From contig JAUHWT010000007.1 in the NCBI GenBank assembly GCA_030427145.1, positions 1-64,000 on the forward strand: a stretch of 64,000 nt of DNA, in the 5' to 3' direction. The stretch comes from Alphaproteobacteria bacterium. GTDB taxonomy: Bacteria; Pseudomonadota; Alphaproteobacteria; Rhodobacterales; Rhodobacteraceae. This document shows positions 1 through 64,000 of this stretch, one piece after another. Every line of letters starts with the position of its first letter. Positions within the stretch are counted from its first letter, which is position 1. Position numbers and translations under genes: made by a program. Under the pieces are notes generated by a model. It did no database searches and was not told where the DNA came from. It worked only from the letters and a program-made list of their open reading frames with translations.

Positions 1-162
1 GCAGGTGGAGCAGCGTCTCGCCCGTCTCGCCCGATGCAGGTGGAGCAGCGTCTCGCCCGTCTCGCCCGATGCAGGTGGAGCAGCGTCTCGCCCGTCTCGC
101 CCGATGCAGGTGGAGCAGCGTCTCGCCCGTCTCGCCCGATGCAGGTGGAGCAGCGTCTCGCC
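1..162. repeat. 35-bp tandem repeat array (four full units plus a partial fifth)
   Basis: Units begin at 1, 36, 71, 106 and 141. The first four are identical 35-mers; the fifth matches for about 22 bases and then diverges. Each unit contains two adjacent copies of GTCTCGCCC. Because 35 is not a multiple of three, the reading frame shifts at each unit, so a conserved protein repeat is unlikely. The array may extend left of the window. Function is unknown. Confidence 0.95.
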
Positions 163-203
163 GTATCAACAGCCGCCGGCACGGCATGGGCGAGCTGGAT
201 TAA

Positions 204-340
204 ATTCAATGTTTTCAATTGCATAGGCGGTGATTGCTGATGCGTCTCGATACATCATTGCATTAGGTGCGGCTTGCGTCTCGATGCATCATTGACTAGG
301 CGCAATCGGGCTTTTATTGAATGTTTTCAATGACTTAGGG
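204..340. repeat. Degenerate dispersed repeats next to the tandem array
   Basis: Two kinds of imperfect repeat are interleaved. TGCGTCTCGAT(A/G)CATCATTG occurs at 241 and 275, a 34-bp step. TT(C/G)AATGTTTTCAAT occurs at 205 and 317. All four copies lead into a similar tail of the form ATTG(CA/AC)T(T)AGG or CAATxxCxTAGG. The octamer GCGTCTCG of the 35-bp array recurs at 242 and 276, so the two repeat zones share sequence. Role unknown; it could be a recombination, partition or regulatory site. Confidence 0.65.
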
Positions 341-432
341 CTTTGGGTCCTTCTGACTGGGCGTTACGGGGGGCGGGGGGACGCTGACCCCGATTCGCGC
401 CTAATGTGAAAACATCCTAAGGCAAGTAGGTT

Positions 433-471
433 TTAGAACCATTCTAAGTTAGCAGTTTAGAACCATTCTAA
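433..471. promoter_or_regulatory. Pair of identical palindromes (operator-like)
   Basis: The 15-mer TTAGAACCATTCTAA occurs at 433-447 and 457-471. Each has perfect 6-bp arms (TTAGAA/TTCTAA) around CCA, and the centres are 24 bp apart. Two identical dyads spaced by slightly more than two helical turns suggest cooperative binding of a dimeric regulator. No well-supported gene starts immediately beside them, so the target is unknown. Confidence 0.6.
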
Positions 472-1118
472 AGTGTACCAATGCATACCGAAAACACCGG
501 GGAAATCGGCCTATATGCAAGTTCCGTGCCAGGTTCAGCGAGCCAGAGCGGAAATTACTCATGCAATTTTCGTGCCAACTTTGCGGTTTCAAAAGTTTGT
601 GGGGTAAGAATGGGCCGAGATGTGCGTGTGCGCGGCGATCCAGAGAAAAGCCTGAAAATGGATTATATTGCATCTTCTGGGCATTAGTCTGGGGTTGTAA
701 CGGGGTCTAGGGTTGTAACGCTCTAAAAACAGGACCAATACAACCCTAGACCCTTTCTAAGTGTTTGAATTGCCATTGGTTTTCTAGGGTTGTAACAGCA
801 GTCTAGGGTTGTATTGCTAAATATACAGATAGACTCAAAATAGGGGGAAGGAGGAAATACAAAAATAGTGGTCGGGTAAAAACGAATTCACACAGAACGA
901 CAGTGTTACGGAGGGCCGAATCGAGCGTTACAACCCCCGACCCCGTTACAACCCTACCCCTCCAAAAGTGGTCAAGATTGCATGTAACGCATGATCGCTT
1001 TAAACACATGATAGGTTTAAGGTCATCTTGTAGAAGATTGAAAATAATCCATCTTAGAAGATAGGTTTAAACACAGTTACTCGGATGGCAGCCGCCAGCC
1101 ACTGGGCGGGTTTAAGGC
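472..1118. other. Non-coding stretch of the element
   Basis: No convincing gene is seen here. Short open frames at 481-687 (+) and 803-1009 (-) have no good ribosome binding site and no recognisable protein character. The stretch holds the iteron-like repeats (688-958) and, around 1000-1075, an AT-richer zone in which GATAGGTTTAA appears twice (about 1010 and 1061). Confidence 0.6.
688..958. repeat. Seven iteron-like 14-mers, candidate replication origin
   Basis: Variants of TCTAGGGTTGTAAC lie on the + strand at 688-701, 706-719, 783-796 and 802-815, and on the - strand at 737-750, 927-940 and 945-958. The shared core is GGGTTGTA followed by A/T and C/T. The cluster sits between non-coding DNA and the terminator of the primase/helicase gene, with an AT-richer zone to its right. 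Iterons beside a replicase gene are a common origin layout, but operators for a regulator would look similar. Origin activity is inferred. Confidence 0.55.
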
Positions 1119-1147
1119 AAAAAAAGACCCCGGTTTTAACGCCGGGG
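1119..1147 (-). terminator. Rho-independent terminator of the primase/helicase gene
   Basis: Read leftward, CCCCGG and CCGGGG (1128-1133 and 1142-1147) pair around an 8-base loop. The stem is followed by a run of seven T (A residues at 1119-1125 on the given strand). It lies about 27 bases past the stop codon of the leftward gene ending at 1174. Confidence 0.85.
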
Positions 1148-1173
1148 CCAGTTGAGCAGTGCAAAAATTTTTT

Positions 1174-3897
1174 TTAGAGCAGGTCATCCAAGGGGTCGAT
1201 CGGGTCGTTTCTTGTCCACATCGGGCGCTTACCATGCCGGTTTGTCATTCCTTTGGCATGGTATTTCCACCCTTTTACCCCTCGCAGGGCGCGGCCGATC
1301 TGTTGAACCTCGCGATGCTCGACCTCGTCGGGAGCCTTCCCGAGCATGTCTTCCACGATCTCGGCAACGCACACACTATTGCGCCCCTGGTCGTCCAACC
1401 ACGCCGAAATCTCACCGGTGAGGCGCTCTGTCGGCGTCTCGTCGCCCCGGCACCAGACCCTCTGCCTTCCGTAGCGCTCAGTCGTCCAGCCGGCGACCAT
1501 TGTCCACCCCTGAAGACCCCGCAGCGCGCGAGATATCTGCTGCATCTGGCGGACGTCGACGCGCGAGCGGTCCCCGTCGAGCATTTCCTCGTAGATCTCC
1601 CGTGCGCAAACGTGGTCGCGGTATATCGGGGCACCCTCGTCACCGAGGTCGTCGAACCCGCTGCCGTCCTGAATGGGTATTTCGAGCCAGGCTTCGATCT
1701 GGCCGAGCAGCTGCTCTTCGACGGTGTCTGCGCGGCGCATTTCCTGCAACACCTTCGCCTGCGTCGATGCGCGGGCGTCCTTCAGATAGAGGGGCAGGTC
1801 CCCGCCTGCTTTTTCGGCCCGCATCTGATGGTAATAGTGCGTGGCCTCGGCCCACAGCTGGTCCAGGTTCTCGCGCAGCCGGTCAATGTCGATAGACGCC
1901 ACGTTGCAGAGGATCGGCCAAAAGCGCCGGCCGCCGGTCTGGTCGCGCAGGTATTCCTCGTCGTTGGTCGATCCGATGAAGATGCACTGCCGCTTGAAGA
2001 TCATGGCCCGCCGGCCGTACGCCATGCGGACCTTGTCCTGTGGCGCGGAGACGAGACCCTTAATCGTGGTCACGTCGGCCCGGGAGAACCCCTGCAGCTC
2101 CGGGATCTCAAGGACCCAGGCGCCCTGCATCTTTTCTACCATGGCTTTGCGGTCGTGCAGGTCACCCTCCAGTTCCGCCGTCCAGCTGCAACCGAGCGTC
2201 TCAATGAACGTCGTTTTTCGGGCACCCTGAACGCCTTCGAGAATTGGCACAAAGTCAAATTTGTGCCCAGGTTCAAACACCCGGGTGACGGCGCCGAGCA
2301 GCGTGAGCCTGGCCGTGTCCCTGTGGTACTGGTTGTCCTCGGCGCCCATGTAATCGGACCACAGAGTCTCGATGCGCGGGATCCCGTCCCATTCCAGAGA
2401 CATCAAATAGTCGCGGACCGGGTGGAAAGCGTTCTGGTGTGCCGCCATGTCCACAGCGGCGGTCAGATCGCGGTCACTGACCTTGATGCCGTAGCCGCCC
2501 TGCCGGGCCGGCGCCTCTATGATCAGCCGCAGCGCGTGGTCGTGGCTGTCTGTCCACAGTGTTCCGTTTGAGTCGGCCGGCTCGTCCCAGATGGCACCCT
2601 CAAGCTGCCTTGTCGGCTTTGGTGACTTGGTTCTCAGGGAGATTTTGCCCGGCGCATGGCGAACGACAACCTCCTGGGTGAACTCATTAAATCCGATGAT
2701 ACCCCGAACCCTCGGATCGTTTGCCACGATTAGCTCGACGTTCGGCAGGGTGCTCTTGATGTTCCCGTCTTCGCTAACCTGCAGCAGGGAGTACCAATCG
2801 AGAGGTTTCTCTTTCGCCTTGATCGGCGGTCCGAGTATATCGTTGTCATCAGACGTCCCCAAAAGGTCCGCGAGGTCTTCGTCGATCGGGTCCGCAACAA
2901 TCTCTGCGTCCTCAACGAAGCCCTGGTTCTCTTTGAGGCGGTTCCGACCGGCCTCCTGCAACAGGGTCGCCATTCTGACCGGCCGCGGGGCCCCTTTAAA
3001 GGACCTCCACACGCGGGCCGAGTCGCGGCGATCAAACTTTTCGGACGTGGACGCCCACTCACACCACTTTTCGAATCCGTCTTTGGCGCCCTCAAACTCG
3101 TGATGGAGCGCGGCGCCGACCGTCAACCACTGCTCACGATCCTCAACCCAGTCGTCAGGGAGGTCGCGCAGGGTCTTGTCGATTTCGTGTGGTTCCAGGC
3201 CCAATGGCGATTTCTTCACCAGCGCCATCAGGTCGTCATCGTCCGAATCGTCGCCGAGGTCGTCCTGCTGGACGCCCCAGCTGTTGATCAGCTCCGTTGG
3301 AACAACCGGCGCGACACCGAATTCCAGCAGGTCAAAGTCGATCGGTCGCAGCCATTGGTAGGGGCGGTCCGTATCCGGGTGGATGGATGGCGGGATGACG
3401 GCCTGCTTTCCGGATCCGTAAAGTTCTATCTCCCAGTCGTGCTTTTTGACCTCCCGACCGAGTTTGCTGTCGAAGACCATCGAGAAGCCGGTGGAGCGCA
3501 CGAGTTTTCTGGAGCGATACGGCGTCTCGGCTATGAAATAGAAGTGCCGACTGGCCCCGCCGCTGCCCGATTGGACGACACCGAGTGCGTCGTCGACCCC
3601 GGGCCACATTTCCCGGAGCTTTCCCATGGCCTCGTCGGCCAGATCGTCTTTACGTATGTCGAGGTCTATCAGGTGCAGATAGCCGCATTCCGTACGTGAA
3701 AATTCACCGAGGCGAATGCCAATATTGGCACCCTGAACATGGGAAGATTCGAGACCTTCGAGTGTGGCGACCGGCGCTGTCGACCAGTCGTTCAATCGCG
3801 GCGCCTTGCTGCGCACGCGCAACCAGTGAAGCGCGGCTCCTGCGGACACGAGTGGCTTGGCGGCGCCAAGTGCGTCGCTCTTCGAAAGTTCGGCCAT
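1174..3897 (-). CDS. Phage PrimPol-VapE type primase/helicase
   Basis: A 907-residue replication protein. The N-terminal part looks like an archaeo-eukaryotic primase-polymerase: catalytic-type DLD at residues 78-80 and SGGASRHFYF near 112-121. A PriCT-like segment follows (about 240-315). A VapE/D5-type ATPase covers about 490-700, with Walker A-like GVQGARKTT (555-563), a Walker B-like strand VLEIPE (595-600), STND (643-646) and GGRRFWP (655-661). It should prime and unwind DNA for the element. The C-terminus carries two similar modules (about 728-816 and 823-895), each containing QQI.RALRG and ending with an R-G-rich W-C/T-R strand, probably winged helices. The protein ends in DPLDDLL. In Walker A the usual GK is RK, which I believe occurs in this family. 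The start has AAGGG seven bases upstream. Confidence 0.88.
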   Translation of the reverse strand: MAELSKSDALGAAKPLVSAGAALHWLRVRSKAPRLNDWSTAPVATLEGLESSHVQGANIGIRLGEFSRTECGYLHLIDLDIRKDDLADEAMGKLREMWPGVDDALGVVQSGSGGASRHFYFIAETPYRSRKLVRSTGFSMVFDSKLGREVKKHDWEIELYGSGKQAVIPPSIHPDTDRPYQWLRPIDFDLLEFGVAPVVPTELINSWGVQQDDLGDDSDDDDLMALVKKSPLGLEPHEIDKTLRDLPDDWVEDREQWLTVGAALHHEFEGAKDGFEKWCEWASTSEKFDRRDSARVWRSFKGAPRPVRMATLLQEAGRNRLKENQGFVEDAEIVADPIDEDLADLLGTSDDNDILGPPIKAKEKPLDWYSLLQVSEDGNIKSTLPNVELIVANDPRVRGIIGFNEFTQEVVVRHAPGKISLRTKSPKPTRQLEGAIWDEPADSNGTLWTDSHDHALRLIIEAPARQGGYGIKVSDRDLTAAVDMAAHQNAFHPVRDYLMSLEWDGIPRIETLWSDYMGAEDNQYHRDTARLTLLGAVTRVFEPGHKFDFVPILEGVQGARKTTFIETLGCSWTAELEGDLHDRKAMVEKMQGAWVLEIPELQGFSRADVTTIKGLVSAPQDKVRMAYGRRAMIFKRQCIFIGSTNDEEYLRDQTGGRRFWPILCNVASIDIDRLRENLDQLWAEATHYYHQMRAEKAGGDLPLYLKDARASTQAKVLQEMRRADTVEEQLLGQIEAWLEIPIQDGSGFDDLGDEGAPIYRDHVCAREIYEEMLDGDRSRVDVRQMQQISRALRGLQGWTMVAGWTTERYGRQRVWCRGDETPTERLTGEISAWLDDQGRNSVCVAEIVEDMLGKAPDEVEHREVQQIGRALRGVKGWKYHAKGMTNRHGKRPMWTRNDPIDPLDDLL

Positions 3898-3912
3898 CGG
3901 AGACCCTTCTTA

Positions 3913-4263
3913 TCAGTCGAACAGGAAGGGTGTGAGCATATCTTCCGTGAGCCGGGGTTCGCCGGTGTCCGGGTCGCCGCTGATCTCAATAAGGGATTTG
4001 ACCGCCTTGACGCTCAGGCGATTTTTCTCAAGCCACCGATAGACCGTGTAGCGATGATTCCCGGTGGCATCGGACAGCCTGTTTACGTCGATTCGACCGT
4101 CCAGCTTGCAGGCCTCCGGCAGCTTCTCCACGAGAAACGCGTGCAGGTCGGATTCGTAATACTTGGGTTTGTCTGGGTTTTTCGGCGGTCTGCCAAATGC
4201 CGCCTGAGTCCCGGATGCCATCAGCCGATTTGTTTTGTCCATTATGCACCTGCCATTTTTCAC
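3913..4263 (-). CDS. Small DNA-binding-like protein
   Basis: A 116-residue protein that I do not recognise by name. The middle, about residues 58-90 (RLSDATGNHRYTVYRWLEKNRLSVKAV in outline), reads like a helix-turn-helix: short helix, turn with Gly-Asn-His, then a helix rich in Tyr/Arg/Trp. It lies 15 bases upstream of the primase/helicase gene in the same direction and faces a divergent operon across a shared promoter region, so a regulatory or replication-accessory role is plausible. A second start at 4242 (MDKTN) has AGGT five bases upstream and may be the true one; that would give 109 residues. Unlike several neighbours it does not end in the DDLL-type tail. Confidence 0.65.
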   Translation of the reverse strand: MKNGRCIMDKTNRLMASGTQAAFGRPPKNPDKPKYYESDLHAFLVEKLPEACKLDGRIDVNRLSDATGNHRYTVYRWLEKNRLSVKAVKSLIEISGDPDTGEPRLTEDMLTPFLFD

Positions 4264-4404
4264 GACTCACCTTATATAGCGACCCTGCCAAAATCAACCA
4301 AAGAGTGAAACATAGCGCATTTTAGTTGAAAGTCATCTCGCGATGTGGTGTAAGGGTGATGCACAAGGAAACTATTTCCGAATCAACACAAAAGCGGAGC
4401 TGAC
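4264..4404. promoter_or_regulatory. Divergent promoter region with a 21-bp element shared with 11937-11957
   Basis: This 141-bp gap separates the leftward primase operon from the rightward replication operon. The 21 bases at 4318-4338 (containing CATTTTAGTTGAAAGTCA) match the reverse complement of 11937-11957 at 18 of 21 positions. A related AGTGAAAC occurs at 4304-4311. Such a shared element in two promoters of one element suggests a common regulator, plausibly the repressor-like protein encoded at 11226. The binding protein is inferred. Confidence 0.5.
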
Positions 4405-4890
4405 ATGTCCCTCGAAGAATCCATCATCGCCATGACGAAGGCGCTCGCCGAAAACACTGCCGAAGTTCGCAAGCTGGGCGAAAGCACAGTGCGCCTCATG
4501 GAACTCCGCGAGGACGCAATCACCAAGGTGTCCGCAGCGGCCGCGCCGGCGAAAAAGGCCACGGCGAAAAAGGCTGAAAAGGTCGAGGACGCTGAAGAGG
4601 TCGCCCAGACCAAGGGCAATATCTCGGAAAGCCCTGAGGATCGTAAGGATCCGGCGGACAAGGCGGACGATCTCAGCAGCGAAGTGCGGCAGAGCATTAT
4701 TGACTACGTGACCGTCGAAGATGTCGACGAGCGTGAAAAGCGTAAGGCGAAGGTGAAGGAATACCTGACCAAGGTCGGCGCGTCCGGCGCGAGCGAGATC
4801 CCCGACAACAAGAAACAGGCGTTCATCAACACGATGAAAAAGCTTCTCAAGGAAGCCCAGAAAGCCTCGCCGGAAGAAGACCTGCTCTAA
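4405..4890 (+). CDS. Coiled-coil/linker phage protein with EEDLL tail
   Basis: First gene of the rightward replication operon, 161 residues, family not recognised. Residues 1-45 form a likely coiled coil (MSLEESIIAMTKALAENTAEVRKL...). An Ala/Lys-rich linker follows (about 45-65, repeated KKA), then an acidic linker. A C-terminal helical domain (about 95-155) contains Lys-rich helices and ends with SPEEDLL. The final four residues match the D/E-D/E-L-L ends of four other proteins of the element. The modular layout suggests an adaptor that bridges replication proteins; that is inference. GGAG lies six bases before the ATG. The short gap before the next gene (4891-5031) holds no clear gene. Confidence 0.75.
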   Translation: MSLEESIIAMTKALAENTAEVRKLGESTVRLMELREDAITKVSAAAAPAKKATAKKAEKVEDAEEVAQTKGNISESPEDRKDPADKADDLSSEVRQSIIDYVTVEDVDEREKRKAKVKEYLTKVGASGASEIPDNKKQAFINTMKKLLKEAQKASPEEDLL

Positions 4891-5031
4891 CGGGATACCC
4901 CTGCGGCCGGGTGGGGCGCAGGGGTAAGGCGAGGCGTCCGGGGGCCGCAGGTACTCACAATGTTGCGGCATTCCTGTGGCACGCTCCCCACCGGGCGTCT
5001 CGCCATCATCAAAACAGGACGGGAGGTCCCA

Positions 5032-5385
5032 ATGACACAGGTTCACGAGTTTCCGCAGATCGCCGGGCGCAATGTGTCGCCTGAGATCGGCCGCGATATT
5101 GGCGCAGCGATGGCGATGCTCCGCGAGAACGTTTGGGTTCGCCGCACGGCGTGGGTCGAAGACAAAAATGCCCCGGTTTGCCTGGTACTGGTTACTGGCA
5201 GGCGCGCGGAGGCCATCCTCGGGATCGGCAGCGTGGACGAAGCGGTTGGAGACGGTAATGCATTCCGCACCCGTCAGCACATCGACGCGCTTTACTGCAG
5301 CGGAAATGGCGCTGAGCCCGAGGTGGTCGTTGGATACCAGTTCACGCAGCAGGATATCCTGGCCGAGGATTGGTGCATGGCATGA
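5032..5385 (+). CDS. Tad2-like (DUF2829) protein, possible anti-defence sponge
   Basis: A 117-residue protein. Its pattern fits the DUF2829/Thoeris anti-defence 2 family: an N-terminal segment IGRDIGAAMAMLREN.WVRRTAW, then a hydrophobic strand CLVLVTG, an HID near residue 84, and the closing QQDILAEDW typical of the family's last strand. Known Tad2 proteins bind nucleotide second messengers of Thoeris and related defences; whether this one does cannot be read from sequence. The upstream in-frame extension to 4960 is unlikely because GGGAGG sits six bases before the ATG at 5032. The stop overlaps the next start as ATGA, so it is translated with the nuclease gene. It is somewhat longer than the usual 80-100 residues. 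Confidence 0.7.
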   Translation: MTQVHEFPQIAGRNVSPEIGRDIGAAMAMLRENVWVRRTAWVEDKNAPVCLVLVTGRRAEAILGIGSVDEAVGDGNAFRTRQHIDALYCSGNGAEPEVVVGYQFTQQDILAEDWCMA

Positions 5386-6575
5386 GCGCACACGCGCGAC
5401 TCTCACCGTCGGCCTCAAGCCGCTGGATGCTGTGTCCGGGATCGGTTCTGCTGATTGAGCGCCTCATTGAGGAAGGCCTGATCGTGGAAGACCGGTCCTC
5501 CGAGGCTGCCGCCGAGGGTACGGCTGCCCACGAGTTGCGCGCAGAGTGCTTGGACCTCGGCCTTGAGCCGCACGATTTTATCGGCCAGACGATCCGGGCC
5601 GATGGTATGGCGTTCGAGGTCACCGAGGAGATGTGCGACCACCTGCAGACCGGCATTGATTGGGTCAGAGAACAAGCGGGCGACCCGATCATAGAGGCGC
5701 GGGTATCACTGGACAGGTGGCTACCGGGCCAGTTTGGGACACTTGATTGCGGTTTCGATCACGACGGGCTGCTGACGATAAATGACCTGAAATATGGCCT
5801 CGGGAAGGTCTCAGCCGACGAGAACCGCCAGCTGCGCATCTACGCGCTCGGCTTCTATGACCTGATGAAGCGACCGGTTGAGACGGTTCGACTGGTCATA
5901 GATCAACCGCGGGCCGGCGGTCTGAAGATATGGAGCTGCCCTTTATCCGAGCTCCTTGAGTTTGGGGAAGAGGTTCGCGCCGCGGGAAAGCTGGCACTGT
6001 CTCCTGATGCGCCGCTGGTGGCCGGTGAGACGCAGTGCCAGTGGTGCCCGGTTAAGGACACGTCGCGCGGCTGCGCCGCCTACGACAAATTTTGTGAGGA
6101 CATATTCTGCGGAGCCTTCGACGACTTGGACGCGGATCCTGAATTCGTCGAACCAGAGACGATGGAACCGGAGCGCCGCTGGTACATCATCACGCACACG
6201 AAAATGGCAAAATCCTGGCTGGACCAGTTGTACGAAGCTTCATTGACCGCCGCGCAGGCCGGGAAACCTGACCCTGGGTCAAAACTTGTGACCGGGAACG
6301 AGGGTGACCGCTTCTACACCGACCCGCAGGCCGCAGAAGAGATACTCGTGGCGGCCGTGGGTGACGACGACGCGTTCGGTCCGCGGAAGCTGAAGTCGCC
6401 AAAGCAGGCCGAAGATATGCTGAAACCGAAGCGAAAGAGGCGCGGGAACCCCGAGGCATGGGAATCCCTCTGCGAGATCATCAACCGCCCGCCCGGGAAG
6501 GCGAAGGTTGTTCCGATTTCGGAAGACGGCGAGCCCGCAACGCCCTTCGCCGACATGTTTGATGAACTTTTGTAA
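5382..6575 (+). CDS. DUF2800 family Cas4/RecB-like nuclease
   Basis: A 397-residue protein with the layout of phage DUF2800, a Cas4/AddB-like PD-(D/E)XK nuclease. Seen in order: SSRWMLCPGS (first Cys at 18), a His-containing helix EGTAAHELRAE, the strand pair GQFGTLDCGFD and LTINDLKYG (acidic residue and catalytic-type Lys), the NRQLRIYALG helix, and a Cys cluster QCQWCPVKDTSRGC. The N-terminal Cys plus three later Cys would hold an iron-sulfur cluster. It probably trims DNA ends in replication or recombination together with the polymerase and the DUF2815 protein next to it. The basic C-terminal part (KPKRKRR) ends in MFDELL. The start overlaps the upstream stop as ATGA. Confidence 0.85.
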   Translation: MSAHARLSPSASSRWMLCPGSVLLIERLIEEGLIVEDRSSEAAAEGTAAHELRAECLDLGLEPHDFIGQTIRADGMAFEVTEEMCDHLQTGIDWVREQAGDPIIEARVSLDRWLPGQFGTLDCGFDHDGLLTINDLKYGLGKVSADENRQLRIYALGFYDLMKRPVETVRLVIDQPRAGGLKIWSCPLSELLEFGEEVRAAGKLALSPDAPLVAGETQCQWCPVKDTSRGCAAYDKFCEDIFCGAFDDLDADPEFVEPETMEPERRWYIITHTKMAKSWLDQLYEASLTAAQAGKPDPGSKLVTGNEGDRFYTDPQAAEEILVAAVGDDDAFGPRKLKSPKQAEDMLKPKRKRRGNPEAWESLCEIINRPPGKAKVVPISEDGEPATPFADMFDELL

Positions 6576-6589
6576 CCAAGGAGCCTGAC

Positions 6590-7213
6590 ATGGCAGAAAA
6601 AGACGCACAGACGGTCCACATCAAGCGGGTTCGCTTGAGTTTCAATGACTTGGTGGAGGCCAAGGCGTCTGTTAAGGACGGCCCCAAGAAATTCGGTGCC
6701 CACTTCATTATCGACCCGGCTACACCGCAGGGCGCTGCGAACGTAGAAGTGTGTAAGGCAGCCGTTGAGGCGGCCGAAATGGACCTTTTCGGTAAGGCCG
6801 GGGTAATCAAGGCGACAGTCGACGATCGTAAGCGGATCGCTTTCCGCCGCGGCGAGACGTTCAAGGACGGCGAAGGCGAAGTCTACAGCGGCTATGAGAA
6901 TATGGTGGGCGTTGTTTCCAAGAACAAAAAGCGACCGAAACTTTACGACCGCCGCAAAGAGCCTGTCGCGGTCGAGGACATCGAGGATGTGTTCCAGAGC
7001 GGACAGTTCTGCGATGCGATTGTTCGTTTCTACTGCGTCAACCATACTGACAAGGGCGGCAATGGTTTGTTTGCGGAAGTGGCCGCGATCCGGGCACATC
7101 AGGAAGGCGAGATCTTCGGCGGCGGCGTCAAGGTCGATGCCGACGACTTTGACGACCTGGACGACCTGGTCGACGAGCCGACCTCCGGCGGAAACGTCGA
7201 CGATCTGCTATAA
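6590..7213 (+). CDS. DUF2815 family ssDNA-binding-type protein
   Basis: A 207-residue protein matching phage DUF2815, a family found beside DUF2800 nucleases and phage polymerases and regarded as a single-strand DNA binding, OB-fold-like protein. Supporting features are the opening VHIKRVRLSFNDLVEA, the KFGAHFIIDP strand, the YSGYENMVGVVSKNKKRP segment, and a long acidic C-terminal tail (from about residue 180: DADDFDDLDDLVDE...) that ends NVDDLL. Acidic tails are typical of SSB proteins and act as partner-binding sites. AAGGAG lies seven bases before the ATG. The gene overlaps an alternative start of the next small ORF at its stop codon. Confidence 0.85.
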   Translation: MAEKDAQTVHIKRVRLSFNDLVEAKASVKDGPKKFGAHFIIDPATPQGAANVEVCKAAVEAAEMDLFGKAGVIKATVDDRKRIAFRRGETFKDGEGEVYSGYENMVGVVSKNKKRPKLYDRRKEPVAVEDIEDVFQSGQFCDAIVRFYCVNHTDKGGNGLFAEVAAIRAHQEGEIFGGGVKVDADDFDDLDDLVDEPTSGGNVDDLL

Positions 7214-7263
7214 TGTCAATCGGGGCGGGGTTTCCCGTCTCCATTTTGCAGGAGGGTTTGATA

Positions 7264-7470
7264 ATGCAGTTTTATTTCGTGATTGTCCTTTGTTTGGTGT
7301 CTGGCGATTCGCCCTGCACGATCACGCGACCGGTGCTCGGCGATGACATGCGGCAGAACCCTCCTGTAACCTGCGAGTCCTATTTCGAAGGAACTCTGAA
7401 GCCTGCTCTTGAGGCGCGAGGGCGTCTGACAGCAAACCTTCGTGACTGTGGAGAAGTGACTCCCGCATGA
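7264..7470 (+). CDS. Small hypothetical phage protein
   Basis: A 68-residue protein of unknown function. It starts with a hydrophobic stretch (MQFYFVIVLCLVSGDS) and has three later Cys residues (PCTIT, TCESYF, RDCGE). The hydrophobic start lacks the basic residues of a normal signal peptide, so export is uncertain. An upstream ATG at 7213 overlaps the previous stop, but GGAGGG eight bases before 7264 favours the shorter form. The stop overlaps the polymerase start as ATGA, so it is part of the coupled operon. Confidence 0.6.
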   Translation: MQFYFVIVLCLVSGDSPCTITRPVLGDDMRQNPPVTCESYFEGTLKPALEARGRLTANLRDCGEVTPA

Positions 7471-9416
7471 AGGATGTTCTGGCCTGCGACATTGAGTGCT
7501 ATCACGGTTACTTTTTCATAGGTTTCCGCCGCGTCAGCGACGGGAAAACCGTAGGTTTTGAAAAGAGTGATCGCAGCGAGCTCGATATTCCGCGTATCAG
7601 GCAGCTGATGATGCGGGCCACGATCGTAACCTTTAACGGTATGGGTTACGACGTTCCGATGATCTTCTACGCTCTGTCCGGCGCGTCAAATGCGCAATTG
7701 AAGAAGGCGAGCGATGGCATCATCAAAGGAGGCGTCAGGTGGTGGAAGGTGGAAGAGTATCTCGGTGTGCGCATACCGTGGGGCGTTGACCACATTGACC
7801 TCATTGAGCCGCAGCCGAACGCTTTCGCGAGCCTGAAAATTCTCAAAGGCAGGTTGCACGACGACCGCATGCAGGACCTGCCATACGAAGCGGACCATCG
7901 GCCGACGCACGCCGAGATGGACAAGCTGAACGACTACTGCCTCAATTCTGACCTTCCCGGTACCGTAAAACTCTACCAAGCGCTGCGGGAGCCACTTGAA
8001 TTGCGCGAAACCCTCGGCCGGGAATATGGTCAGGACTTCAGGTCAAAATCCGACCCCCAGATAGGGGAGTCGATTGTGAAGAAACGCATTGAGCATTTGA
8101 CCGGCAAACGGCCGGTAAAGGTTGAAACTAGGCCTGGTGACAGTTTCTCGTACCGCCCGCCGGATTGGTTGAAGTTCGACCGACCGGATCTCGAACGTCT
8201 TTTGCAGCGCATACGTGATCACGACTTCATTATTGGCGAAAACCGTAAGGTCGGCCTCCCACCGTGGTTGGCGCAGGAAAGAGTGGAAATAGGCACGAGC
8301 GCCTATGCCATGGGGATCGGCGGACTTCATTCCACCGAGGCGAACCGCGCGGTGACCACGACCGAAACGCACGTGCTCGTCGATGCGGACGTGGCGTCAC
8401 AGTACCCGTCAATCATCGAGATGCTGGGACTGGCGCCGCTGTCGCTCGGAAAGGACTTTCTTGAGGTTTACGGAAAGATCAAGGCCGACAGGCTCGCCGC
8501 GAAGCGCGCCAAAATCAAGGCCACGGACAAGGGTCTCAAAATCGCATTGAACGGGGTTTACGGCAAGCTGGGGTCACCCTACAGCGTCCTCTTTGCCCCG
8601 CACCTTATGGTGGCTGTCACGCTGACGGGGCAACTCTCATTGCTGATGCTGATTGAGCGGGCGGAGGCCGCCGGCATTTCCGTGGTGAGCGCAAACACCG
8701 ACGGCGTTGTGTTCAACTGCCCGCGCGAAAAGTTCGCCGGAATAGATGGCGACCGGTTGAATGAGTCCCTGCTGGCGCAGATCACGTCACAGTGGGAGCG
8801 TGAGACCGGGCTGAACCTTGAATTTGCCGAGTATTCCGGCATCTACAGTCAAAGCGTCAACAGCTACATCGCGATAAAGCCCGACGGTGGGCACAAGCGA
8901 AAAGGTCCCCTCGGTAACCCGTGGTCCGCGGATCCGGCAGATTATGATCCCCGGGCGTCGCTGATGAAGAACCCTCAGATGACGATCTGCTCGGACGCCG
9001 CGCTCGCGAAGATAAAGTATGGCACACCGGTTGCCGACACGATCCGCGCCTGCAGGGATATCCGGCAGTTCGTGACCGTGGTAAAGGTCACGGCGGGCGC
9101 AACCTGGCGCGACGAGTACCTGGGCAAGGTTGTTCGGTACTACTGGTCGACGCGAGGCGATCCGATATATGAGGCGAAGGCGCACGCCAAAACAGGAAAT
9201 CACAAAAAGGTCAGCAAGACAGACGGCTGCTCGCCCTGTATGGACCTGCCGGACTCCGTGCCGTCTGATATTGATTACGATCGCTATATCGCGGAGACCG
9301 AGTCTATTCTAACAGAGGTTGGCTTCTACGGCACACCTCTGCCGGCACTCAAGCGCATACGACTGACAAAAGCGAACTGGCAGAACGTCCTTGCCGAGTG
9401 GGCTGCCGTCGCATGA
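7467..9416 (+). CDS. Phage family B DNA polymerase
   Basis: A 649-residue replicative DNA polymerase with proofreading. The N-terminal DEDD exonuclease has D8-E10 (ACDIECY), N57/D62 (TFNGMGYD) and Y157/D162 (YCLNSDLPG). The polymerase part has motif A DADVASQYPS (306-315), motif B K358...LNGVYG and motif C ANTDG (409-413), so the usual DTDS reads NTDG. A GGLHS segment precedes motif A, as in several phage polymerases. It is shorter than cellular family B enzymes. Start and stop overlap the neighbouring genes by four bases each, so it is co-translated with the small ORF upstream and the VRR nuclease downstream. It should copy the element's DNA together with the primase/helicase at 1174-3897. 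Confidence 0.88.
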   Translation: MKDVLACDIECYHGYFFIGFRRVSDGKTVGFEKSDRSELDIPRIRQLMMRATIVTFNGMGYDVPMIFYALSGASNAQLKKASDGIIKGGVRWWKVEEYLGVRIPWGVDHIDLIEPQPNAFASLKILKGRLHDDRMQDLPYEADHRPTHAEMDKLNDYCLNSDLPGTVKLYQALREPLELRETLGREYGQDFRSKSDPQIGESIVKKRIEHLTGKRPVKVETRPGDSFSYRPPDWLKFDRPDLERLLQRIRDHDFIIGENRKVGLPPWLAQERVEIGTSAYAMGIGGLHSTEANRAVTTTETHVLVDADVASQYPSIIEMLGLAPLSLGKDFLEVYGKIKADRLAAKRAKIKATDKGLKIALNGVYGKLGSPYSVLFAPHLMVAVTLTGQLSLLMLIERAEAAGISVVSANTDGVVFNCPREKFAGIDGDRLNESLLAQITSQWERETGLNLEFAEYSGIYSQSVNSYIAIKPDGGHKRKGPLGNPWSADPADYDPRASLMKNPQMTICSDAALAKIKYGTPVADTIRACRDIRQFVTVVKVTAGATWRDEYLGKVVRYYWSTRGDPIYEAKAHAKTGNHKKVSKTDGCSPCMDLPDSVPSDIDYDRYIAETESILTEVGFYGTPLPALKRIRLTKANWQNVLAEWAAVA

Positions 9417-9727
9417 GCTTTGAGGACCGTCGAGAGCTTGAGGAAGACATCGAGTGGACGGTGGCCGCGTGGGCCGAGAACAACGGTTGGCTCCCCCGCA
9501 AGATCGTCTACAAGGGGCGGCGAGGCTGCCCTGACCACATGTTCGTGGGTTTCGGGCATATTGTCTTCATTGAGTTCAAGAGGCCCGATGACGGCCGATT
9601 GAGCGCCGGGCAGGGGCGTGAGCGGAAACGTTTTGCAGAGCGCGGCGTCACCATCCACGTCTGCGACACGATCGACGACGCGCAATCGATACTGCGGGCA
9701 CACATGCCGGAGGCGCCCGGTGCTTGA
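9413..9727 (+). CDS. VRR-NUC domain nuclease
   Basis: A 104-residue stand-alone VRR-NUC domain of the PD-(D/E)XK class. Visible motifs are an N-terminal E-rich helix (RRELEEDIEWTVAAW), GCPDHMF (catalytic Asp), FIEFKRP (E.K) and SAGQGRERKRF. In phages such proteins sit between the polymerase and an SNF2 helicase, as here, and probably act as structure-specific nucleases in replication or recombination. The start ATG overlaps the polymerase stop (ATGA). Its end overlaps the GTG start of the helicase by eight bases. Confidence 0.85.
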   Translation: MSFEDRRELEEDIEWTVAAWAENNGWLPRKIVYKGRRGCPDHMFVGFGHIVFIEFKRPDDGRLSAGQGRERKRFAERGVTIHVCDTIDDAQSILRAHMPEAPGA

Positions 9728-11144
9728 CCGCCACAATCTGCGCGACGATCAGAAGTTTATCGTCGAGACCATGCTGCGCGAGCCCGCCAAGCTGATCGTG
9801 CTCAAGATGGGCGGCGGTAAGACCGCCGCGGCACTCACGGCCGCCCGCCACCTTCTGGACATGTTTGAGGTCAACCGGGTGCTCGTGATCGCCCCGAAGC
9901 GCGTCGCGAAGGACACCTGGCCCACCGAGGTTGCCAACTGGCGCCATACCCGCGCACTCAGCGTCGCTGTGATCGCCGGTGCCGCTGATACGGTCACAAA
10001 GAAGAAGGCGCGGGACGCGGCCGCGGGCGGGAACGCCGAGATCACGATCGTGAACCGGGAGTCGCTGGTGTGGCTCGCCAAGTTCCACGGCACGCCGTCG
10101 AAATGGCCCTATGACATGGTCATTGTTGACGAAAGCAGCATGTTCAAGGCCGGCAAACAGCGGACCAAGCGCACGAAATACAAAAATTCCAAGGGTCAGA
10201 CCGTCGTGCGTAAGGGCGGAAAGGTCACCCGGTTTGGTGTGCTTGCCAAGGTTCGCAAATACATCAAGCGGATATACCTTCTGACCGGTACGGCCGCGCC
10301 GAATGGCGTCATAGATCTCTGGGGGCAGGCCTACCTCCTGGATCAGGGCAAGCGACTGGGCGAGACGCAGGGGAAGTTTCACGATAAATGGTTTGACAAG
10401 AACCAATACTCGCATGCCATCACGCCGAAAGATGGCGCCGAAGACGAGATTATGGCCCGCATATCGGACATAATGGTGACGCTGGATTCCCCCAAGGTCG
10501 TCCCCGATCCCGTGTATATCCCGATTCGCGTGCCTTTGAGTCGGCCCGTATTACGACAGTTCGCCGAGTTCAAGCGCACACTTGTGAGTGAAATTCACGA
10601 TGTTGAGGCTGTGACACAGGGTGTTTTGACAAACAAACTGTTGCAGTTTGCAAACGGGTCGATGTATCGTGAAGATGGTAGCGTCGCCGAAGTCCATAGC
10701 GAAAAGCTCGACGCGCTGGACGAACTGATCGAACGCGCAGCCGGCGAGTCCGTGCTCGTGTTTTATGGTTTTAAGTTCGATCTCGAAGCAATTCGTAAGC
10801 GTCACCCCGACGCTGTTGTCCTGAACGAAAGTGAAACAGCGGTTCAGGATTGGAATGCCGGTAAGATACGGATTCTTCTTGCACATCCTGCCTCTTGTGC
10901 CCACGGACTCAATCTGCAATACGGTGGGCACATTGCAATATGGTACGGACTGACATGGAGCCTGGAGCTGTTCCAACAAGCGAATGCGAGGCTGCCGCGA
11001 CCCGGGCAGAAGCACCTCGTGGCGATCTATTTCATCATCGCGGACGGGACTACCGACGAGCGAGTCCTCGACGTTTTGCAGGAAAAAGGTGTAACCCAGG
11101 ATCGAATAACGAATCGCGTGATGCGGGCTCTTACCAGCGATTAA
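9720..11144 (+). CDS. SNF2-type DEAD/DEAH helicase
   Basis: A 474-residue superfamily 2 helicase/translocase. Motifs run from the start: an RDDQKFIV Q-like element, Walker A KMGGGKT, a VIVDESS motif II (DEAH-like), LTGTAAPNG motif III, and C-terminal LAHPASCAHGLNLQ and QANARLPRPGQ (motifs V and VI). The family remodels DNA-bound proteins or branched DNA. A longer open frame begins at 9618, but it would overlap the nuclease gene by 110 bases; GTG at 9720 with GGAGG about seven bases upstream is the better start. It is the last gene of the coupled replication operon. Confidence 0.85.
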   Translation: MLDRHNLRDDQKFIVETMLREPAKLIVLKMGGGKTAAALTAARHLLDMFEVNRVLVIAPKRVAKDTWPTEVANWRHTRALSVAVIAGAADTVTKKKARDAAAGGNAEITIVNRESLVWLAKFHGTPSKWPYDMVIVDESSMFKAGKQRTKRTKYKNSKGQTVVRKGGKVTRFGVLAKVRKYIKRIYLLTGTAAPNGVIDLWGQAYLLDQGKRLGETQGKFHDKWFDKNQYSHAITPKDGAEDEIMARISDIMVTLDSPKVVPDPVYIPIRVPLSRPVLRQFAEFKRTLVSEIHDVEAVTQGVLTNKLLQFANGSMYREDGSVAEVHSEKLDALDELIERAAGESVLVFYGFKFDLEAIRKRHPDAVVLNESETAVQDWNAGKIRILLAHPASCAHGLNLQYGGHIAIWYGLTWSLELFQQANARLPRPGQKHLVAIYFIIADGTTDERVLDVLQEKGVTQDRITNRVMRALTSD

Positions 11145-11225
11145 ACTCAAATACAACTTAAACGTGGATTGACTGTGAAAGGTTTCAAGTTCATTGTGAA
11201 AGTGTATTTTAGAGGGTCTTAGGTT
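11145..11225 (+). promoter_or_regulatory. Promoter/operator region of the repressor-like gene
   Basis: A TTGACT -35-like hexamer lies at 11169-11174, with a weak -10 candidate about 17 bases on. It overlaps the dyad TGAAAGGTTTCA (11176-11187). TGTGAAAG occurs twice, at about 11174 and 11195. The words ACTTAAA and GTGGAT before the -35 recur in the promoter at 11937-11967. The arrangement suggests autoregulation by the downstream gene. Confidence 0.5.
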
Positions 11226-11924
11226 ATGACGAACGCAAAAACTACGCCTACCAGCAGTGCCTCCAAATCTCGGTACCCGGATCTGGCGAAGCGAATCGCT
11301 CAGGCCTGCGACGGGAACCCGAACGTACCGCCCCCGAATTTCGGCCGCCTGGGGTGGATCCAGAACCAATTTGAGAATCGCGGCGTCTCGATAAGCATTG
11401 AGACCGTGCGACGCTGGCTGGGCGGCGAGGCTCGCCCCCGCGCCAAAATGATGCAGATGCTGGCGCAGACGCTCTCTGTGGACCACGCATGGCTTGCTCT
11501 CGGTTCGTCTCCCGAGATGACCGAGAAGCAGCAGGCCGCACGCAATGCCACTGCCAGCGGCGCTGTGAATCTCATCGCCGGCCTCATTCAGATGGGCGGC
11601 GGGACACCGGCTTTCCCTGAAGAGCCGGGCGATACCGACCTGACGGCAATCATCAAGGGCGCGCAGTATTCCATTCACGTCGCGACGGCCGATCATACCG
11701 ACAAAGGGTGGAAGTTTGCCGTGCCGATTGGTGCGCTGAACGACCTGGTTTTGGGTGTCATTCGCACCGGTGAGATGAGTTTCAGAATTGTGGAGCTGGA
11801 TGCGGACGGGCTTGAGAGCGAGGGGCGGCGAAACGGAGGTCACCTTGTTGTCACCATGAGCGATGATTTGCTGACCGGTGAGCACCAGTGGGGCGAGATT
11901 AAAACGTTCTCCCAGCGGCTCTGA
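11226..11924 (+). CDS. Phage repressor-like transcription regulator
   Basis: A 232-residue protein. The N-terminal 95 residues look like an XRE/CI-type helix-turn-helix domain: LAKRIAQACDG, a turn region, then SIETVRRWLGGEARPRAKMMQMLAQTLSVDHAWLALG, which is the usual end of such domains. The C-terminal half lacks the Ser-Lys protease signature of LexA/CI and instead has a mixed beta region (IHVATADHTDKGWKFAVPIG). It is flanked by two promoters carrying related GTGAAAGT-type sequences, so it probably controls itself, the methyltransferase gene and the divergent promoter at 4.3 kb. The effector of the C-terminal part is unknown. Confidence 0.75.
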   Translation: MTNAKTTPTSSASKSRYPDLAKRIAQACDGNPNVPPPNFGRLGWIQNQFENRGVSISIETVRRWLGGEARPRAKMMQMLAQTLSVDHAWLALGSSPEMTEKQQAARNATASGAVNLIAGLIQMGGGTPAFPEEPGDTDLTAIIKGAQYSIHVATADHTDKGWKFAVPIGALNDLVLGVIRTGEMSFRIVELDADGLESEGRRNGGHLVVTMSDDLLTGEHQWGEIKTFSQRL

Positions 11925-11936
11925 TCCGGGCAATAA

Positions 11937-11967
11937 AGTTGACTTTCACTTAAAATGTGGATACTTT
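11937..11967 (+). promoter_or_regulatory. Sigma70-like promoter overlapping the 21-bp operator-like element
   Basis: TTGACT at 11939-11944 and TACTTT at 11962-11967 are separated by exactly 17 bases. The -35 lies inside the 21-bp element 11937-11957 that is shared (18 of 21, inverted) with 4318-4338. It reads into the methyltransferase-like gene at 11991. A regulator bound here would block the -35, as expected for repression. Confidence 0.6.
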
Positions 11968-11990
11968 CGATCTTCATAACGGAGATCGAA

Positions 11991-12791
11991 ATGCCCCTAC
12001 CGCTCGTGGTGTCATTTTTTGACTACACAGGCCACGCTGTTCGCGACTGGGCGGCAGCCGGGTGCGAATGCTGGTGTTTTGATATTCAGCATTCCCACTC
12101 CGGGCACGTCGAAAACGTTGGCGGCGGCAGAATACGTTACCTTTATGCTGACCTCTCCGCAGGGTCCACAGACTGGTCACGAATTCGGGAGACAATAGCC
12201 CGTGCAGGGCGCCGCCCTTTGGTGATTTTTGCTTTCCCACCTTGCACGGAGCTTGCCACATCCGGCGCCCTGCACTGGGAGCGTAAGCGGGCCGAGGATC
12301 CGCAATTTCAGACCAAGGCCGCCGCGATGGCGACAGCTGCCGCAGACCTGGGCGAAAGCGCCGGGGCTACCTGGTTGGTGGAAAACCCAAGATCGGCCCT
12401 GTCAACGCTGTGGCGGTCCCCGGACCACAAGTTTTCGCCGCACGAATACGGGGGCTACCTTCCCGAGGATGACCAACACCCACGGTGGCCAGACTACATC
12501 GCCCCCAGAGACGCTTATCCGAAAGAGACATGGCTGTGGGTAGGCGGAGGTTTTCGCATGCCGCCTCGGCGACCAGTCACCCCAGAAGTGTTTGAGGTTG
12601 TCCGTAAGACTGGTGCCAAGGCAGGTCGCGTTACAACCGGCGCCCGCCAATGGTTGAAGCTCGGAGGCAAGAGTCTGCGGACAAAAAACATTCGTAACGA
12701 GAGCCCCCGCGGCTTCTTCCGCGCGGTCTTTGAAGCAAATTTCCCGGGCGAACATTCTTTTGTAGAAAAACACTGGCTCTGCGCCCCATAG
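11991..12791 (+). CDS. Phage cytosine-methyltransferase-like protein
   Basis: A 266-residue protein resembling a conserved phage family annotated as DNA cytosine methyltransferase. It opens with a Rossmann-like strand and loop (VVSFFDYTGHAVRDWAAAGCECWCFDIQHS), then has IFAFPPCTELATSG, where PPC is the m5C catalytic motif, and WLVENPRSALSTLWR in place of the usual ENV motif. The later KFSPHEYGGYLPEDD and DAYPKETWLW are typical of this family. No restriction gene is nearby, so it would be an orphan enzyme, perhaps protecting the element's DNA. GGAG six bases before the ATG supports the start; a longer form from 11955 would begin within the promoter. Confidence 0.7.
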   Translation: MPLPLVVSFFDYTGHAVRDWAAAGCECWCFDIQHSHSGHVENVGGGRIRYLYADLSAGSTDWSRIRETIARAGRRPLVIFAFPPCTELATSGALHWERKRAEDPQFQTKAAAMATAAADLGESAGATWLVENPRSALSTLWRSPDHKFSPHEYGGYLPEDDQHPRWPDYIAPRDAYPKETWLWVGGGFRMPPRRPVTPEVFEVVRKTGAKAGRVTTGARQWLKLGGKSLRTKNIRNESPRGFFRAVFEANFPGEHSFVEKHWLCAP

Positions 12792-12807
12792 CCCACAGGA
12801 GGGGTAC

Positions 12808-13023
12808 ATGAACACACGGCCCATAGAGAATGCCATGGTCGAGAACGAACTTCGGGCATTTCATATTCACCGCACATCAGACGGCGGATGGGAGGTTTGC
12901 ACCCGCAGAGCGGACTCGGCCGGGTGGGTCGTTCATTGCGGCCCGGACCTCGAAACGCAGGTTCAGAAGGCATTGGGCCTCCCGTGCCCGTCGGTAGAAT
13001 CAGACATTGAAGATCTGCTATGA
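12808..13023 (+). CDS. 71-aa protein with EDLL tail
   Basis: Last gene of the element before apparent chromosomal DNA; 71 residues, family unknown. A compact mostly-beta segment (FHIHRTSDGGWEVCTRRADSAGWVVHCG) is followed by a short helix and the end SDIEDLL. The last residues match those of four replication proteins in the element. A strong ribosome binding site (AGGAGGGG) precedes the ATG, so it is probably expressed with the methyltransferase gene 16 bases upstream. It might regulate or compete for whatever binds the shared tail; this is inference. Confidence 0.7.
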   Translation: MNTRPIENAMVENELRAFHIHRTSDGGWEVCTRRADSAGWVVHCGPDLETQVQKALGLPCPSVESDIEDLL

Positions 13024-13329
13024 CCTCGGTGTTGGTATTGGCGTTGGTATCAGCCTGATAAATGTAAATGATTTCAACGAATATGGTAGCCTCCTCCGCT
13101 ACCAAAAATTCCCTTACATTCTCGAGTTTATCGGTTTGGGCTGGAGGTCTTTCCGCCCAATGACCGGGTCCCGGTTCAGGTCAAACCTGCCAATTCCTGT
13201 GAAGACAGCCATGTCCGTGAAATTCCTCTCAAAAAAAGGCGCTGGAAGCCTGCAGTGCCGGGTATTAAACCTGAAAGCAGATTCACTGGCGCTCCCGTAC
13301 GCGGCGAGCCAAAAAAATCAGGAACTCCG
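13024..13329. other. Intergenic boundary between the element and the chromosome
   Basis: About 300 bases without a convincing gene. It contains the hairpin/tRNA-end-like sequence at 13085-13104. An open frame from 13007 to 13333 lacks protein character. The right part presumably carries the promoter of the ThuA-like gene, but no clear hexamers were picked out. Confidence 0.5.
13085..13104 (+). other. Possible attachment-site sequence resembling a tRNA 3' end
   Basis: CCTCCTCCGCTACCA at 13090-13104 has the layout of a tRNA 3' end: a seven-base acceptor strand, a discriminator base and CCA. GGTAGC and GCTACC also form a perfect 6-bp dyad here. No tRNA body is attached. Integrated elements often leave such a duplicated tRNA end at one border, and this lies just past the last element gene. 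It is a hypothesis only. Confidence 0.3.
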
Positions 13330-14118
13330 ATGAAACAGATCAACGCCGTCGTCTGGGGCGAAAACGTGCATGAGCGGACCAACAAGATCGTCGCTGAAAT
13401 CTATCCTGATGGCATGCACGGGTGTATCGCTGCAGCCCTGAATGAGGCTGATGGGATCAATGCAACCACGGCAACACTCCAGGAGCCGGAGCATGGTCTG
13501 ACCGTTGAGCGGCTGGCCGAAACCGACGTGCTGCTCTGGTGGGGACATGCGGCGCACGGCGACGTAGAAGATGAAATTGTTGAGCGGGTGGCCGATGCGG
13601 TCAACGCCGGCATGGGGCTGATCGTGCTTCACTCGGGTCACTTCTCCAAGATCTTCCGCCGTCTGATGGGGACACCGTGCAACCTCTCCTGGCGTGAGGC
13701 CGGTGAGCGGGAACGCATCTGGGTCACGTCGCGTCAGCACCCCATTGTTCGCGGACTGCCGGACCATTTTGAGCTGGAAAGCGAGGAAATGTATGGCGAA
13801 CCGTTCGGTATTCCGGAGCCCATGGAAACCGTCATGATCGGCTGGTTTCAGGGCGGCGAGGTATTTCGGTCCGGTGTGACCTATCGGCGCGGAGCAGGGA
13901 AGGTCTTCTATTTCCAGCCGGGCCACGAAACCTATCCGACCTATCACGACGCGAACATCCGCACGGTGCTCCGCAACGCGGTCGCGTGGGCCTACAACCC
14001 GGAGGCACGCATTCAGGACGTCAATGCCGCGCCGAACCGTTCGGTTGAGGACGCACTGGAGGCCATCGAACAGAAAGGGCCGCGGCTGCACGAGGACGGC
14101 GAGGAGGGTTTTCGGTGA
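13330..14118 (+). CDS. ThuA-like protein
   Basis: A 262-residue protein of the ThuA (trehalose utilisation) family, which has a class I glutamine-amidotransferase-like fold without a known reaction. Visible features are [10 protein letters not shown] at the start, [26 protein letters not shown] and the closing [20 protein letters not shown]. It overlaps the following oxidoreductase gene by GTGA, so the two are co-translated; ThuA-like and Gfo/Idh proteins commonly act together in sugar or polyol metabolism. The start at 13330 is preferred over an upstream in-frame ATG at 13255, which has no ribosome binding site. Confidence 0.85.
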
Positions 14119-15185
14119 GCGCCCAACGCATCCGTCTGCTGGTTGTGGGCACGGGCGGCATGGCCCGGGCCCATGTCGAGGCGTTCAGCGCGATCGATGG
14201 CGTGGAGATCGTGGCCGGTATCGATCGTGACGCCAATCGGCTGGCTACTTTTTGCGATGAGCATGGCATCGAAAAGCGGTTTCAGTCCGTCGATGAGGCG
14301 CTGGAGTGGGGCGAATTTGATGCCGTGACCAACGTGACGCCCGATGCCGTTCACTGTGTGACGACCCTGCCGTTTCTCGAGGCCAAAAAGCACGTTCTCT
14401 GTGAAAAACCCCTGGCAGTTACCCACGCCGACGCATCCCGGATGGCGGAGGCCGCGACCAATGCTGGCGTCGTCAACATGGTGAATCTGACCTACCGCAA
14501 TGGTCCGGCAATGCAAACAGCGGCCAAAATGGTCGCATCCGGCGAAATCGGTGAGGTGCGTCACTTTGATGCGTCATATCTGCAAAGCTGGCTGACGCAG
14601 GATGCCTGGGGCAAATGGGACGAGGAGGAGCAGTGGCTCTGGCGTCTTTCTTCAGCCCATGGGTCGAAAGGTGTACTGGGCGACGTCGGAGTTCATATCC
14701 TCGACTACGCCACTCACGTGGCGGGCAGCGCAGTTGCCTCCGTCTCGTGTCGTCTTAAGACCTTCGACAAGGCGCCTGGCAACCGGATTGACGACTATGT
14801 TCTGGACGCCAATGACAGCTGCATGATGCATCTTGAACTGGCAAATGGTGCGACCGGTGTACTGCATGCGTCCCGCTTTGCCTCCGGGCATATTAACGAC
14901 CTGTCCCTCAGCATTTATGGTGACAAGGGTGGGCTTGAGGTCCGGGCCACACATGGGGTCAATACGCTGCGTGCCTCTACCGGAGAGGATCTTCTCGAAG
15001 GAGTCTGGAGAGACGTCGAGATACCCGAGTCCGAGCCCTGGGTTTTCGAGCGCTTCATTTCCGCCATTCGGGGCGAGGGCCAGATGGACCCGGATTTCGC
15101 CCGGGGCGCTGACCTTCAGAAGGTTCTCGACCTCGCCGTTGAATCGGATGAGGCAAAGGGCATAATCACCGCCGTCCAGGCTTAG
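14115..15185 (+). CDS. Gfo/Idh/MocA family oxidoreductase
   Basis: A 356-residue NAD(P)-dependent dehydrogenase. The N-terminal Rossmann fold starts [17 protein letters not shown] (a GxGxxA-type motif), and CEKPLAVT near residue 97 is the family's catalytic-Lys motif. [15 protein letters not shown] gives the usual His in the C-terminal domain. The likely substrate is a sugar or inositol derivative, not definable from sequence. It begins with GTG overlapping the stop of the ThuA-like gene by four bases. Its stop overlaps the stop of the convergent Nnr gene. Confidence 0.88.
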
Positions 15186-16669
15186 GCTCGTTCAAGACGC
15201 CTATAAAGGTCCGCTAATACCGGTGGAAGCCCGGGCGCCAGATCCTCCGCGATCAGGCCCGGGCCGAACCGTCGCCCGGCCTCACCATGCATCCAGACCG
15301 CGGCACAGGCGGCCTCGAACGCCGGCATGCCCTGGGCAACAAGCCCGGAAGCAATCCCGGTGAGGACATCCCCCGAACCGGCCGTCGCAAGCCAGGGCGG
15401 TGCGTTCGAATTGATCGCGGCCCGCCCGCCTGGGCCGGCAATCACGGTGTCGGAGCCTTTCAGAATTACAACCGCGCCGGAGAGTTCAGCCGCCGCTCTT
15501 GTGCGCGTGACCTTGTCACTGCCATCGGATGAGAGATCGGGAAACAGGCGCGCAAATTCTCCAGCGTGCGGCGTCATTACCACCTCTCCAGCGTTTTCGC
15601 GAATTGCAGCAAACAGCTCCGCTTGGGCGTACTCGAACAAGCTGATCGCATCCGCATCGAGCACTGTGGTCCGGTTTGCGGCAAGCGCGGTCAGCGCAAA
15701 ATCCCGTTTGCCGGGATCTGTGCCAAATCCCGGTCCGAGCGTTACGCTCGAAAACCGGCTGTCATTTAAAGCACCCGCCAGATCGTCAGGCGTATTGACC
15801 TCCTTCAACATAACAGCCGTCAGATGCGCCGCATTTTCGGCCAATGCGTCTGTTGGGATCCCAACGGTTACAAGTCCAGCGCCCGCTCGCAGGGCGGCCA
15901 TTGCGGACATCCTTGCCGCTCCTGTCCTGGTTGCTGGGCCCGAAAGGACAAGGGCGTGACCGCGCGAGAACTTGTGACCGCCAGCCCTTGGCGCCGGAAG
16001 CTTTGACAGCCAAAGATCAGGCGTATTCTCCGAGAGGTCACGTGGCAGGCTGTCCAGCACCATTTCCGGGATGCCAATGTCGTGGAGATAAACCTCGCCG
16101 CACAGTCCGCGTCCCGGTTGAAGAAGATGGCCGGGCTTTTTGCGGAAAAAAGTGACGGTGGCATCAGCCCGTACGCAGGCTCCCGGTGCCTTTCCGGAAC
16201 TGGCATTCAACCCGCTGGGAACGTCAACGGCGACCACCCGGGCCTTACTTTCGTTAATCCGCTCAACAAGTTCTTCCGCAAACCCTTCCGGAGCCCGGTT
16301 CAGTCCGGCACCAAATATGGCGTCAATGATGACACCGTCCTCGGGCAGGGGATGATCAACGCCTTCGATTCTGCCGTGCCAGCTGTTTTTTGCAATCTCC
16401 GCGTCGCCCTTCAGTGCCTCAACGTCTCCAAGCATAAGTACACTTACATCCCGACCTGCCGATGCCAGCAACCGGGCCGCGACGAACCCGTCACCCCCGT
16501 TGTTTCCCGGCCCGGCAACTACTGTCACCGGTCCGGTCGGCGCCACGCTGGCGGCAACATCCGCCACCGCACGACCGGCGTTCTCCATCAGCGTCATGCC
16601 CGGAATACCCGACCCGATGGCAAGCGCGTCGGCTTTGCCCATCTGTTCAGCGGTCAGCAGTTCATGCAT
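15182..16669 (-). CDS. nnr: Bifunctional NAD(P)H-hydrate repair enzyme Nnr
   Basis: A 495-residue fusion that repairs hydrated NAD(P)H. The N-terminal half (to about 210) is the YjeF_N epimerase, with VVAGPGNNGGDGFVAAR and DAIFGAGL. The C-terminal half is the ADP/ATP-dependent dehydratase of the ribokinase fold, with LSGPATRTGAARM, LGPGFGTD, VMTPHAGEFARLF and TAGSGDVLTG. Start at 16669 is set by GGGAGGG seven bases upstream; the open frame extends to 16726. Convergent with the oxidoreductase gene and divergent from gcvH. Confidence 0.93.
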   Translation of the reverse strand: MHELLTAEQMGKADALAIGSGIPGMTLMENAGRAVADVAASVAPTGPVTVVAGPGNNGGDGFVAARLLASAGRDVSVLMLGDVEALKGDAEIAKNSWHGRIEGVDHPLPEDGVIIDAIFGAGLNRAPEGFAEELVERINESKARVVAVDVPSGLNASSGKAPGACVRADATVTFFRKKPGHLLQPGRGLCGEVYLHDIGIPEMVLDSLPRDLSENTPDLWLSKLPAPRAGGHKFSRGHALVLSGPATRTGAARMSAMAALRAGAGLVTVGIPTDALAENAAHLTAVMLKEVNTPDDLAGALNDSRFSSVTLGPGFGTDPGKRDFALTALAANRTTVLDADAISLFEYAQAELFAAIRENAGEVVMTPHAGEFARLFPDLSSDGSDKVTRTRAAAELSGAVVILKGSDTVIAGPGGRAAINSNAPPWLATAGSGDVLTGIASGLVAQGMPAFEAACAAVWMHGEAGRRFGPGLIAEDLAPGLPPVLADLYRRLERA

Positions 16670-16849
16670 GTGACACCCTCCCGGATCGTTTGCAGGCTTC
16701 GATAACATGAGGAAACCTGTCCTCAAACAGGGCTGCAGTCAAAGGCTGCGGGAAGGCGGCCACAAACGCTGCAAACCTGCTGGACGTCACAATCGATTTG
16801 CGGCAATCCTCGGTGTAAATTCATTGTGGGTTCAAAAGGGACTGGGCAA

Positions 16850-17215
16850 ATGCTGAAATTTACCGAGGAACACGAATGGCTGCTGCTCGACGGTGATGAG
16901 GTTACCGTCGGCATCACCGATCACGCCGCCAAACAGCTGGGTGACCTGGTTTTTGTCGAACTGCCCGAAGCCGGGGCGGTCGTGGCCAAGGGCGACGAAA
17001 TCGTGACCATCGAGTCCGTGAAGGCTGCCAGCGACATCGTGGCTCCGCTCGACGGTACGATTACGGAGGTGAACGAGGCGATTGTTGAAGATCCGGCGAA
17101 GGTGAATGAGGACCCGATGGAAATCGGCTGGTTCTTCAAAATGACCCTGAATGACGCATCCGATATGGACGGCCTCATGGATGAGGATGCATATCAGGAA
17201 TTTATTGCCGACTGA
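16850..17215 (+). CDS. gcvH: Glycine cleavage system H protein
   Basis: A 121-residue lipoyl carrier protein. The lipoylated Lys is K58 in TIESVKAAS, and the opening [24 protein letters not shown] is typical. H protein shuttles the aminomethyl group between the P and T proteins, and in some bacteria also takes part in lipoate transfer. Neither gcvT nor gcvP is beside it, so here it stands alone between nnr and the nuo operon. The start at 16850 gives the normal H-protein N-terminus; an upstream in-frame start at 16826 would add eight residues. Confidence 0.93.
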
Positions 17216-17430
17216 TTTGATCGGATAAATGCATGCTCAGGGACACGCGCGGCTGCAGGTCGCACGCCGTCTAAGCCATTGGTTAGTACGTCGGAAAACT
17301 GTCTAAAATCCTCCAAACCCGCGTGGAATTTACCGCCGCCTTGTTGACCTGGTGCGTTGCGGCATATACCCGTAGCAGAGGTCGGTGACGACCGGATGTT
17401 CAAAACCAGTGCTCGGGACGGAGGTGCCGC
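17216..17430 (+). promoter_or_regulatory. Leader region of the nuo operon
   Basis: A 215-bp gap before nuoA. It should carry the promoter of the complex I operon. I see no strong -35/-10 pair and no obvious terminator after gcvH. It ends in GGAGG placed six bases before the TTG start of nuoA. Confidence 0.4.
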
Positions 17431-17796
17431 TTGGAAGAACTGTTAAGGGAATATCTCCCCATCCTGATTTTCCTGGGTCTTGCAATTGCTCTCGGCCTGG
17501 TTCTGTTGCTGGCGGCGGTTGTGGTGGCGGTCAGCAATCCCGATCCGGAAAAGACATCCGCATACGAGTGCGGCTTCAACGCCTTCGACGACTCCCGCAT
17601 GAAATTCGATGTCCGGTTCTATCTGGTCTCGATCCTCTTCATCATTTTTGACCTTGAGGTCGCGTTCCTGTTTCCCTGGGCCGTCAGCTTCCAGTACATC
17701 GGTGAGTTTGGCTTCTGGTCGATGATGGTATTTCTTGCGATCCTGACCATAGGATTCGCGTACGAGTGGAAAAAAGGAGCGCTGGAGTGGGAATGA
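17431..17796 (+). CDS. nuoA: NADH-quinone oxidoreductase subunit A
   Basis: A 121-residue membrane subunit of respiratory complex I, which passes electrons from NADH to quinone and pumps protons. Three membrane helices are visible (about 6-33, 62-82 and 88-110), along with the conserved loop [32 protein letters not shown] in outline. The start is TTG, supported by GGAGG six bases upstream. It opens the operon and overlaps nuoB by ATGA. Confidence 0.95.
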
Positions 17797-18332
17797 CCGA
17801 CAGTTCCGCAGCACTCGCGACACAGGCCGGAGCGGACAAGGAGGCAACCGCCCGGATGCTTTCCGATGAGCTTGCCGACAAGGGCTTTCTCGTCACCTCC
17901 ACCGCCGGTGCGATCAACTGGGCCCGCACGGGTTCCCTGCACTGGATGACGTTTGGTCTGGCGTGCTGTGCGGTCGAAATGATGCACACCTCCATGCCGC
18001 GGTACGACCTGGAGCGGTTTGGAACCGCTCCCCGCGCGTCACCGCGCCAGTCCGATCTGATGATCGTGGCCGGCACGCTTACGAACAAAATGGCGCCCGC
18101 CCTGCGCAAGGTTTACGACCAGATGCCGGAGCCGAGATACGTGATCTCCATGGGCTCCTGCGCAAATGGCGGCGGGTATTACCATTACAGCTATTCCGTG
18201 GTTCGCGGCTGTGACCGGATTGTTCCGGTGGATGTCTACGTGCCCGGCTGCCCGCCAACGGCGGAGGCGCTTCTCTACGGAATCCTGCAACTTCAGCGGA
18301 AGATGCGGCGTACCGGAACCATCGTGCGATAG
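17793..18332 (+). CDS. nuoB: NADH-quinone oxidoreductase subunit B
   Basis: A 179-residue peripheral-arm subunit that holds the terminal [4Fe-4S] cluster N2, which reduces quinone. Ligand-type cysteines appear in [22 protein letters not shown] and [10 protein letters not shown]. The short N-terminal segment (about 30 residues, Ala/Asp-rich) precedes the conserved core. The start at 17793 overlaps the nuoA stop (ATGA). Confidence 0.96.
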
Positions 18333-18353
18333 GATCCTCGTTTGGGTGAAATA

Positions 18354-18959
18354 ATGGACAGAGCACTTGACGATCTCCGCGAAGTAATCGCCCTCCGCAA
18401 AGAGGATGCGATGGTCGAGGCGGTCGCCGCACATGGCGAGTTGACGATCACCGTCGCCGCGGGGGATCTCGTCGATTTTGTGGATCATCTGCGCGCGGAT
18501 GGCGCCTGTCGCTTCACAACGCTTATAGATGTGACAGCTGTGGACTGGCCGGACCGTGAGAAGCGGTTCGAGGTGGTTTATCACTTCCTGTCCATGCACC
18601 TGAACCAGCGGATCAGGGTCAAGGTCTCTGTCCGTGAGGGCGAGCTGGTGCCGTCCATCGTATCCATATTCCCCGCCGCCAACTGGTACGAGCGGGAAGT
18701 CTACGACATGTACGGTATCCTGTTCTCCGGTCATCCCGATCTGCGACGCATTCTCACCGATTACGGTTTCCGCGGACATCCGCTGCGCAAGGATTTTCCG
18801 ACCACCGGTTATGTGGAACTGCGCTACGACGAGGAACAGAAGCGGGTGGTCTATGAGCCCGTAACACTGACGCAGGAATACCGGAAGTTTGACTTCATGA
18901 GCCCGTGGGAAGGGGCAGAATACATCCTCCCCGGTGATGAGAAGAAAGACGGTGCGTAA
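18354..18959 (+). CDS. nuoC: NADH-quinone oxidoreductase subunit C
   Basis: A 201-residue 30-kDa-type subunit, which packs against NuoD in the peripheral arm. The family signature is [29 protein letters not shown] in outline, with the RKDFP-like [10 protein letters not shown] following. It is separate from NuoD, unlike the fused NuoCD of Escherichia coli. ATG at 18354 has GGTGA just upstream; a TTG four codons earlier (18342) is possible. The stop overlaps the next small ORF as TAATG. Confidence 0.95.
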
Positions 18960-19138
18960 TGGAACTCGTGGTATATCTCATTTTTGCGGTTCTGCTGGTT
19001 GTCCCGGCCTGGAAAATTGTGGGCCGCTCCGGCATGCACCCGGCATTTTCGCTGCTGTTTCTTATCCCACTGGTGGGTCTGATTTTCCTCTGGGTCCTCG
19101 CGTTTCGCAAATGGCCTGGTGACGAGGGGAGTGAATGA
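18959..19138 (+). CDS. 59-aa two-helix membrane protein between nuoC and nuoD
   Basis: The translation begins [18 protein letters not shown] and continues through a short basic/polar hinge ([10 protein letters not shown]) to a second helix ([20 protein letters not shown]), ending [10 protein letters not shown]. The ATG overlaps the nuoC stop (TAATG) and the stop overlaps the nuoD start, so it is coupled on both sides. Unidentified reading frames are known inside nuo clusters of Rhodobacter and Paracoccus; this may correspond to one. It could be an accessory or assembly factor of complex I, which is inference. Confidence 0.7.
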
Positions 19139-20349
19139 TGGACGGAGCAGGTAACGACGTCCTGACGGGCGAACAGAACATCCGCAACTTCAACATCAAC
19201 TTCGGCCCACAGCATCCCGCGGCCCACGGCGTATTGCGTCTTGTGCTGGAGTTGGATGGCGAGATCGTTGAACGCTGCGATCCGCATATCGGTCTGCTTC
19301 ACCGCGGCACCGAAAAGCTGATGGAAAGCCGCACCTATCTTCAGAATCTTCCATATCTGGACCGCCTGGATTACGTGGCCCCAATGAACCAGGAGCATGC
19401 CTGGTGCCTCGCGATTGAGAAACTGACGAAAACTGAGGTCCCCCGTCGTGGTTCGCTGATCCGCGTGCTTTATTCCGAGATTGGGCGTATTCTGAACCAC
19501 CTCCTGAACGTGACCACCCAAGCAATGGACGTGGGTGCGCTTACCCCGCCGCTTTGGGGCTTTGAAGAGCGTGAGAAACTCATGATCTTCTACGAGCGGG
19601 CCTGTGGAGCGCGGCTTCACTCCGCTTATTTCCGTCCCGGTGGCGTACATCAGGATCTGCCCCAGGATCTGGTGGATGACATCGCAGCCTGGGCGAAGGA
19701 ATTCCCCCAGGCGCTTGATGACATTGAGAGCCTCATCACGGAAAACCGCATCTTCAAGCAGCGTAACGTTGATATTGCCATCGTCAGCCAGCAGGAATGC
19801 CAGGATCTGGCCCTGTCCGGTGTCATGGTGCGCGGTTCCGGGATTGCCTGGGATCTCCGTCGCTCGCAGCCTTACGAGTGCTACAACGAGTTTGATTTCA
19901 AAATTCCGGTCGGTAAAAACGGTGACTGCTATGACCGCTACCTCTGCCGTATGGCCGAGATGCGGGAAAGTACCCGGATCATTGAGCAGTGCATTGAAAA
20001 ACTGAATGACTGCAAGGGCGGCGAGGTCATGACCCGTGGCAAGCTGTCACCGCCGAAACGCACTGACATGAAAACCTCTATGGAAGCGCTGATCCATCAC
20101 TTCAAGCTCTACACCGAAGGCTTCCACGTGCCGCCAGGCGAGGTTTATGCCGCTGTCGAGGCTCCGAAAGGCGAGTTCGGCGTCTATCTGGTGTCCGATG
20201 GAACCAACAAACCCTGGAAAGTTAAACTGCGCGCCCCCGGCTATCCGCACCTTCAGGCAATGGATTACATCTGTAAGGGCCATATGCTCGCTGATGTTTC
20301 TGCCGCGCTGGGTTCGCTCGATATCGTGTTTGGTGAGGTCGACCGGTGA
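19138..20349 (+). CDS. nuoD: NADH-quinone oxidoreductase subunit D
   Basis: A 403-residue 49-kDa-type subunit, which forms the quinone-binding pocket with NuoB. The core motif [21 protein letters not shown] lies near the N-terminus, followed by [12 protein letters not shown] and [16 protein letters not shown]. It ends with the conserved [14 protein letters not shown] at 19138 has GGGGAG six bases upstream; another ATG three bases earlier is the alternative start. Confidence 0.96.
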
Positions 20350-20395
20350 GTGCCCATCCTGAATTTCGACTGATCGGCAGGAAAGGACGTTCCTG

Positions 20396-21586
20396 ATGCT
20401 GCGCCGTCTACACCCCGAACAGCCCGAGAGCTTCGCGTTCACCCCTGGCAACCAGGAGTGGGCTGAAAAGCAGCTGAGCAAATACCCGCCCGAGCGGAAG
20501 GCGTCGGCCGTGATTCCACTGCTGTGGCGCGCCCAGGAACAGGAAGGCTGGGTCACCAAACCGGCGATCGAAAGCATCGCCGACATGCTCGACATGGCCT
20601 CGATCCGCGTGCTTGAGGTTGCAAGTTTTTACTTCATGTTCCAGCTGCAACCCGTTGGTTCGGTGGCGCATATTCAGATTTGTGGCACCACGTCCTGCAT
20701 GATCTGCGGTTCTGAAAACCTTATTGAGGTATGCCAGGCGAAAATCGCAGCCAATCCGCATGAGATTTCTGCTGACGGCAAATTCTCATGGGAAGAAGTC
20801 GAGTGTCTCGGTGCATGTTCCAATGCGCCCATGGCTCAGATCGGCAAGGACTACTATGAAAACCTGACCGCAGAGCGCCTTGGTGAAATCATTGACGCGC
20901 TTGGACGTGGCGAAGTGCCGCGCCCGGGACCGCAAAACGGTCGTTTCGGTGCCGAGCCGTTCGGTGGTCTGACGTCCCTGACCGAGGGCGAGCGCCGTTA
21001 TTCCGGCAACGCCTCGGTCGGTCTCGCGGAATACGGGCAGGATACGATCAAACGTATCGACGGGACCGAACCCGCCCTGAAAATGCCCATGCTCGACTCC
21101 GCCGCCCCGGTCGCAACGGCCGGCACCGAAACGGATTCGGTGCAGTTGATGGATCAGCCGGAGCCTGTGGAAGATGACGGTCTCGATGCTGAAAAGCCCG
21201 AAACCAATTCCGAACACAAAGCAATGGAAGAAGCTGCCGAAGCCGACGAGGAAAAGGTCATCGGCAAATTCGATGAGGAGGAAGCTGAGGAGGTCGGGAC
21301 CCGTCCCGAGACCCTGACCGGACCCCGGGACGGCCAGGCGGATGACCTCAAGAAAATCAAGGGTGTAGGCCCGAAACTTGAGGAATCCCTCAACAAACTG
21401 GGCTTCTACCACTTCGATCAGATTGCCAGCTGGACGGAGGAGGAACTGCTCTGGGTCGACTCCAACATGGACGATTTCAAGGGCCGTGCTTCCCGCGACG
21501 ACTGGGTCGGACAGAGCAAACTGCTGGCCGCCGGTGAGGAAACCGAGTTTTCCAAACGGGTGGACGACGGAGATGTTTACGACTGA
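20396..21586 (+). CDS. nuoE: NADH-quinone oxidoreductase subunit E with long C-terminal extension
   Basis: A 396-residue 24-kDa-type subunit, about twice the usual length. Residues 1 to about 180 are the thioredoxin-like domain with a [2Fe-2S] cluster: cysteines in [11 protein letters not shown] and [12 protein letters not shown]. Then comes an acidic, low-complexity linker (about 220-310). The last 80 residues form a helix-hairpin-helix-like module: [22 protein letters not shown], then [12 protein letters not shown] and [13 protein letters not shown]. Such an extension is, to my knowledge, common in Rhodobacterales NuoE; its role is not established. An overlapping start signal (GGAAAGGA) precedes the ATG. 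Confidence 0.95.
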
Positions 21587-21609
21587 CGATTGCACTCGTC
21601 GGTTGCGTT

Positions 21610-21630
21610 CATGCCGCTCCGTGCGGCATG
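21610..21630 (+). other. Perfect hairpin between nuoE and nuoF
   Basis: CATGCCGC (21610-21617) and GCGGCATG (21623-21630) pair perfectly around a five-base loop in the 96-bp nuoE-nuoF gap. It is followed by A residues, not T, so it is not a standard terminator on this strand. It could protect mRNA ends or mark a processing site. Confidence 0.5.
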
Positions 21631-21682
21631 AAAAAATTGAAATGTACAGGCTTTTCAGGCCGGGATGTAGGGACGAACACCG

Positions 21683-22978
21683 ATGCTCGCTGATAAGGAC
21701 AGGATCTTTACCAACATATACGGTATGTTTGACCGCACGCTCGCCGGTGCGAAATCCCGTGGTCACTGGGACGGTACGGCTGACATCATCCAGCGGGGCC
21801 GGGACAAGATCGTTGAGGAGATGAAGGCAAGCGGCCTGCGCGGTCGTGGTGGCGCCGGTTTCCCGACGGGTCTCAAATGGTCATTTATGCCCAAGGAAAG
21901 CGATGGCCGGCCGCATTACCTGGTCGTAAACGCCGACGAGTCCGAGCCGGGCACCTGCAAGGACCGCGAAATCATGCGCCACGACCCGCACACGCTGGTC
22001 GAGGGCTGCCTGATCGCTGGTTTCGCCATGGGGGCCAACACCGGATACATCTATCTTCGTGGTGAGTATATCCGCGAGCGCGAGGCTCTGCAGATCGCCA
22101 TAGATGAGGCGTATGAGGACGGGCTGCTCGGCAAAAACGCCGCCGGATCCGGCTGGGACTTTGACCTCTACCTGCACCATGGCGCCGGTGCTTATATCTG
22201 CGGAGAGGAAACCGCTCTTCTCGAAAGCCTTGAGGGTCGCAAGGGAATGCCGCGTCTCAAGCCGCCTTTCCCGGCAAATGCCGGCCTTTATGGCGCACCA
22301 ACGACAGTGAACAACGTGGAATCCATCGCCGTCGTGCCGACCATTTTGCGGCGTGGGGCAGGCTGGTTCGCCGGGTTTGGCCGTCCAAACAATGCCGGCA
22401 CCAAGCTTTTTGCCATCAGTGGTCACGTCAATCACCCCTGCGTCGTGGAGGAGGAAATGTCGATTTCCCTTCGCGAACTGCTGGACAAACACTGCGGTGG
22501 CGTCCGTGGCGGTTGGGGCAATCTCAAGGCGGTGATCCCAGGCGGATCATCCGTGCCCTGCCTTCCGTCGAACGTGTGTGGCGACGCTATCATGGACTTC
22601 GACTGGCTGCGGGAGCAGCGCTCCGGTCTGGGAACGGCCGCCGTGATCGTCATGGATCAGAGCACGGATATCATCAAGGCGATCTGGCGCCTGTCCAAGT
22701 TCTACAAACATGAAAGCTGCGGTCAGTGTACCCCGTGCCGTGAGGGGACGGGCTGGATGATGCGGGTCATGGACCGTCTGGTCACCGGCGATGCCGAGCC
22801 TGAGGAAATCGACATGCTGCTTGACGTAACCAAGCAGGTCGAGGGCCACACGATCTGCGCGCTGGGTGACGCGGCCGCCTGGCCCATCCAGGGCCTGATC
22901 CGCCACTTCCGGGACGAAATCGAGGGCCGCATCGCACACAAACGCGGCGGCGGTTCCGGCGCGGTGGCGGCCGAGTAA
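21683..22978 (+). CDS. nuoF: NADH-quinone oxidoreductase subunit F
   Basis: A 431-residue 51-kDa-type subunit, the NADH entry point. The nucleotide/FMN motif [13 protein letters not shown] lies near residue 55, followed by [17 protein letters not shown] and [19 protein letters not shown]. The N3 [4Fe-4S] cluster cysteines are in [15 protein letters not shown] plus the later [14 protein letters not shown]. The stop overlaps a following small ORF as TAATG. Confidence 0.97.
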
Positions 22979-23127
22979 TGGTGGTTACCCGGAACACCCG
23001 GTCAGCCCTGCCGACGCGCGGCGAACTGCGTGCAAGCGGCAACACTGGCACCTCTTTGTTCCGGAAATCTATTGAAAAAGCAGCACAGTGGCGCGACAGG
23101 GGTTGTGCCGACGTGGTAGCGGAGTGA
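22978..23127 (+). CDS. 49-aa basic protein between nuoF and nuoG
   Basis: A short frame, [20 protein letters not shown] and on to RGCADVVAE, fills the nuoF-nuoG gap almost exactly. Its ATG overlaps the nuoF stop (TAATG), and its stop lies four bases before nuoG. It is basic and partly helical ([12 protein letters not shown]). Unidentified frames at comparable places are known from nuo clusters of related bacteria. The function is unknown and the gene could be spurious. Confidence 0.5.
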
Positions 23128-23131
23128 CAAA

Positions 23132-25147
23132 ATGAGCGATCTGCGCAAAATCATAATCGACGGTGACGAGATCGAGGTCGATCCGCGCATGACACTGCTG
23201 CAGGCCTGCGAGGTCGCCGGTGTCGAGGTGCCGCGTTTCTGCTACCACGAGCGTCTGTCGATTGCCGGAAACTGTCGCATGTGCCTCGTCGAGGTTGTGG
23301 GCGGTCCGCCCAAACCGGCCGCATCCTGTGCCATGCAGGTCAAGGATTTGCGCCCTGGCCCGGAAGGCGCACCGCCGGAGGTGAAAACCAAATCCCCGAT
23401 GGTCAAAAAGGCCCGGGAAGGGGTAATGGAGTTCCTGCTCATCAACCACCCGCTCGACTGCCCCATTTGCGATCAGGGCGGTGAGTGTGACCTTCAGGAC
23501 CAGGCTATGGCCTACGGGGTCGATTTCAGCCGGTACCGCGAACCCAAACGCGCCGCGATCGATATGGACCTCGGTCCGCTCGTTGGCACATGCATGACGC
23601 GCTGCATTTCCTGCACCCGTTGCGTGCGGTTCATTACGGAGGTCGCGGGTGTTCCGGAAATGGGTCAGACGGGAAGGGGCGAGGACAGTGAGATCACGTC
23701 CTATCTCGGCGCGATGCTTACGAGCGAGATGCAGGGCAACGTAATCGACCTTTGCCCGGTTGGCGCTCTTACGTCGAAACCCTACGCTTTCACGGCCCGT
23801 CCCTGGGAACTGACCAAGACGGAATCCATCGACGTGATGGACGCGCTCGGATCAAACATCCGTGTGGATACCAAAGGCCGCGAGGTCATGCGTATCCTGC
23901 CCCGCAACAATGATGGCGTAAACGAGGAATGGCTTGCTGACCGCTCCCGGTTCATCTGGGACGGACTGCGCAGACAGCGTCTCGACCGGCCTTATGTGCG
24001 TCGCGACGGCAAACTTCAGGCCGCAACCTGGAATGAGGCGTTCGACGCAATTGCCGAGGCCGTAAAGGACAAAACCGTTGCCGGTGTTGTCGGTGATCTC
24101 GTGTCGACTGAGAGCGCCTTTGCATTGAAGCAGTTGATCGAGCGTCTGGATGGCCGTATCGAGTGCCGCACGGACGGTGCCAAACTGCCTGCCGGCAATC
24201 GCGGCGCCTATGTCGGAACGGCGCGGATCGAGGACATCGACAGCGCTCAGGCAATCATGCTGATTGGCACGAACCCGCGCAAGGAAGCGCCGGTTCTCAA
24301 CTCACGCATCCGCAAGGCATGGCTGAATGGTGCGAAGGTGGGACTGGTCGGTGAGAACGTCGACCTGACCTATCCCTATTTCCACGCGGGAACCGGTCGT
24401 GAGGCTTTGGCCGGACTGCTCGACGGTGACCACAAGGATGCGCTCGGCAAGGAAACCGTCGTCATCATCGGTCAGGACGCCTTGCGCGGGGACGATGGAG
24501 AAGCCGTACTCGCCGCTGCCATGAAGTTTGCGAACAACACCGAGTCACGTTTCCTCGTGCTGCACACGGCCGCGGGCCGCGTTGGTGCCATGGATCTCGG
24601 CTGTGTCACGGACGGCGGCATGGATGCGGCGGTTGACGGGGCGGACGTGATTTACAATCTCGGCTGCGACGAGGTCGACATGCCGGACGGGGCTTTCGTC
24701 ATCTACCAAGGCAGCCACGGCGACCGCGGCGCGCACCGGGCGGACGTGATCCTTCCAGGGGCTGCCTATACCGAGGAAACCGGGATTTTCGTCAATACCG
24801 AGGGCCGTCCACAGATGGCCATGCGGGCCGGCTTCCCGCCGGGAGACGCGAGGGAGAACTGGACCATACTGCGGGCCCTGTCTGGCCGCCTTGGTGTCAC
24901 GCTTCCCTTCGACGCAATTGGCATGCTCCGCAGCGCGATGTTTGCGGCGGCTCCACATCTGGCCCGGATCGACGACGTTCCGGAAAATGCCTGGACCCTG
25001 GTGGAAGGCGGCGATATGACGCAGGCGGATTTTGGATCGGCCGTGGGCGAGCATTACCTGGCCAACCCGGTCATGCGGGCGAGCACCGTTATGGCTGAAC
25101 TGGCAAAACTCGCGGAACAGCGGGATCACCCCATGGCGGCGGAGTAG
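23132..25147 (+). CDS. nuoG: NADH-quinone oxidoreductase subunit G
   Basis: A 671-residue 75-kDa-type subunit with several Fe-S clusters. The N-terminal [2Fe-2S] domain has [21 protein letters not shown], then [19 protein letters not shown] (with the His-ligand type region) and [12 protein letters not shown] with a later [13 protein letters not shown]. The rest is the molybdopterin-oxidoreductase-like domain, without cofactor motifs. The length fits alphaproteobacteria rather than the longer enteric form. Confidence 0.96.
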
Positions 25148-25150
25148 GGT

Positions 25151-26191
25151 ATGGAAACCGGTTTTTTCGATACGGGCCTTGGCATTTTTGTCGTGATCCT
25201 CTCCCAGTGTATGCTGGTGACCGTGATGGTTCTGGTCAGCCTCGCGTTCCTAATGTACGCCGACCGCAAGATCTGGGCTGCGGTCCAGATGCGTCGCGGA
25301 CCAAACGTAGTTGGCCCCTGGGGCCTTCTGCAAAGCTTCGCGGACTTCCTGAAATACATAGTCAAGGAGATCGTGGTTCCCGCGGGTGCGGACAAAACCG
25401 TGTTCTTCATGGCCCCGATGATTACGTTCGTCCTGTCGATGATCGTCTGGGCCGTGATGCCGTGGAACGAGGGATGGGTCATCTCCGATCTAAATGTCGG
25501 CATTCTGTTCATTTTCGCCATCTCCTCCCTTGAGGTTTATGGCGTCATCATGGGTGGCTGGGCCTCAAACTCCAAATATCCGTTCCTTGGATCCCTGCGG
25601 TCAGCTGCGCAGATGATCTCCTACGAGGTCTCCATCGGTCTGATCATCATCGGTGTGCTCGTTTCGACCGGGTCGCTGAACCTCAGCGACATCGTGCGCG
25701 CCCAGGACGGCGATCTTGGAGCGTTCAGCTGGTACTGGCTGCCGCACCTGCCGATGGTTTTCCTGTTCTTCATCTCGGCCCTGGCTGAGACGAACCGTCC
25801 GCCTTTCGACCTGCCGGAAGCGGAATCCGAGCTCGTGGCCGGTTACCAGGTTGAGTATTCCTCCACACCGTTCCTGCTCTTTATGATCGGCGAACTGATG
25901 GCCGTGGTCTTCATGTGCGCGCTCATGTCGATCCTGTTCTTCGGTGGTTGGCTCTCGCCCATCCCGTTCCTTCCGGACGGTCTGCACTGGATGGTGCTGA
26001 AAATGGGCTTCTTCTTCTTTATCTTCGCGCTCGTGAAAGCCGTTGTGCCGCGCTACCGCTACGACCAGCTCATGCGGATTGGCTGGAAATTCTTTCTGCC
26101 GATGAGCCTCGCCTGGGTCGCTCTGGTTGGTCTCTTCGCACAGTATGGCTGGTTCTGGGGCGCATATCAGCGCTGGACTGTAGGAGGCTGA
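25151..26191 (+). CDS. nuoH: NADH-quinone oxidoreductase subunit H
   Basis: A 346-residue membrane subunit that links the quinone pocket to the membrane arm. About eight membrane helices are visible. Signature segments are [33 protein letters not shown] near residue 35 and the loop [30 protein letters not shown] in outline, rich in conserved acidic residues. GGAG lies before the ATG, three bases after the nuoG stop. Confidence 0.97.
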
Positions 26192-26195
26192 GGCA

Positions 26196-26687
26196 ATGGC
26201 ATTCACGATCCAAAAAGGCCTGCGGTATTTCTTCCTCGCCGACTTTTTCGGCGGGTTCAAAATGGGCATGAAGTATTTCTTCAAGCCCAAACCGACCCTG
26301 AACTACCCGCACGAAAAAGGCCCGCTCAGCCCGCGTTTCCGTGGTGAGCACGCGCTTCGCCGGTATCCCAATGGCGAGGAACGCTGCATTGCCTGCAAGC
26401 TGTGCGAGGCGATATGCCCGGCACAGGCCATCACCATCGATGCCGAACCGCGTGAGGATGGCTCCCGTCGAACCACCCGCTACGACATCGACATGACGAA
26501 ATGCATCTATTGCGGTTTCTGTCAGGAAGCCTGCCCGGTGGATGCGATCGTTGAGGGCCCGAACTTTGAGTTTGCCACCGAAAGCCGCGAGGAGCTGTTC
26601 TATAACAAGGAAAAGCTGCTCGATAACGGCGACCGCTGGGAAACGGAAATCGCGCGCAACCTGGAACTGGATGCTCCGTACCGATGA
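26196..26687 (+). CDS. nuoI: NADH-quinone oxidoreductase subunit I
   Basis: A 163-residue subunit with two [4Fe-4S] clusters (N6a and N6b). The two CxxCxxCxxxCP motifs are [15 protein letters not shown] and [15 protein letters not shown]. The N-terminal amphipathic segment ([22 protein letters not shown]) anchors it to the membrane arm. It lies four bases after nuoH. Confidence 0.97.
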
Positions 26688-26700
26688 AAGGTAAATGACA

Positions 26701-27315
26701 ATGGGTTTTGCGACCTTCGCATTTTACATGTTCTCGACCGTGGCGGTGATATCCGGGTTCCTCGTGATCTTCGCCCGCAACCCGGTGCATTCCGTGCTCT
26801 GGCTCATACTGGCGTTTTTCTCCGCCGCAGGGCTTTTCGTTCTGCTCGGCGCTGAATTCGTCGCGATGCTCATGCTGATCGTCTATGTCGGTGCGGTCGC
26901 GGTGCTGTTCCTCTTCGTAGTGATGATGCTCGACGTGGATTTTGCAGAGCTGAAAGCAGGTATGGCGAAATACCTTCCGGTAGGTCTGCTGATTGGCCTC
27001 GTTCTGCTAATCCAGCTTGGGTTCGCCTTCGGCGCGTGGGAGGTCACCGACGAGATGCTCTCCATGCGCCAGGCTGTGACACCGGCGCCGGAGGTCACGG
27101 AGAACACGGCGGCTCTCGGTATGCTCATCTACACGCGCTACGTGTTTCTCTTCCAGGTGGCGGGGCTCATCCTGCTCGTTGCAATGATTGGCGCCATCGT
27201 TTTGACACTGCGCCATCGTGAGGGCGTCAAACGACAGAGCGTGGTGTCACAGATGTACCGCGATCCGAAGGAAGCCGTAGAGCTTCTTGATATCAAACCG
27301 GGGCAGGGCGCATGA
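26701..27315 (+). CDS. nuoJ: NADH-quinone oxidoreductase subunit J
   Basis: A 204-residue membrane subunit with five predicted helices; [32 protein letters not shown] and [22 protein letters not shown] are typical of the family and include the pi-bulge helix region. ATG at 26701 is favoured by an AAGG nine bases upstream; ATG at 26695 is an alternative. The stop overlaps nuoK by ATGA. Confidence 0.95.
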
Positions 27316-27617
27316 TTGAACTCAGTCACTTTCTAACCGTTGCTGCCATTCTGTTCGTCACGGGCATTTTCGGCATCTTCCTGAACCGGAAGAACGTCAT
27401 CATCATCCTGATGTCGATCGAACTGATGCTGCTCGCAGTCAACATCAACATGGTCGCATTTTCCGCTCATCTCGGTGACCTGGTCGGACAGGTCTTCACG
27501 CTCTTCATTCTGACCGTTGCCGCCGCTGAGGCAGCCATCGGCCTCGCCATCCTCGTCTGCTTCTTCCGCAATACCGGAACGATTGCGGTTGAGGACATCA
27601 ACGTGATGAAGGGGTAA
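27312..27617 (+). CDS. nuoK: NADH-quinone oxidoreductase subunit K
   Basis: A 101-residue membrane subunit with three helices. The conserved acidic residue in [14 protein letters not shown], and the second in [19 protein letters not shown], belong to the proton path. The start overlaps the nuoJ stop (ATGA). A six-base gap separates it from nuoL. Confidence 0.97.
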
Positions 27618-27623
27618 GGGAAC

Positions 27624-29588
27624 ATGACCACACTTATTCTCCTCGCCCCGCTGTTCGGCGCACTGATCTGCGGCTTCGGCTGGAAGTTCATCGGTGAGAA
27701 AGCCGCCATCTGGACCGCAACGGGTATCCTGATTGCCATCGCTCTCCTGTCCTGGGTGGTTTTCCTGACCTTCCACGGCGATGCGGAAAGCCATCCGCTG
27801 TTCCGCTGGATCGTTTCCGGTTCGATGAGCGCCGACTGGGGCGTACGCATCGACCGGATGTCAGTGATCATGCTCGTCGTGGTCAACTCCGTGTCGGCCC
27901 TCGTGCATGTCTACAGCCTTGGCTACATGGATCACGACGTCAATTTTAAGGAGGGCGAGAGCTACAAGCCGCGGTTTTTCGCGTACCTGTCCTTCTTTAC
28001 CTTCGCCATGCTTGCGCTGGTCACGGCCGACAACCTCCTTCAACTGTTCTTCGGCTGGGAAGGCGTGGGTGTCGCCTCCTACCTGCTGATCGGTTTCTAC
28101 TACCGTAAACAGAGCGCCGGTGCCGCTGCGATGAAAGCTTTCATCGTAAACCGCGTTGGCGATTTCGGCTTCCTGATGGGGATCTTCGCGATCTATTTCC
28201 TCGTCGACTCCATCCATTTCGACGACATCTTCGCCGCCGCTCCAACGCTTGCGGAAACCCAGATCACCTTCCTCTGGCGCGAGTGGAATGCGGCTGAGGT
28301 TGCCTCGTTCCTGCTCTTCATCGGAGCGATGGGTAAGTCGGCGCAGCTTCTGCTCCACACCTGGCTGCCGGACGCGATGGAGGGCCCAACGCCCGTGTCC
28401 GCCCTGATCCACGCCGCGACCATGGTGACGGCAGGCGTCTTCCTTGTCTGCCGCATGTCCCCGGTCCTGGAATGGGCTCCGGCCACGCTGACGTTCATCA
28501 CCTTCATGGGGGCGGCGACCGCGTTCTTCGCGGCGACTGTGGGTCTCGTCCAGAACGACATCAAACGGGTCATTGCCTATTCCACCTGTTCGCAGCTCGG
28601 TTACATGTTCGTTGCAGCAGGTGTCGGTGCCTATCCGGCGGCCATGTATCACCTGTTCACACACGCCTTCTTTAAGGCGCTGTTGTTCCTCTGCGCCGGG
28701 TCCGTGATCCACGCGATGCATCATGAACAGGACATGCGAAACTACGGCGGCCTGAGGAACAAAATCCCCTACACCTTCTGGGCCATGGTCATTGGCACGC
28801 TCGCCATCACCGGTGTCGGCATTCCGCTGACCCATATCGGTTTTGCAGGTTTCCTGTCCAAGGACGCAATCATCGAGAGCGCCTGGGCCGGTCACAACTC
28901 CGCTGCCGGCTTCGCGTTCTGGGCACTTGTGATCGCGGCACTGATGACAAGTTTCTACAGCTGGCGTCTGATTTTCATGACCTTCTTCGGAAAACCGCGT
29001 GGCGATGCGCACACCCATGATCACGCGCATGAAAGCCCCAACAACATGCTCATCCCGCTTGCCATTCTCTCGGCAGGGGCGATCCTTTCAGGGATGATCT
29101 GGTACGGGGGCTTCTTTGGTCACCATTACGAGGAGTGGTTCGGTAACGCGCTGTTCTTCGGCCCCGAAAACCACACCATTCACGATGCCCATGAGGCCCC
29201 GGTCTGGGTGAAGGTCTCGCCCTTCATCGCCATGGCAATCGGTCTGGCTGTTGCCTACTGGTTCTACATTGCCAGCCCGTCCATGCCGCGGAAACTGGCC
29301 GAGGCACAGCCGATCCTCTACCGGTTCCTGCTCAACAAATGGTACTTCGACGAAATCTACGACGCTGTTTTCGTCCGTCCCGCCAAATGGCTCGGAACCT
29401 TCCTGTGGAAGAAGGGCGACGGCAACACCATCGATGGCGCGATCAACGGCATCGCCATGGGCGTGGTTCCGTTCTTCACCCGCCAGGTCGGCCGGGCGCA
29501 GTCCGGGTACCTGTTCCACTACGCCCTCGCCATGGTCGTGGGACTGATATTCCTGTCCCTATGGCTCAGCATTCGGAGCGCAGGTTAA
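27624..29588 (+). CDS. nuoL: NADH-quinone oxidoreductase subunit L
   Basis: A 654-residue antiporter-like proton-pumping subunit. Segments such as [22 protein letters not shown] (conserved Glu), [38 protein letters not shown] (Lys and His) and the discontinuous helices are visible. The long lateral helix and final helix make up the C-terminal 150 residues. A His/Asp-rich loop ([13 protein letters not shown], near residue 463) lies before the last helices. Confidence 0.97.
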
Positions 29589-29589
29589 G

Positions 29590-31125
29590 ATGAATTCCCT
29601 TCTCTCACTCGTCACCTTCCTGCCGCTCATCGGTGCGGTCGTCCTGATGGTGTTCCTTCGGGGCGACGACGAGATGGCCCGACGCAACGCCCGCATGCTG
29701 GCGCTGTTCACCACCTCCGCCACCTTCATTCTGTCACTCTTCATCCTGAGCGGATTTGATCCCTCCGACACCGGGTTCCAGTTCGTTGAGGAAAGCGAAT
29801 GGCTGGGTGGTCTGACCTACAGAATGGGCGTCGACGGCATTTCGGTACTCTTCGTGATGCTCACCACGTTCCTGATGCCCATCGTAATTGGAGCGTCCTG
29901 GGGCGTTACCGAACGGGTCAAGGAATACATGGTCGCGTTCCTGCTGCTCGAAACCCTTATGATCGGGGTGTTCTGCGCGCTCGACCTGTTCCTGTTCTAC
30001 GTCTTCTTCGAGGCCGGACTGATCCCGATGTTCCTCATCATCGGCATCTGGGGCGGGGACAACCGGGTCTATGCCTCCTTCAAGTTCTTCCTCTATACCT
30101 TCCTTGGCTCGGTCCTGATGCTCGTGGCGATGATCGCCATGTACTACCAGGCCGGCACAACGGATATCGAGGTGCTGCTGACCCATGAGTTCAGCTCCGA
30201 ACCCCTGAACTTCCTCAGCCTGACCATTGTAGGTGGCGCACAGACGCTGATGTTCCTGGCGTTCTTTGCGAGCTTCGCCGTGAAAATGCCGATGTGGCCG
30301 GTTCACACCTGGCTGCCCGACGCTCACGTGCAGGCACCAACCGCCGGGTCCGTGGTCCTGGCCGCGATCCTGCTGAAAATGGGTGGTTACGGGTTCCTGC
30401 GTTTCAGCCTGCCGATGTTCCCCATCGGCTCCGAAGTGATGCAGAACTTCGTTTTCACCCTTTCGGTCATCGCGATCATCTACACCTCCCTGGTCGCGAT
30501 CGTGCAGGAAGACATGAAGAAGCTGATCGCCTACACATCCGTCGCCCATATGGGCTTTGTGACCATGGGCATCTTCGCCATTAATCAGCAGGGTCTCGAC
30601 GGTGCGATCTTCCAGATGATCAGCCACGGCTTCATCTCCGGCGCACTCTTCCTCTCGGTCGGCGTGATCTACGACCGGATGCACACGCGTGAGATTGCCG
30701 CCTATGGTGGCCTTGTCATCCGTATGCCCGCCTATGCCCTTGTCTTCATGCTCTTCACCATGGGTAACGTGGGCCTGCCTGGTACATCTGGTTTCGTCGG
30801 TGAGTTTCTGACCCTCGCCGGAGTATTCCAGGTGAATACCTGGGTGGCGTTCTTTGCGGCCACCGGTGTGATCCTGTCGGCCGGCTATGCCCTGTGGCTC
30901 TACCGCCGTGTGGTTTTTGGCGACCTGATCAAGGAAAGCCTGAAAACCATCCGGGATCTGAGCCGCCGCGAAAAACTTCTCTTCGCACCGCTGGTGGTTA
31001 TGACGATCCTCCTCGGCGTCTATCCGGCGCTGGTACTTGATATTGTCGGGCCTTCGGTGAGCGCACTCGTTGACCACACCCAAACGGCGATCGCGGCGGG
31101 AACCACGACGCTCGCACAGCACTGA
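29590..31125 (+). CDS. nuoM: NADH-quinone oxidoreductase subunit M
   Basis: A 511-residue antiporter-like subunit. Characteristic segments are [21 protein letters not shown] (conserved Glu), [44 protein letters not shown] in outline, and [16 protein letters not shown]. Fourteen helices are expected. It starts two bases after the nuoL stop. Confidence 0.97.
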
Positions 31126-31141
31126 ATCCGGGAATACCGCA

Positions 31142-32578
31142 ATGCTTGGACAAGACCTGTCAATAATCGCTCCCGAACTTCTCCTGGTGCTTTATGCGGC
31201 CGCCGCACTTATGGCCGGCGCCTACAGCCCACGCGACATCAGCCGTCAGGTGCTGTGGGCCTCCTGCGGCCTGCTGGTCGTCGTCGGCCTCTGGGTCGGT
31301 TTCCAGTCCGGCGAAGCGCAATACGCGTTCCACGGCTCTTTTGTCAGCGACGGCTTCGCGCGCTTCTCGAAAGTCCTGATCCTGTTCGGCTCCGCCGCCA
31401 CGCTTGCCCTGAGCGTTGAGTTTCTGGAGCGGAACAATCTTCTGAAATACGAATACCCGATCCTGATCGTCCTGTCGGTTGTCGGGATGATGATCATGGT
31501 CTCCGCGTCCGACCTGATCGTGCTCTACCTCGGCCTCGAACTGCAGTCGCTGGCCCTTTATGTGGTTGCGTCCTTCCGCCGGGACAGCCTCAAATCCACC
31601 GAGGCCGGCCTGAAGTATTTCGTCCTGGGCGCTCTGTCCTCCGGTCTGCTCCTCTATGGTGCGAGCCTGACCTACGGCTTCTCCGGTACCACGGACTTTG
31701 CAGGCATCTCCGCAGTCATCGGTGATGACCAACTGTCACTTGGCCTGATTTTCGGTCTGGTCTTCCTCGCCGCCGGTATGGCCTTCAAGGTCTCCGCCGC
31801 TCCGTTCCACATGTGGACCCCCGACGTTTACGAGGGCTCGCCCACGCCCGTCACCGCGTTCTTCGCAACAGCTCCAAAGGTCGCGGCGGCTGCAATGCTC
31901 GCACGGGTGATGTTCGACATCTTTGGCGGTGTCGTTTCCGACTGGCAGCAGATCCTCGCACTGCTCGCGGTCGCCTCGATGTTTGTGGGCGCGGTCGCAG
32001 CTATCGGTCAGACCAACATCAAGCGCCTGATGGCCTACTCCTCCATCGGCCATATGGGTTTTGCCCTGACCGGCCTTGCTGCCGGTACGGAGGAGGGCGC
32101 CCGCTCGCTGCTGATCTACCTGGCGATTTACGTCACGACCAATATCGGCGTCTTCGCCTTTATCCTGAACATGGAGCGTGACGGCAAACCGGTGACCGAC
32201 ATCTCGTCGCTTGGTCAGTACAGCTCGGTCCACCCGGCACGGGCCGCTGCGCTTGCGGCGTTGATGTTCAGCCTCGCCGGTGTGCCGCCACTCGTCGGCT
32301 TCTTCGGCAAGTTCTTCGTCCTTCAGGCCGCCGTAAATGCCGGTCTCGTCTGGCTCGCGGTACTCGCGGTGATTGCCAGTGTTATCAGCGCGTTCTATTA
32401 CCTGCGCATCGTGCGGCTGATGTATTTCGGCACGGCGGTCGAGCCTCTCGACGGCAAGATGCCTATGGTACACGGAGCCCTTCTGGCGGTCTCGTCGCTG
32501 GCCATGGTGATCGGTGTCTTCAACCTCTTCGGTATTGACGACGTCGCCGCACTCGCTGCCGCTACTCTTGTCCAATAG
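31142..32578 (+). CDS. nuoN: NADH-quinone oxidoreductase subunit N
   Basis: A 478-residue antiporter-like subunit and the last nuo gene. Visible motifs are [18 protein letters not shown] (conserved Glu), [33 protein letters not shown] and [18 protein letters not shown]. The start at 31142 ([19 protein letters not shown]) is chosen over an upstream frame that would overlap nuoM. Biotin ligase follows after three bases, so the transcript probably continues. Confidence 0.97.
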
Positions 32579-32581
32579 TTC

Positions 32582-33382
32582 ATGAGCCCCTGTCCCTCCC
32601 GGATCAGGGTAGAGGTCCACGACGAACTCGACAGCACCAGTCTGGAATGTGCCCGCCGCGCGCGGGCCGGGGAGACCGGACCGCTTTGGATCATGGCAAA
32701 GACCCAAACAGCCGCCCGCGGCAGACGCGGGCGCGCCTGGGTTGCCCCCGAGGGCAATTTCGCCGCTTCCCTTATTCGTCCCGTGGTCGGAGGACCGGAG
32801 GCCGCCGCACAAAGGTCCTTTGTGGCGGCACTCGCGCTTTACGACGCTTTCCATCTCCTGACTGGTCATCCTGAACGTTTCTCCCTGAAATGGCCGAATG
32901 ACGTGCTGCTTGATGGCCGGAAACTCGCGGGTATTCTGTTGGAGTTACAGGGCGGGCAGGCCGGAACACCCCAGGTTCTGATCCTCGGCATTGGCGTTAA
33001 TCTCGCCGCCGCACCTGATCCGTCAGGCCTCGAAACACACGCTCTACCGCCCACCTGTCTTGCTGAGGTGGATGGCATGACCCATCCGCCAGAAGCGCTG
33101 TTGGACCTTCTGGGTCGTGCGGTCGAGGCATGGGAGTACCGCCTCGTGGCGGAGGGGTTCGAGCCGCTGCGCAAAACCTGGCTCGAACGCGCCTCCGGAC
33201 TCGGCAAGCCGGTTGTGGCGCGCATGACCAACCGAGAGGTGAGGGGCATATTTTCCGGCATCGACGGGCGGGGATTTATCGTGGTCGAAACAGATGACGG
33301 ACCGGTCAGCCTTCCAGCCGCGGAACTGGATTTTGAGGCGGACAGCCGGGAAATGGAGGGGTTGGATGCTGCTGGCAATTGA
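32582..33382 (+). CDS. birA: Biotin--[acetyl-CoA-carboxylase] ligase
   Basis: A 266-residue enzyme that activates biotin with ATP and attaches it to carboxylase carrier protein. Motifs are the N-terminal [10 protein letters not shown], the biotinyl-AMP loop [15 protein letters not shown] and [20 protein letters not shown]. There is no N-terminal helix-turn-helix, so it is not a repressor like the E. coli protein. It follows nuoN by three bases and overlaps coaX. Confidence 0.93.
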
Positions 33383-34139
33383 TGTTGGAAACACCAATAC
33401 CGTATTCGCGCTTCACGACGGTGAGAGATCCATCGCCGAATGGCGGTGCAGCACCTCCGGCCAGAGAACCGCCGACGAGTACTTCGTGTGGCTGCAAAAA
33501 CTGATGGAGTTCACTGACCTGCAACCCCGGATCACCGACGTGGTAATATCTTCCGTGGTGCCGCAGGTGGTTTTCAACCTGCGCGTTCTCTCGGACAGGT
33601 ACTTTAACACCCGGCCACTCGTCGTCGGCAAACCGGAAGTCAAACTGGGCGTGCCGGTCCGGGTGGATCCGACAACCCATGTAGGCGCCGACCGCCTCGT
33701 CAACACGGTGGGCGCCCATGACCGTTACGGCGGAAATCTGATCATCGTGGATTTCGGGACAGCCACCACGTTCGATGTTGTGGCGGAGGACGGCGCCTAT
33801 GTCGGTGGTGTGATCTCGCCAGGCGTCAATCTGTCCCTGCGGGCATTGCATGACGCCGCCGCCGCACTACCTCATATTGATGTGACACGGCCGGAAAATG
33901 TGATCGGCACGAATACCGTGGCCTGTATGCAGTCCGGCGTGTACTGGGGTTATATTGGCCTGATTGAGGGCATCTGTAACCGTATCCGCGCGGAACGTGG
34001 CGTGCCGATGAAGGTTATAGGTACCGGAGGGCTCTCGACCCTCTTCGCCCAAGGCACTGACATTCTCGAGACCGTGGACACCGATCTGACGATCCACGGG
34101 CTCGTTCTCATAAATCGAATAAATACGGACAAGAACTGA
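33366..34139 (+). CDS. coaX: Type III pantothenate kinase
   Basis: A 257-residue enzyme that phosphorylates pantothenate, the first step of coenzyme A synthesis. It belongs to the ASKHA fold: [18 protein letters not shown] (phosphate loop), [26 protein letters not shown] and [15 protein letters not shown]. The start at 33366 gives the canonical N-terminus, with GAGGGG just upstream, and overlaps the birA end by 17 bases. RNase J follows after four bases. Confidence 0.94.
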
Positions 34140-34143
34140 ACAC

Positions 34144-35823
34144 ATGGCAAAGAACAAAAATGCCAGACTGATTTACGCGCCGCTCGGCGGTGCCGGGGAA
34201 ATCGGCATGAACATGTACCTTTACGGCTACGGGCCGGAAGGGAAGGAGCGCTTTATCCTGGTGGATGTGGGCGTGACCTTCGGCAACATGGAAAGCTCCC
34301 CTGGCGTCGACCTGATCATGGCCGACATATCCTGGATACAGGCACGGGCCGACAGGCTCGATGCGATATTCATCACCCACGGACATGAGGACCATGTCGG
34401 TGCGCTCGGCCTCCTGTGGCCGCGCCTGCACGTGCCGGTATATGCACGACGTTTCACCACCGCTCTCGCGCAGGGCAAAATGGAGCGCGCGGGCCTCGAC
34501 ACGACCAAGGTCATCGAAACGGATCCCTGGCCCAAAAAGGTCAAGGTCGGACCCTTCGAGGTGGGCTTCGTCCCCGTCTCCCATTCCATCCCGGAATCCT
34601 CGAGTCTCGTGATCGACACACCGGCGGGCCGCATCCTGCACACCGGGGATTTCAAGGTGGACCCGACACCGGTGGTCGGTGAGCCGTTCGATCCGGACCT
34701 CTTCGGCGAAATCGGTCGCGAGGGCGTCAAGGTCCTCGTCTGCGATTCCACCAACGTCTTCTCGACCCATCCGGGCCGGTCCGAGGCAACCCTGGAAAAG
34801 CCCATATCGGAACTCATCTCCAATGCCTCCGGCATGGTGGTGGCGACGACATTCGCCTCAAACGTCGCGCGGCTGAAGACGCTTGCCCTTGCGGGCAAGG
34901 CAGCGGGTCGGGAGATCGTCGTTCTTGGCCGGGCCATGAACCACATGCTGTCCACCGCACGGGCCACGGAGGTCCTCGACGGCTTCCCGCCAACCGTGGA
35001 CGCAACCGACGCCCAGGACATCCCGCGCCGCAACCTCATGCTTCTGGCTACGGGCAGCCAGGGCGAAAGGCGCGCCGCGAGCGCCCAACTCTCGGAAGGC
35101 AAATACCTCGGGTTCGAGCTCAAAAAGGACGACACCTTCCTGTTCTCGTCCAAGACCATTCCGGGCAATGAGGTCAGTGTCGCGCGCATCCTGAACCGGC
35201 TGAGCGAGAAGGGCGTCAACATCATCGACGACAGCGCCGAGATCTACCATGTCTCCGGCCACCCCAACCGCCCGGACCTCGCCCGCATGCATGAGTTGAT
35301 CAATGCCGACATCCTGATCCCAATGCATGGTGAGCACCGGCATCTGTCCACCCATGCCGCGCTCGGTGAGGAAAAGGGCATGAAATCGGTCATCGCGCCC
35401 AACGGCACGGTGGTGGACCTCACCGGTGATACGCCGGAGATCGTCGACAACATCGAAACCGGACGTCTCTACCTTGACGGCACCGAACTGATCGGTGCCA
35501 TGGACGGTGTCATCCTGGAGCGCATCCGCATCGCGCTGCGCGGTCATGTCTCGGTCAGTGTGATTATCGACGAGAAGGGCAGGCCACTTGGCGATGCCTG
35601 GGTCGAGCTTCAGGGCCTGCCGGAAATGACTGCCATGCCCAACGGACTGGCGGGCGAGATCGAGGATGAACTCGGAGACGTCATGAACCGGGCCGACCGC
35701 AAGGTTTTGAATGATGACGACGCGCTTGAGGATCTCATCCGGCGCACCTGCACCAGAACCTGCAACAATGCCATGGGCAAAAAGCCGATTTGCAGCATTA
35801 TGATCAGCCGCCTGGCCGATTAA
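34144..35823 (+). CDS. rnj: Ribonuclease J
   Basis: A 559-residue metallo-beta-lactamase/beta-CASP nuclease with endo- and 5'-3' exonuclease activity on RNA. The zinc motif THGHEDHVGAL is at residues 78-88. A further His motif is in SHSIPESSSLVI, with LHTGDFKVD, and the beta-CASP part has GSQGERRAA and SGHPNRPDLARMHELI. The C-terminal domain completes the family length. The birA-coaX-rnj order is typical of alphaproteobacteria. Confidence 0.93.
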   Translation: MAKNKNARLIYAPLGGAGEIGMNMYLYGYGPEGKERFILVDVGVTFGNMESSPGVDLIMADISWIQARADRLDAIFITHGHEDHVGALGLLWPRLHVPVYARRFTTALAQGKMERAGLDTTKVIETDPWPKKVKVGPFEVGFVPVSHSIPESSSLVIDTPAGRILHTGDFKVDPTPVVGEPFDPDLFGEIGREGVKVLVCDSTNVFSTHPGRSEATLEKPISELISNASGMVVATTFASNVARLKTLALAGKAAGREIVVLGRAMNHMLSTARATEVLDGFPPTVDATDAQDIPRRNLMLLATGSQGERRAASAQLSEGKYLGFELKKDDTFLFSSKTIPGNEVSVARILNRLSEKGVNIIDDSAEIYHVSGHPNRPDLARMHELINADILIPMHGEHRHLSTHAALGEEKGMKSVIAPNGTVVDLTGDTPEIVDNIETGRLYLDGTELIGAMDGVILERIRIALRGHVSVSVIIDEKGRPLGDAWVELQGLPEMTAMPNGLAGEIEDELGDVMNRADRKVLNDDDALEDLIRRTCTRTCNNAMGKKPICSIMISRLAD

Positions 35824-35830
35824 AGCTTTT

Positions 35831-35859
35831 CGGTAAAACCGGAGGCTCAGGCCTCCGGT
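35831..35859 (-). terminator. Terminator of the RhlE-like gene
   Basis: ACCGGAGGC (35838-35846) and GCCTCCGGT (35851-35859) form a 9-bp stem with a four-base loop. Read leftward it is followed by TTTTA. The stop codon of the helicase gene lies inside the loop and stem, and rnj ends just to the left, so it separates convergent genes. Confidence 0.7.
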
Positions 35860-37676
35860 GACACTTCCTGCGACGACGAGCCCGGCTCCGAGCCGGTATC
35901 ATTTGACGGGGCAGGGCTGTCCGACTTCTTCTCTTCGTCAGCACCCGTATTCGCTGGACCGGAGTCACCCGAAACTGGTGTCTCAGCGCCGTCCCCTGTG
36001 TCCTCGTCCTTGGCCGACTTTTTGCTGCGGCTCGACGTTTTGCGCGGCTTTCGCGGTTTACGCTTCGGCTTTTCCGTTTCCGTCGACGAGGTATCGGATG
36101 CCTGTGCTTCCGAATCCGTCGCCGCATCGGTCCCGGAAGTCTCTGCGGGCTTTACGGCAGCCTCATCCTGGCTGTCTGTGGCCGGCGTAGCCTCCTGCTC
36201 CTGGGACGGCTCGTCCGTGGCTGGCGCATCACTTTTCTCAAAGCGGATTTCGCGCAGCAAAAACGCGGGTACGTGATCGCCCATTCCGACAACTACCGGG
36301 CCGTTGCCCCCATTGCCGTTGTTGCGGCGTCCGCCATTATTGCGTCCACCGCGACGCGACGAGCCTTCACGGCGGCTTTCCTGATTGCTGCCGGAGGATT
36401 TCGCTGCCTCGTCCTGCGAGGCCGCCTCGGTTTCCTCACCGGATTTCCGCCGTGACGAACCACGCCGACCACGTCCACTCTGGGTTTCTTCCTGATCCGA
36501 CCCGGCGCTCGATTTGCGCGCCGAACGGTCAACCGGGCTTGGAATGACCGGAATACTCGCGCCAACGAGTTGCTCAATCTTTTCCAGGTGCTTTTCCTCA
36601 AACGGCAGGCACAGCGTCACCGCCTTGCCATCACGTCCCGCACGACCCGTGCGGCCGATCCGGTGGACATAGTCCTCGGAGTGGATCGGAACGTCATAGT
36701 TGAAGACGTGGCTCACACTCGGGATATCGAGACCGCGGGCAGCCACATCCGATGCGATCAGAAGCTTCAGTTCGCCATCGCGGAACCGGCCGAGGATCTG
36801 CATGCGCAGCTTCTGTTCAAGATCACCATGCAGCGCCGCCGCGTCAAATCCGTGTTTCTTCAGGGATTTCGCAACAATATCCACGTCCCGCTTGCGGTTA
36901 CAGAACACGATGCCATTGGTGAGCGCGTCGCCCTCAGCCTGGATCAATACCCGCAAAACCGCGCGCTTCTCTGAATCCGCCCGGTCCTTGCGCGAGGGTT
37001 TGTGCTTGCAGACCGCCTGGGTGATCGTCTCGGACGTAGTCGCCTGGCGTGCCACCTCAACCCGCTTCGGATTGTGGAGGAATTCCTCGGTGATCCGCGT
37101 AATCTCCGGCGCCATTGTGGCCGAGAAAAACAGTGTCTGCCGTGTAAACGGCACGAGTTTGAAAATCCGCTCGATGTCCGGAATGAAACCCATGTCCAGC
37201 ATCCGGTCGGCCTCATCGACCACCATGATCTGAACACCGGTCAGCATCAGCTTGCCGCGCTCAAAATGGTCGAGAAGGCGGCCCGGCGTCGCGATCAGCA
37301 CGTCCACACCCCGGTCGATCAGCTTGTCCTGATCCTTGAAGCTGACCCCACCGATCAGCAGCGCCATCGTGAGTTTTAGATGCGCCGAATACTTCTCGAA
37401 CTGCTCCCCAACCTGTGCGGCCAGCTCGCGGGTCGGTGCAAGAACGAGGCTCCGTGGCATGCGCGCACGGGCGCGGCCCTTGGAGAGATGCGTGAGCATG
37501 GGAAGCACGAACGAGGCCGTCTTGCCTGTACCGGTCTGGGCAATGCCCAGCACATCCTCGCCTGCGAGTGCATGCGGAATGGCCTGCTGCTGAATCGGAG
37601 TGGGCTGATCGTAACCTGATTCAGTAACCGCCTGAAGGACCCGCGTATCGAGCGAGAGATCGGAAAAACTTGTCAT
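35847..37676 (-). CDS. DEAD-box RNA helicase, RhlE-like
   Basis: A 609-residue RNA helicase. Motifs include the Q motif YDQPTPIQQQAIP, Walker A AQTGTGKT (about 46-53), VDEADRMLDMGF, SATMAPEI, SDVAARGLDIPSV and HRIGRTGRAG. The core ends near residue 390. About 220 residues of low-complexity tail follow: Arg/Gly/Asn-rich segments, then an Ala/Glu/Ser-rich part with a basic patch (KPKRKPRKPRK). Such tails usually add RNA binding. The start at 37676 (MTSFSDLSL) has CAGG upstream; 12 extra codons are open. Confidence 0.9.
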   Translation of the reverse strand: MTSFSDLSLDTRVLQAVTESGYDQPTPIQQQAIPHALAGEDVLGIAQTGTGKTASFVLPMLTHLSKGRARARMPRSLVLAPTRELAAQVGEQFEKYSAHLKLTMALLIGGVSFKDQDKLIDRGVDVLIATPGRLLDHFERGKLMLTGVQIMVVDEADRMLDMGFIPDIERIFKLVPFTRQTLFFSATMAPEITRITEEFLHNPKRVEVARQATTSETITQAVCKHKPSRKDRADSEKRAVLRVLIQAEGDALTNGIVFCNRKRDVDIVAKSLKKHGFDAAALHGDLEQKLRMQILGRFRDGELKLLIASDVAARGLDIPSVSHVFNYDVPIHSEDYVHRIGRTGRAGRDGKAVTLCLPFEEKHLEKIEQLVGASIPVIPSPVDRSARKSSAGSDQEETQSGRGRRGSSRRKSGEETEAASQDEAAKSSGSNQESRREGSSRRGGRNNGGRRNNGNGGNGPVVVGMGDHVPAFLLREIRFEKSDAPATDEPSQEQEATPATDSQDEAAVKPAETSGTDAATDSEAQASDTSSTETEKPKRKPRKPRKTSSRSKKSAKDEDTGDGAETPVSGDSGPANTGADEEKKSDSPAPSNDTGSEPGSSSQEVSPEA

Positions 37677-38083
37677 ATGGCCTGCAAGGTTGTTGCGGTT
37701 GTTTGGCCGCATTTGTCCTCGCGGCCCGAGCTCCCGTATTGGAACTCTGCTATGTGCAGCCGCCTATAGACCAATATGGACAACAGGTCAAATTCGATAC
37801 ACCACTGCGGTAAATGGTGACGCTGCACTGCAACTGTCAGATGTATCTTCGGAACGACATTCCCCGTAATGCGGGAACAGGCCAAAAAAAGGGATGAATT
37901 CCCTGGGCCAACGATGTTTTTGGGAAAACCAGGATCGATTTGGTGATTTTCGGAATGAAATTCGTTTGCTATGAAAACCGTGATGATGGTTTTCCGTTGC
38001 GCTGCGTGGCAGCGTTCCGCCGGGGCCTTTCCCGTGGCGGTCGACCGGTGTAAGGGGGCCGAAATATCCTGGAGACGCAAGAC
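37677..38083. other. Intergenic region between divergent helicase and ferredoxin reductase genes
   Basis: About 400 bases without a recognisable gene. It must hold promoters for both genes. A small dyad AGGGATGAATTCCCT lies near 37890. No clear sigma70 hexamers or known regulator sites were identified. Confidence 0.5.
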
Positions 38084-38875
38084 ATGAACCAGATTGTCGA
38101 CAAGGCCCTGCGTGGTGTCGCCCTGCTCAAGGTGAGCAACATCCGTCACTGGACGGACCGTACATTTTCCTTCGACTGCGAGAGGCCCCAGGGCTTCCGC
38201 TTCCGCTCGGGCGAATTCGCCATGATCGGCCTTATCGTTGATGGCAAGCCGCTCCTGCGGGCCTATTCCATTGCATCCCCGTCCTGGGACGATGAACTTG
38301 AGTTCTACTCGATCAAGGTAGAGGACGGTCCACTCACCTCCCGCCTTCAGCACCTTAAAGAGGGCGACGAGATCGTTATGCGCCCCAAGCCGGTCGGAAC
38401 CCTTGTTCACGACGCGCTTCTGCCCGGCAAACGTCTGTTCCTTTTCTCCACCGGTACCGGCATCGCGCCCTTCGCCAGTGTGATCCGCGACCCGGAAACC
38501 TATGAGAAGTTCGACCAGGTTATCCTGACCCAAACCTGTCGCGACGTGAAGGAGCTTGATTACGGCAAGCACCTGATCGAGAGCATCAAAACCCATGAGT
38601 TCCTTCCGGAAATCGTCGGCGACAAACTAACCCACATCGCCACGACCACCCGTGAGGACAGCGAGCAGATGGGTCGCATGACGGACTGGATTCGTGACGG
38701 CCGTCTGGCCGGCGCGGTGGGGGGAGACCTCAATCCCGAAAGCGACCGCGTGATGATCTGCGGTTCAATGGCCATGCTCAAGGACCACAAGGAAATCTGC
38801 GAGGAGCGTGGTTTCGTTGAAGGCTCCAACTCCGAGCCGGGCCACTTCGTCATCGAAAAAGCCTTCGTGGACTGA
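38084..38875 (+). CDS. fpr: Ferredoxin--NADP+ reductase
   Basis: A 263-residue flavoenzyme moving electrons between NADPH and ferredoxin or flavodoxin. The FAD-binding motif RAYSIASP lies near residue 64, followed by the DGPLTSRLQHLKEGD segment. The NADPH part has LFLFSTGTGIAPFASVI and VMICGSMAMLKD, and the protein ends in the aromatic-near FVIEKAFVD as in the bacterial subclass. It is monocistronic and followed by a strong terminator. Confidence 0.93.
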   Translation: MNQIVDKALRGVALLKVSNIRHWTDRTFSFDCERPQGFRFRSGEFAMIGLIVDGKPLLRAYSIASPSWDDELEFYSIKVEDGPLTSRLQHLKEGDEIVMRPKPVGTLVHDALLPGKRLFLFSTGTGIAPFASVIRDPETYEKFDQVILTQTCRDVKELDYGKHLIESIKTHEFLPEIVGDKLTHIATTTREDSEQMGRMTDWIRDGRLAGAVGGDLNPESDRVMICGSMAMLKDHKEICEERGFVEGSNSEPGHFVIEKAFVD

Positions 38876-38902
38876 CACCTCTCTAACATAAAAAAAACTG
38901 CC

Positions 38903-38936
38903 AAACCGCCCGTGTCCTACGGGCGGTTTCTTTTTG
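38903..38936 (+). terminator. Rho-independent terminator after the ferredoxin reductase gene
   Basis: AAACCGCCCGT (38903-38913) pairs with ACGGGCGGTTT (38919-38929) around a five-base loop. It is followed by CTTTTT. Confidence 0.93.
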
Positions 38937-39150
38937 CGCGTCGTTACTCCCGGGTCCGGACATCCCGTTTGCGATTGTTTTCGTTTATACTTGATAGGTG
39001 AAATATCAGCCGCTAGTCTCCGGCTTCCGTTGCGGTTCCTTGCTGAAGCATACCAACCGGGCGCGACGCTCCGGGCACAACCACGCCAGAGACTGCAAAA
39101 GGCCGGAAGGCCAGGTAATGAAAACGAAAAGTCCAATGGGAGGACGATCC

Positions 39151-40167
39151 ATGAAATTTGTGTCAGCAATCGCTGCTGTATCCCTGTGCGCGCTGTCCGT
39201 CGGTATGGCGTCTGCGCAGTCCACACATCTGCGCATCCAGACCCACTATACCCCGGAATCGGTATCCGGCGAACTCGCCTCGCAGTTCGTCGACGACGTG
39301 CAGGTCATGTCGAACGGCGAAATCACCATCGAAATGTTCTACGCGTCTTCCGTTGTGAAAACCGTTGAGGCATTCGACGCCGCGGCAACCGGGATCCTTG
39401 ATTGCGACATGACCGGCGGTGCCTACCAGACCGGTAAAAACCCCGCCTTCCAGTTCGTGGGCGACATTATGGGCGGCTATGACACGCCGTATCAGCAGCT
39501 CTCCTGGCTCTATCACGGTGGTGGTTACGACGCGGCGCAGTCGCTCTACAACGCCTTCGACATGCAGCTCGTGGGCTGGTGGATCTACGGTCAGGAATCG
39601 CTGGCATCCTCCAAACCCATCGCAGGCCCCGACGATCTCAAGGACTGGAAATTCCGGTCCCCTCCGGGACTTGAAACCGAAATTTTTGCCGAACTGGGCG
39701 CCAAACCCATCGTGATGGACTTCACCGAAATCTTTACGGCGCTTGAGACCGGCATCATCGACGGTGCGGATGCATCGGGTATCGCGAACAACGTGGGACT
39801 CGGCCTCTATGACATCGTGAAGCACGCGAACTATCCGGGCTTCCACTCCATGCCGTCCGACCACCTCGCCTGTAACAAGGCTGTCTGGGACGGAATGCCG
39901 GAGCATCACCGCCGTATCATGGACACCGCCATGCAGAAGCTGGCTCTGCAAACGGCTTTGACCTTCGAGAAAGCCAATGCCGAGGCCGCGGCACAGCTCG
40001 CCGCTGACGGCGTGACCATCTACGACTGGTCTGCAGAGGACCGCGCCGCCTTCCGTACCGCCGCTCAGAAAGCCTGGCAGGGCTGGGCCGACAAAACGCC
40101 GGAAGCCCGCGCAATCGTGGACAGCCACATGGAATACTTGGCGACGCTCGGCCTCGTAGCCGAATAA
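39151..40167 (+). CDS. TRAP transporter periplasmic binding protein (DctP family)
   Basis: A 338-residue solute receptor. The signal peptide MKFVSAIAAVSLCALSVGMASA is cleaved before QSTHLRIQ. Family features are the RIQTHYTPESVSGEL start of the mature protein, EITIEMFY, the KDWKFRSPPGLETE Arg region that contacts the substrate carboxylate, and ALETGIIDGAD. GGGAGGA lies seven bases before the ATG. The ligand is probably an organic acid; the adjacent dehydrogenase gene hints at a hydroxy acid, which is inference. It is separated from dctQ/dctM by a hairpin terminator. Confidence 0.92.
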   Translation: MKFVSAIAAVSLCALSVGMASAQSTHLRIQTHYTPESVSGELASQFVDDVQVMSNGEITIEMFYASSVVKTVEAFDAAATGILDCDMTGGAYQTGKNPAFQFVGDIMGGYDTPYQQLSWLYHGGGYDAAQSLYNAFDMQLVGWWIYGQESLASSKPIAGPDDLKDWKFRSPPGLETEIFAELGAKPIVMDFTEIFTALETGIIDGADASGIANNVGLGLYDIVKHANYPGFHSMPSDHLACNKAVWDGMPEHHRRIMDTAMQKLALQTALTFEKANAEAAAQLAADGVTIYDWSAEDRAAFRTAAQKAWQGWADKTPEARAIVDSHMEYLATLGLVAE

Positions 40168-40187
40168 ACCCGGTACTCAAAAACGCG

Positions 40188-40226
40188 GGTCAGGCAGGCG
40201 GGACAATGCCTGCCTGACCTTATTTT
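40188..40226 (+). terminator. Hairpin between dctP and dctQ
   Basis: GGTCAGGCAGG (40188-40198) and CCTGCCTGACC (40209-40219) form an 11-bp stem around a ten-base loop, followed by TTATTTT. It is likely a partial terminator that gives more receptor than permease mRNA. Confidence 0.8.
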
Positions 40227-40241
40227 CCAGGGGAGGGGCCC

Positions 40242-41036
40242 GTGTCGGTGGCCAAAAAGACTGGATTGCTGGAATGGCTCGTGCCGCTGGCATTCACACT
40301 GTGTGCGGCCTGGTCCATCTGGAACGGCCCCGCCTATCTCATCACATTCGGCTTCGCCAGTGAGGCGATCATTGCCAACAATGAACCCGCGGACCTTGTC
40401 GACCTCCTGTCGCTTGCCGGCGTCGTGGGGTTCTTCATTTGGGGCCTCTTCACCGTCGGAATTTCCCCGATGGAGTTCCCCGAAGTGCGCGGCATCGACC
40501 GTGTTTCCGTCTTCCTCGGACGCGTCACCATGGCGCTCGTCGCCGGCCTCGTCTGCGTCATGTTCTACGAGGTGGTGGTGCGCTATGGTTTCGAGGAACC
40601 CACCCTCTGGGCTAACGAGCTGTCCCTCTGGATGGCAAGCTTCGTGTTTTTGCTTTCCGGCCTTTACGCCATGCAGCAGCGCAGCCACATCCGCATCTTC
40701 ATCATCTATGACATGCTGCCCCGCTGGCTGCAGAGGGTTTGCGACGTTATCTCAACACTGATGATCGTCCTCTTTGCCCTGGCCCTGATCTACGGCGGAA
40801 CCGGCGAGGCGATCGCCAAACTGCTGCGTTGGGAAACCTTCGGTACCGCTTTCGATCCGCCCATCCCCGCCACCCTCAAACCGATGATTCTGATCATCGT
40901 GGCCGTGGTGGCCCTCCAGGCGATTTCAAACCTCATCGCTGACTGGAACCGCGAGCCGGAGCACCATACAGCGGCTGATGAAATCGACGCCGAGGAAATT
41001 GCGGCGCTGAAAAAATCTCTCGGGAAAGACGACTAA
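40242..41036 (+). CDS. TRAP transporter small permease (DctQ type), enlarged
   Basis: A 264-residue membrane protein, longer than the usual 160-190 of small permeases. The first 95 residues add two or three extra helices (LVPLAFTLCAAWSIW; LLSLAGVVGFFIWGLFTV). The typical four-helix DctQ part follows, with YEVVVRYGFEEPTLWANELSLWMASFVFLLSG and QQRSHIRIFIIYDMLP. The start is GTG, preceded by GGGGAGGGG. The stop is next to the dctM start. Confidence 0.85.
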   Translation: MSVAKKTGLLEWLVPLAFTLCAAWSIWNGPAYLITFGFASEAIIANNEPADLVDLLSLAGVVGFFIWGLFTVGISPMEFPEVRGIDRVSVFLGRVTMALVAGLVCVMFYEVVVRYGFEEPTLWANELSLWMASFVFLLSGLYAMQQRSHIRIFIIYDMLPRWLQRVCDVISTLMIVLFALALIYGGTGEAIAKLLRWETFGTAFDPPIPATLKPMILIIVAVVALQAISNLIADWNREPEHHTAADEIDAEEIAALKKSLGKDD

Positions 41037-42635
41037 ATGGTTGATATCGGAACGCTTTCCCTTCTCCTGCTGGTCGCCATGCTGGTATTCCTCGCCATCG
41101 GAATGCCGCTTGGCTTTGCCTCCGCCATCCTCGCGGTGGGCGTCCTCGTCCTTAAATTCGGCCCCGATGTCCTCTTCCGTGGCTTCGGCACCGGCCCGCT
41201 CAACATTCTGGCCCAGCGAATATACGGGCTTCTGACGGATTACGTGCTGATATCCATACCGTTGTTCATATTCATGGCGGCGCTACTGGAACGCTCGGGC
41301 ATCGCCCGCGACATGTATTCCTCCCTGAATGTCTGGCTCAGCCGCACGCGCGGTGGCATCGCCATCGTGACATCGATCATGGCCGTCATCATGGCCGCGA
41401 TGTCCGGAATCATTGGCGGCGAGGTCGTCCTGCTTGGCCTGATCGCCCTGCCGCAAATGCTGCGTCTCGGATACAACCAGAACCTCGCCATCGGCACGAT
41501 CTGCGCCTCCGGCTCCCTTGGCACGATGATCCCGCCATCCATCGTTCTGATCATCTACGGGCTTATCACCGAAACCTCGATCAAGGCCCTGTTCACCGGC
41601 GCTTTCGTTCCCGGTTTCATACTCGCGTCCTTTATCATCATCTACATCATCATCCGGACCCAGATGAACCCGGACGTGGCACCCCTGCCGGAACCCGACC
41701 CGAACGATCCCGAACCGCGCGAAAAGACCATTCTGTTCGGCTCCTTCCTCGCGGTTCTTCTGGTGATGGGCGCGGGTATCCTGTTCCTGCGCGCGCTCTT
41801 CTTCACCGTCACCGGCCAGAATGCCTTCGTCGAGGGCGTCGACCCAATCGCCTACGGCACCGTGGACTACCTGCCCTGGTTTGGTGGCATGGTGACCATC
41901 GGCGTAGCCCTCATTCTGTTCGCCGGGATTGACCGGGCCAAACTCGCCTGGTCCATGGGCAAGGGCCTTGTCGCCCCCATTGTCGTCATCGGCGTTGTTC
42001 TGGGCTCCATCTATGGTGGTATAACCGGCATCACCGAGGCTGCGGGCATGGGGGTGATCGCCGTGTTCATCCTCTCGGTTCTGCGCGGAGAAGCCAGTTT
42101 CGAACTGGTTTGGGACAGCCTGATGCGCACCCTGAAATCCACGGGCACCATCATCTGGGTCACCATCGGCGCAACCGCTTTGGCTGGCGCCTACACAATC
42201 GCCGGCGGCCCCGTTTACGTCGCTAACATGATCACCGGCGCGGACCTGCCGACCACCGGCATTCTGCTCGTGATGATGCTGATCTTCCTGTTCATGGGCG
42301 CGTTCATGGATTGGGTCGGCATCGTGCTGCTGGTCATGCCCGTCTTCCTACCCATCGTGCTGCAACTGCCCGTTGAGGAAATCGGTCTGTTTGGTCCCAT
42401 GGTGGATACAACCAGCCATGTTGCCGTCTGGTTCGGGATCCTGTTCTGCGTGAACATGCAGGTCTCGTTCCTGTCGCCACCATTTGGCCCCGCGGCGTTC
42501 TATCTCAAATCCGTGGCGCCACCACACATCACCCTTCCGGACATTTTCCGCGGATTTCTGCCTTTCATCGGAATTCAGCTGCTGGTGTTGACACTCGTGC
42601 TGTTTTTCCCGGAAATCACGATGTTCTTCCGCTAG
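41037..42635 (+). CDS. TRAP transporter large permease (DctM type), enlarged
   Basis: A 532-residue integral membrane subunit. The usual large permease is about 430 residues. Core features are IGMPLGFASAILAVGVL, IPLFIFMAALLERSGIA, ICASGSLGTMIPPSIVLIIYG and GAFMDWVGIVLLVMPVFLPI. A segment of about 100 residues near 220-310 (starting PDPNDPEPREKT) adds a loop and extra helices. With DctP and DctQ it imports an organic acid by a Na+-coupled mechanism. Confidence 0.9.
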   Translation: MVDIGTLSLLLLVAMLVFLAIGMPLGFASAILAVGVLVLKFGPDVLFRGFGTGPLNILAQRIYGLLTDYVLISIPLFIFMAALLERSGIARDMYSSLNVWLSRTRGGIAIVTSIMAVIMAAMSGIIGGEVVLLGLIALPQMLRLGYNQNLAIGTICASGSLGTMIPPSIVLIIYGLITETSIKALFTGAFVPGFILASFIIIYIIIRTQMNPDVAPLPEPDPNDPEPREKTILFGSFLAVLLVMGAGILFLRALFFTVTGQNAFVEGVDPIAYGTVDYLPWFGGMVTIGVALILFAGIDRAKLAWSMGKGLVAPIVVIGVVLGSIYGGITGITEAAGMGVIAVFILSVLRGEASFELVWDSLMRTLKSTGTIIWVTIGATALAGAYTIAGGPVYVANMITGADLPTTGILLVMMLIFLFMGAFMDWVGIVLLVMPVFLPIVLQLPVEEIGLFGPMVDTTSHVAVWFGILFCVNMQVSFLSPPFGPAAFYLKSVAPPHITLPDIFRGFLPFIGIQLLVLTLVLFFPEITMFFR

Positions 42636-42699
42636 GGCCTGACCAGGCCCGGCCACATCCACATCACCCTATAATTGTCACTCAGACTGGAGTTTTTCT

Positions 42700-43581
42700 A
42701 TGAGCAAACCCCGCATTGGATTTATTGGCCTTGGCCTCATGGGGAGCGCAATGGTCGGTCGGCTGCAGGATTGCGGTTATTCCCTCACGGTTCTGGGCAA
42801 TGTCTCGCGTCCCAACATTGACGCGGCTGTCGAACGCGGCGCGGTCGAGGCGGCCAACGCCCGCGAACTGGCTGCGGCGAGCGACATCGTCATGCTCTGC
42901 GTCGGCACCTCGGACGAGGTCGAATCCCGTATGCTCGGCGATGATGGTGCTATCGCGGGTCTGAACCCGGATGCCGTCGTGATTGATTTTGGCACCTCCC
43001 TGCCGGAATCCACTAAGAAACTGGGCGCAATGGTTGCGGAGAAACAGGCGGTTATGCTCGACGCGCCGCTCGGTCGCACGCCATCCCATGGCCGCGAAGG
43101 CAAGCTCAACATCATGGGTGCCGGTGATAAGGACACCTTCGACCGGGTAAAACCTGTGCTCGATGATCTGGGCGAAAACGTCTTCCATCTTGGTCCGCTC
43201 GGCTCCGGTCACACGATCAAACTGATCAACAACTTCTTCGCCATGACCACCGCCACCGCCATGTCCGAGGCCTTCGCCGTCGCCGATGCCGCCGGTATCC
43301 CGCGTCAGCAGCTTTATGATGTGGTGTCCGCGGGGCCGCTGCATTCCGGCATGATGGATTTCGTCAAGGCCTACTGTGTCGACGGTGATCCGAACCAACT
43401 CGCCTTTGCCGTGCGCAATGCGAACAAGGATGTGGGCTATTACGCCCGGATGACCGGTGATCTCGGTTTCGAATCCCTGGTCTCCGAAGGCCCGCGCAAA
43501 CTACTTGGTGCGGCCACCGATCAGGGGCACGGTGACATCATGGTTCCGCAGCTGATTGATTTCCTGAAAGCCAGGAAATGA
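42700..43581 (+). CDS. NAD(P)-dependent beta-hydroxyacid dehydrogenase
   Basis: A 293-residue enzyme of the 3-hydroxyisobutyrate/2-hydroxy-3-oxopropionate (tartronate semialdehyde) reductase family. The Rossmann motif is GFIGLGLMGSAMVGRL, the substrate-binding motif DAPLGRTPSHGREGKL (normally D-x-P-V-S-G-G), and the catalytic Lys is in GSGHTIKLINNF. The substrate motif with GRTPSHG is unusual compared with common members. It follows the TRAP genes by 64 bases and may act on the imported acid. Confidence 0.88.
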   Translation: MSKPRIGFIGLGLMGSAMVGRLQDCGYSLTVLGNVSRPNIDAAVERGAVEAANARELAAASDIVMLCVGTSDEVESRMLGDDGAIAGLNPDAVVIDFGTSLPESTKKLGAMVAEKQAVMLDAPLGRTPSHGREGKLNIMGAGDKDTFDRVKPVLDDLGENVFHLGPLGSGHTIKLINNFFAMTTATAMSEAFAVADAAGIPRQQLYDVVSAGPLHSGMMDFVKAYCVDGDPNQLAFAVRNANKDVGYYARMTGDLGFESLVSEGPRKLLGAATDQGHGDIMVPQLIDFLKARK

Positions 43582-43612
43582 TCCCATCGACTGATTTGCA
43601 CCGGTCCCGGAC

Positions 43613-44521
43613 GTGAGGCGAAACGCGGTCCTGCACAATGAAGAACGGCCAATGCTCGGCATGGGCCTCATGCTGACGGCGTTTTTCTTCTTTTCGTGGA
43701 TCGATACCGGTGTGAAATGGCTCGTGATGGCCGGTCTGCCCCCGTTGCAGCTGGCCTTCATGCGCTACTTCGGCCATCTGGTGATCTCATCCTCGCTGGT
43801 GTTTCACCGTGGCTTCCATTGGAGTGAACTGCGCTCCGGCAGCATGGGCCTCGTCATGCTGCGCAGCATCATGCTGGCGCTGTCGACCGTGCTGAACTTT
43901 ATCGCAATACAGTACCTGCCCATAACCCTGACCTCGACGATCCTGTTCCTGGCGCCGGTCCTCGTGTGCGTTCTCTCCTGGCCAATGCTGGGCGAGAGGG
44001 TAGGGCAATTCCGGACCCTCGCCATCCTGGCGGGGTTCGCCGGGATTCTGGTTGCGATCCGCCCGTTCGGAGCCGAATTCCACTGGGCGGTGTTCCTGTC
44101 CCTGGGGGCCGCAACCTGTTTCGCGGTCTATTCCATCCTGACACGCATGCTGTCGGAGCGGGTAAGTTCCGACCTGATGCAGTTTTATTCCGGTGTCGTT
44201 GGCACTGTTGCAATGTTGCCACTGGCACTGGGCACATGGGTGTGGCCCGAGACCGGGCTGGAATGGATTGTGTTCATCTGCCTCGGGATATTCGGCTGGA
44301 TCGGCCATGAGCTTCTGACCCGCGCCTACCGCTTCGCACCGGCAAACAAGCTGGTGCCGTTCAGTTACTCCTTTATGATCTACATCGCGATCTGGAGTTT
44401 CCTTTTGTTCGGCGATCTTCCCGACATTTGGGTTGTCATCGGTGCAATGATTGTCGCGGCGGCGGGCATTGCCATCTGGGCACGGGAGCTTTACCTCGCC
44501 CGCCACGGCCGTTTGCGCTGA
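43613..44521 (+). CDS. EamA/DMT family transporter
   Basis: A 302-residue membrane protein with ten predicted helices in two EamA repeats. It includes PLQLAFMRYFGHLVISS, LPITLTSTILFLAPVLVCVLSWPMLGERVG and a second repeat with FAPANKLVPFSYSFMIYIAIW. The family exports metabolites such as amino acids. The start may be GTG at 43613 or ATG at 43652 (MLGMGL). Its stop abuts the stop of yggS on the other strand. Confidence 0.85.
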   Translation: MRRNAVLHNEERPMLGMGLMLTAFFFFSWIDTGVKWLVMAGLPPLQLAFMRYFGHLVISSSLVFHRGFHWSELRSGSMGLVMLRSIMLALSTVLNFIAIQYLPITLTSTILFLAPVLVCVLSWPMLGERVGQFRTLAILAGFAGILVAIRPFGAEFHWAVFLSLGAATCFAVYSILTRMLSERVSSDLMQFYSGVVGTVAMLPLALGTWVWPETGLEWIVFICLGIFGWIGHELLTRAYRFAPANKLVPFSYSFMIYIAIWSFLLFGDLPDIWVVIGAMIVAAAGIAIWARELYLARHGRLR

Positions 44522-45181
44522 TCAACCGGCGGCCGTGCGTTCCCCGAATATGGCCGACCCTATCCGTACGTGGGTCGCGCCATGGGCAATCGCGGCTTCA
44601 AAATCCCCCGACATCCCCATGGAAAGCTCCGTAAGCCCCTGATCCGCCGCCATTTGCTTGAGCATACCGAACCATTTTTCCGGCTCATCATCCGCAGGCG
44701 GAATGGTCATCAGTCCCGAAATGGGCAGATCCAGCGTGTCGCGACAGTTTTTCAGAAACCCTTCCAGCCCATCCGGGTCAATTCCGGCCTTCTGCGGCTC
44801 GCGACCCACATTGACCTGCACAAAAAGCTTCGGGCAGCTGCCACGGGACTGTACCGCATTGGCCAGTTTCTTCGCGAGGCTGTCCCGGTCCAGGGAGTGG
44901 ATCGCATCAAACAGATCCAGCGCCCGGTTCAGTTTGTTGGATTGCAGCGGCCCAACCAGGTGCAGATCCACACCGTCGAACCTTTCGCGGAAGTCGGGCC
45001 ATTTTTCTCCGGCTTCCTGAACCCTGTTCTCTCCAAATATCCGGTGTCCGGCTTCAAGTACGGCCTCAACCCGCTCCAGCGGTTGCACTTTGGAAATTGC
45101 GATCAGGGTAATGTCATCCGGGTTGCGTCCCGCAGCGGTCGCGGCCAGGCGGATACGTGTTCTGATGTCATCCAGTGCCAT
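44522..45181 (-). CDS. YggS family pyridoxal phosphate homeostasis protein
   Basis: A 219-residue PLP-binding alanine-racemase-fold protein that buffers pyridoxal phosphate. The PLP Lys is in TLIAISKVQP, followed by FGENRVQEAGEKW, HLVGPLQSNK, VQVNVGREPQKAG, LMTIPP and LSMGMSGDFEAAI. The start at 45181 has GGGGAG five bases upstream; the frame is open to 45214. It is monocistronic by position. Confidence 0.93.
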   Translation of the reverse strand: MALDDIRTRIRLAATAAGRNPDDITLIAISKVQPLERVEAVLEAGHRIFGENRVQEAGEKWPDFRERFDGVDLHLVGPLQSNKLNRALDLFDAIHSLDRDSLAKKLANAVQSRGSCPKLFVQVNVGREPQKAGIDPDGLEGFLKNCRDTLDLPISGLMTIPPADDEPEKWFGMLKQMAADQGLTELSMGMSGDFEAAIAHGATHVRIGSAIFGERTAAG

Positions 45182-45272
45182 GAAATTCTCCCCGTTCTGA
45201 ACAGGGCAGGGCATACATCAGGAGACGGGCGGGGAAAAGCGCGCCGCGCGGACAACCAACCGCTTCGCGCAT

Positions 45273-45301
45273 AAAAAAAGGCGGGCCCTGGGCCCGCCTT
45301 T
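45273..45301 (-). terminator. Terminator of the porin gene
   Basis: GGCGGGC and GCCCGCC (within 45280-45298) form a GC-rich hairpin flanked by AAA/TTT. Read leftward it runs into seven T (45279-45273). It lies just after the porin stop codon and may also work in the other direction. Confidence 0.85.
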
Positions 45302-45323
45302 CATATCCAAATCCCTGGGGGGA

Positions 45324-46289
45324 TTAGAAGGACATGGAGATACCGAAGTCACCAACGGTGCTGCCGGCAAAGTTCTGGCCAACGCCGCCTTTAACCGAAG
45401 CGCCACCACCGAGGTCGTACTCAGCGGACAGACCCATGGAGTCGTCTTCCTCGTTGATGTCGAGGTTTTCGATGGCGTTAACGTACCATGCACCAACGGT
45501 GAATGCGCCAAATCCGGCGGTACCACCAACGTGTACGGTTTCGTACTCTGCGTCGTCGGAGTCAGCGTTCTGCCAAACAACACCGAGAGCGAAGTTGCCG
45601 AATGCTGCGCCAACGGTTGCGGAGATCTGCTCACCGTCTGCAACTTCAACGAGGTCAGCGCCAACGCCGGTGTCGAAGCCGTCGAAGTCGTAGTAACCAA
45701 CACCTACGTTGAGGTCTACACCACCGACGGAACCGGCATAACCAGCACCAATGCCGTAGTCATCCATCAGACGGTTGGTCGAAACCGAAACACCGAAGCC
45801 TGCGATGTCGAAGTCGTAACGAACGGTCGGACGTGCCTGCGGGTTCGGAGCGAATGCAAGGCCGTCGCCTGCTGCTACCTCAAAACCACCAGCGTTGGAG
45901 ATGAACGGAGTTTCGTTCTCATCGCCGATACCGGTCAGGGTGAGGTTGCCGGGAACGTCGCCAACCCAGTTTTCGTCAGCACCGGAGGTGTCGCCGAAGG
46001 TCAGGGTGCCGAGCGAACCGGACACGAAAGTGCTGCCTGCGAGGCCGTTTTCACCGGCTACGGCGTTGTCAGCACGAACGCTGGCGCCGAAGGTGATGCC
46101 GCTGTCGGTCTCGCCGGTCATGTTCACGCCGAAACGAACACGGGAAGTGGCCTGAAGCTCATCGTCCCGGTCTTCGTCGTAAGTCATACCCAGACGTGCG
46201 TCACCGAAGAGCGAGATGCCCTGGGCGGAAGCCAGACCAGCAAAAAGCAGTGCTGAGGTGGCTGTAGTTGCGAAGAGAACCTTCTTCAT
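45324..46289 (-). CDS. Rhodobacter-type outer-membrane porin
   Basis: A 321-residue beta-barrel porin. It has a signal peptide (MKKVLFATTATSALLFAGLASA, then QGISLFGDARLG), alternating polar/hydrophobic strands, acidic Ca-binding-like loops (DEDRDDE, EEDDSM) and a C-terminal Phe in FGISMSF, the outer-membrane sorting signal. Gly/Asp/Asn-rich turns and few Cys fit a secreted barrel. Codon use is strongly biased, as expected for a highly expressed gene. Confidence 0.9.
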   Translation of the reverse strand: MKKVLFATTATSALLFAGLASAQGISLFGDARLGMTYDEDRDDELQATSRVRFGVNMTGETDSGITFGASVRADNAVAGENGLAGSTFVSGSLGTLTFGDTSGADENWVGDVPGNLTLTGIGDENETPFISNAGGFEVAAGDGLAFAPNPQARPTVRYDFDIAGFGVSVSTNRLMDDYGIGAGYAGSVGGVDLNVGVGYYDFDGFDTGVGADLVEVADGEQISATVGAAFGNFALGVVWQNADSDDAEYETVHVGGTAGFGAFTVGAWYVNAIENLDINEEDDSMGLSAEYDLGGGASVKGGVGQNFAGSTVGDFGISMSF

Positions 46290-46539
46290 CGCTATTCCTC
46301 GTTTTTCTAATTCGAAACCTATCTCAAACCCGGTTTTTTGTCCGGACCAGATGCGGTCTTTTCACTCAGGAGGGCTCGGTGGGTCAAGCAAATGGCGAAC
46401 GGCTTCAGGTTTGTTGGTATTATTGATGCAGCTTTGCCACACTTCACCCCGCCACACCCCGTCAGCTTTGCACTTGCCCGTCCCGTCCCGAAACTTTACA
46501 GAATGGGTTCGGTTTTGACGATGGGACTGCGGCGGTTTT

Positions 46540-47025
46540 GTGAACAGATTTCAGGCGATAATACTGCTGCTGCTTGCGACGTGGGGTCTTTCCGCGTGCA
46601 ATGGCGATGCGGAATACCAGAACGAGCTTCGCGAGGAACGCTTCTATCGTGAAAACGAGTATGAGGAGGAATCGTTCTTCGACCTCTTCAGGAACCAGCA
46701 CGGGCCCGAACAGGGAGTCGCGGTCAACCGCTATCTCTGGCAGGCCTCGCTTGACGTTCTCTCTTTCCTTCCCGTCGAAACCGCCGATCCCTTCTCCGGT
46801 CTGATTCTGACCGGCTGGGGCAGTGTCTCCGGCGCGGGTACTTACAAGGCCACGATCCTGATCACGGATCCCGCCCTCGACGCCCGCTCCCTCAAGGTCG
46901 CGGCCTTCCGTTCCCAGGGGGGACGGGCCGTGCCGGTTTCCGACGAGCAGAACCGTCAGCTTGAGGACGCCATTCTGACCCGCGCCAGAGAACTCCGGAT
47001 CGAGGACTTCGAAATCGACGGATGA
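46540..47025 (+). CDS. DUF3576 family lipoprotein
   Basis: A 161-residue lipoprotein with signal IILLLLATWGLSAC, lipobox LSAC. The mature part has an acidic stretch then NRYLWQASLDVLSFLPVETADPFSGLILTGW and ends with a helical ARELRIEDF segment, matching DUF3576, a family usually encoded just before leuS in alphaproteobacteria. The GTG start at 46540 has only a weak ribosome binding site. The 250 bp upstream hold the divergent porin and lipoprotein promoters. The molecular role is unknown. Confidence 0.85.
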   Translation: MNRFQAIILLLLATWGLSACNGDAEYQNELREERFYRENEYEEESFFDLFRNQHGPEQGVAVNRYLWQASLDVLSFLPVETADPFSGLILTGWGSVSGAGTYKATILITDPALDARSLKVAAFRSQGGRAVPVSDEQNRQLEDAILTRARELRIEDFEIDG

Positions 47026-47089
47026 TTTCGGCTCCGGCCCCGCCCGGACCCCGCCTGCAACTGTTACGCATTAAGGATGAGTTACCCCG

Positions 47090-49663
47090 ATGTCGCGCTA
47101 CAACGCCAGTGAGGTTGAACCAAAATGGCAGAAGGCCTGGGATGAGGCCGGAGTGTTCCAGGCGCGCACGGATGTTTCGCGCCCCAAATACTATGTCCTG
47201 GAGATGTTCCCGTACCCGTCGGGACGCATCCATATCGGCCACACCCGCAACTATACCATGGGCGACGTAATCGCCCGCTACAAGCTGAGCTGTGGCTATA
47301 ACGTGCTGCATCCCATGGGTTTTGATGCTTTCGGCATGCCGGCTGAAAACGCCGCGATCGAGCACAAACTGCATCCCGGCAAATGGACCTACGACAATAT
47401 CGCGACCATGCGCGAGCAGATGAAGCCCATGGGCTTCTCCATCGACTGGTCACGCGAATTTGCCACCTGCGACCCCGAATACTACGCCCAGCAGCAGGCC
47501 CTGTTCATCGACATGCTCGATGCCGGTCTCATCTACCGCAAGGCCGCGGTGGTAAACTGGGATCCGGTGGACATGACCGTTCTCGCCAATGAACAGGTTA
47601 TCGACGGCAAGGGCTGGCGCTCCGGCGAGCCTGTGGAACGGCGCGAACTGACCCAATGGTTCTTTGCCATTTCCGACATGGCCGAGGAGTTGCTCGAGGC
47701 CATCGACGGGCTCGAGGCCTGGCCGGAAAAAGTCCGCCTGATGCAGCGCAACTGGATCGGCAAAAGCCAGGGTCTCCAGTTCCGTTTTGAGACCGTCGGC
47801 GCCCCCGAGGGCCACGGCGAACTGGAAGTTTACACGACCCGCCCGGACACGCTTCTGGGCGCATCTTTCGCTGCCATCTCGCCGGATCATCCGCTGGCCA
47901 AAGCGCTCGAAAGCGACCCGGAGATCGCCGAATTCAACGCCGAATGCCGCCGGATCGGTACTTCCGAGGAGGCGCTGGAAAAGGCCGAGAAGCGGGGTCT
48001 GAAAACCGCCGTCACGGTCAAACATCCGCTCGATCCTTCGTGGGAACTGCCGGTCTATATCGCGAACTTCGTGCTGATGGATTACGGCACCGGTGCCATC
48101 TTCGGTTGTCCGGCCCATGACCAGCGCGACCTCGACTTCGCACGCAAATATGGCCTGCCCGTTCTTGACGTCTATCGTGAAAGCCCCGACGCTCCTGATG
48201 TTGCAAATGAGGCCTATGTGCCCCAAAAGACACAGTCGGTCTGGTACAGCCGTGGTTTGAGCGGCGAAAAGGAGATGACAGGCGACGAGGCCGTGGCCGA
48301 AGCCGTCGCTCTGGCCGAGGCCAAAGGCATCGGTGAGGGCGTTACCAAATACCGCCTGCGCGACTGGGGCATCAGCCGCCAGCGGTACTGGGGTTGTCCC
48401 ATTCCGATCATTCACTGCGACAGTTGCGGTCTGGTCCCGGAGGACAAGGCGAATCTCCCCGTGCGCCTGCCTGACGATGTCAGCTTCGACCGCCCCGGCA
48501 ACCCGCTGGAGCGCCATGACACCTGGCGGAAGACGAAATGCCCCAAATGCGGTGGGGACGCCCTGCGCGAAACCGACACGATGGACACCTTCGTCGACTC
48601 GTCCTGGTACTTCGCCCGCTTCACCGCACCCAAAGCCGACACGCCCACAGTGGCGGAGGATGCGGCCTACTGGATGAATGTTGACCAGTATATCGGCGGC
48701 GTCGAGCACGCGATTCTGCATCTGCTCTATTCCCGTTTCTTCGCCCGGGCCATGCAGCGCACCGGGCATCTGCCTGAGAAGGCAATCGAACCCTTCGATG
48801 CTCTCTTCACCCAGGGCATGGTCACGCACGAGACCTATTCGACGATCAATGCGAATGGCCGCCGCGTCTGGCATTCCCCGGATGACGTGAAACGCACGGA
48901 TGCCGGCGCAACGCTGTCCGATGGCTCCGCGGTTGAAATCGGCCCGTCCATCAAGATGTCGAAGTCCAAGAAGAACGTGGTCGATCCGGAAGACATCATC
49001 GAACTCTACGGCGCGGACACCGCCCGCTGGTTCGTCATGTCCGACAGCCCGCCTGAGCGTGACGTGGAATGGACCGCCTCCGGAGCCGAGGCCGCCTGGC
49101 GTCACCTGCAACGGGTCTGGCGCATTGCCGCTGAAATCGCCGAATCGGATGCCGATGACGCGGCTCCTGGTGATGACGCCAATGACCTGATCCGCGCCAC
49201 CCACCGCGCAATTCGGGACGTGACCGGGGATATCGAGGGCTTTGCCTTCAACAAGGCCGTCGCGCGCCTCTACGAGTTCACCAACGCGATCGCCAAACTC
49301 AAGGCCGGTGCCCCAGGTGCCGCCGGCGCCCGTCGTTTTGCCATGAAGACGATGGCTCAGCTCATGGCGCCGATGGTTCCGCATCTGGCCGAAGAGGTCT
49401 GGAAAACCATGGGAGGGGAGGGCCTGGTGGTTACCGCGCCCTGGCCCGATGCCGAGGAGAAATACCTCACCGTCGATACCGTGACCCTCCCGATTCAGAT
49501 CAACGGCAAGCGTCGCGGCCAGATGGACGTGCCCGCCACCGCCGACAAACCCGCCATTGAGGCGCTGGCTCTGGCGGATCCGGTCGTGGTAAAAGCCCTG
49601 GATGGAGGGGAGCCGAGGAAACTGATCGTTGTTCCTGGCCGAATCGTGAATGTGGTTATCTGA
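47090..49663 (+). CDS. leuS: Leucyl-tRNA synthetase
   Basis: An 857-residue class I aminoacyl-tRNA synthetase that charges tRNA-Leu. The HIGH motif is at residues 48-51 ([15 protein letters not shown]) and KMSKSKKN near 622. The CP1 editing domain has the TRPDTLLGA segment and [14 protein letters not shown]. The zinc-type region reads CDSCG and CPKCGG. Length is normal. It overlaps the lptE start by 14 bases. Confidence 0.97.
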
Positions 49664-50168
49664 CCGCCGGACCTTTCTGAAACTTCTGGCCGGGGCCACA
49701 CCCGCAGCGGCCCTGACCGCATGCGGGTTTGAGCCCATGTACGGCGATGGCGCACCCGCCCGGCACATCTATGGCCGGGTGGATGTGGACCTCATCCCAA
49801 CCGAACGCGGCTATGCCCTGCGTGAACGGCTGGTCGAACTCCTCGGCCCGCCCGACATCGCCAGTCACCGTCTGGTGGTTGATCTCAATGTCGAAACCGA
49901 CGGTGTTGCCCTGACCACCGAAAACGTCACCACCCGCTACGAGGTGAAGGGCGAGGCCAGCTACCGCCTTGTCCCGCTCGACGGCGGGCCATCCGCCCTA
50001 ACGGACAGCGTCTTCGCCATCTCCCGCTACAGCGCACCGGAAACCGAAACCTCATCGGCCTACGCCATTCGCGCGGCCGAGCGGGACGCAAACCTGCGTG
50101 TGACCCGCAATCTGGCTGAACAGATGGTACGCCGCCTTGCTCTGAACGCACCGGACTGGGCGACATGA
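49650..50168 (+). CDS. lptE: LPS assembly lipoprotein LptE
   Basis: A 172-residue outer-membrane lipoprotein that plugs the LptD translocon for lipopolysaccharide insertion. It has a lipobox LTAC with the mature start [10 protein letters not shown]. The signal peptide is unusual: DRRTFLKLL matches the twin-arginine motif RRxFLK. It lies between leuS and holA, the standard order in this group. The C-terminus is Arg-rich ([11 protein letters not shown]). The ATG sits inside the end of leuS. Confidence 0.88.
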
Positions 50169-51187
50169 AACTCAACACCCGGGATGCCCAGAAATTCTTC
50201 GCCAAACCGGACCGGAACGCCGCCGCCATCCTGATCTACGGCACCGACGCCGTGCGTGTGGCCCTGCGCCGTCGCGAGCTTCTGCTGTCGCTGGTCGGTG
50301 AAAACGCCGCCGATGAGATGCGGCTGACCCGTCTCTCCGGCGTGGACGTCCGACGCGACCCGGCATCCGTGAACGATGCAATGAAGGCCACCGGCTTCTT
50401 CCCCGGCGACCGCGCCGTCTTCGTGGAGGAGGCGGGCGACGGAGTCACCGCCGCCATCAAATCCGCCATCGCGGACTGGCAGCCCGGCGACGCGCAAATC
50501 CTTCTGACCGCCGGTCAGCTTGGCCCCCGAAGCAGCCTACGCAAACTCTTCGAGGGCGAAAAACGCGCCTACTGCATTGCGATCTACCAGGACCCGCCGG
50601 GTCGGGCCGAGATAGCCGCATCGCTTGAGAAGTCCGGCATCTCCGGCATTTCCCGCGAGGCGATGACCGATCTCGACATTCTCGCCCGGTCTCTGGATCC
50701 GGGCGACTTCAGCCAGTTCATGGAGAAACTCGGGCTCTACAAACTGGGCGATGGCACTGATCTCATGCCCGGCGATATTGCCGCCTGCGCCCCGGCAGTG
50801 CAGGGGGCCGAGATGGACACGCTCATCCACCTGGCCGCCGACGGCAAACGTGATGGCCTTGCGTCCGAATTTGCCCGCCTGACGGAGCAGGGGACCAACG
50901 CAACCGGCATCACCATCGCCGCCGCGCGCCATTTCCGCGCCCTCCACGCGGCCGCAATTGATCCTGAAGGACCGGACAGGGCGCTTGCCCGCGCCCGGCC
51001 ACCGGTATTCGGCCCGGCCCGCTCCCGCATGGCGGCCCAGGCCCGCCGCCTTGGACCCGCCGGGGTCGAAAACGCGCTCGCCATGATCATGGAGGCCGAA
51101 CTGCGCCTGCGCTCCGGCAAACCGGTGCCGGGCCTTGCCTTCGTCGAACGGCTTCTCGTCAAAATCGCCAGCCTGGAACGCGCGTAA
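50165..51187 (+). CDS. holA: DNA polymerase III subunit delta
   Basis: A 340-residue clamp-loader subunit that opens the beta clamp. The N-terminal AAA+-like domain starts with [39 protein letters not shown] in outline, followed by the R..S.G.DVRRDPASVNDAM segment. C-terminal collar helices contain ARHFRALHAAA and ARRLGPAGVENAL. The start overlaps the lptE stop by ATGA. Confidence 0.93.
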   Translation: MKLNTRDAQKFFAKPDRNAAAILIYGTDAVRVALRRRELLLSLVGENAADEMRLTRLSGVDVRRDPASVNDAMKATGFFPGDRAVFVEEAGDGVTAAIKSAIADWQPGDAQILLTAGQLGPRSSLRKLFEGEKRAYCIAIYQDPPGRAEIAASLEKSGISGISREAMTDLDILARSLDPGDFSQFMEKLGLYKLGDGTDLMPGDIAACAPAVQGAEMDTLIHLAADGKRDGLASEFARLTEQGTNATGITIAAARHFRALHAAAIDPEGPDRALARARPPVFGPARSRMAAQARRLGPAGVENALAMIMEAELRLRSGKPVPGLAFVERLLVKIASLERA

Positions 51188-51789
51188 TGACCAATGGCTA
51201 CAAGGTGATCGGAAACCCCAAATCCCGTGCCATGCGGGTTTTGTGGGTGCTGGAGGAACTTGGCCTCGACTATGATTTCTCACCCGACCCGCCACATTCC
51301 GATGCGGTTCGGGCGCTCAATCCCGAAGGTAAGGTGCCCGTGTTCCTGATGGATGGCGAGCCTTTCACCGATTCCGTCGCTATCATCCAGTACCTCGCCG
51401 ACACTCATGGCAGTCTGACCTTTCCGGCGGGAACGCGCGAACGCCTGCGTCAGGACGGTTTCACGCAGTTCGCGGTGGAGGAGGTCGATGGCGCACTCTG
51501 GACCCGGTCCAAACACGCCTTTGTCTATCCGCCGGAAAAACGCCTTGCGGAGATCAAACCCCTTGCGATCTGGGAGTTCGACCGCGCCATGAAGACGCTC
51601 GAACACCGCCTTGGCGACCGTGAGTTTGTCATGGGGGACCGCTTTACCATTCCGGACATCATCCTTGGCCACTGCGGCGGGTGGGCTGTTCCGGCGGGCT
51701 TCAACCTGCCTGATGGACCGGTGGGTGACTACCTCGCCCGGGTCCGGTCACGGCCCGCCCTGCGACGGGCCATGAAACGGGCGGTCTAA
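51187..51789 (+). CDS. Glutathione S-transferase family protein
   Basis: A 200-residue GST-fold protein. The N-terminal thioredoxin-like domain has KVIGNPKSRAMRVLWVLEELGLDYDF, NPEGKVPVFLMDGEPFTDSVAIIQYLAD (cis-Pro and Glu/Asp-Ser motif). The helical C-terminal domain has the FTIPDIILGH N-capping box. The start overlaps the holA stop as TAATG. The substrate is unknown. Confidence 0.9.
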   Translation: MTNGYKVIGNPKSRAMRVLWVLEELGLDYDFSPDPPHSDAVRALNPEGKVPVFLMDGEPFTDSVAIIQYLADTHGSLTFPAGTRERLRQDGFTQFAVEEVDGALWTRSKHAFVYPPEKRLAEIKPLAIWEFDRAMKTLEHRLGDREFVMGDRFTIPDIILGHCGGWAVPAGFNLPDGPVGDYLARVRSRPALRRAMKRAV

Positions 51790-51819
51790 CGGGAATTTCG
51801 CCTGACCGCCCAACGGGGC

Positions 51820-53313
51820 TTACTCGCCCCGGTCATCCCTGTCGTGACCCTCGTCACCGGTCGAATAATCGCCCGAGGATTGGGAGGTTGTGGCAAAGGG
51901 CAGCTGACCCTGCTTGCCGTCACCGTTTCCGACGCCATCCATCTTGATGTGCATGTCGGTCTGCGGGAACGGAATGGAGATGCCCTCGGCGTCAAACCGC
52001 TCCTTCACGATGCGCTGCATGTCCCAGAATACGGTCCAGTAATCCTCGCCCCGCGTCCAGGGACGGAAGATGAAATCCACCGAACTTGCGCCAAGCGAGC
52101 TGACGCGAATGGTCGGCTCGGGATCATCCAGCACCAGCGGATGCTCAGCCGCGATTTCCTCCAGAACGCTCTGCGCCTTCTCGATGGAGTCGCTGTAGCC
52201 AATACCAAAGGTCATATCCACGCGCCGCGTCGGGCTGGAGGTGACATTGGTAATGACATTGCCCCAGACGTTGGAGTTCGGCACCACAATCACCTGGTTG
52301 TCCGGCGTGGTCACGGTCGTGGACACGATCGAAACCGTCTGAACCGTACCGCCAACGCCGCCAATATCCACGTAGTCACCCACGTCAAACGGACGGTTGA
52401 TCATGATCATGAGACCGGCGGCCAGGTTGCTGAGCGTGTCCTGCATCGCGAAGGCAATGATGAACGAGGCACCACCGAGCAGAGCCAGCATCGGCGTCAC
52501 GTCAATACCCAGCATCGAGAGAACAACCATCAGGCCAATGGCAATGGTCACCCAGAAGAAGACCTTGCCCAGGAAATCCTTCAAGAGCGTGGAAACATTG
52601 GGAACACGGGTTAACATGCGGCGTGCAAAACGGCTGATGATCCCCGCGACCATGAAGAGCAGAATAAACGATCCGACAACGATCCCGACATCAATAAGAA
52701 GCGCAATGCCACCTGTGGGTGAGATCGCCCAGTTAATCACCTCCTGCACGACGGCCTGGAAATCCGCAGTGCGGCGCTCATCAATCAACACCGCGCTACG
52801 ATACGACTGAAACTCATTGATTACAGCCTCATCGCCGCCTTTCTTAATCCAGTTGATCAGAACCAGATTGAACTTGTCAAAGGCAAGTTTCAGCGCTTCG
52901 GTCTGTGCAACAACGCGTTCCGCCGCACCGGCCGCAACTTCGTCATCCTCTGAACGGGACCGAATGCGTTCCTCGACAACGGCCTGGGTGTCGTTGCGGA
53001 CAATGCCCAGCCATTCATTGGCCAGCGCCTCAAGCTCCGATGCCGTCAGCGGAATGAGCCGCAGCTCAAATTCCTCATTCGACACTTCCGGATCGAGCAT
53101 GACATCCGCAAAAGTCGGCTCCGCTTCAGCTTCCTCGGCTGGAGCTTCCGCGGCATCTCCGCCCTCATCAGCCGGTGCCGTTTCCTCAGTCGCGGCGGGG
53201 GCCGCATCCGCTGCCGGTTCGTCCTGGGCATGAAGTGGCATCGCCACAATCATCCAGGCCAGCATGGCCAAAAGTAGCGACACGCCTCGCGTGCCGATTG
53301 AGAAAAAACGCAT
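51820..53313 (-). CDS. MscS family mechanosensitive channel
   Basis: A 497-residue channel with signal peptide MRFFSIGTRGVSLLLAMLAWMIVAMPLHA, a long acidic Ala/Glu-rich periplasmic region (residues 30-70), membrane helices around 205-290, and the MscS core: GGASFIIAFAMQDTLSNLAAGLMIMINRPFDVGDYV in outline, then GGVGGTVQTVSIVSTTVTTPDNQ. GGAGCGAGG lies before the ATG. It releases solutes on hypo-osmotic shock. The C-terminal tail is Asp/Arg-rich. Confidence 0.92.
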   Translation of the reverse strand: MRFFSIGTRGVSLLLAMLAWMIVAMPLHAQDEPAADAAPAATEETAPADEGGDAAEAPAEEAEAEPTFADVMLDPEVSNEEFELRLIPLTASELEALANEWLGIVRNDTQAVVEERIRSRSEDDEVAAGAAERVVAQTEALKLAFDKFNLVLINWIKKGGDEAVINEFQSYRSAVLIDERRTADFQAVVQEVINWAISPTGGIALLIDVGIVVGSFILLFMVAGIISRFARRMLTRVPNVSTLLKDFLGKVFFWVTIAIGLMVVLSMLGIDVTPMLALLGGASFIIAFAMQDTLSNLAAGLMIMINRPFDVGDYVDIGGVGGTVQTVSIVSTTVTTPDNQVIVVPNSNVWGNVITNVTSSPTRRVDMTFGIGYSDSIEKAQSVLEEIAAEHPLVLDDPEPTIRVSSLGASSVDFIFRPWTRGEDYWTVFWDMQRIVKERFDAEGISIPFPQTDMHIKMDGVGNGDGKQGQLPFATTSQSSGDYSTGDEGHDRDDRGE

Positions 53314-53361
53314 ATTTGCAACCTCGCTCCAAATTTTTTTTGGCGTCTAACAAGCAGAGGT

Positions 53362-54576
53362 TCAGGTGGCAACCCGGCTTTCCAGCCAACCAGCTGCGGC
53401 CATCCCGGCATGGCGCCCGGTGGCAAGACAGGCGGTCAGAAGATAACCGCCGGTCGGCGCGTCCCAGTCCAGCATCTCGCCCGCACAAAACACACCCGGA
53501 GCCGCGCGCAGCATCAGGTTCCCGTCCAGAGCCGTCTCCGGCACACCACCCCCGGTTGAGATCGCCTCATCAATCTCCAGAGGCCCGGAAATCTGTGGCC
53601 GCAGCGCTTTCAGCGCGCCTGCTACCGCGTCCAAATCGGTAACCTCACCCCGAAAGCACTCCCGAAACAGCGCGATTTTCACAGGCGTGAGCCCCAGGGC
53701 TTTCCTCATGTGATTCGAAAAACTGTTGCGCCCCCTGGGCCGCGCCAGTCGTTCCGCCACAGTTGCCCGGTCCAAATGCGGAAGCAGATCGAGAACCAGC
53801 GGCTCGCCCTCCCGCAACCTGTTGGACAGCAGGTATATCCCGCCACCTTCCAGACCCTTCCGCGAAATCACAAATTCCCCATGCACCACCGCCGACCCGG
53901 CCTGCATGCGCACGGGCTTCACCGGCTGCCCGTAATGTTTCTCCATGTGTCCGGACCACGCCATCCGGCACCCCACATTGGTCGGCTTAAACGGACTAAG
54001 CTGAATCTTCCTGTCCTCAAACAGCCGCGTCCAGCTCCCGGTTGAGCCGAGCCGCGACCAGGACGCACCACCGACAGCCAGAACCGCACATCTGGCACGA
54101 ACCTGCCGCGGCCCGTCTGGCGTCAGAAACCTGTACCCGTCACCGTCCCAGCCATCCCAGCGCCAGCGCGTTTTCAACTCAACCCCACGCCCGGCCAGCA
54201 GCCCAAGCCAGGACCGGAGCAGGGGGGAGGCCTTCATGCCCTGCGGAAAAATCCGTTTCGATGATCCGGTGAAATGTTCGATGCCATGACTGTCGAGCCA
54301 GACCTTCACGTCCTCCGGCCCGAAATTGTCGAGGATCGGCGCCAGCCACTCGCCGCCCTCAAAATAGCTCGAGACAAATTCCGGCAGCGGCTGATCCCGC
54401 GAAACGTTGAGCCCCGATTTCCCCGCCATCAGAAACTTCCGCGCCGGGGAGGGCATGGCATCGGCGATCACCACCCGACGACCGGCCGCTGAGATCATGT
54501 CAGCGGCCATCAGCCCGGCCGGGCCGGCCCCTATGACCAGCGCGTCCGGGGTCAGCGGCTCAGGCAGGCTGGTCAA
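53362..54576 (-). CDS. FAD-dependent oxidoreductase, HI0933/YhiN-like
   Basis: A flavoprotein of about 404 residues with the FAD Rossmann motif ALVIGAGPAGLMAADMISAAGRRVVIAD at its start. Later family features are GKSGLNVSRD, AVGGASWSRLGSTGSW, TPVKIALFRECFRGEV and CAGEMLDWDAPTGGYLL. The reaction is unknown. A frame runs up to 54648, but it would overlap the upstream SDR gene by about 89 bases; a TTG at 54576 gives a normal N-terminus and a 17-base overlap. This start is a judgement. Confidence 0.82.
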   Translation of the reverse strand: MTSLPEPLTPDALVIGAGPAGLMAADMISAAGRRVVIADAMPSPARKFLMAGKSGLNVSRDQPLPEFVSSYFEGGEWLAPILDNFGPEDVKVWLDSHGIEHFTGSSKRIFPQGMKASPLLRSWLGLLAGRGVELKTRWRWDGWDGDGYRFLTPDGPRQVRARCAVLAVGGASWSRLGSTGSWTRLFEDRKIQLSPFKPTNVGCRMAWSGHMEKHYGQPVKPVRMQAGSAVVHGEFVISRKGLEGGGIYLLSNRLREGEPLVLDLLPHLDRATVAERLARPRGRNSFSNHMRKALGLTPVKIALFRECFRGEVTDLDAVAGALKALRPQISGPLEIDEAISTGGGVPETALDGNLMLRAAPGVFCAGEMLDWDAPTGGYLLTACLATGRHAGMAAAGWLESRVAT

Positions 54577-55330
54577 GACCGATCCGGGCGCGAATCTCCG
54601 GATCACGCAGGCTGACCTCCTCACCGGCCAGATCCTTCGCGTCATCACCGGTCAGCCAGATGATCGCCTGCGCCGGGATCTCAACGGGCGCGTGGTCGGA
54701 AAACTCCATGCGGCTTACCGCATTGATGCCACTGGCCTTGATCTGGCGCTGCATGTCCGTGGCCACCGTTCCCGGTGACAGGCTCATCGCCCGCACGCCT
54801 GCGCCTCTGTTCTCCAGATGGGTACAGCGCGTCAGCATGAAGGCCGCGGCCTTGGACGAACAGTAGGCGCTCCAGCCCTCAATCGGGTTATGCGCCGCCC
54901 CGGAGCTGATATTGACGATCACGCCCGCGCCCTGACGCCGCATCTGCGGCAGTACCGCGCGCGTGCCATTATACATGCCGCCAAGATTGATCGAGATGGC
55001 TTTGTGCCATTCCTTCGGCGTGGAGGTGGACAGCGGACCGATGGGATCGATCACGGCTGCGTTGTTCACCATGATGTCGACCTTTTCAAACAGCCCGCGC
55101 GCCCGCGAAACGGCCGTTTCCACCTGCGAATACTCCGACACGTCGCAGGTCATCGCCTCAACCCGTCCGCCCTTGCCGGAGAGTTCCTGGGCCAAATCCG
55201 TCAGGCTGCCTCCATTGCGCGCCAGCAGGAGCAGATTTGCCCCCTCCGCCGCCATCGCCCGCGCGGTGGCCTCCCCGATGCCGCGACTCGCACCGGTGAT
55301 TATTGCTGTTTTTCCGGTCATACTGGCCAT
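54560..55330 (-). CDS. Short-chain dehydrogenase/reductase
   Basis: A 256-residue NAD(P)-dependent oxidoreductase. It has TGASRGIGEATARAMAAEGA (cofactor-binding TGxxxGIG), a MVNNAAVIDP NNAG-type motif, and the catalytic Ser-Tyr-Lys in NISSGAAH and YCSSKAA. SLSPGTVATDM follows. The start at 55330 has AGGA eight bases upstream; the frame is open to 55387. It is co-oriented with and overlaps the flavoprotein gene. The substrate is unknown. Confidence 0.9.
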   Translation of the reverse strand: MASMTGKTAIITGASRGIGEATARAMAAEGANLLLLARNGGSLTDLAQELSGKGGRVEAMTCDVSEYSQVETAVSRARGLFEKVDIMVNNAAVIDPIGPLSTSTPKEWHKAISINLGGMYNGTRAVLPQMRRQGAGVIVNISSGAAHNPIEGWSAYCSSKAAAFMLTRCTHLENRGAGVRAMSLSPGTVATDMQRQIKASGINAVSRMEFSDHAPVEIPAQAIIWLTGDDAKDLAGEEVSLRDPEIRARIGLDQPA

Positions 55331-55462
55331 CGGACTATCCTCTTGTATTATTTCCCGTATTGAATCCCTTTGCAGTTGCGTTGGCAAGCCCCACCAATGG
55401 CCAAGGTTGTCACCGGAAGCGATTGAGCCTAGGTGTCATCGGGGTATGTTGAGGAGTATCGC

Positions 55463-55549
55463 ATGACTGATGCCCAGGCCCGCGACGCGCGGACCATTTC
55501 CGACAATTTGAGGGTCGTTTGTGGCCCGGACGGGGTGACACGAACATGA
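55463..55549 (+). CDS. 28-aa ORF coupled to tldE/pmbA
   Basis: A short frame MTDAQARDARTISDNLRVVC and eight more residues. GAGGAG lies six bases before its ATG, and its stop overlaps the next start as ATGA. The downstream gene has no good ribosome binding site of its own, so this may be a leader that sets its translation by coupling. It is too short for homology judgement and could be accidental. Confidence 0.4.
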   Translation: MTDAQARDARTISDNLRVVCGPDGVTRT

Positions 55550-56889
55550 CCGCGCTGGCTGAGATTACCAAACAGCTCCTGCACGCCGCCAAAGAGGCCG
55601 GGGCAGCCGATGCCGACGCCATCGCCGTGTCCGGCGACAGTCTCCAGATCGGTGTACGCAACGGCGCGCTTGAGGAGGCCGAACGCTCCGAAGGCGTCGA
55701 TATCGGCCTGCGTGTTCTGCTCGGCCGCCGCCAGGCCTGCGTCTCCGCCAGCGACACCCGCCCCGAGACCATCACCGCCATGGCCGAACGCGCCGTTGCG
55801 ATGGCAAAAGAGGCCCCGGAGGACCCCACCTGTGGCCTCGCCGACCCGGATCAGCTTGCGGAAATCCGCGACAACGACGCGCTCGATCTCGTGGACGACA
55901 GCGCACCGCCATCGCCGGAGCTTCTGAAGGAACGCGCGCTGGAAGCCGAAGCGGCATCGCTCGCTGTAAAAGGTGTAACCCGGACGGATTCCGCAGGCGC
56001 GGGCTATGAGGACGTGTCGATCCACCTCGCCATGACCAACGGTTTTGAGGGCCGCATCCGCCGCACAAGCCACGCGGTCCAGGCCGTGGCCATCGCTGGC
56101 GACGGGCTGGAAATGGAAAACGATTACGCCTTCGAGACCCGGACCCACTTCGCGGATCTGCCACCCGTGGCAGAGACCGGCCGGCTCGCCGGTGAACGTG
56201 CTGTGGCCCGCTACGGCGCCACGCGTCCGCCCACCGGCGCATACCCCGTGATTTTTGATGAACGCATCGCAGCGGGCCTGATCGGCCACCTCGTGCAGGC
56301 CATCAACGGTCAGGCCATCGCCCGCGGGGCCTCATGGCTCAAGGACGCGCTGGGCGAGCAGGTCCTGCCGAAGGGAATAGACCTCATCGAGGACCCCGGC
56401 CGCCATCGCGTGCGCGGCTCCCGCATGTTCGATGCCGAAGGGCTGCCCTGCGCCAAACGCGCACTGGTACGGGACGGCGTGCTCCAGGGCTGGACGCTTG
56501 ATCTGGCCACGGCCCGCAAGCTGGGGCTGGAGAGCACCGCCAACGCATCCCGCGGCACCGGATCAACCCCGTCTCCGGCGGTCACCCACCTTGGTCTCAC
56601 CGAAGGGGCCATGTCCCGCGAGGAACTGCTCGCACAAATGGGAACGGGGCTGCTCGTGACTTCGATGATCGGCTCCACCATCAACCCCAACACCGGCGAC
56701 TATTCCCGGGGCGCCGCCGGGTTCTGGGTGGAAAACGGCGAAATCAAGCGCCCCGTGAACGAATGCACCGTGGCCGGCAACCTGCGCGAAATGCTCCTGG
56801 GCATCACCGCCGCAAACGACGCCCGCCACCACATGAGCCGCGTGGTGCCAAGCCTGCTGGTTGAGGGGATGGTTATTGCCGGAAGCTGA
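55546..56889 (+). CDS. TldE/PmbA family metalloprotease regulator
   Basis: A 447-residue protein of the TldD/TldE (PmbA) family, which acts in peptide processing and protein turnover. Recognisable parts are the start ALAEITKQLLHAAKEAGAADADAIAV, a beta-rich middle (EAERSEGVDIGLRVLLG) and the end FWVENGEIKRPVNECTVAGNLREMLLGI. It lacks the HExxxH zinc site of TldD, consistent with the non-catalytic E partner. The start at 55546 overlaps a 28-codon upstream frame. Confidence 0.9.
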   Translation: MTALAEITKQLLHAAKEAGAADADAIAVSGDSLQIGVRNGALEEAERSEGVDIGLRVLLGRRQACVSASDTRPETITAMAERAVAMAKEAPEDPTCGLADPDQLAEIRDNDALDLVDDSAPPSPELLKERALEAEAASLAVKGVTRTDSAGAGYEDVSIHLAMTNGFEGRIRRTSHAVQAVAIAGDGLEMENDYAFETRTHFADLPPVAETGRLAGERAVARYGATRPPTGAYPVIFDERIAAGLIGHLVQAINGQAIARGASWLKDALGEQVLPKGIDLIEDPGRHRVRGSRMFDAEGLPCAKRALVRDGVLQGWTLDLATARKLGLESTANASRGTGSTPSPAVTHLGLTEGAMSREELLAQMGTGLLVTSMIGSTINPNTGDYSRGAAGFWVENGEIKRPVNECTVAGNLREMLLGITAANDARHHMSRVVPSLLVEGMVIAGS

Positions 56890-57655
56890 ACTCGCCATCA
56901 TGATCGGGGCCGCCCGCGCGGCTGGTGACCTTGCCCTGCGTCACTTCGCGGGCAGCCGCGCGGCCACCGAAAAAGCCGGCGGCCTCGGCCCCGTGACCCA
57001 GGCCGATATCGAGGTCGACCGCCTCCTGCGCAAACAGCTGCTGGAGGCACGCCCCTCCTATGGCTGGCTCTCCGAGGAAAGCGAGGACGATCCCGCCCGC
57101 CTGAACGCCGACCGTGTGTTTGTTGTCGACCCGATCGACGGAACCCGCGCCTTCATCGAGGGTAAAAAGGACTGGGCCATATCCATTGCCGTGGTCGAAC
57201 GCGGCCGCGCCATCGCCGGCATTGTCCACATGCCCGTGCTTGGCCTCAGCTACACGGCAATCGAGGGCTATGGCGCGCAGTGCAACGGCGCCGCAATCTG
57301 GGCCAGCGAGACCAGCACGATTGGCGAAGCCACGCTCCTCGTCAACGGCGCCCAGATGAAGGAACAGTACTGGCCCGGCGGCATCCCCCAACTGGAACGC
57401 CACTTCCGGCCCTCCATCGCCTACCGCATGTGTTTGGCTGCCGAGGGCAAATTCGACGGCATGCTGACCTTCCGCAATTCCTTCGAATGGGACATCGCCG
57501 CCGGCGACATCATCGCCCGCGAGGCCGGCGCGATTGTCACCGACCGCAACGGCAATCCAACCGTCTACAACAACCCGTCCCCAACACTGCCAGGCATTTT
57601 TGTCGCGGGCCGGTTCATGCACCGCTACCTCATGGAACGGTCCGTCCGGGACTGA
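56876..57655 (+). CDS. Inositol-monophosphatase-like phosphatase
   Basis: A 259-residue Mg2+-dependent phosphatase of the IMPase/CysQ family. Metal ligands are in LSEESEDD, VVDPIDGTRAFIEG and, C-terminally, FEWDIAAGDIIAREAGA. It may act on inositol phosphates or 3'-phosphoadenosine nucleotides; the sequence does not decide. TTG at 56876, seven bases after GAGGGG, fits best; it overlaps the end of the TldE gene by 14 bases. Another TTG lies at 56861. Confidence 0.87.
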   Translation: MPEAELAIMIGAARAAGDLALRHFAGSRAATEKAGGLGPVTQADIEVDRLLRKQLLEARPSYGWLSEESEDDPARLNADRVFVVDPIDGTRAFIEGKKDWAISIAVVERGRAIAGIVHMPVLGLSYTAIEGYGAQCNGAAIWASETSTIGEATLLVNGAQMKEQYWPGGIPQLERHFRPSIAYRMCLAAEGKFDGMLTFRNSFEWDIAAGDIIAREAGAIVTDRNGNPTVYNNPSPTLPGIFVAGRFMHRYLMERSVRD

Positions 57656-57667
57656 CCCGACCCGACG

Positions 57668-58081
57668 TCAGCTGCCCACCAGAGGTCCGGGGCAGGGCAG
57701 GTCACTGTCATCCGAATGGCTCTCGGTCAGCGTGATGCCGTCTTCCCCTGACGCCACGACCTGCGTGGCGTAAATACGTCCGTTTTCCACACCCGTGCGC
57801 CAGCACATTCGTTCCGGATCACCGACATAGGTGAAACAGACATGCCCGCCATCAAATTCCCAAAAACCCTCCTGACAGAGTCCGCTGGCAAACCGCCACA
57901 GCGCCCGCCCGCTCCGGTAGTACTGCTCAGATCCGAAATACTCGCCATTCCAGGTGAAATGGACCGTGCGGCCACTGACGCGCCGGGCAAATTCCTCAGC
58001 CGTGACAATCGGTTCCGCCGCCAGCCACACGGGCTGAACCGCCAGCATCAACACGACCAGCCATGTTCGCAGGGTCCTCAT
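57668..58081 (-). CDS. Hypothetical secreted protein
   Basis: A 137-residue protein with signal peptide MRTLRTWLVVLMLAVQPVWLAA. The mature part contains GRTVHFTWNGEYFGSEQYY, a GGHVCFTYVGDPERMCWR core with conserved-looking Cys and aromatic residues, and an acidic Ser-rich C-terminus. It resembles uncharacterised periplasmic proteins of marine alphaproteobacteria, but I cannot name the family. The longer open frame starts at 58135 without a signal-like N-terminus. Confidence 0.7.
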   Translation of the reverse strand: MRTLRTWLVVLMLAVQPVWLAAEPIVTAEEFARRVSGRTVHFTWNGEYFGSEQYYRSGRALWRFASGLCQEGFWEFDGGHVCFTYVGDPERMCWRTGVENGRIYATQVVASGEDGITLTESHSDDSDLPCPGPLVGS

Positions 58082-58230
58082 TTCAACGCACCTAGCATGA
58101 CGCAATTGAGGGATGAACCCGATTCCGCGCCGCAACGCCCCTTGTGGCCTGGACGGGTGCCGGGAATTGGCGTAAAGGGCGGGCTGGAACTGCGACCCCC
58201 GCAGTCAGTAATTACGGAGATTGTTGCGCG

Positions 58231-59979
58231 ATGGATCTGTTCGCGGAAGTGAAGACCCTGGTTCTGCAGGGAATTGACACGCTGGTTGCCGACGGCACGC
58301 TGCCCGAGGGTCTGGAAACCCGCGCGGTTTCCGTGGAACCCCCGCGCGATCCGGCTCACGGCGACATGGCCACCAACGCCGCAATGGTCCTCGCCAAACC
58401 CGCCCGCAAATCCCCCCGCGACATTGCCGCCGCCCTGGCTGAGGTGCTCGCCAAAGACCCCGGCATCGCGAATGCCGATGTGGCGGGACCGGGCTTTCTC
58501 AACCTGCGCCTCGATCCGTCCCGGTGGTTCAGCATCATTCCCGCCGTAATCGCCGCCGGTACCGGTTTTGGCCGCTCCGAAATGGGGCAGGGGCAGAGGG
58601 TCAATGTCGAGTTCGTGTCCGCCAACCCCACCGGCCCGCTGCATGTGGGCCACACGCGCGGCACCGTGTTCGGCGACACGCTTTCCAACCTGCTCGCCTT
58701 CGCGGGCTACGACGTGACGCGCGAATACTACATCAACGATGGCGGCGCCCAGGTCGACGTTCTCGCCCGCTCCGCCTATGAGCGTTACCGTGAAGCCAAC
58801 GGACTTGAGCCCGAAATCGCCGAAGGTCTCTATCCCGGCGACTACCTGATTCCCGTCGGTGAGGCGCTTAAGGAAAAATACGGCGACAGCCTGATCGACC
58901 AGCCCGAGGACAAATGGCTGGCCGAACTGCGCGAGTTTGCCACCGAAATGATGATGGACCTGATCCGCAGCGACCTGGCTCTGCTCGGCGTCAAAATGGA
59001 CAGCTTCTTCTCCGAGAAGTCCCTCTACGGCTCCGGCCGCATCGAGGAGGCGGTAGAATCACTCGAATCACGGGGCCTCATCTACAACGGCGTTCTCGAA
59101 CCACCCAAGGGCAAAAAGCCCGAGGATTGGGAGCCGCGCCCGCAAACCCTGTTCAAATCCACCGAATATGGCGATGATGTCGACCGCCCGCTGAAAAAAT
59201 CGGACGGCTCCTGGACCTATTTCGCCCCGGATATCGCCTACCACTACGACAAAATTCAGCGCGACTTTGATATGCTGATCGACGTTTTTGGTGCGGATCA
59301 TGGCGGCTACGTCAAGCGGATGAAGGCGGCGGTTGCGGCACTTTCGGGTGATAAATCAGTATCTTTGGACATTAAGCTCGTGCAGCTTGTGAAGCTCTTC
59401 CGTGGCGGTGAGCCGTTCAAGATGTCCAAACGCGCCGGCAATTTCGTCACCCTGCGTGACCTGCTTGACCAGGTTGGGCCGGACGAGACCCGGTTCGTCA
59501 TGCTCACACGCAAAAACGACGCCCCGCTCGACTTCGATTTCGACAAGGTCACGGAAAAATCGAAGGAAAACCCGGTTTATTACGTTCAGTACGCCCACGC
59601 CCGCGCCTGTTCCATTCTGTCCCGTGCCCGTGACGAAAACATGGAAACCTCGGATGAGGCCCTGGCCGGAGCCGATCTGAGCCTGCTGGGTCGCGATGCG
59701 GAGATGCGTCTTCTGCGCAAGATCTCCGAGTGGCCCCGCCATGTCGAGCTGGCCGCGAACCACCATGAGCCGCACAGAATTTCGTTCTATCTCTACGACC
59801 TGGCGTCGGAATTTCATGCATTGCAGCATCAGGGAAAACTGGAGGAGGAGCACCGTTTCGTGCGCCCCGACGCGCCAGATCTGACCCGCGCAAGACTGGC
59901 TCTGGTGCGGGCCTCAATGGTTGTGATTTCGACAGGACTTGGTATTCTCGGGGTAACCCCAATGGAAGAGATGCGTTAA
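58231..59979 (+). CDS. argS: Arginyl-tRNA synthetase
   Basis: A 582-residue class I synthetase. The HIGH motif is HVGHTRG near residue 139, in PTGPLHVGHTRGTVFGDTLSNLL, and the KMSKS loop reads FKMSKRAGN near 398. The N-terminal DALR-type anticodon-binding part is at the C-terminus (YDLASEFHALQHQG). The start at 58231 gives the normal N-terminus MDLFAEVK; the frame is open to 58144. Confidence 0.96.
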   Translation: MDLFAEVKTLVLQGIDTLVADGTLPEGLETRAVSVEPPRDPAHGDMATNAAMVLAKPARKSPRDIAAALAEVLAKDPGIANADVAGPGFLNLRLDPSRWFSIIPAVIAAGTGFGRSEMGQGQRVNVEFVSANPTGPLHVGHTRGTVFGDTLSNLLAFAGYDVTREYYINDGGAQVDVLARSAYERYREANGLEPEIAEGLYPGDYLIPVGEALKEKYGDSLIDQPEDKWLAELREFATEMMMDLIRSDLALLGVKMDSFFSEKSLYGSGRIEEAVESLESRGLIYNGVLEPPKGKKPEDWEPRPQTLFKSTEYGDDVDRPLKKSDGSWTYFAPDIAYHYDKIQRDFDMLIDVFGADHGGYVKRMKAAVAALSGDKSVSLDIKLVQLVKLFRGGEPFKMSKRAGNFVTLRDLLDQVGPDETRFVMLTRKNDAPLDFDFDKVTEKSKENPVYYVQYAHARACSILSRARDENMETSDEALAGADLSLLGRDAEMRLLRKISEWPRHVELAANHHEPHRISFYLYDLASEFHALQHQGKLEEEHRFVRPDAPDLTRARLALVRASMVVISTGLGILGVTPMEEMR

Positions 59980-60053
59980 GAAATCCAAAGTATTTTGGGG
60001 TTGGAGCAAGGGCACCTACACGATATGGTGTTTAAAATACAGGCTAGAACCCA

Positions 60054-60989
60054 ATGCACGAAGCTTATCGCGACGATTATGCATCCCTTATGGATGGCAA
60101 CGGAAACTCACTGATCCCCGGCTCGGTCAGGCGCGCGGTCAGCGCGCTTGTGTTTCTCGGGCTGATAGCGGGGATGGGTGTCTGGGCCTGGCGTCTCGGC
60201 ACCCGCGACGCCCGCGAGGTTCCCATCATCCGCGCCATGGAAGGTCCCGCCCGCATCACGCCGGAGGATCAGGGCGGATTTGTGGCGCCCAATACCGACC
60301 TCGAAATCAACTCGGTCCTTGAGGGCAATCCCGCTCCCGTCCCCCGTGAGACGGCAACCGCCCTGGCCCAGCCCGAAGTGCTGACCGAGGAGGACGGCCC
60401 CCAGGGAACCCTCGAAATCACCGCGACCGCTCCGGAGCCGGTCGAGGATCCCGACGCTGAGATTACCCTCGGCGGTGAACCGGTCGAGGCCCTGCCCGAG
60501 GACGCCATCGCCGGGGACGACGCGCCCACGGTCCAGCCTGGCGAACTCAGCGCCTTGGTGGAAAGCCTGCAGACGCCCGAACCTGAAGAGGCGGAGCAGG
60601 CGGCTCCGTTCTCCACCGGTCCGCGTCCGCTGAGCCGTCCGCGTCACCTTCGCGCCGCGCCGGCCGCATCAACGGCGGCCAGCACCACTCCTGTCGCGGC
60701 CGCCCCGGTCGTCCCGAAAGAGGTCGCCTCCGTCCCAACCGGCAGCCGCCTGATCCAGCTTGGCGCTTTCGACAGCGAACAGATCACCCGCAGCGCATGG
60801 GCCAGCCTCGTGGCGAAACATGGCGATCTGCTGGGCTCCAAGAGCCTCTACGTGCAGCGTACCACCAACAATTCGCGGGTGTTCTACCGCCTTCGCGTTG
60901 CCGGTTTCTCCAACACGACCCAGACCCGGGACATGTGTGAGGCCCTTCGCGCGCGGGGCGTCGACTGCATCCCGGTAACCGTGCAGTAG
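60054..60989 (+). CDS. SPOR-domain protein
   Basis: A 311-residue inner-membrane protein that likely binds denuded septal peptidoglycan. One membrane helix lies at about 28-45 (ALVFLGLIAGMGVWAWRLG), then a long Pro/Glu/Ala-rich periplasmic linker (about 60-220). The C-terminal SPOR domain (about 228-311) has IQLGAFDSEQITRSAWASLVAKHG and the closing FYRLRVAGFSNTTQTRDMCEALRARGVDC. Gene order argS-SPOR-nagZ is typical of Rhodobacterales. It abuts nagZ. Confidence 0.92.
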   Translation: MHEAYRDDYASLMDGNGNSLIPGSVRRAVSALVFLGLIAGMGVWAWRLGTRDAREVPIIRAMEGPARITPEDQGGFVAPNTDLEINSVLEGNPAPVPRETATALAQPEVLTEEDGPQGTLEITATAPEPVEDPDAEITLGGEPVEALPEDAIAGDDAPTVQPGELSALVESLQTPEPEEAEQAAPFSTGPRPLSRPRHLRAAPAASTAASTTPVAAAPVVPKEVASVPTGSRLIQLGAFDSEQITRSAWASLVAKHGDLLGSKSLYVQRTTNNSRVFYRLRVAGFSNTTQTRDMCEALRARGVDCIPVTVQ

Positions 60990-62003
60990 ATGGCCGCGCG
61001 CGCCGTCATCTTTGGCTGTGGTGGCACCACGCTCACACCGGAGGAGTTGCGGTTTTTCACCAGCCGCGATCCCTGGGGGTTCATCCTCTTTGCCCGCAAC
61101 GTGGAAAACCCCGAACAGCTGCGCGCCCTCACCGACAGCCTGCGCCAGGCCGTGGGCCGTGACGCGCCCGTTCTGATTGACCAGGAGGGCGGCCGCGTCG
61201 CCCGCCTGCGCGGCCCGCACTGGCGCGAATGGGAACCGGCACTGGACGAATGCCAGCACTTCTCCGACATCGACGCCCGCGCCAGGGCCATGCGCCTGCG
61301 CTACAGGCTGATGGCGGGCGAATTGCGCAGCGTTGGCATTGACGTGAACTGCGCCCCGGTCCTCGACCTCGTGCAGGAATATTCCCACGCCGTTCTGAAA
61401 AACCGCTGCTACGGCCCGGACATGCAGGGCGTTGCCATCACCGGTCGCGCCGTGGCCGAAGGTCTGATGGAGGGCGGTGTTCTGCCCGTGATCAAACACA
61501 TGCCAGGCCAGGGCCGCGCCGACCTCGACAGCCATATGAACCTGCCGGTGGTCAGCACAACCCACACGGAACTGACCAACACCGATTTCGCCCCGTTCAG
61601 GGCGCTCGCCGATCTGCCCATGGCGATGTCCGCCCACGTGATCTACAGCGACATCGACCCCACCGCTCCGGCAACCCTGTCGCCGCGCATGAACGTCATC
61701 ATGCGCCAGGAAATTGGCTTCGACGGTCTTCTGATGACCGACGACCTCTCCATGCACGCCCTGACCGGACCTTTCGGCAAGCGGGCGGAGAATGCCCTGG
61801 CCGCCGGATGTGACGTGGTCCTGCACTGCAATGGCGATCCCAATGAGATGGTGCCGGTCGCGGATGCGGTTCCCCTTCTTGAGGGCCGGTCCCTGGAGCG
61901 CGCCAATGCGGCGCTCGCCCTGCGCCAGGACCCGCAACCGGCGGATTTCGAGGCTCTTGAGGCCGAATACGCCGAACTGAGGGAGAGGACCGTCCATGCT
62001 TGA
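60990..62003 (+). CDS. nagZ: Beta-N-acetylhexosaminidase NagZ
   Basis: A 337-residue glycoside hydrolase family 3 enzyme that removes GlcNAc from muropeptides in cell-wall recycling. Motifs are LIDQEGGRVARLRGP (61-75) and KHMPGQGRADLDSH (169-182), holding the Asp-x-His dyad (D180, H182); here Q174 replaces the His usual in PGHG. The nucleophile Asp is in LLMTDDLSMHAL. The end overlaps the scpA start by eight bases. Confidence 0.93.
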   Translation: MAARAVIFGCGGTTLTPEELRFFTSRDPWGFILFARNVENPEQLRALTDSLRQAVGRDAPVLIDQEGGRVARLRGPHWREWEPALDECQHFSDIDARARAMRLRYRLMAGELRSVGIDVNCAPVLDLVQEYSHAVLKNRCYGPDMQGVAITGRAVAEGLMEGGVLPVIKHMPGQGRADLDSHMNLPVVSTTHTELTNTDFAPFRALADLPMAMSAHVIYSDIDPTAPATLSPRMNVIMRQEIGFDGLLMTDDLSMHALTGPFGKRAENALAAGCDVVLHCNGDPNEMVPVADAVPLLEGRSLERANAALALRQDPQPADFEALEAEYAELRERTVHA

Positions 62004-62787
62004 TGACAGTTTCGACGCCGCCGGCACCGAGGCCCGCATCGCCTCCGAGGCGCTCCGCGTGGATGTGGACGGGTTTGAGGGCCCGCTCGACCTGCTCCTC
62101 ACACTCGCCCGCAGTCAAAAAGTCGACCTTCTGAAGATCTCAATCCTCAAACTGGCCGAGCAGTATCTGGGCTTTGTTGAGGAGGCCAAGAAACTCCGCA
62201 TCGAACTGGCCGCCGATTACCTCGTGATGGCCGCCTGGCTCGCTTTCCTCAAATCGCGTCTCCTGCTTCCCCCCGACCCGGAAGAGGAAGGCCCTTCCGG
62301 TGAGGACATGGCCGCGCACCTGGCCTTCCAGCTTCAGCGTCTTGAGGCCATGCGCTCCGTCGCCGCCCAGCTTATGGCCCGCGACCAGCTTGGCCGTGAC
62401 GTCTTCGCCCGTGGCGAGCCGCAAAATGTCAGCAAAACCACCGAGATCCGTCACTCCGCGACCCTCATGGACCTGCTGCGTGCCTATTCCCGGATCAAAA
62501 CCCGCGAGGATTTCCAACCCCTCCACCTGACCCGCAAACCGGTCTACACGATGGAGCAGGCTTTGGAGCGCATGCGCGGCCTTGTGGGCGACGCCATGGA
62601 CTGGGTGCAGCTCTCCGAATGGCTCCCGCCCGAATGGTGCACCGACGGTAAGAAGCGCCGCAACGCCACCGCCGCCAATTTTGCAGCCTCCCTCGAACTC
62701 GTGAAGGAGGGCAGGCTCCGCATCCGTCAGGACGGAACCTTCCAGCCGATTTTTCTGCGTCGCTGCGACGAGGAGGACCGAACATGA
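61996..62787 (+). CDS. scpA: Segregation and condensation protein A
   Basis: A 263-residue kleisin of the SMC-ScpAB condensin. The N-terminal FEGPLDLLLTLARSQKVDLLKISILKLAEQYL is the SMC-binding part, ADYLVMAAWLAFLKSRLLLP follows, and the C-terminal winged helix starts near residue 195. It overlaps nagZ and scpB on both sides, so the genes are co-translated. Confidence 0.94.
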   Translation: MLDDSFDAAGTEARIASEALRVDVDGFEGPLDLLLTLARSQKVDLLKISILKLAEQYLGFVEEAKKLRIELAADYLVMAAWLAFLKSRLLLPPDPEEEGPSGEDMAAHLAFQLQRLEAMRSVAAQLMARDQLGRDVFARGEPQNVSKTTEIRHSATLMDLLRAYSRIKTREDFQPLHLTRKPVYTMEQALERMRGLVGDAMDWVQLSEWLPPEWCTDGKKRRNATAANFAASLELVKEGRLRIRQDGTFQPIFLRRCDEEDRT

Positions 62788-63455
62788 ACGAGACCACCCA
62801 TGATTTCGACGATGCCGAAGCCTGGACGCTCCCCTCACCGGAGGAGCAGCAGCGCATGGTTGAGGCGGTTCTCTTCGCCAGCAAAACACCGCTCAGCACC
62901 GCCCAGCTAAAGGAACGCCTGCCCGAGGGCTGCGACATCGGCGAGGCTGTCGTGGCCCTGCGCGAGCACTACCGCGGCCGTGGCGTGCAACTGGTGCGCG
63001 TGGGCGAGGGCTGGGCCTTCCGCACCGCGGGCGATCTGGCCTTCCTGATGAGCCGCGAGGTGGTCGAGACCCGCAAGCTCAGCCGCGCCGCCGTTGAGAC
63101 CCTGGCCATCATTGCCTATCACCAGCCGGTCACCCGCGCCGAGATCGAGGAAATCCGTGGCGTTTCGGTCTCCAGCGGCACCATTGACCTTCTGATGGAT
63201 CAGGGCTGGGTCAAACTCGGCCGTCGCCGCGAAAGCCCGGGCCGCCCCATGACCCTCATCGTGACCCCGGCCTTCCTCGACCATTTCGGTCTCGGCTCCG
63301 AAAAGGACCTGCCCGGCGTCGCCGAACTCCGCGCCGCCGGTCTGCTCGACAACCGCCCAGGTTTCGTGCCCACACCGGAGAATGCGGCCGGGGAAGGAGA
63401 TGCCGACCTTACGGGCGAGGACGCCGAGGGCGAACCCGCCGACCTCTTCACCTGA
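62784..63455 (+). CDS. scpB: Segregation and condensation protein B
   Basis: A 223-residue condensin subunit with two winged-helix domains: MVEAVLFASKTPLSTAQLKERLPEG at the start, and LSRAAVETLAIIAYHQPVTRAEIEEIRGVSVSSGTID in outline, followed by GRRRESPGRPMTLIVTPAFLDHFGL. It dimerises and binds ScpA. An acidic tail closes it. The start overlaps scpA by ATGA. Confidence 0.94.
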   Translation: MNETTHDFDDAEAWTLPSPEEQQRMVEAVLFASKTPLSTAQLKERLPEGCDIGEAVVALREHYRGRGVQLVRVGEGWAFRTAGDLAFLMSREVVETRKLSRAAVETLAIIAYHQPVTRAEIEEIRGVSVSSGTIDLLMDQGWVKLGRRRESPGRPMTLIVTPAFLDHFGLGSEKDLPGVAELRAAGLLDNRPGFVPTPENAAGEGDADLTGEDAEGEPADLFT

Positions 63456-63465
63456 GACAGCCCTC

Positions 63466-64000
63466 TCAGTCTTTGAGCAGCTTCAAAAACGCCGTCATCG
63501 CCCGCGCCGCGCGGGCTTCGATGGTCGCCTGATCCGGCGGCGGCATCGCCCCGATCGCCCGCCTGATCTGCATGTCCCCGATCAGCAGGCCCAGATACAC
63601 CTCCACCAACCCTTCAGCCGCATCATCCCCCGCCACCCGTCGCATCAAATCCACCAGCAGCGGTCTCACCGCCTCGCGACCTTCCGCTGAGATCGCCGCG
63701 CCCAACTCCCCTGAGGCATCCGCCGCCGCCGCCCGGTTCAGCAGCACTGCCCGGTCGCCCAGCACCATCCCGAGCAAAACCGGCCCAAGCCGCGCCAGCG
63801 CCTCCAGCGGGTCACCCTGGTCCGCAATGGCCCTATCCAGCAGCGCACGGGACGTCGCCGCATTATCCCGCACCATCTCCGCAAACAGCCCCTGCTTGTC
63901 CCCGTACCATCGGTAAAGCGTCTCGTTCGACGCCTTCGCCGCTCTGGCAATGGTCAGCATCGACGTGCCCGCATATCCCCGCTCCTCAAGCAGGGCATAG
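63466..64000 (-). CDS. TetR family regulator, 5' end outside the window
   Basis: The reading frame is open through the right edge. The visible N-terminal part reads YALLEERGYAGTSMLTIARA, then KASNETLYRWYGDKQGLFAEMV, a typical TetR helix-turn-helix. The C-terminal ligand-binding half is Ala-rich. The internal Met at 63960 is not the true start because the HTH begins upstream of it. The regulated gene is unknown. It is convergent with scpB. Confidence 0.85.
   Translation of the reverse strand, partial: YALLEERGYAGTSMLTIARAAKASNETLYRWYGDKQGLFAEMVRDNAATSRALLDRAIADQGDPLEALARLGPVLLGMVLGDRAVLLNRAAAADASGELGAAISAEGREAVRPLLVDLMRRVAGDDAAEGLVEVYLGLLIGDMQIRRAIGAMPPPDQATIEARAARAMTAFLKLLKD

Follow-up and report, generated by a model that had tools for sequence, protein, structure and literature searches.

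Gene organization of the replication module

The window, i.e., the whole 64,000-nucleotide stretch of DNA analysed here, carries the following element genes between positions 1174 and 13023:

1174..3897, negative strand: primase-helicase with Prim-Pol, PriCT-2 and VapE-like domains (Pfam PF09250, PF08707, PF05272; phrog_256/1313), 907 aa, ends PLDDLL, tail codons 1177-1194
3913..4263, negative strand: 116-aa protein, ends FLFD, without tail, located where Casjensviridae have their small HTH regulator
4405..4890, positive strand: small helical "CC" (coiled-coil) protein, 161 aa, ends PEEDLL, tail codons 4870-4887
5370..6575, positive strand: DUF2800 / Cas4-like PD-(D/E)XK exonuclease (PF10926, E=5.5e-62; phrog_69 exonuclease), 401 aa, ends MFDELL, tail codons 6555-6572
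6590..7213, positive strand: DUF2815 protein, an Enc34/gp2.5-type ssDNA-binding protein (SSB; PF10991, E=2.7e-19; phrog_112), 207 aa, ends NVDDLL, tail codons 7193-7210
7467..9416, positive strand: DNA polymerase, family-B-like (phrog_1252, E=5.7e-180), 649 aa, ends AEWAAVA, without tail
9398..9727, positive strand: VRR-NUC-type endonuclease (phrog_93 endonuclease; VRR-NUC name taken from the annotation of homologues), without tail in the window
9618..11144, positive strand: SNF2-type helicase (PF00176; phrog_62), without tail in the window
12808..13023, positive strand: 71-aa protein, ends DIEDLL, tail codons 13003-13020

The window sequence and ORF translations bore out the original observation that five of these proteins end in [DE][DE]LL: all five ORFs were present, with the stops and end peptides first described. 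Such ends were found in 5 of the 13 listed element genes and in 2 of 1406 background genes (called genes of other loci, with the tail-bearing families left out). The probability of at least five of 13 genes ending this way at the background rate was 7e-12, a figure to be taken as indicative since the motif was picked after being seen; the independent evidence lies in the covariation tests (see below). The tail codons were not the same among the five genes. A ribosome-site constraint on the last codons was considered and was not seen in the window: the AGGAG of the DUF2800 gene is located past its stop codon, the stop of the SSB gene overlaps the next ATG and its last codons lack AGGA, and the primase gene has no obvious gene closely downstream.

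The polymerase scored 17.6 bits against PF00136, below the cut-off of 23, and its homologue in AchV4 is annotated as DNA polymerase B. The 116-aa protein had no Pfam or PHROG match at E<=0.01. The 71-aa protein had no PHROG match and, among the ORFs of the compared loci, no relative better than E=0.2; the presence of AGGAGGGG directly upstream of its ATG supports its translation. No relative was confirmed either in genome contigs scanned with the SSB alignment or in viral sequences scanned with the DUF2800 protein.

The SSB and the CC protein

The DUF2815 protein matched PF10991 (Enc34_ssDNA-bd) with 70 bits, against a cut-off of 26, and had 4jg2, 4klk and 5odj as sequence relatives in the PDB. 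A fold search with its AlphaFold2 model (pLDDT 91.6) gave nine PDB matches at E<=0.001, all of them Enc34 SSB, DUF2815 proteins or T7 gp2.5. Judged by profile and modelled fold, the protein is a gp2.5-like OB-fold SSB, for which ssDNA binding is predicted. The analogy with the acidic SSB tail that had been drawn at the outset is therefore literal here, one of the tail bearers being itself an Enc34/gp2.5-type SSB with an acidic C-terminal tail in its sequence. A second, internal acidic motif, DDFDDLDD, was located at 7142-7165. The model gave the tail no confident placement (block means 75, 63, 60). The CC protein was modelled as a helix (3-46), a low-confidence linker, helices at 84-154 and a flexible tail (mean pLDDT 82.4); no PDB structure resembled this fold at E<=0.001.

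Covariation of C-terminal tails

We compared the SSB tail with the tails of its own-phage partners in 93 non-redundant loci, using 5000 shuffles, which remove shared descent only incompletely. It matched the tails of the CC protein (n=32, z=9.4, 0/5000), the primase-helicase (n=58, z=5.1, 0/5000), the DUF2800 nuclease (n=86, z=3.6, 2/5000) and the DnaQ-fold exonuclease (n=13, z=3.4, 3/5000). No match to the SSB tail was obtained for the control proteins in these loci, namely polymerase (z=0.7, n=83), SNF2 (0.8), HTH (-0.2) and orf116 (-0.6); tail-like ends were present on 1/72 SNF2, 3/83 polymerase and 0/26 HTH proteins, and the last two residues of the polymerase equalled those of the SSB in 0/83. 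The CC and DUF2800 tails were uncoupled in this set (z=-0.5) but gave z=3.2 in the 15 phages described below, and CC against the control SNF2 tail gave z=2.1. When partners were swapped with those of the nearest relative, the SSB-CC match fell in 25 of 32 cases (p=3e-4), and the results were borderline for SSB-DUF2800 (49 vs 35, p=0.029) and SSB-primase (31 vs 23, p=0.058); the control SNF2 gave p=0.004, so where scores are low the swap cannot be taken as a clean test.

A second set consisted of 14 isolates plus the window, in which six tail families were compared; the CC protein was profile-confirmed in 4 of the 14 isolates and assigned by position in the others. The mean tail score was 7.53 vs 1.83 in shuffles (z=12.6, 0/2000), and the last residue was identical in 0.48 of pairs vs 0.14 when shuffled. 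The pooled controls (polymerase, VRR, regulator and TerL) gave z=-0.4, and SSB against the small regulator tail gave z=2.6. The signal was still z=10.6 when Enc34 and N98, both closely related to the chi-like phage, were omitted. Individual phages illustrate the pattern: in Enc34 the primase, CC, DUF2800, SSB and TerS proteins end in DEV or EEV, in Ruegeria V18 five proteins end in LLG, ILG or LLA, and in Aeromonas phage AhMtk13b six proteins end in EEI, DDI or DEI. In phage Bhz60 the SSB (DDIGL) and TerS (DEDE) are acidic-ended, and the primase, CC and SNF2 proteins are without an acidic end. The tail is thus common within a phage and different between phages, with a within-phage match far above shuffles.

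Seven phages were left out of the counts: WildeMaa, BL5, Rhizobium phage Y55, BcepNazgul, Delta, T7 and SP6. Among the 13 and 10 CDS compared in WildeMaa and BL5, in stretches without an annotated SSB, there was no shared end, and the module was not found in the annotation of BcepNazgul bases 1-25000. In Brevundimonas phage Delta the SSB ends in EFQL and two other proteins in FDIL.

Among the 22 window-like loci, selected by primase score, a tail-like end was carried by the CC protein in 21, the SSB in 16, the DUF2800 nuclease in 13 and the primase in 8. The idea of a shared docking peptide on unlike proteins gains from the common constraint seen in both sets; close homologues without the tail, which had been named beforehand as counting against it, do exist and in part weaken it. 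Among homologues, tails are acquired and lost together with that of the SSB, a pattern of co-change and not of a missing link.

The tails might instead be independent acidic, DNA-repelling autoinhibitory ends, alike only in acidity; in favour of this, PMC5686142 reports that Enc34 SSB minus its last 21 residues binds dsDNA too. Such tails would leave unexplained both the agreement of last residues within a phage and the near absence of tails from the SNF2, polymerase and HTH proteins of the 93 loci. The shuffles already speak against this explanation, which is quite improbable.

Copying of tails at the DNA level, by gene conversion or small duplications of 3' ends without a selected function, would also make tails alike within a phage. 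Matching SSB-CC residues used identical codons in 54 of 93 cases vs 43.4 +/- 4.6 expected, and the SSB and CC tail DNA is identical in loci L103 and L104. For SSB-primase (19/36 vs 17.1 expected) and SSB-DUF2800 (23/36 vs 19.5), however, identical codons were only ~0.7 and ~1.3 s.d. above expectation, which indicates that the tails match mostly at the protein level. In L049 the SSB and CC proteins both end in GDPNDDLL with different DDLL codons, and tail copies are found on either strand and in many different phages. We set DNA duplication of tails aside given the weak codon excess, and consider copying without function very improbable.

Proposed docking peptide and candidate receptors

We propose that the last 4-7 residues act as a C-terminal docking peptide, made of acidic residues and a phage-specific hydrophobic (or G-capped) end. 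Its form would follow the acidic tail of the SSB itself, and it would be repeated on the CC protein, the primase-helicase and the DUF2800 nuclease, and in other phages also on the DnaQ-fold exonuclease, the SNF2 helicase and the small terminase. A single phage-encoded receptor would read all copies, and as its pocket drifts the tails would have to follow. We put the probability of a docking peptide at about two in three, whichever phage-encoded protein reads it.

The reader might instead be a host protein, such as a bacterial SSB-tail receptor or the sliding clamp. The bacterial SSB hexapeptide DDDIPF binds several host proteins (PMC5872125), and PF ends, as in bacterial SSB, were found on 12 of 55 non-redundant primases of other loci. 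Window-type tails, however, have no PF end, and phages of closely related Enterobacterales hosts carry tails ending in V, L, I or F, a diversity that argues against a conserved host receptor and makes a host reader improbable.

Returning to a phage-encoded reader, we are less sure that the phage DNA polymerase fills this role, by analogy with T7, in which the SSB and helicase-primase tails reach it. In that case ssDNA and the enzymes for primer-making, unwinding and end-processing would be delivered to the polymerase in turn by the tails. By this analogy the window polymerase (7467..9416) is the favoured candidate, and the hub role originally suggested for it would fit. Given a docking peptide, the polymerase has somewhat less than an even chance of being the receptor and the SSB's own groove a clearly smaller one, the remainder falling to another phage or host protein. 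Tail sharing was seen alongside both family-A and family-B polymerases, so a polymerase receptor needs a site in both. The VRR-NUC and SNF2 proteins, also suggested as hubs, are poor candidates because they themselves carry the tail in some phages (VRR in L100; SNF2 in Smarc1, AhMtk13b, Phobos and JC01). Moreover, neither family was found in some shared-tail loci, e.g., L004 and L051, in which a different helicase family (phrog_16) is present.

In a search for the receptor by covariation, matrix regression over 51 loci gave a weak pointer to the DUF2800 body (beta 0.28, 0/500 permutations) and none to those of the SSB, polymerase or primase. For column mutual information, values above the respective null were obtained with SSB, DUF2800, polymerase, primase and SNF2, and not with VRR; this excess is taken to reflect relatedness and singles out no receptor.

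A special case of the phage-encoded reader is that the receptor is the SSB itself, whose own tail would lie in its own or a neighbour's groove; with a copy of that tail, the partners would dock on the SSB or prise it from ssDNA. The crystallographic passages of PMC5686142 place the C-termini of Enc34 SSB in the concave sheet of adjacent molecules and mention similar contacts in two DUF2815 proteins and T7 gp2.5, and a title in its reference list presents the T7 tail and ssDNA as competitors for one surface. The SSB tail is also the common reference of the strongest couplings. The same passages, however, report the last eleven Enc34 SSB residues as invisible in the crystal, so that the tail end itself is unseen in the groove; the tail of the window SSB is modelled with low confidence (see above), and similarity of SSB bodies did not predict similarity of tails (Spearman 0.077). 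We regard this arrangement as unlikely.

Beyond the docking peptide itself, we tentatively consider, at rather less than even odds, a per-phage C-terminal "address code" on as many as six or seven unrelated proteins, or more, with one phage-encoded reader, the whole set being rewritten in concert as the receptor drifts. Its carriers would be the SSB, primase-helicase, nucleases, helicase, adaptor and small terminase, perhaps also the integrase and a head protein. Such a code, if true, would keep the machineries of co-infecting relatives apart and couple replication to packaging. The docking peptide, if real, would extend the two-protein tail of T7 to a rule by which a widespread phage replication module is generally assembled. 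Looking for C-termini shared inside a single phage would then be a simple computational test for partners of unknown phage genes, with predictions in well-studied phages (Enc34, chi-like), including a replication-packaging link via the small terminase.

Comparison with known systems

The module has the same gene order as in Casjensviridae (chi-like / Nazgul-like; Enc34, RcCWillis), i.e., primase and regulator on the negative strand followed by CC, DUF2800, SSB, polymerase, nuclease and helicase, with extra genes in places. For the TerL on contig C11 of the same genome, the 10 matches listed, of 612 matching records, were all Rhodobacter capsulatus phages, including RcCWillis, at 53% identity. 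The end of C11 and the start of C2 both stop at contig edges and are complementary in gene content, and may belong to one element. Casjensviridae phages also have shared tails, whereas the DDLL letters and the 71-aa protein are the window's own.

The bacterial SSB tail (DDDIPF) is likewise an acidic, hydrophobic-ended docking peptide. It ends in PF, whereas all five window tails end in LL; there one tail serves many receptors, whereas here many proteins carry the same tail, which implies few receptors.

The nearest parallel is phage T7, for which published accounts report contact of the acidic SSB tail with the polymerase and binding of the helicase tail to the polymerase. In sequence, T7 gp2.5 ends in DEDGDF and gp4 in SNDTDF, both in DF, and the gp5 polymerase has no such end. 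As in the window (NVDDLL, PLDDLL), the SSB and primase-helicase thus share an acidic end and the polymerase is without tail. The initial view that a replisome organized by tails had not been described was therefore too strong. T7 has two tailed proteins against up to six or seven here, where tails also occur on the nuclease, the coiled-coil protein, the SNF2 helicase and the small terminase; the primase-helicase families differ, that of these phages being VapE-type; and the T7 tails are reported on the polymerase, whereas the receptor in these phages is a putative one. As far as we found, co-change phage by phage has no earlier description, and it is this co-change, together with the number of tailed proteins, that seems to be new.

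Phage-specific C-termini in the replication module

C-termini that are acidic with a hydrophobic end (tails) were phage-specific and common to proteins of different families. In the window, which begins at the edge of contig C2, the phage replication module lies within the first 13 kb and is followed by genes reading as chromosomal. The window genes were assigned as follows:

primase-helicase: PF09250, PF08707, PF05272 (profile search)
DUF2800/PD-(D/E)XK nuclease (profile search)
SSB, the DUF2815 protein: PF10991 (profile search)
family-B-like polymerase: phrog_1252
VRR-NUC-type endonuclease (VRR): phrog_93
SNF2 helicase (profile search)

Rhodobacter phage RcCWillis and phage Enc34, which carry the Casjensviridae label, have these genes in the same order, except for extra genes in RcCWillis. 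The original prediction, that five unrelated proteins (primase-helicase, the small helical coiled-coil protein CC of 161 aa, DUF2800, SSB and a 71-aa protein) stop directly after [DE][DE]LL, held exactly. Its analogy with the acidic SSB tail turned out to be literal for one of the five, since the DUF2815 protein is, by its PF10991 match and predicted model (pLDDT 91.6; structure matches to Enc34 SSB and T7 gp2.5), an SSB of the Enc34/T7-gp2.5 type. Such ends occurred in 2 of 1406 background genes of other loci (P = 7e-12 for five or more among the 13 listed window genes); as the motif was chosen after sight, we did not rely on this value and the covariation tests below carry the weight.

Other features of the module were these:

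1-165: 35-bp unit in about 4.5 tandem copies (by eye), lying at the contig edge past the primase 3' end, perhaps the cause of the assembly break
4960-5385: Tad2-like (Thoeris anti-defence 2-like) protein between CC and DUF2800 (28.2 bits, cut-off 25)
7142-7165: DDFDDLDD motif inside SSB, after the OB fold, conserved in aligned SSBs from loci partly found with this motif

Covariation of tails among relative loci

Loci were drawn from viral contigs, prokaryote genomes and further genomes, and families were assigned by iterated profile search seeded with the window proteins. We retained 93 of 129 SSB-bearing loci, removing those whose SSB was at least 80% identical to one already retained. Part of the viral-contig loci was found by patterns including the SSB-internal DDFD motif, which leaves the tails of non-SSB proteins unbiased; the prokaryote-genome loci and one set of viral contigs were selected by polymerase. 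CC was reassigned with a looser profile cut-off, position and N-terminus, without use of the tail, which raised its loci from 20 (SSB-CC z=9.5) to 32, including L052 and L104, restored after exclusion by the position rule.

Each locus received a score for the C-terminal hexapeptide of its SSB paired with the hexapeptide ending a second protein encoded there; shuffles among loci served as the null. Coupling was strongest for SSB-CC (n=32, mean 16.06 vs 5.83 shuffled, z=9.4), followed by SSB-primase (n=58, z=5.1), SSB-DUF2800 (n=86, z=3.6) and SSB-VRR (n=76, z=2.3). Among pairs without SSB, CC-primase (z=2.3) and DUF2800-primase (z=2.4) scored above the shuffles and CC-DUF2800 was uncoupled (z=-0.5). 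SSB was likewise uncoupled from the controls polymerase (z=0.7), SNF2 (0.8), the small regulator HTH (-0.2) and orf116 (-0.6), as was CC from polymerase (0.3) and HTH (-1.2); the control pair CC-SNF2 gave z=2.1. Against a partner taken from the closest relative, the genuine SSB-CC pair scored higher in 25 cases and lower in 7 (p=3e-4). The corresponding counts were 31/23 for primase (p=0.058) and 49/35 for DUF2800 (p=0.029), and this test is unreliable for weakly scoring families because the control SNF2 also gave 41/25 (p=0.004). The matching was predominantly a protein-level effect and not one of copied DNA.

Examples of matching C-termini within loci
L049: SSB and CC GDPNDDLL
L051: SSB and CC DDFGV
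L089: SSB and primase DDLLG; DUF2800 SDLLG; CC DDLLS
L100: SSB, primase and DnaQ-fold exonuclease (PF16473) DDLGI; VRR DDLSI; CC DGLGV
L106: SSB and CC DDPLG

Genes bearing tails

Among called genes of the 93 loci, matches to the locus's own SSB tail scoring at least 18 numbered 28 of 459 in known families (3.7 expected) and 12 of 1216 in other genes (2.2 expected). Three of these 12 were the exonuclease, which as a family of its own covaried with SSB (n=13, z=3.4), and one was the window 71-aa protein. All-against-all comparison within loci gave 52 of 18,471 pairs scoring at least 20 (10.8 expected). Tail-like ends, defined by three or more acidic residues among the final eight plus a hydrophobic one among the final three, were found in SSB (75/93), CC (24/32), DUF2800 (41/86), primase (20/58), exonuclease (5/13), orf116 (5/31), VRR (10/76) and other genes (67/1196), and were rare in polymerase (3/83), SNF2 (1/72) and HTH (0/26).

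Several further endings were observed. FDDLD is frequent in DUF2800, and [FY][DES][DE][LIVM] lay within the last 12 residues of 21/86 DUF2800 proteins vs 14/1196 other genes. A second common end, [DE]F..LLG or F.DLLG, occurred in L104 (1654-2109(-), 9129-9977(+), 12648-13382(+)) and L051 (9025-9210 and 9228-9983), two phages with DDFG or DDFGV at the ends of SSB and CC; the genes other than L051 9025-9210 match a queuine tRNA-ribosyltransferase family, DNA methyltransferase families and an unknown family. Four extra genes of L004 (14400-14786, 16273-17499, 17713-17955, 18852-19817), one integrase-like by eye, end IG, as do its primase, CC and SSB. In L049, a 147-aa protein (13536-13979) has two tail copies at its end (DIDDLLGTPTSIEDLL) and a small protein (12597-12842) that looks HTH-like by eye terminates in SVSDLL, both matching the NDDLL ends of its SSB and CC.

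A second contig of the same genome

Profile search of the genome itself located a GpA-type large terminase (TerL) and, below the family cut-off, a DUF1441-type small terminase (TerS) in a 15-kb end of contig C11 that stops at the contig edge. Further genes there read as putative integrase, portal, protease and capsid genes. Among the matches listed, this TerL was closest to those of Rhodobacter phages that also gave the best match to the window polymerase, and the C11 end and the C2 start may form one element. Eleven C11 genes were read: the integrase-like protein has the end SDVGDLL, and a 123-aa protein encoded after the capsid gene has KGEDLL; the likely TerS (6620-7381) ends GVDPES, without a C-terminal tail, and has DDDLDDLL near its N-terminus instead. 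The other eight had no such end.

Named phage isolates

Deposited gene ends were read in 14 isolates, 12 labelled Casjensviridae and two (Smarc1 and FoX4) not. Profiles confirmed primase, DUF2800, SSB and VRR in 14/14 and SNF2 in 13/13; CC was confirmed in only 4/14 and otherwise placed by position after the regulator, and TerS was taken as annotated. The window polymerase profile matched 4/14, several of the other ten being annotated family A or polymerase I.

C-termini in named isolates
Enc34: primase and SSB DEDEV; CC EEEEV; DUF2800 and TerS DDDEV
chi-like Salmonella phage, Klebsiella N98: five proteins each, DEV or DDV
Smarc1: primase DDEL; CC GDGL; DUF2800 and SNF2 DDDL; SSB EDGL; TerS DEEL
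AhMtk13b: primase and TerS DEEI; CC EDDI; DUF2800, SSB and SNF2 DDEI
FoX4: primase and 241-aa protein DDEL; DUF2800 ADEL; SSB DEDL; SNF2 DLEL; TerS DEEL; CC GEEM
Ruegeria V18: primase EDLLG; CC DDILG; DUF2800 and SSB DDLLG; small regulator SDLLA
JC01 (weaker/partial): CC and SSB DDDF; SNF2 VEDF; TerS DDEI; DUF2800 WDDE; primase none

Weaker or partial sharing was also seen in AchV4, Phobos, DanisaurMW, RcCWillis and RcJoli; in Bhz60 SSB ends DDIGL, and primase, CC and SNF2 have no tail. Over the isolates and the window, six families gave a mean pair score of 7.53 vs 1.83 (z=12.6, 0/2000 shuffles; z=10.6 once two close relatives of the chi-like phage, Enc34 and N98, were left out), z values in which the shuffles leave some shared descent. 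Among the 196 pairs, the fraction with the same last residue was 0.48 vs 0.14. Pooling polymerase, VRR, regulator and TerL gave z=-0.4 in this set, and SSB-regulator alone z=2.6.

Possible receptor and known systems

The common tail would act as a docking peptide read by a phage-encoded receptor. The favoured candidate is the polymerase, the core component of the replisome in which the tail is practically absent. A single fixed pocket is made less likely by the sharing of tails in phages with family-A polymerases as well, and by phages swapping polymerase families (PMC11348598). After the polymerase, the next candidate receptor is the SSB groove; in the Enc34 SSB crystal the last eleven residues are invisible, as a passage of PMC5686142 states.

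PF ends, like the bacterial SSB tail (e.g. DDYIPF, VDDCPF), were present in 12/55 non-redundant VapE-type primase-helicases (L026, L059, L060, L061, L111, L142, L143, L146, L160, L161, L166 and L167) vs 7/1709 other genes, and may possibly mimic the host SSB tail.

In the titles, starts of abstracts and passages covered from the open-access literature, we found no description of tail sharing within a phage. In T7, the helicase and SSB tails reach the polymerase, as reported in passages of PMC5686142, PMC8835902, PMC8472574 and PMC12593628, and by sequence these two tails both end DF. The T7 tails are the known precedent, of which the tail sharing described here is a variant.
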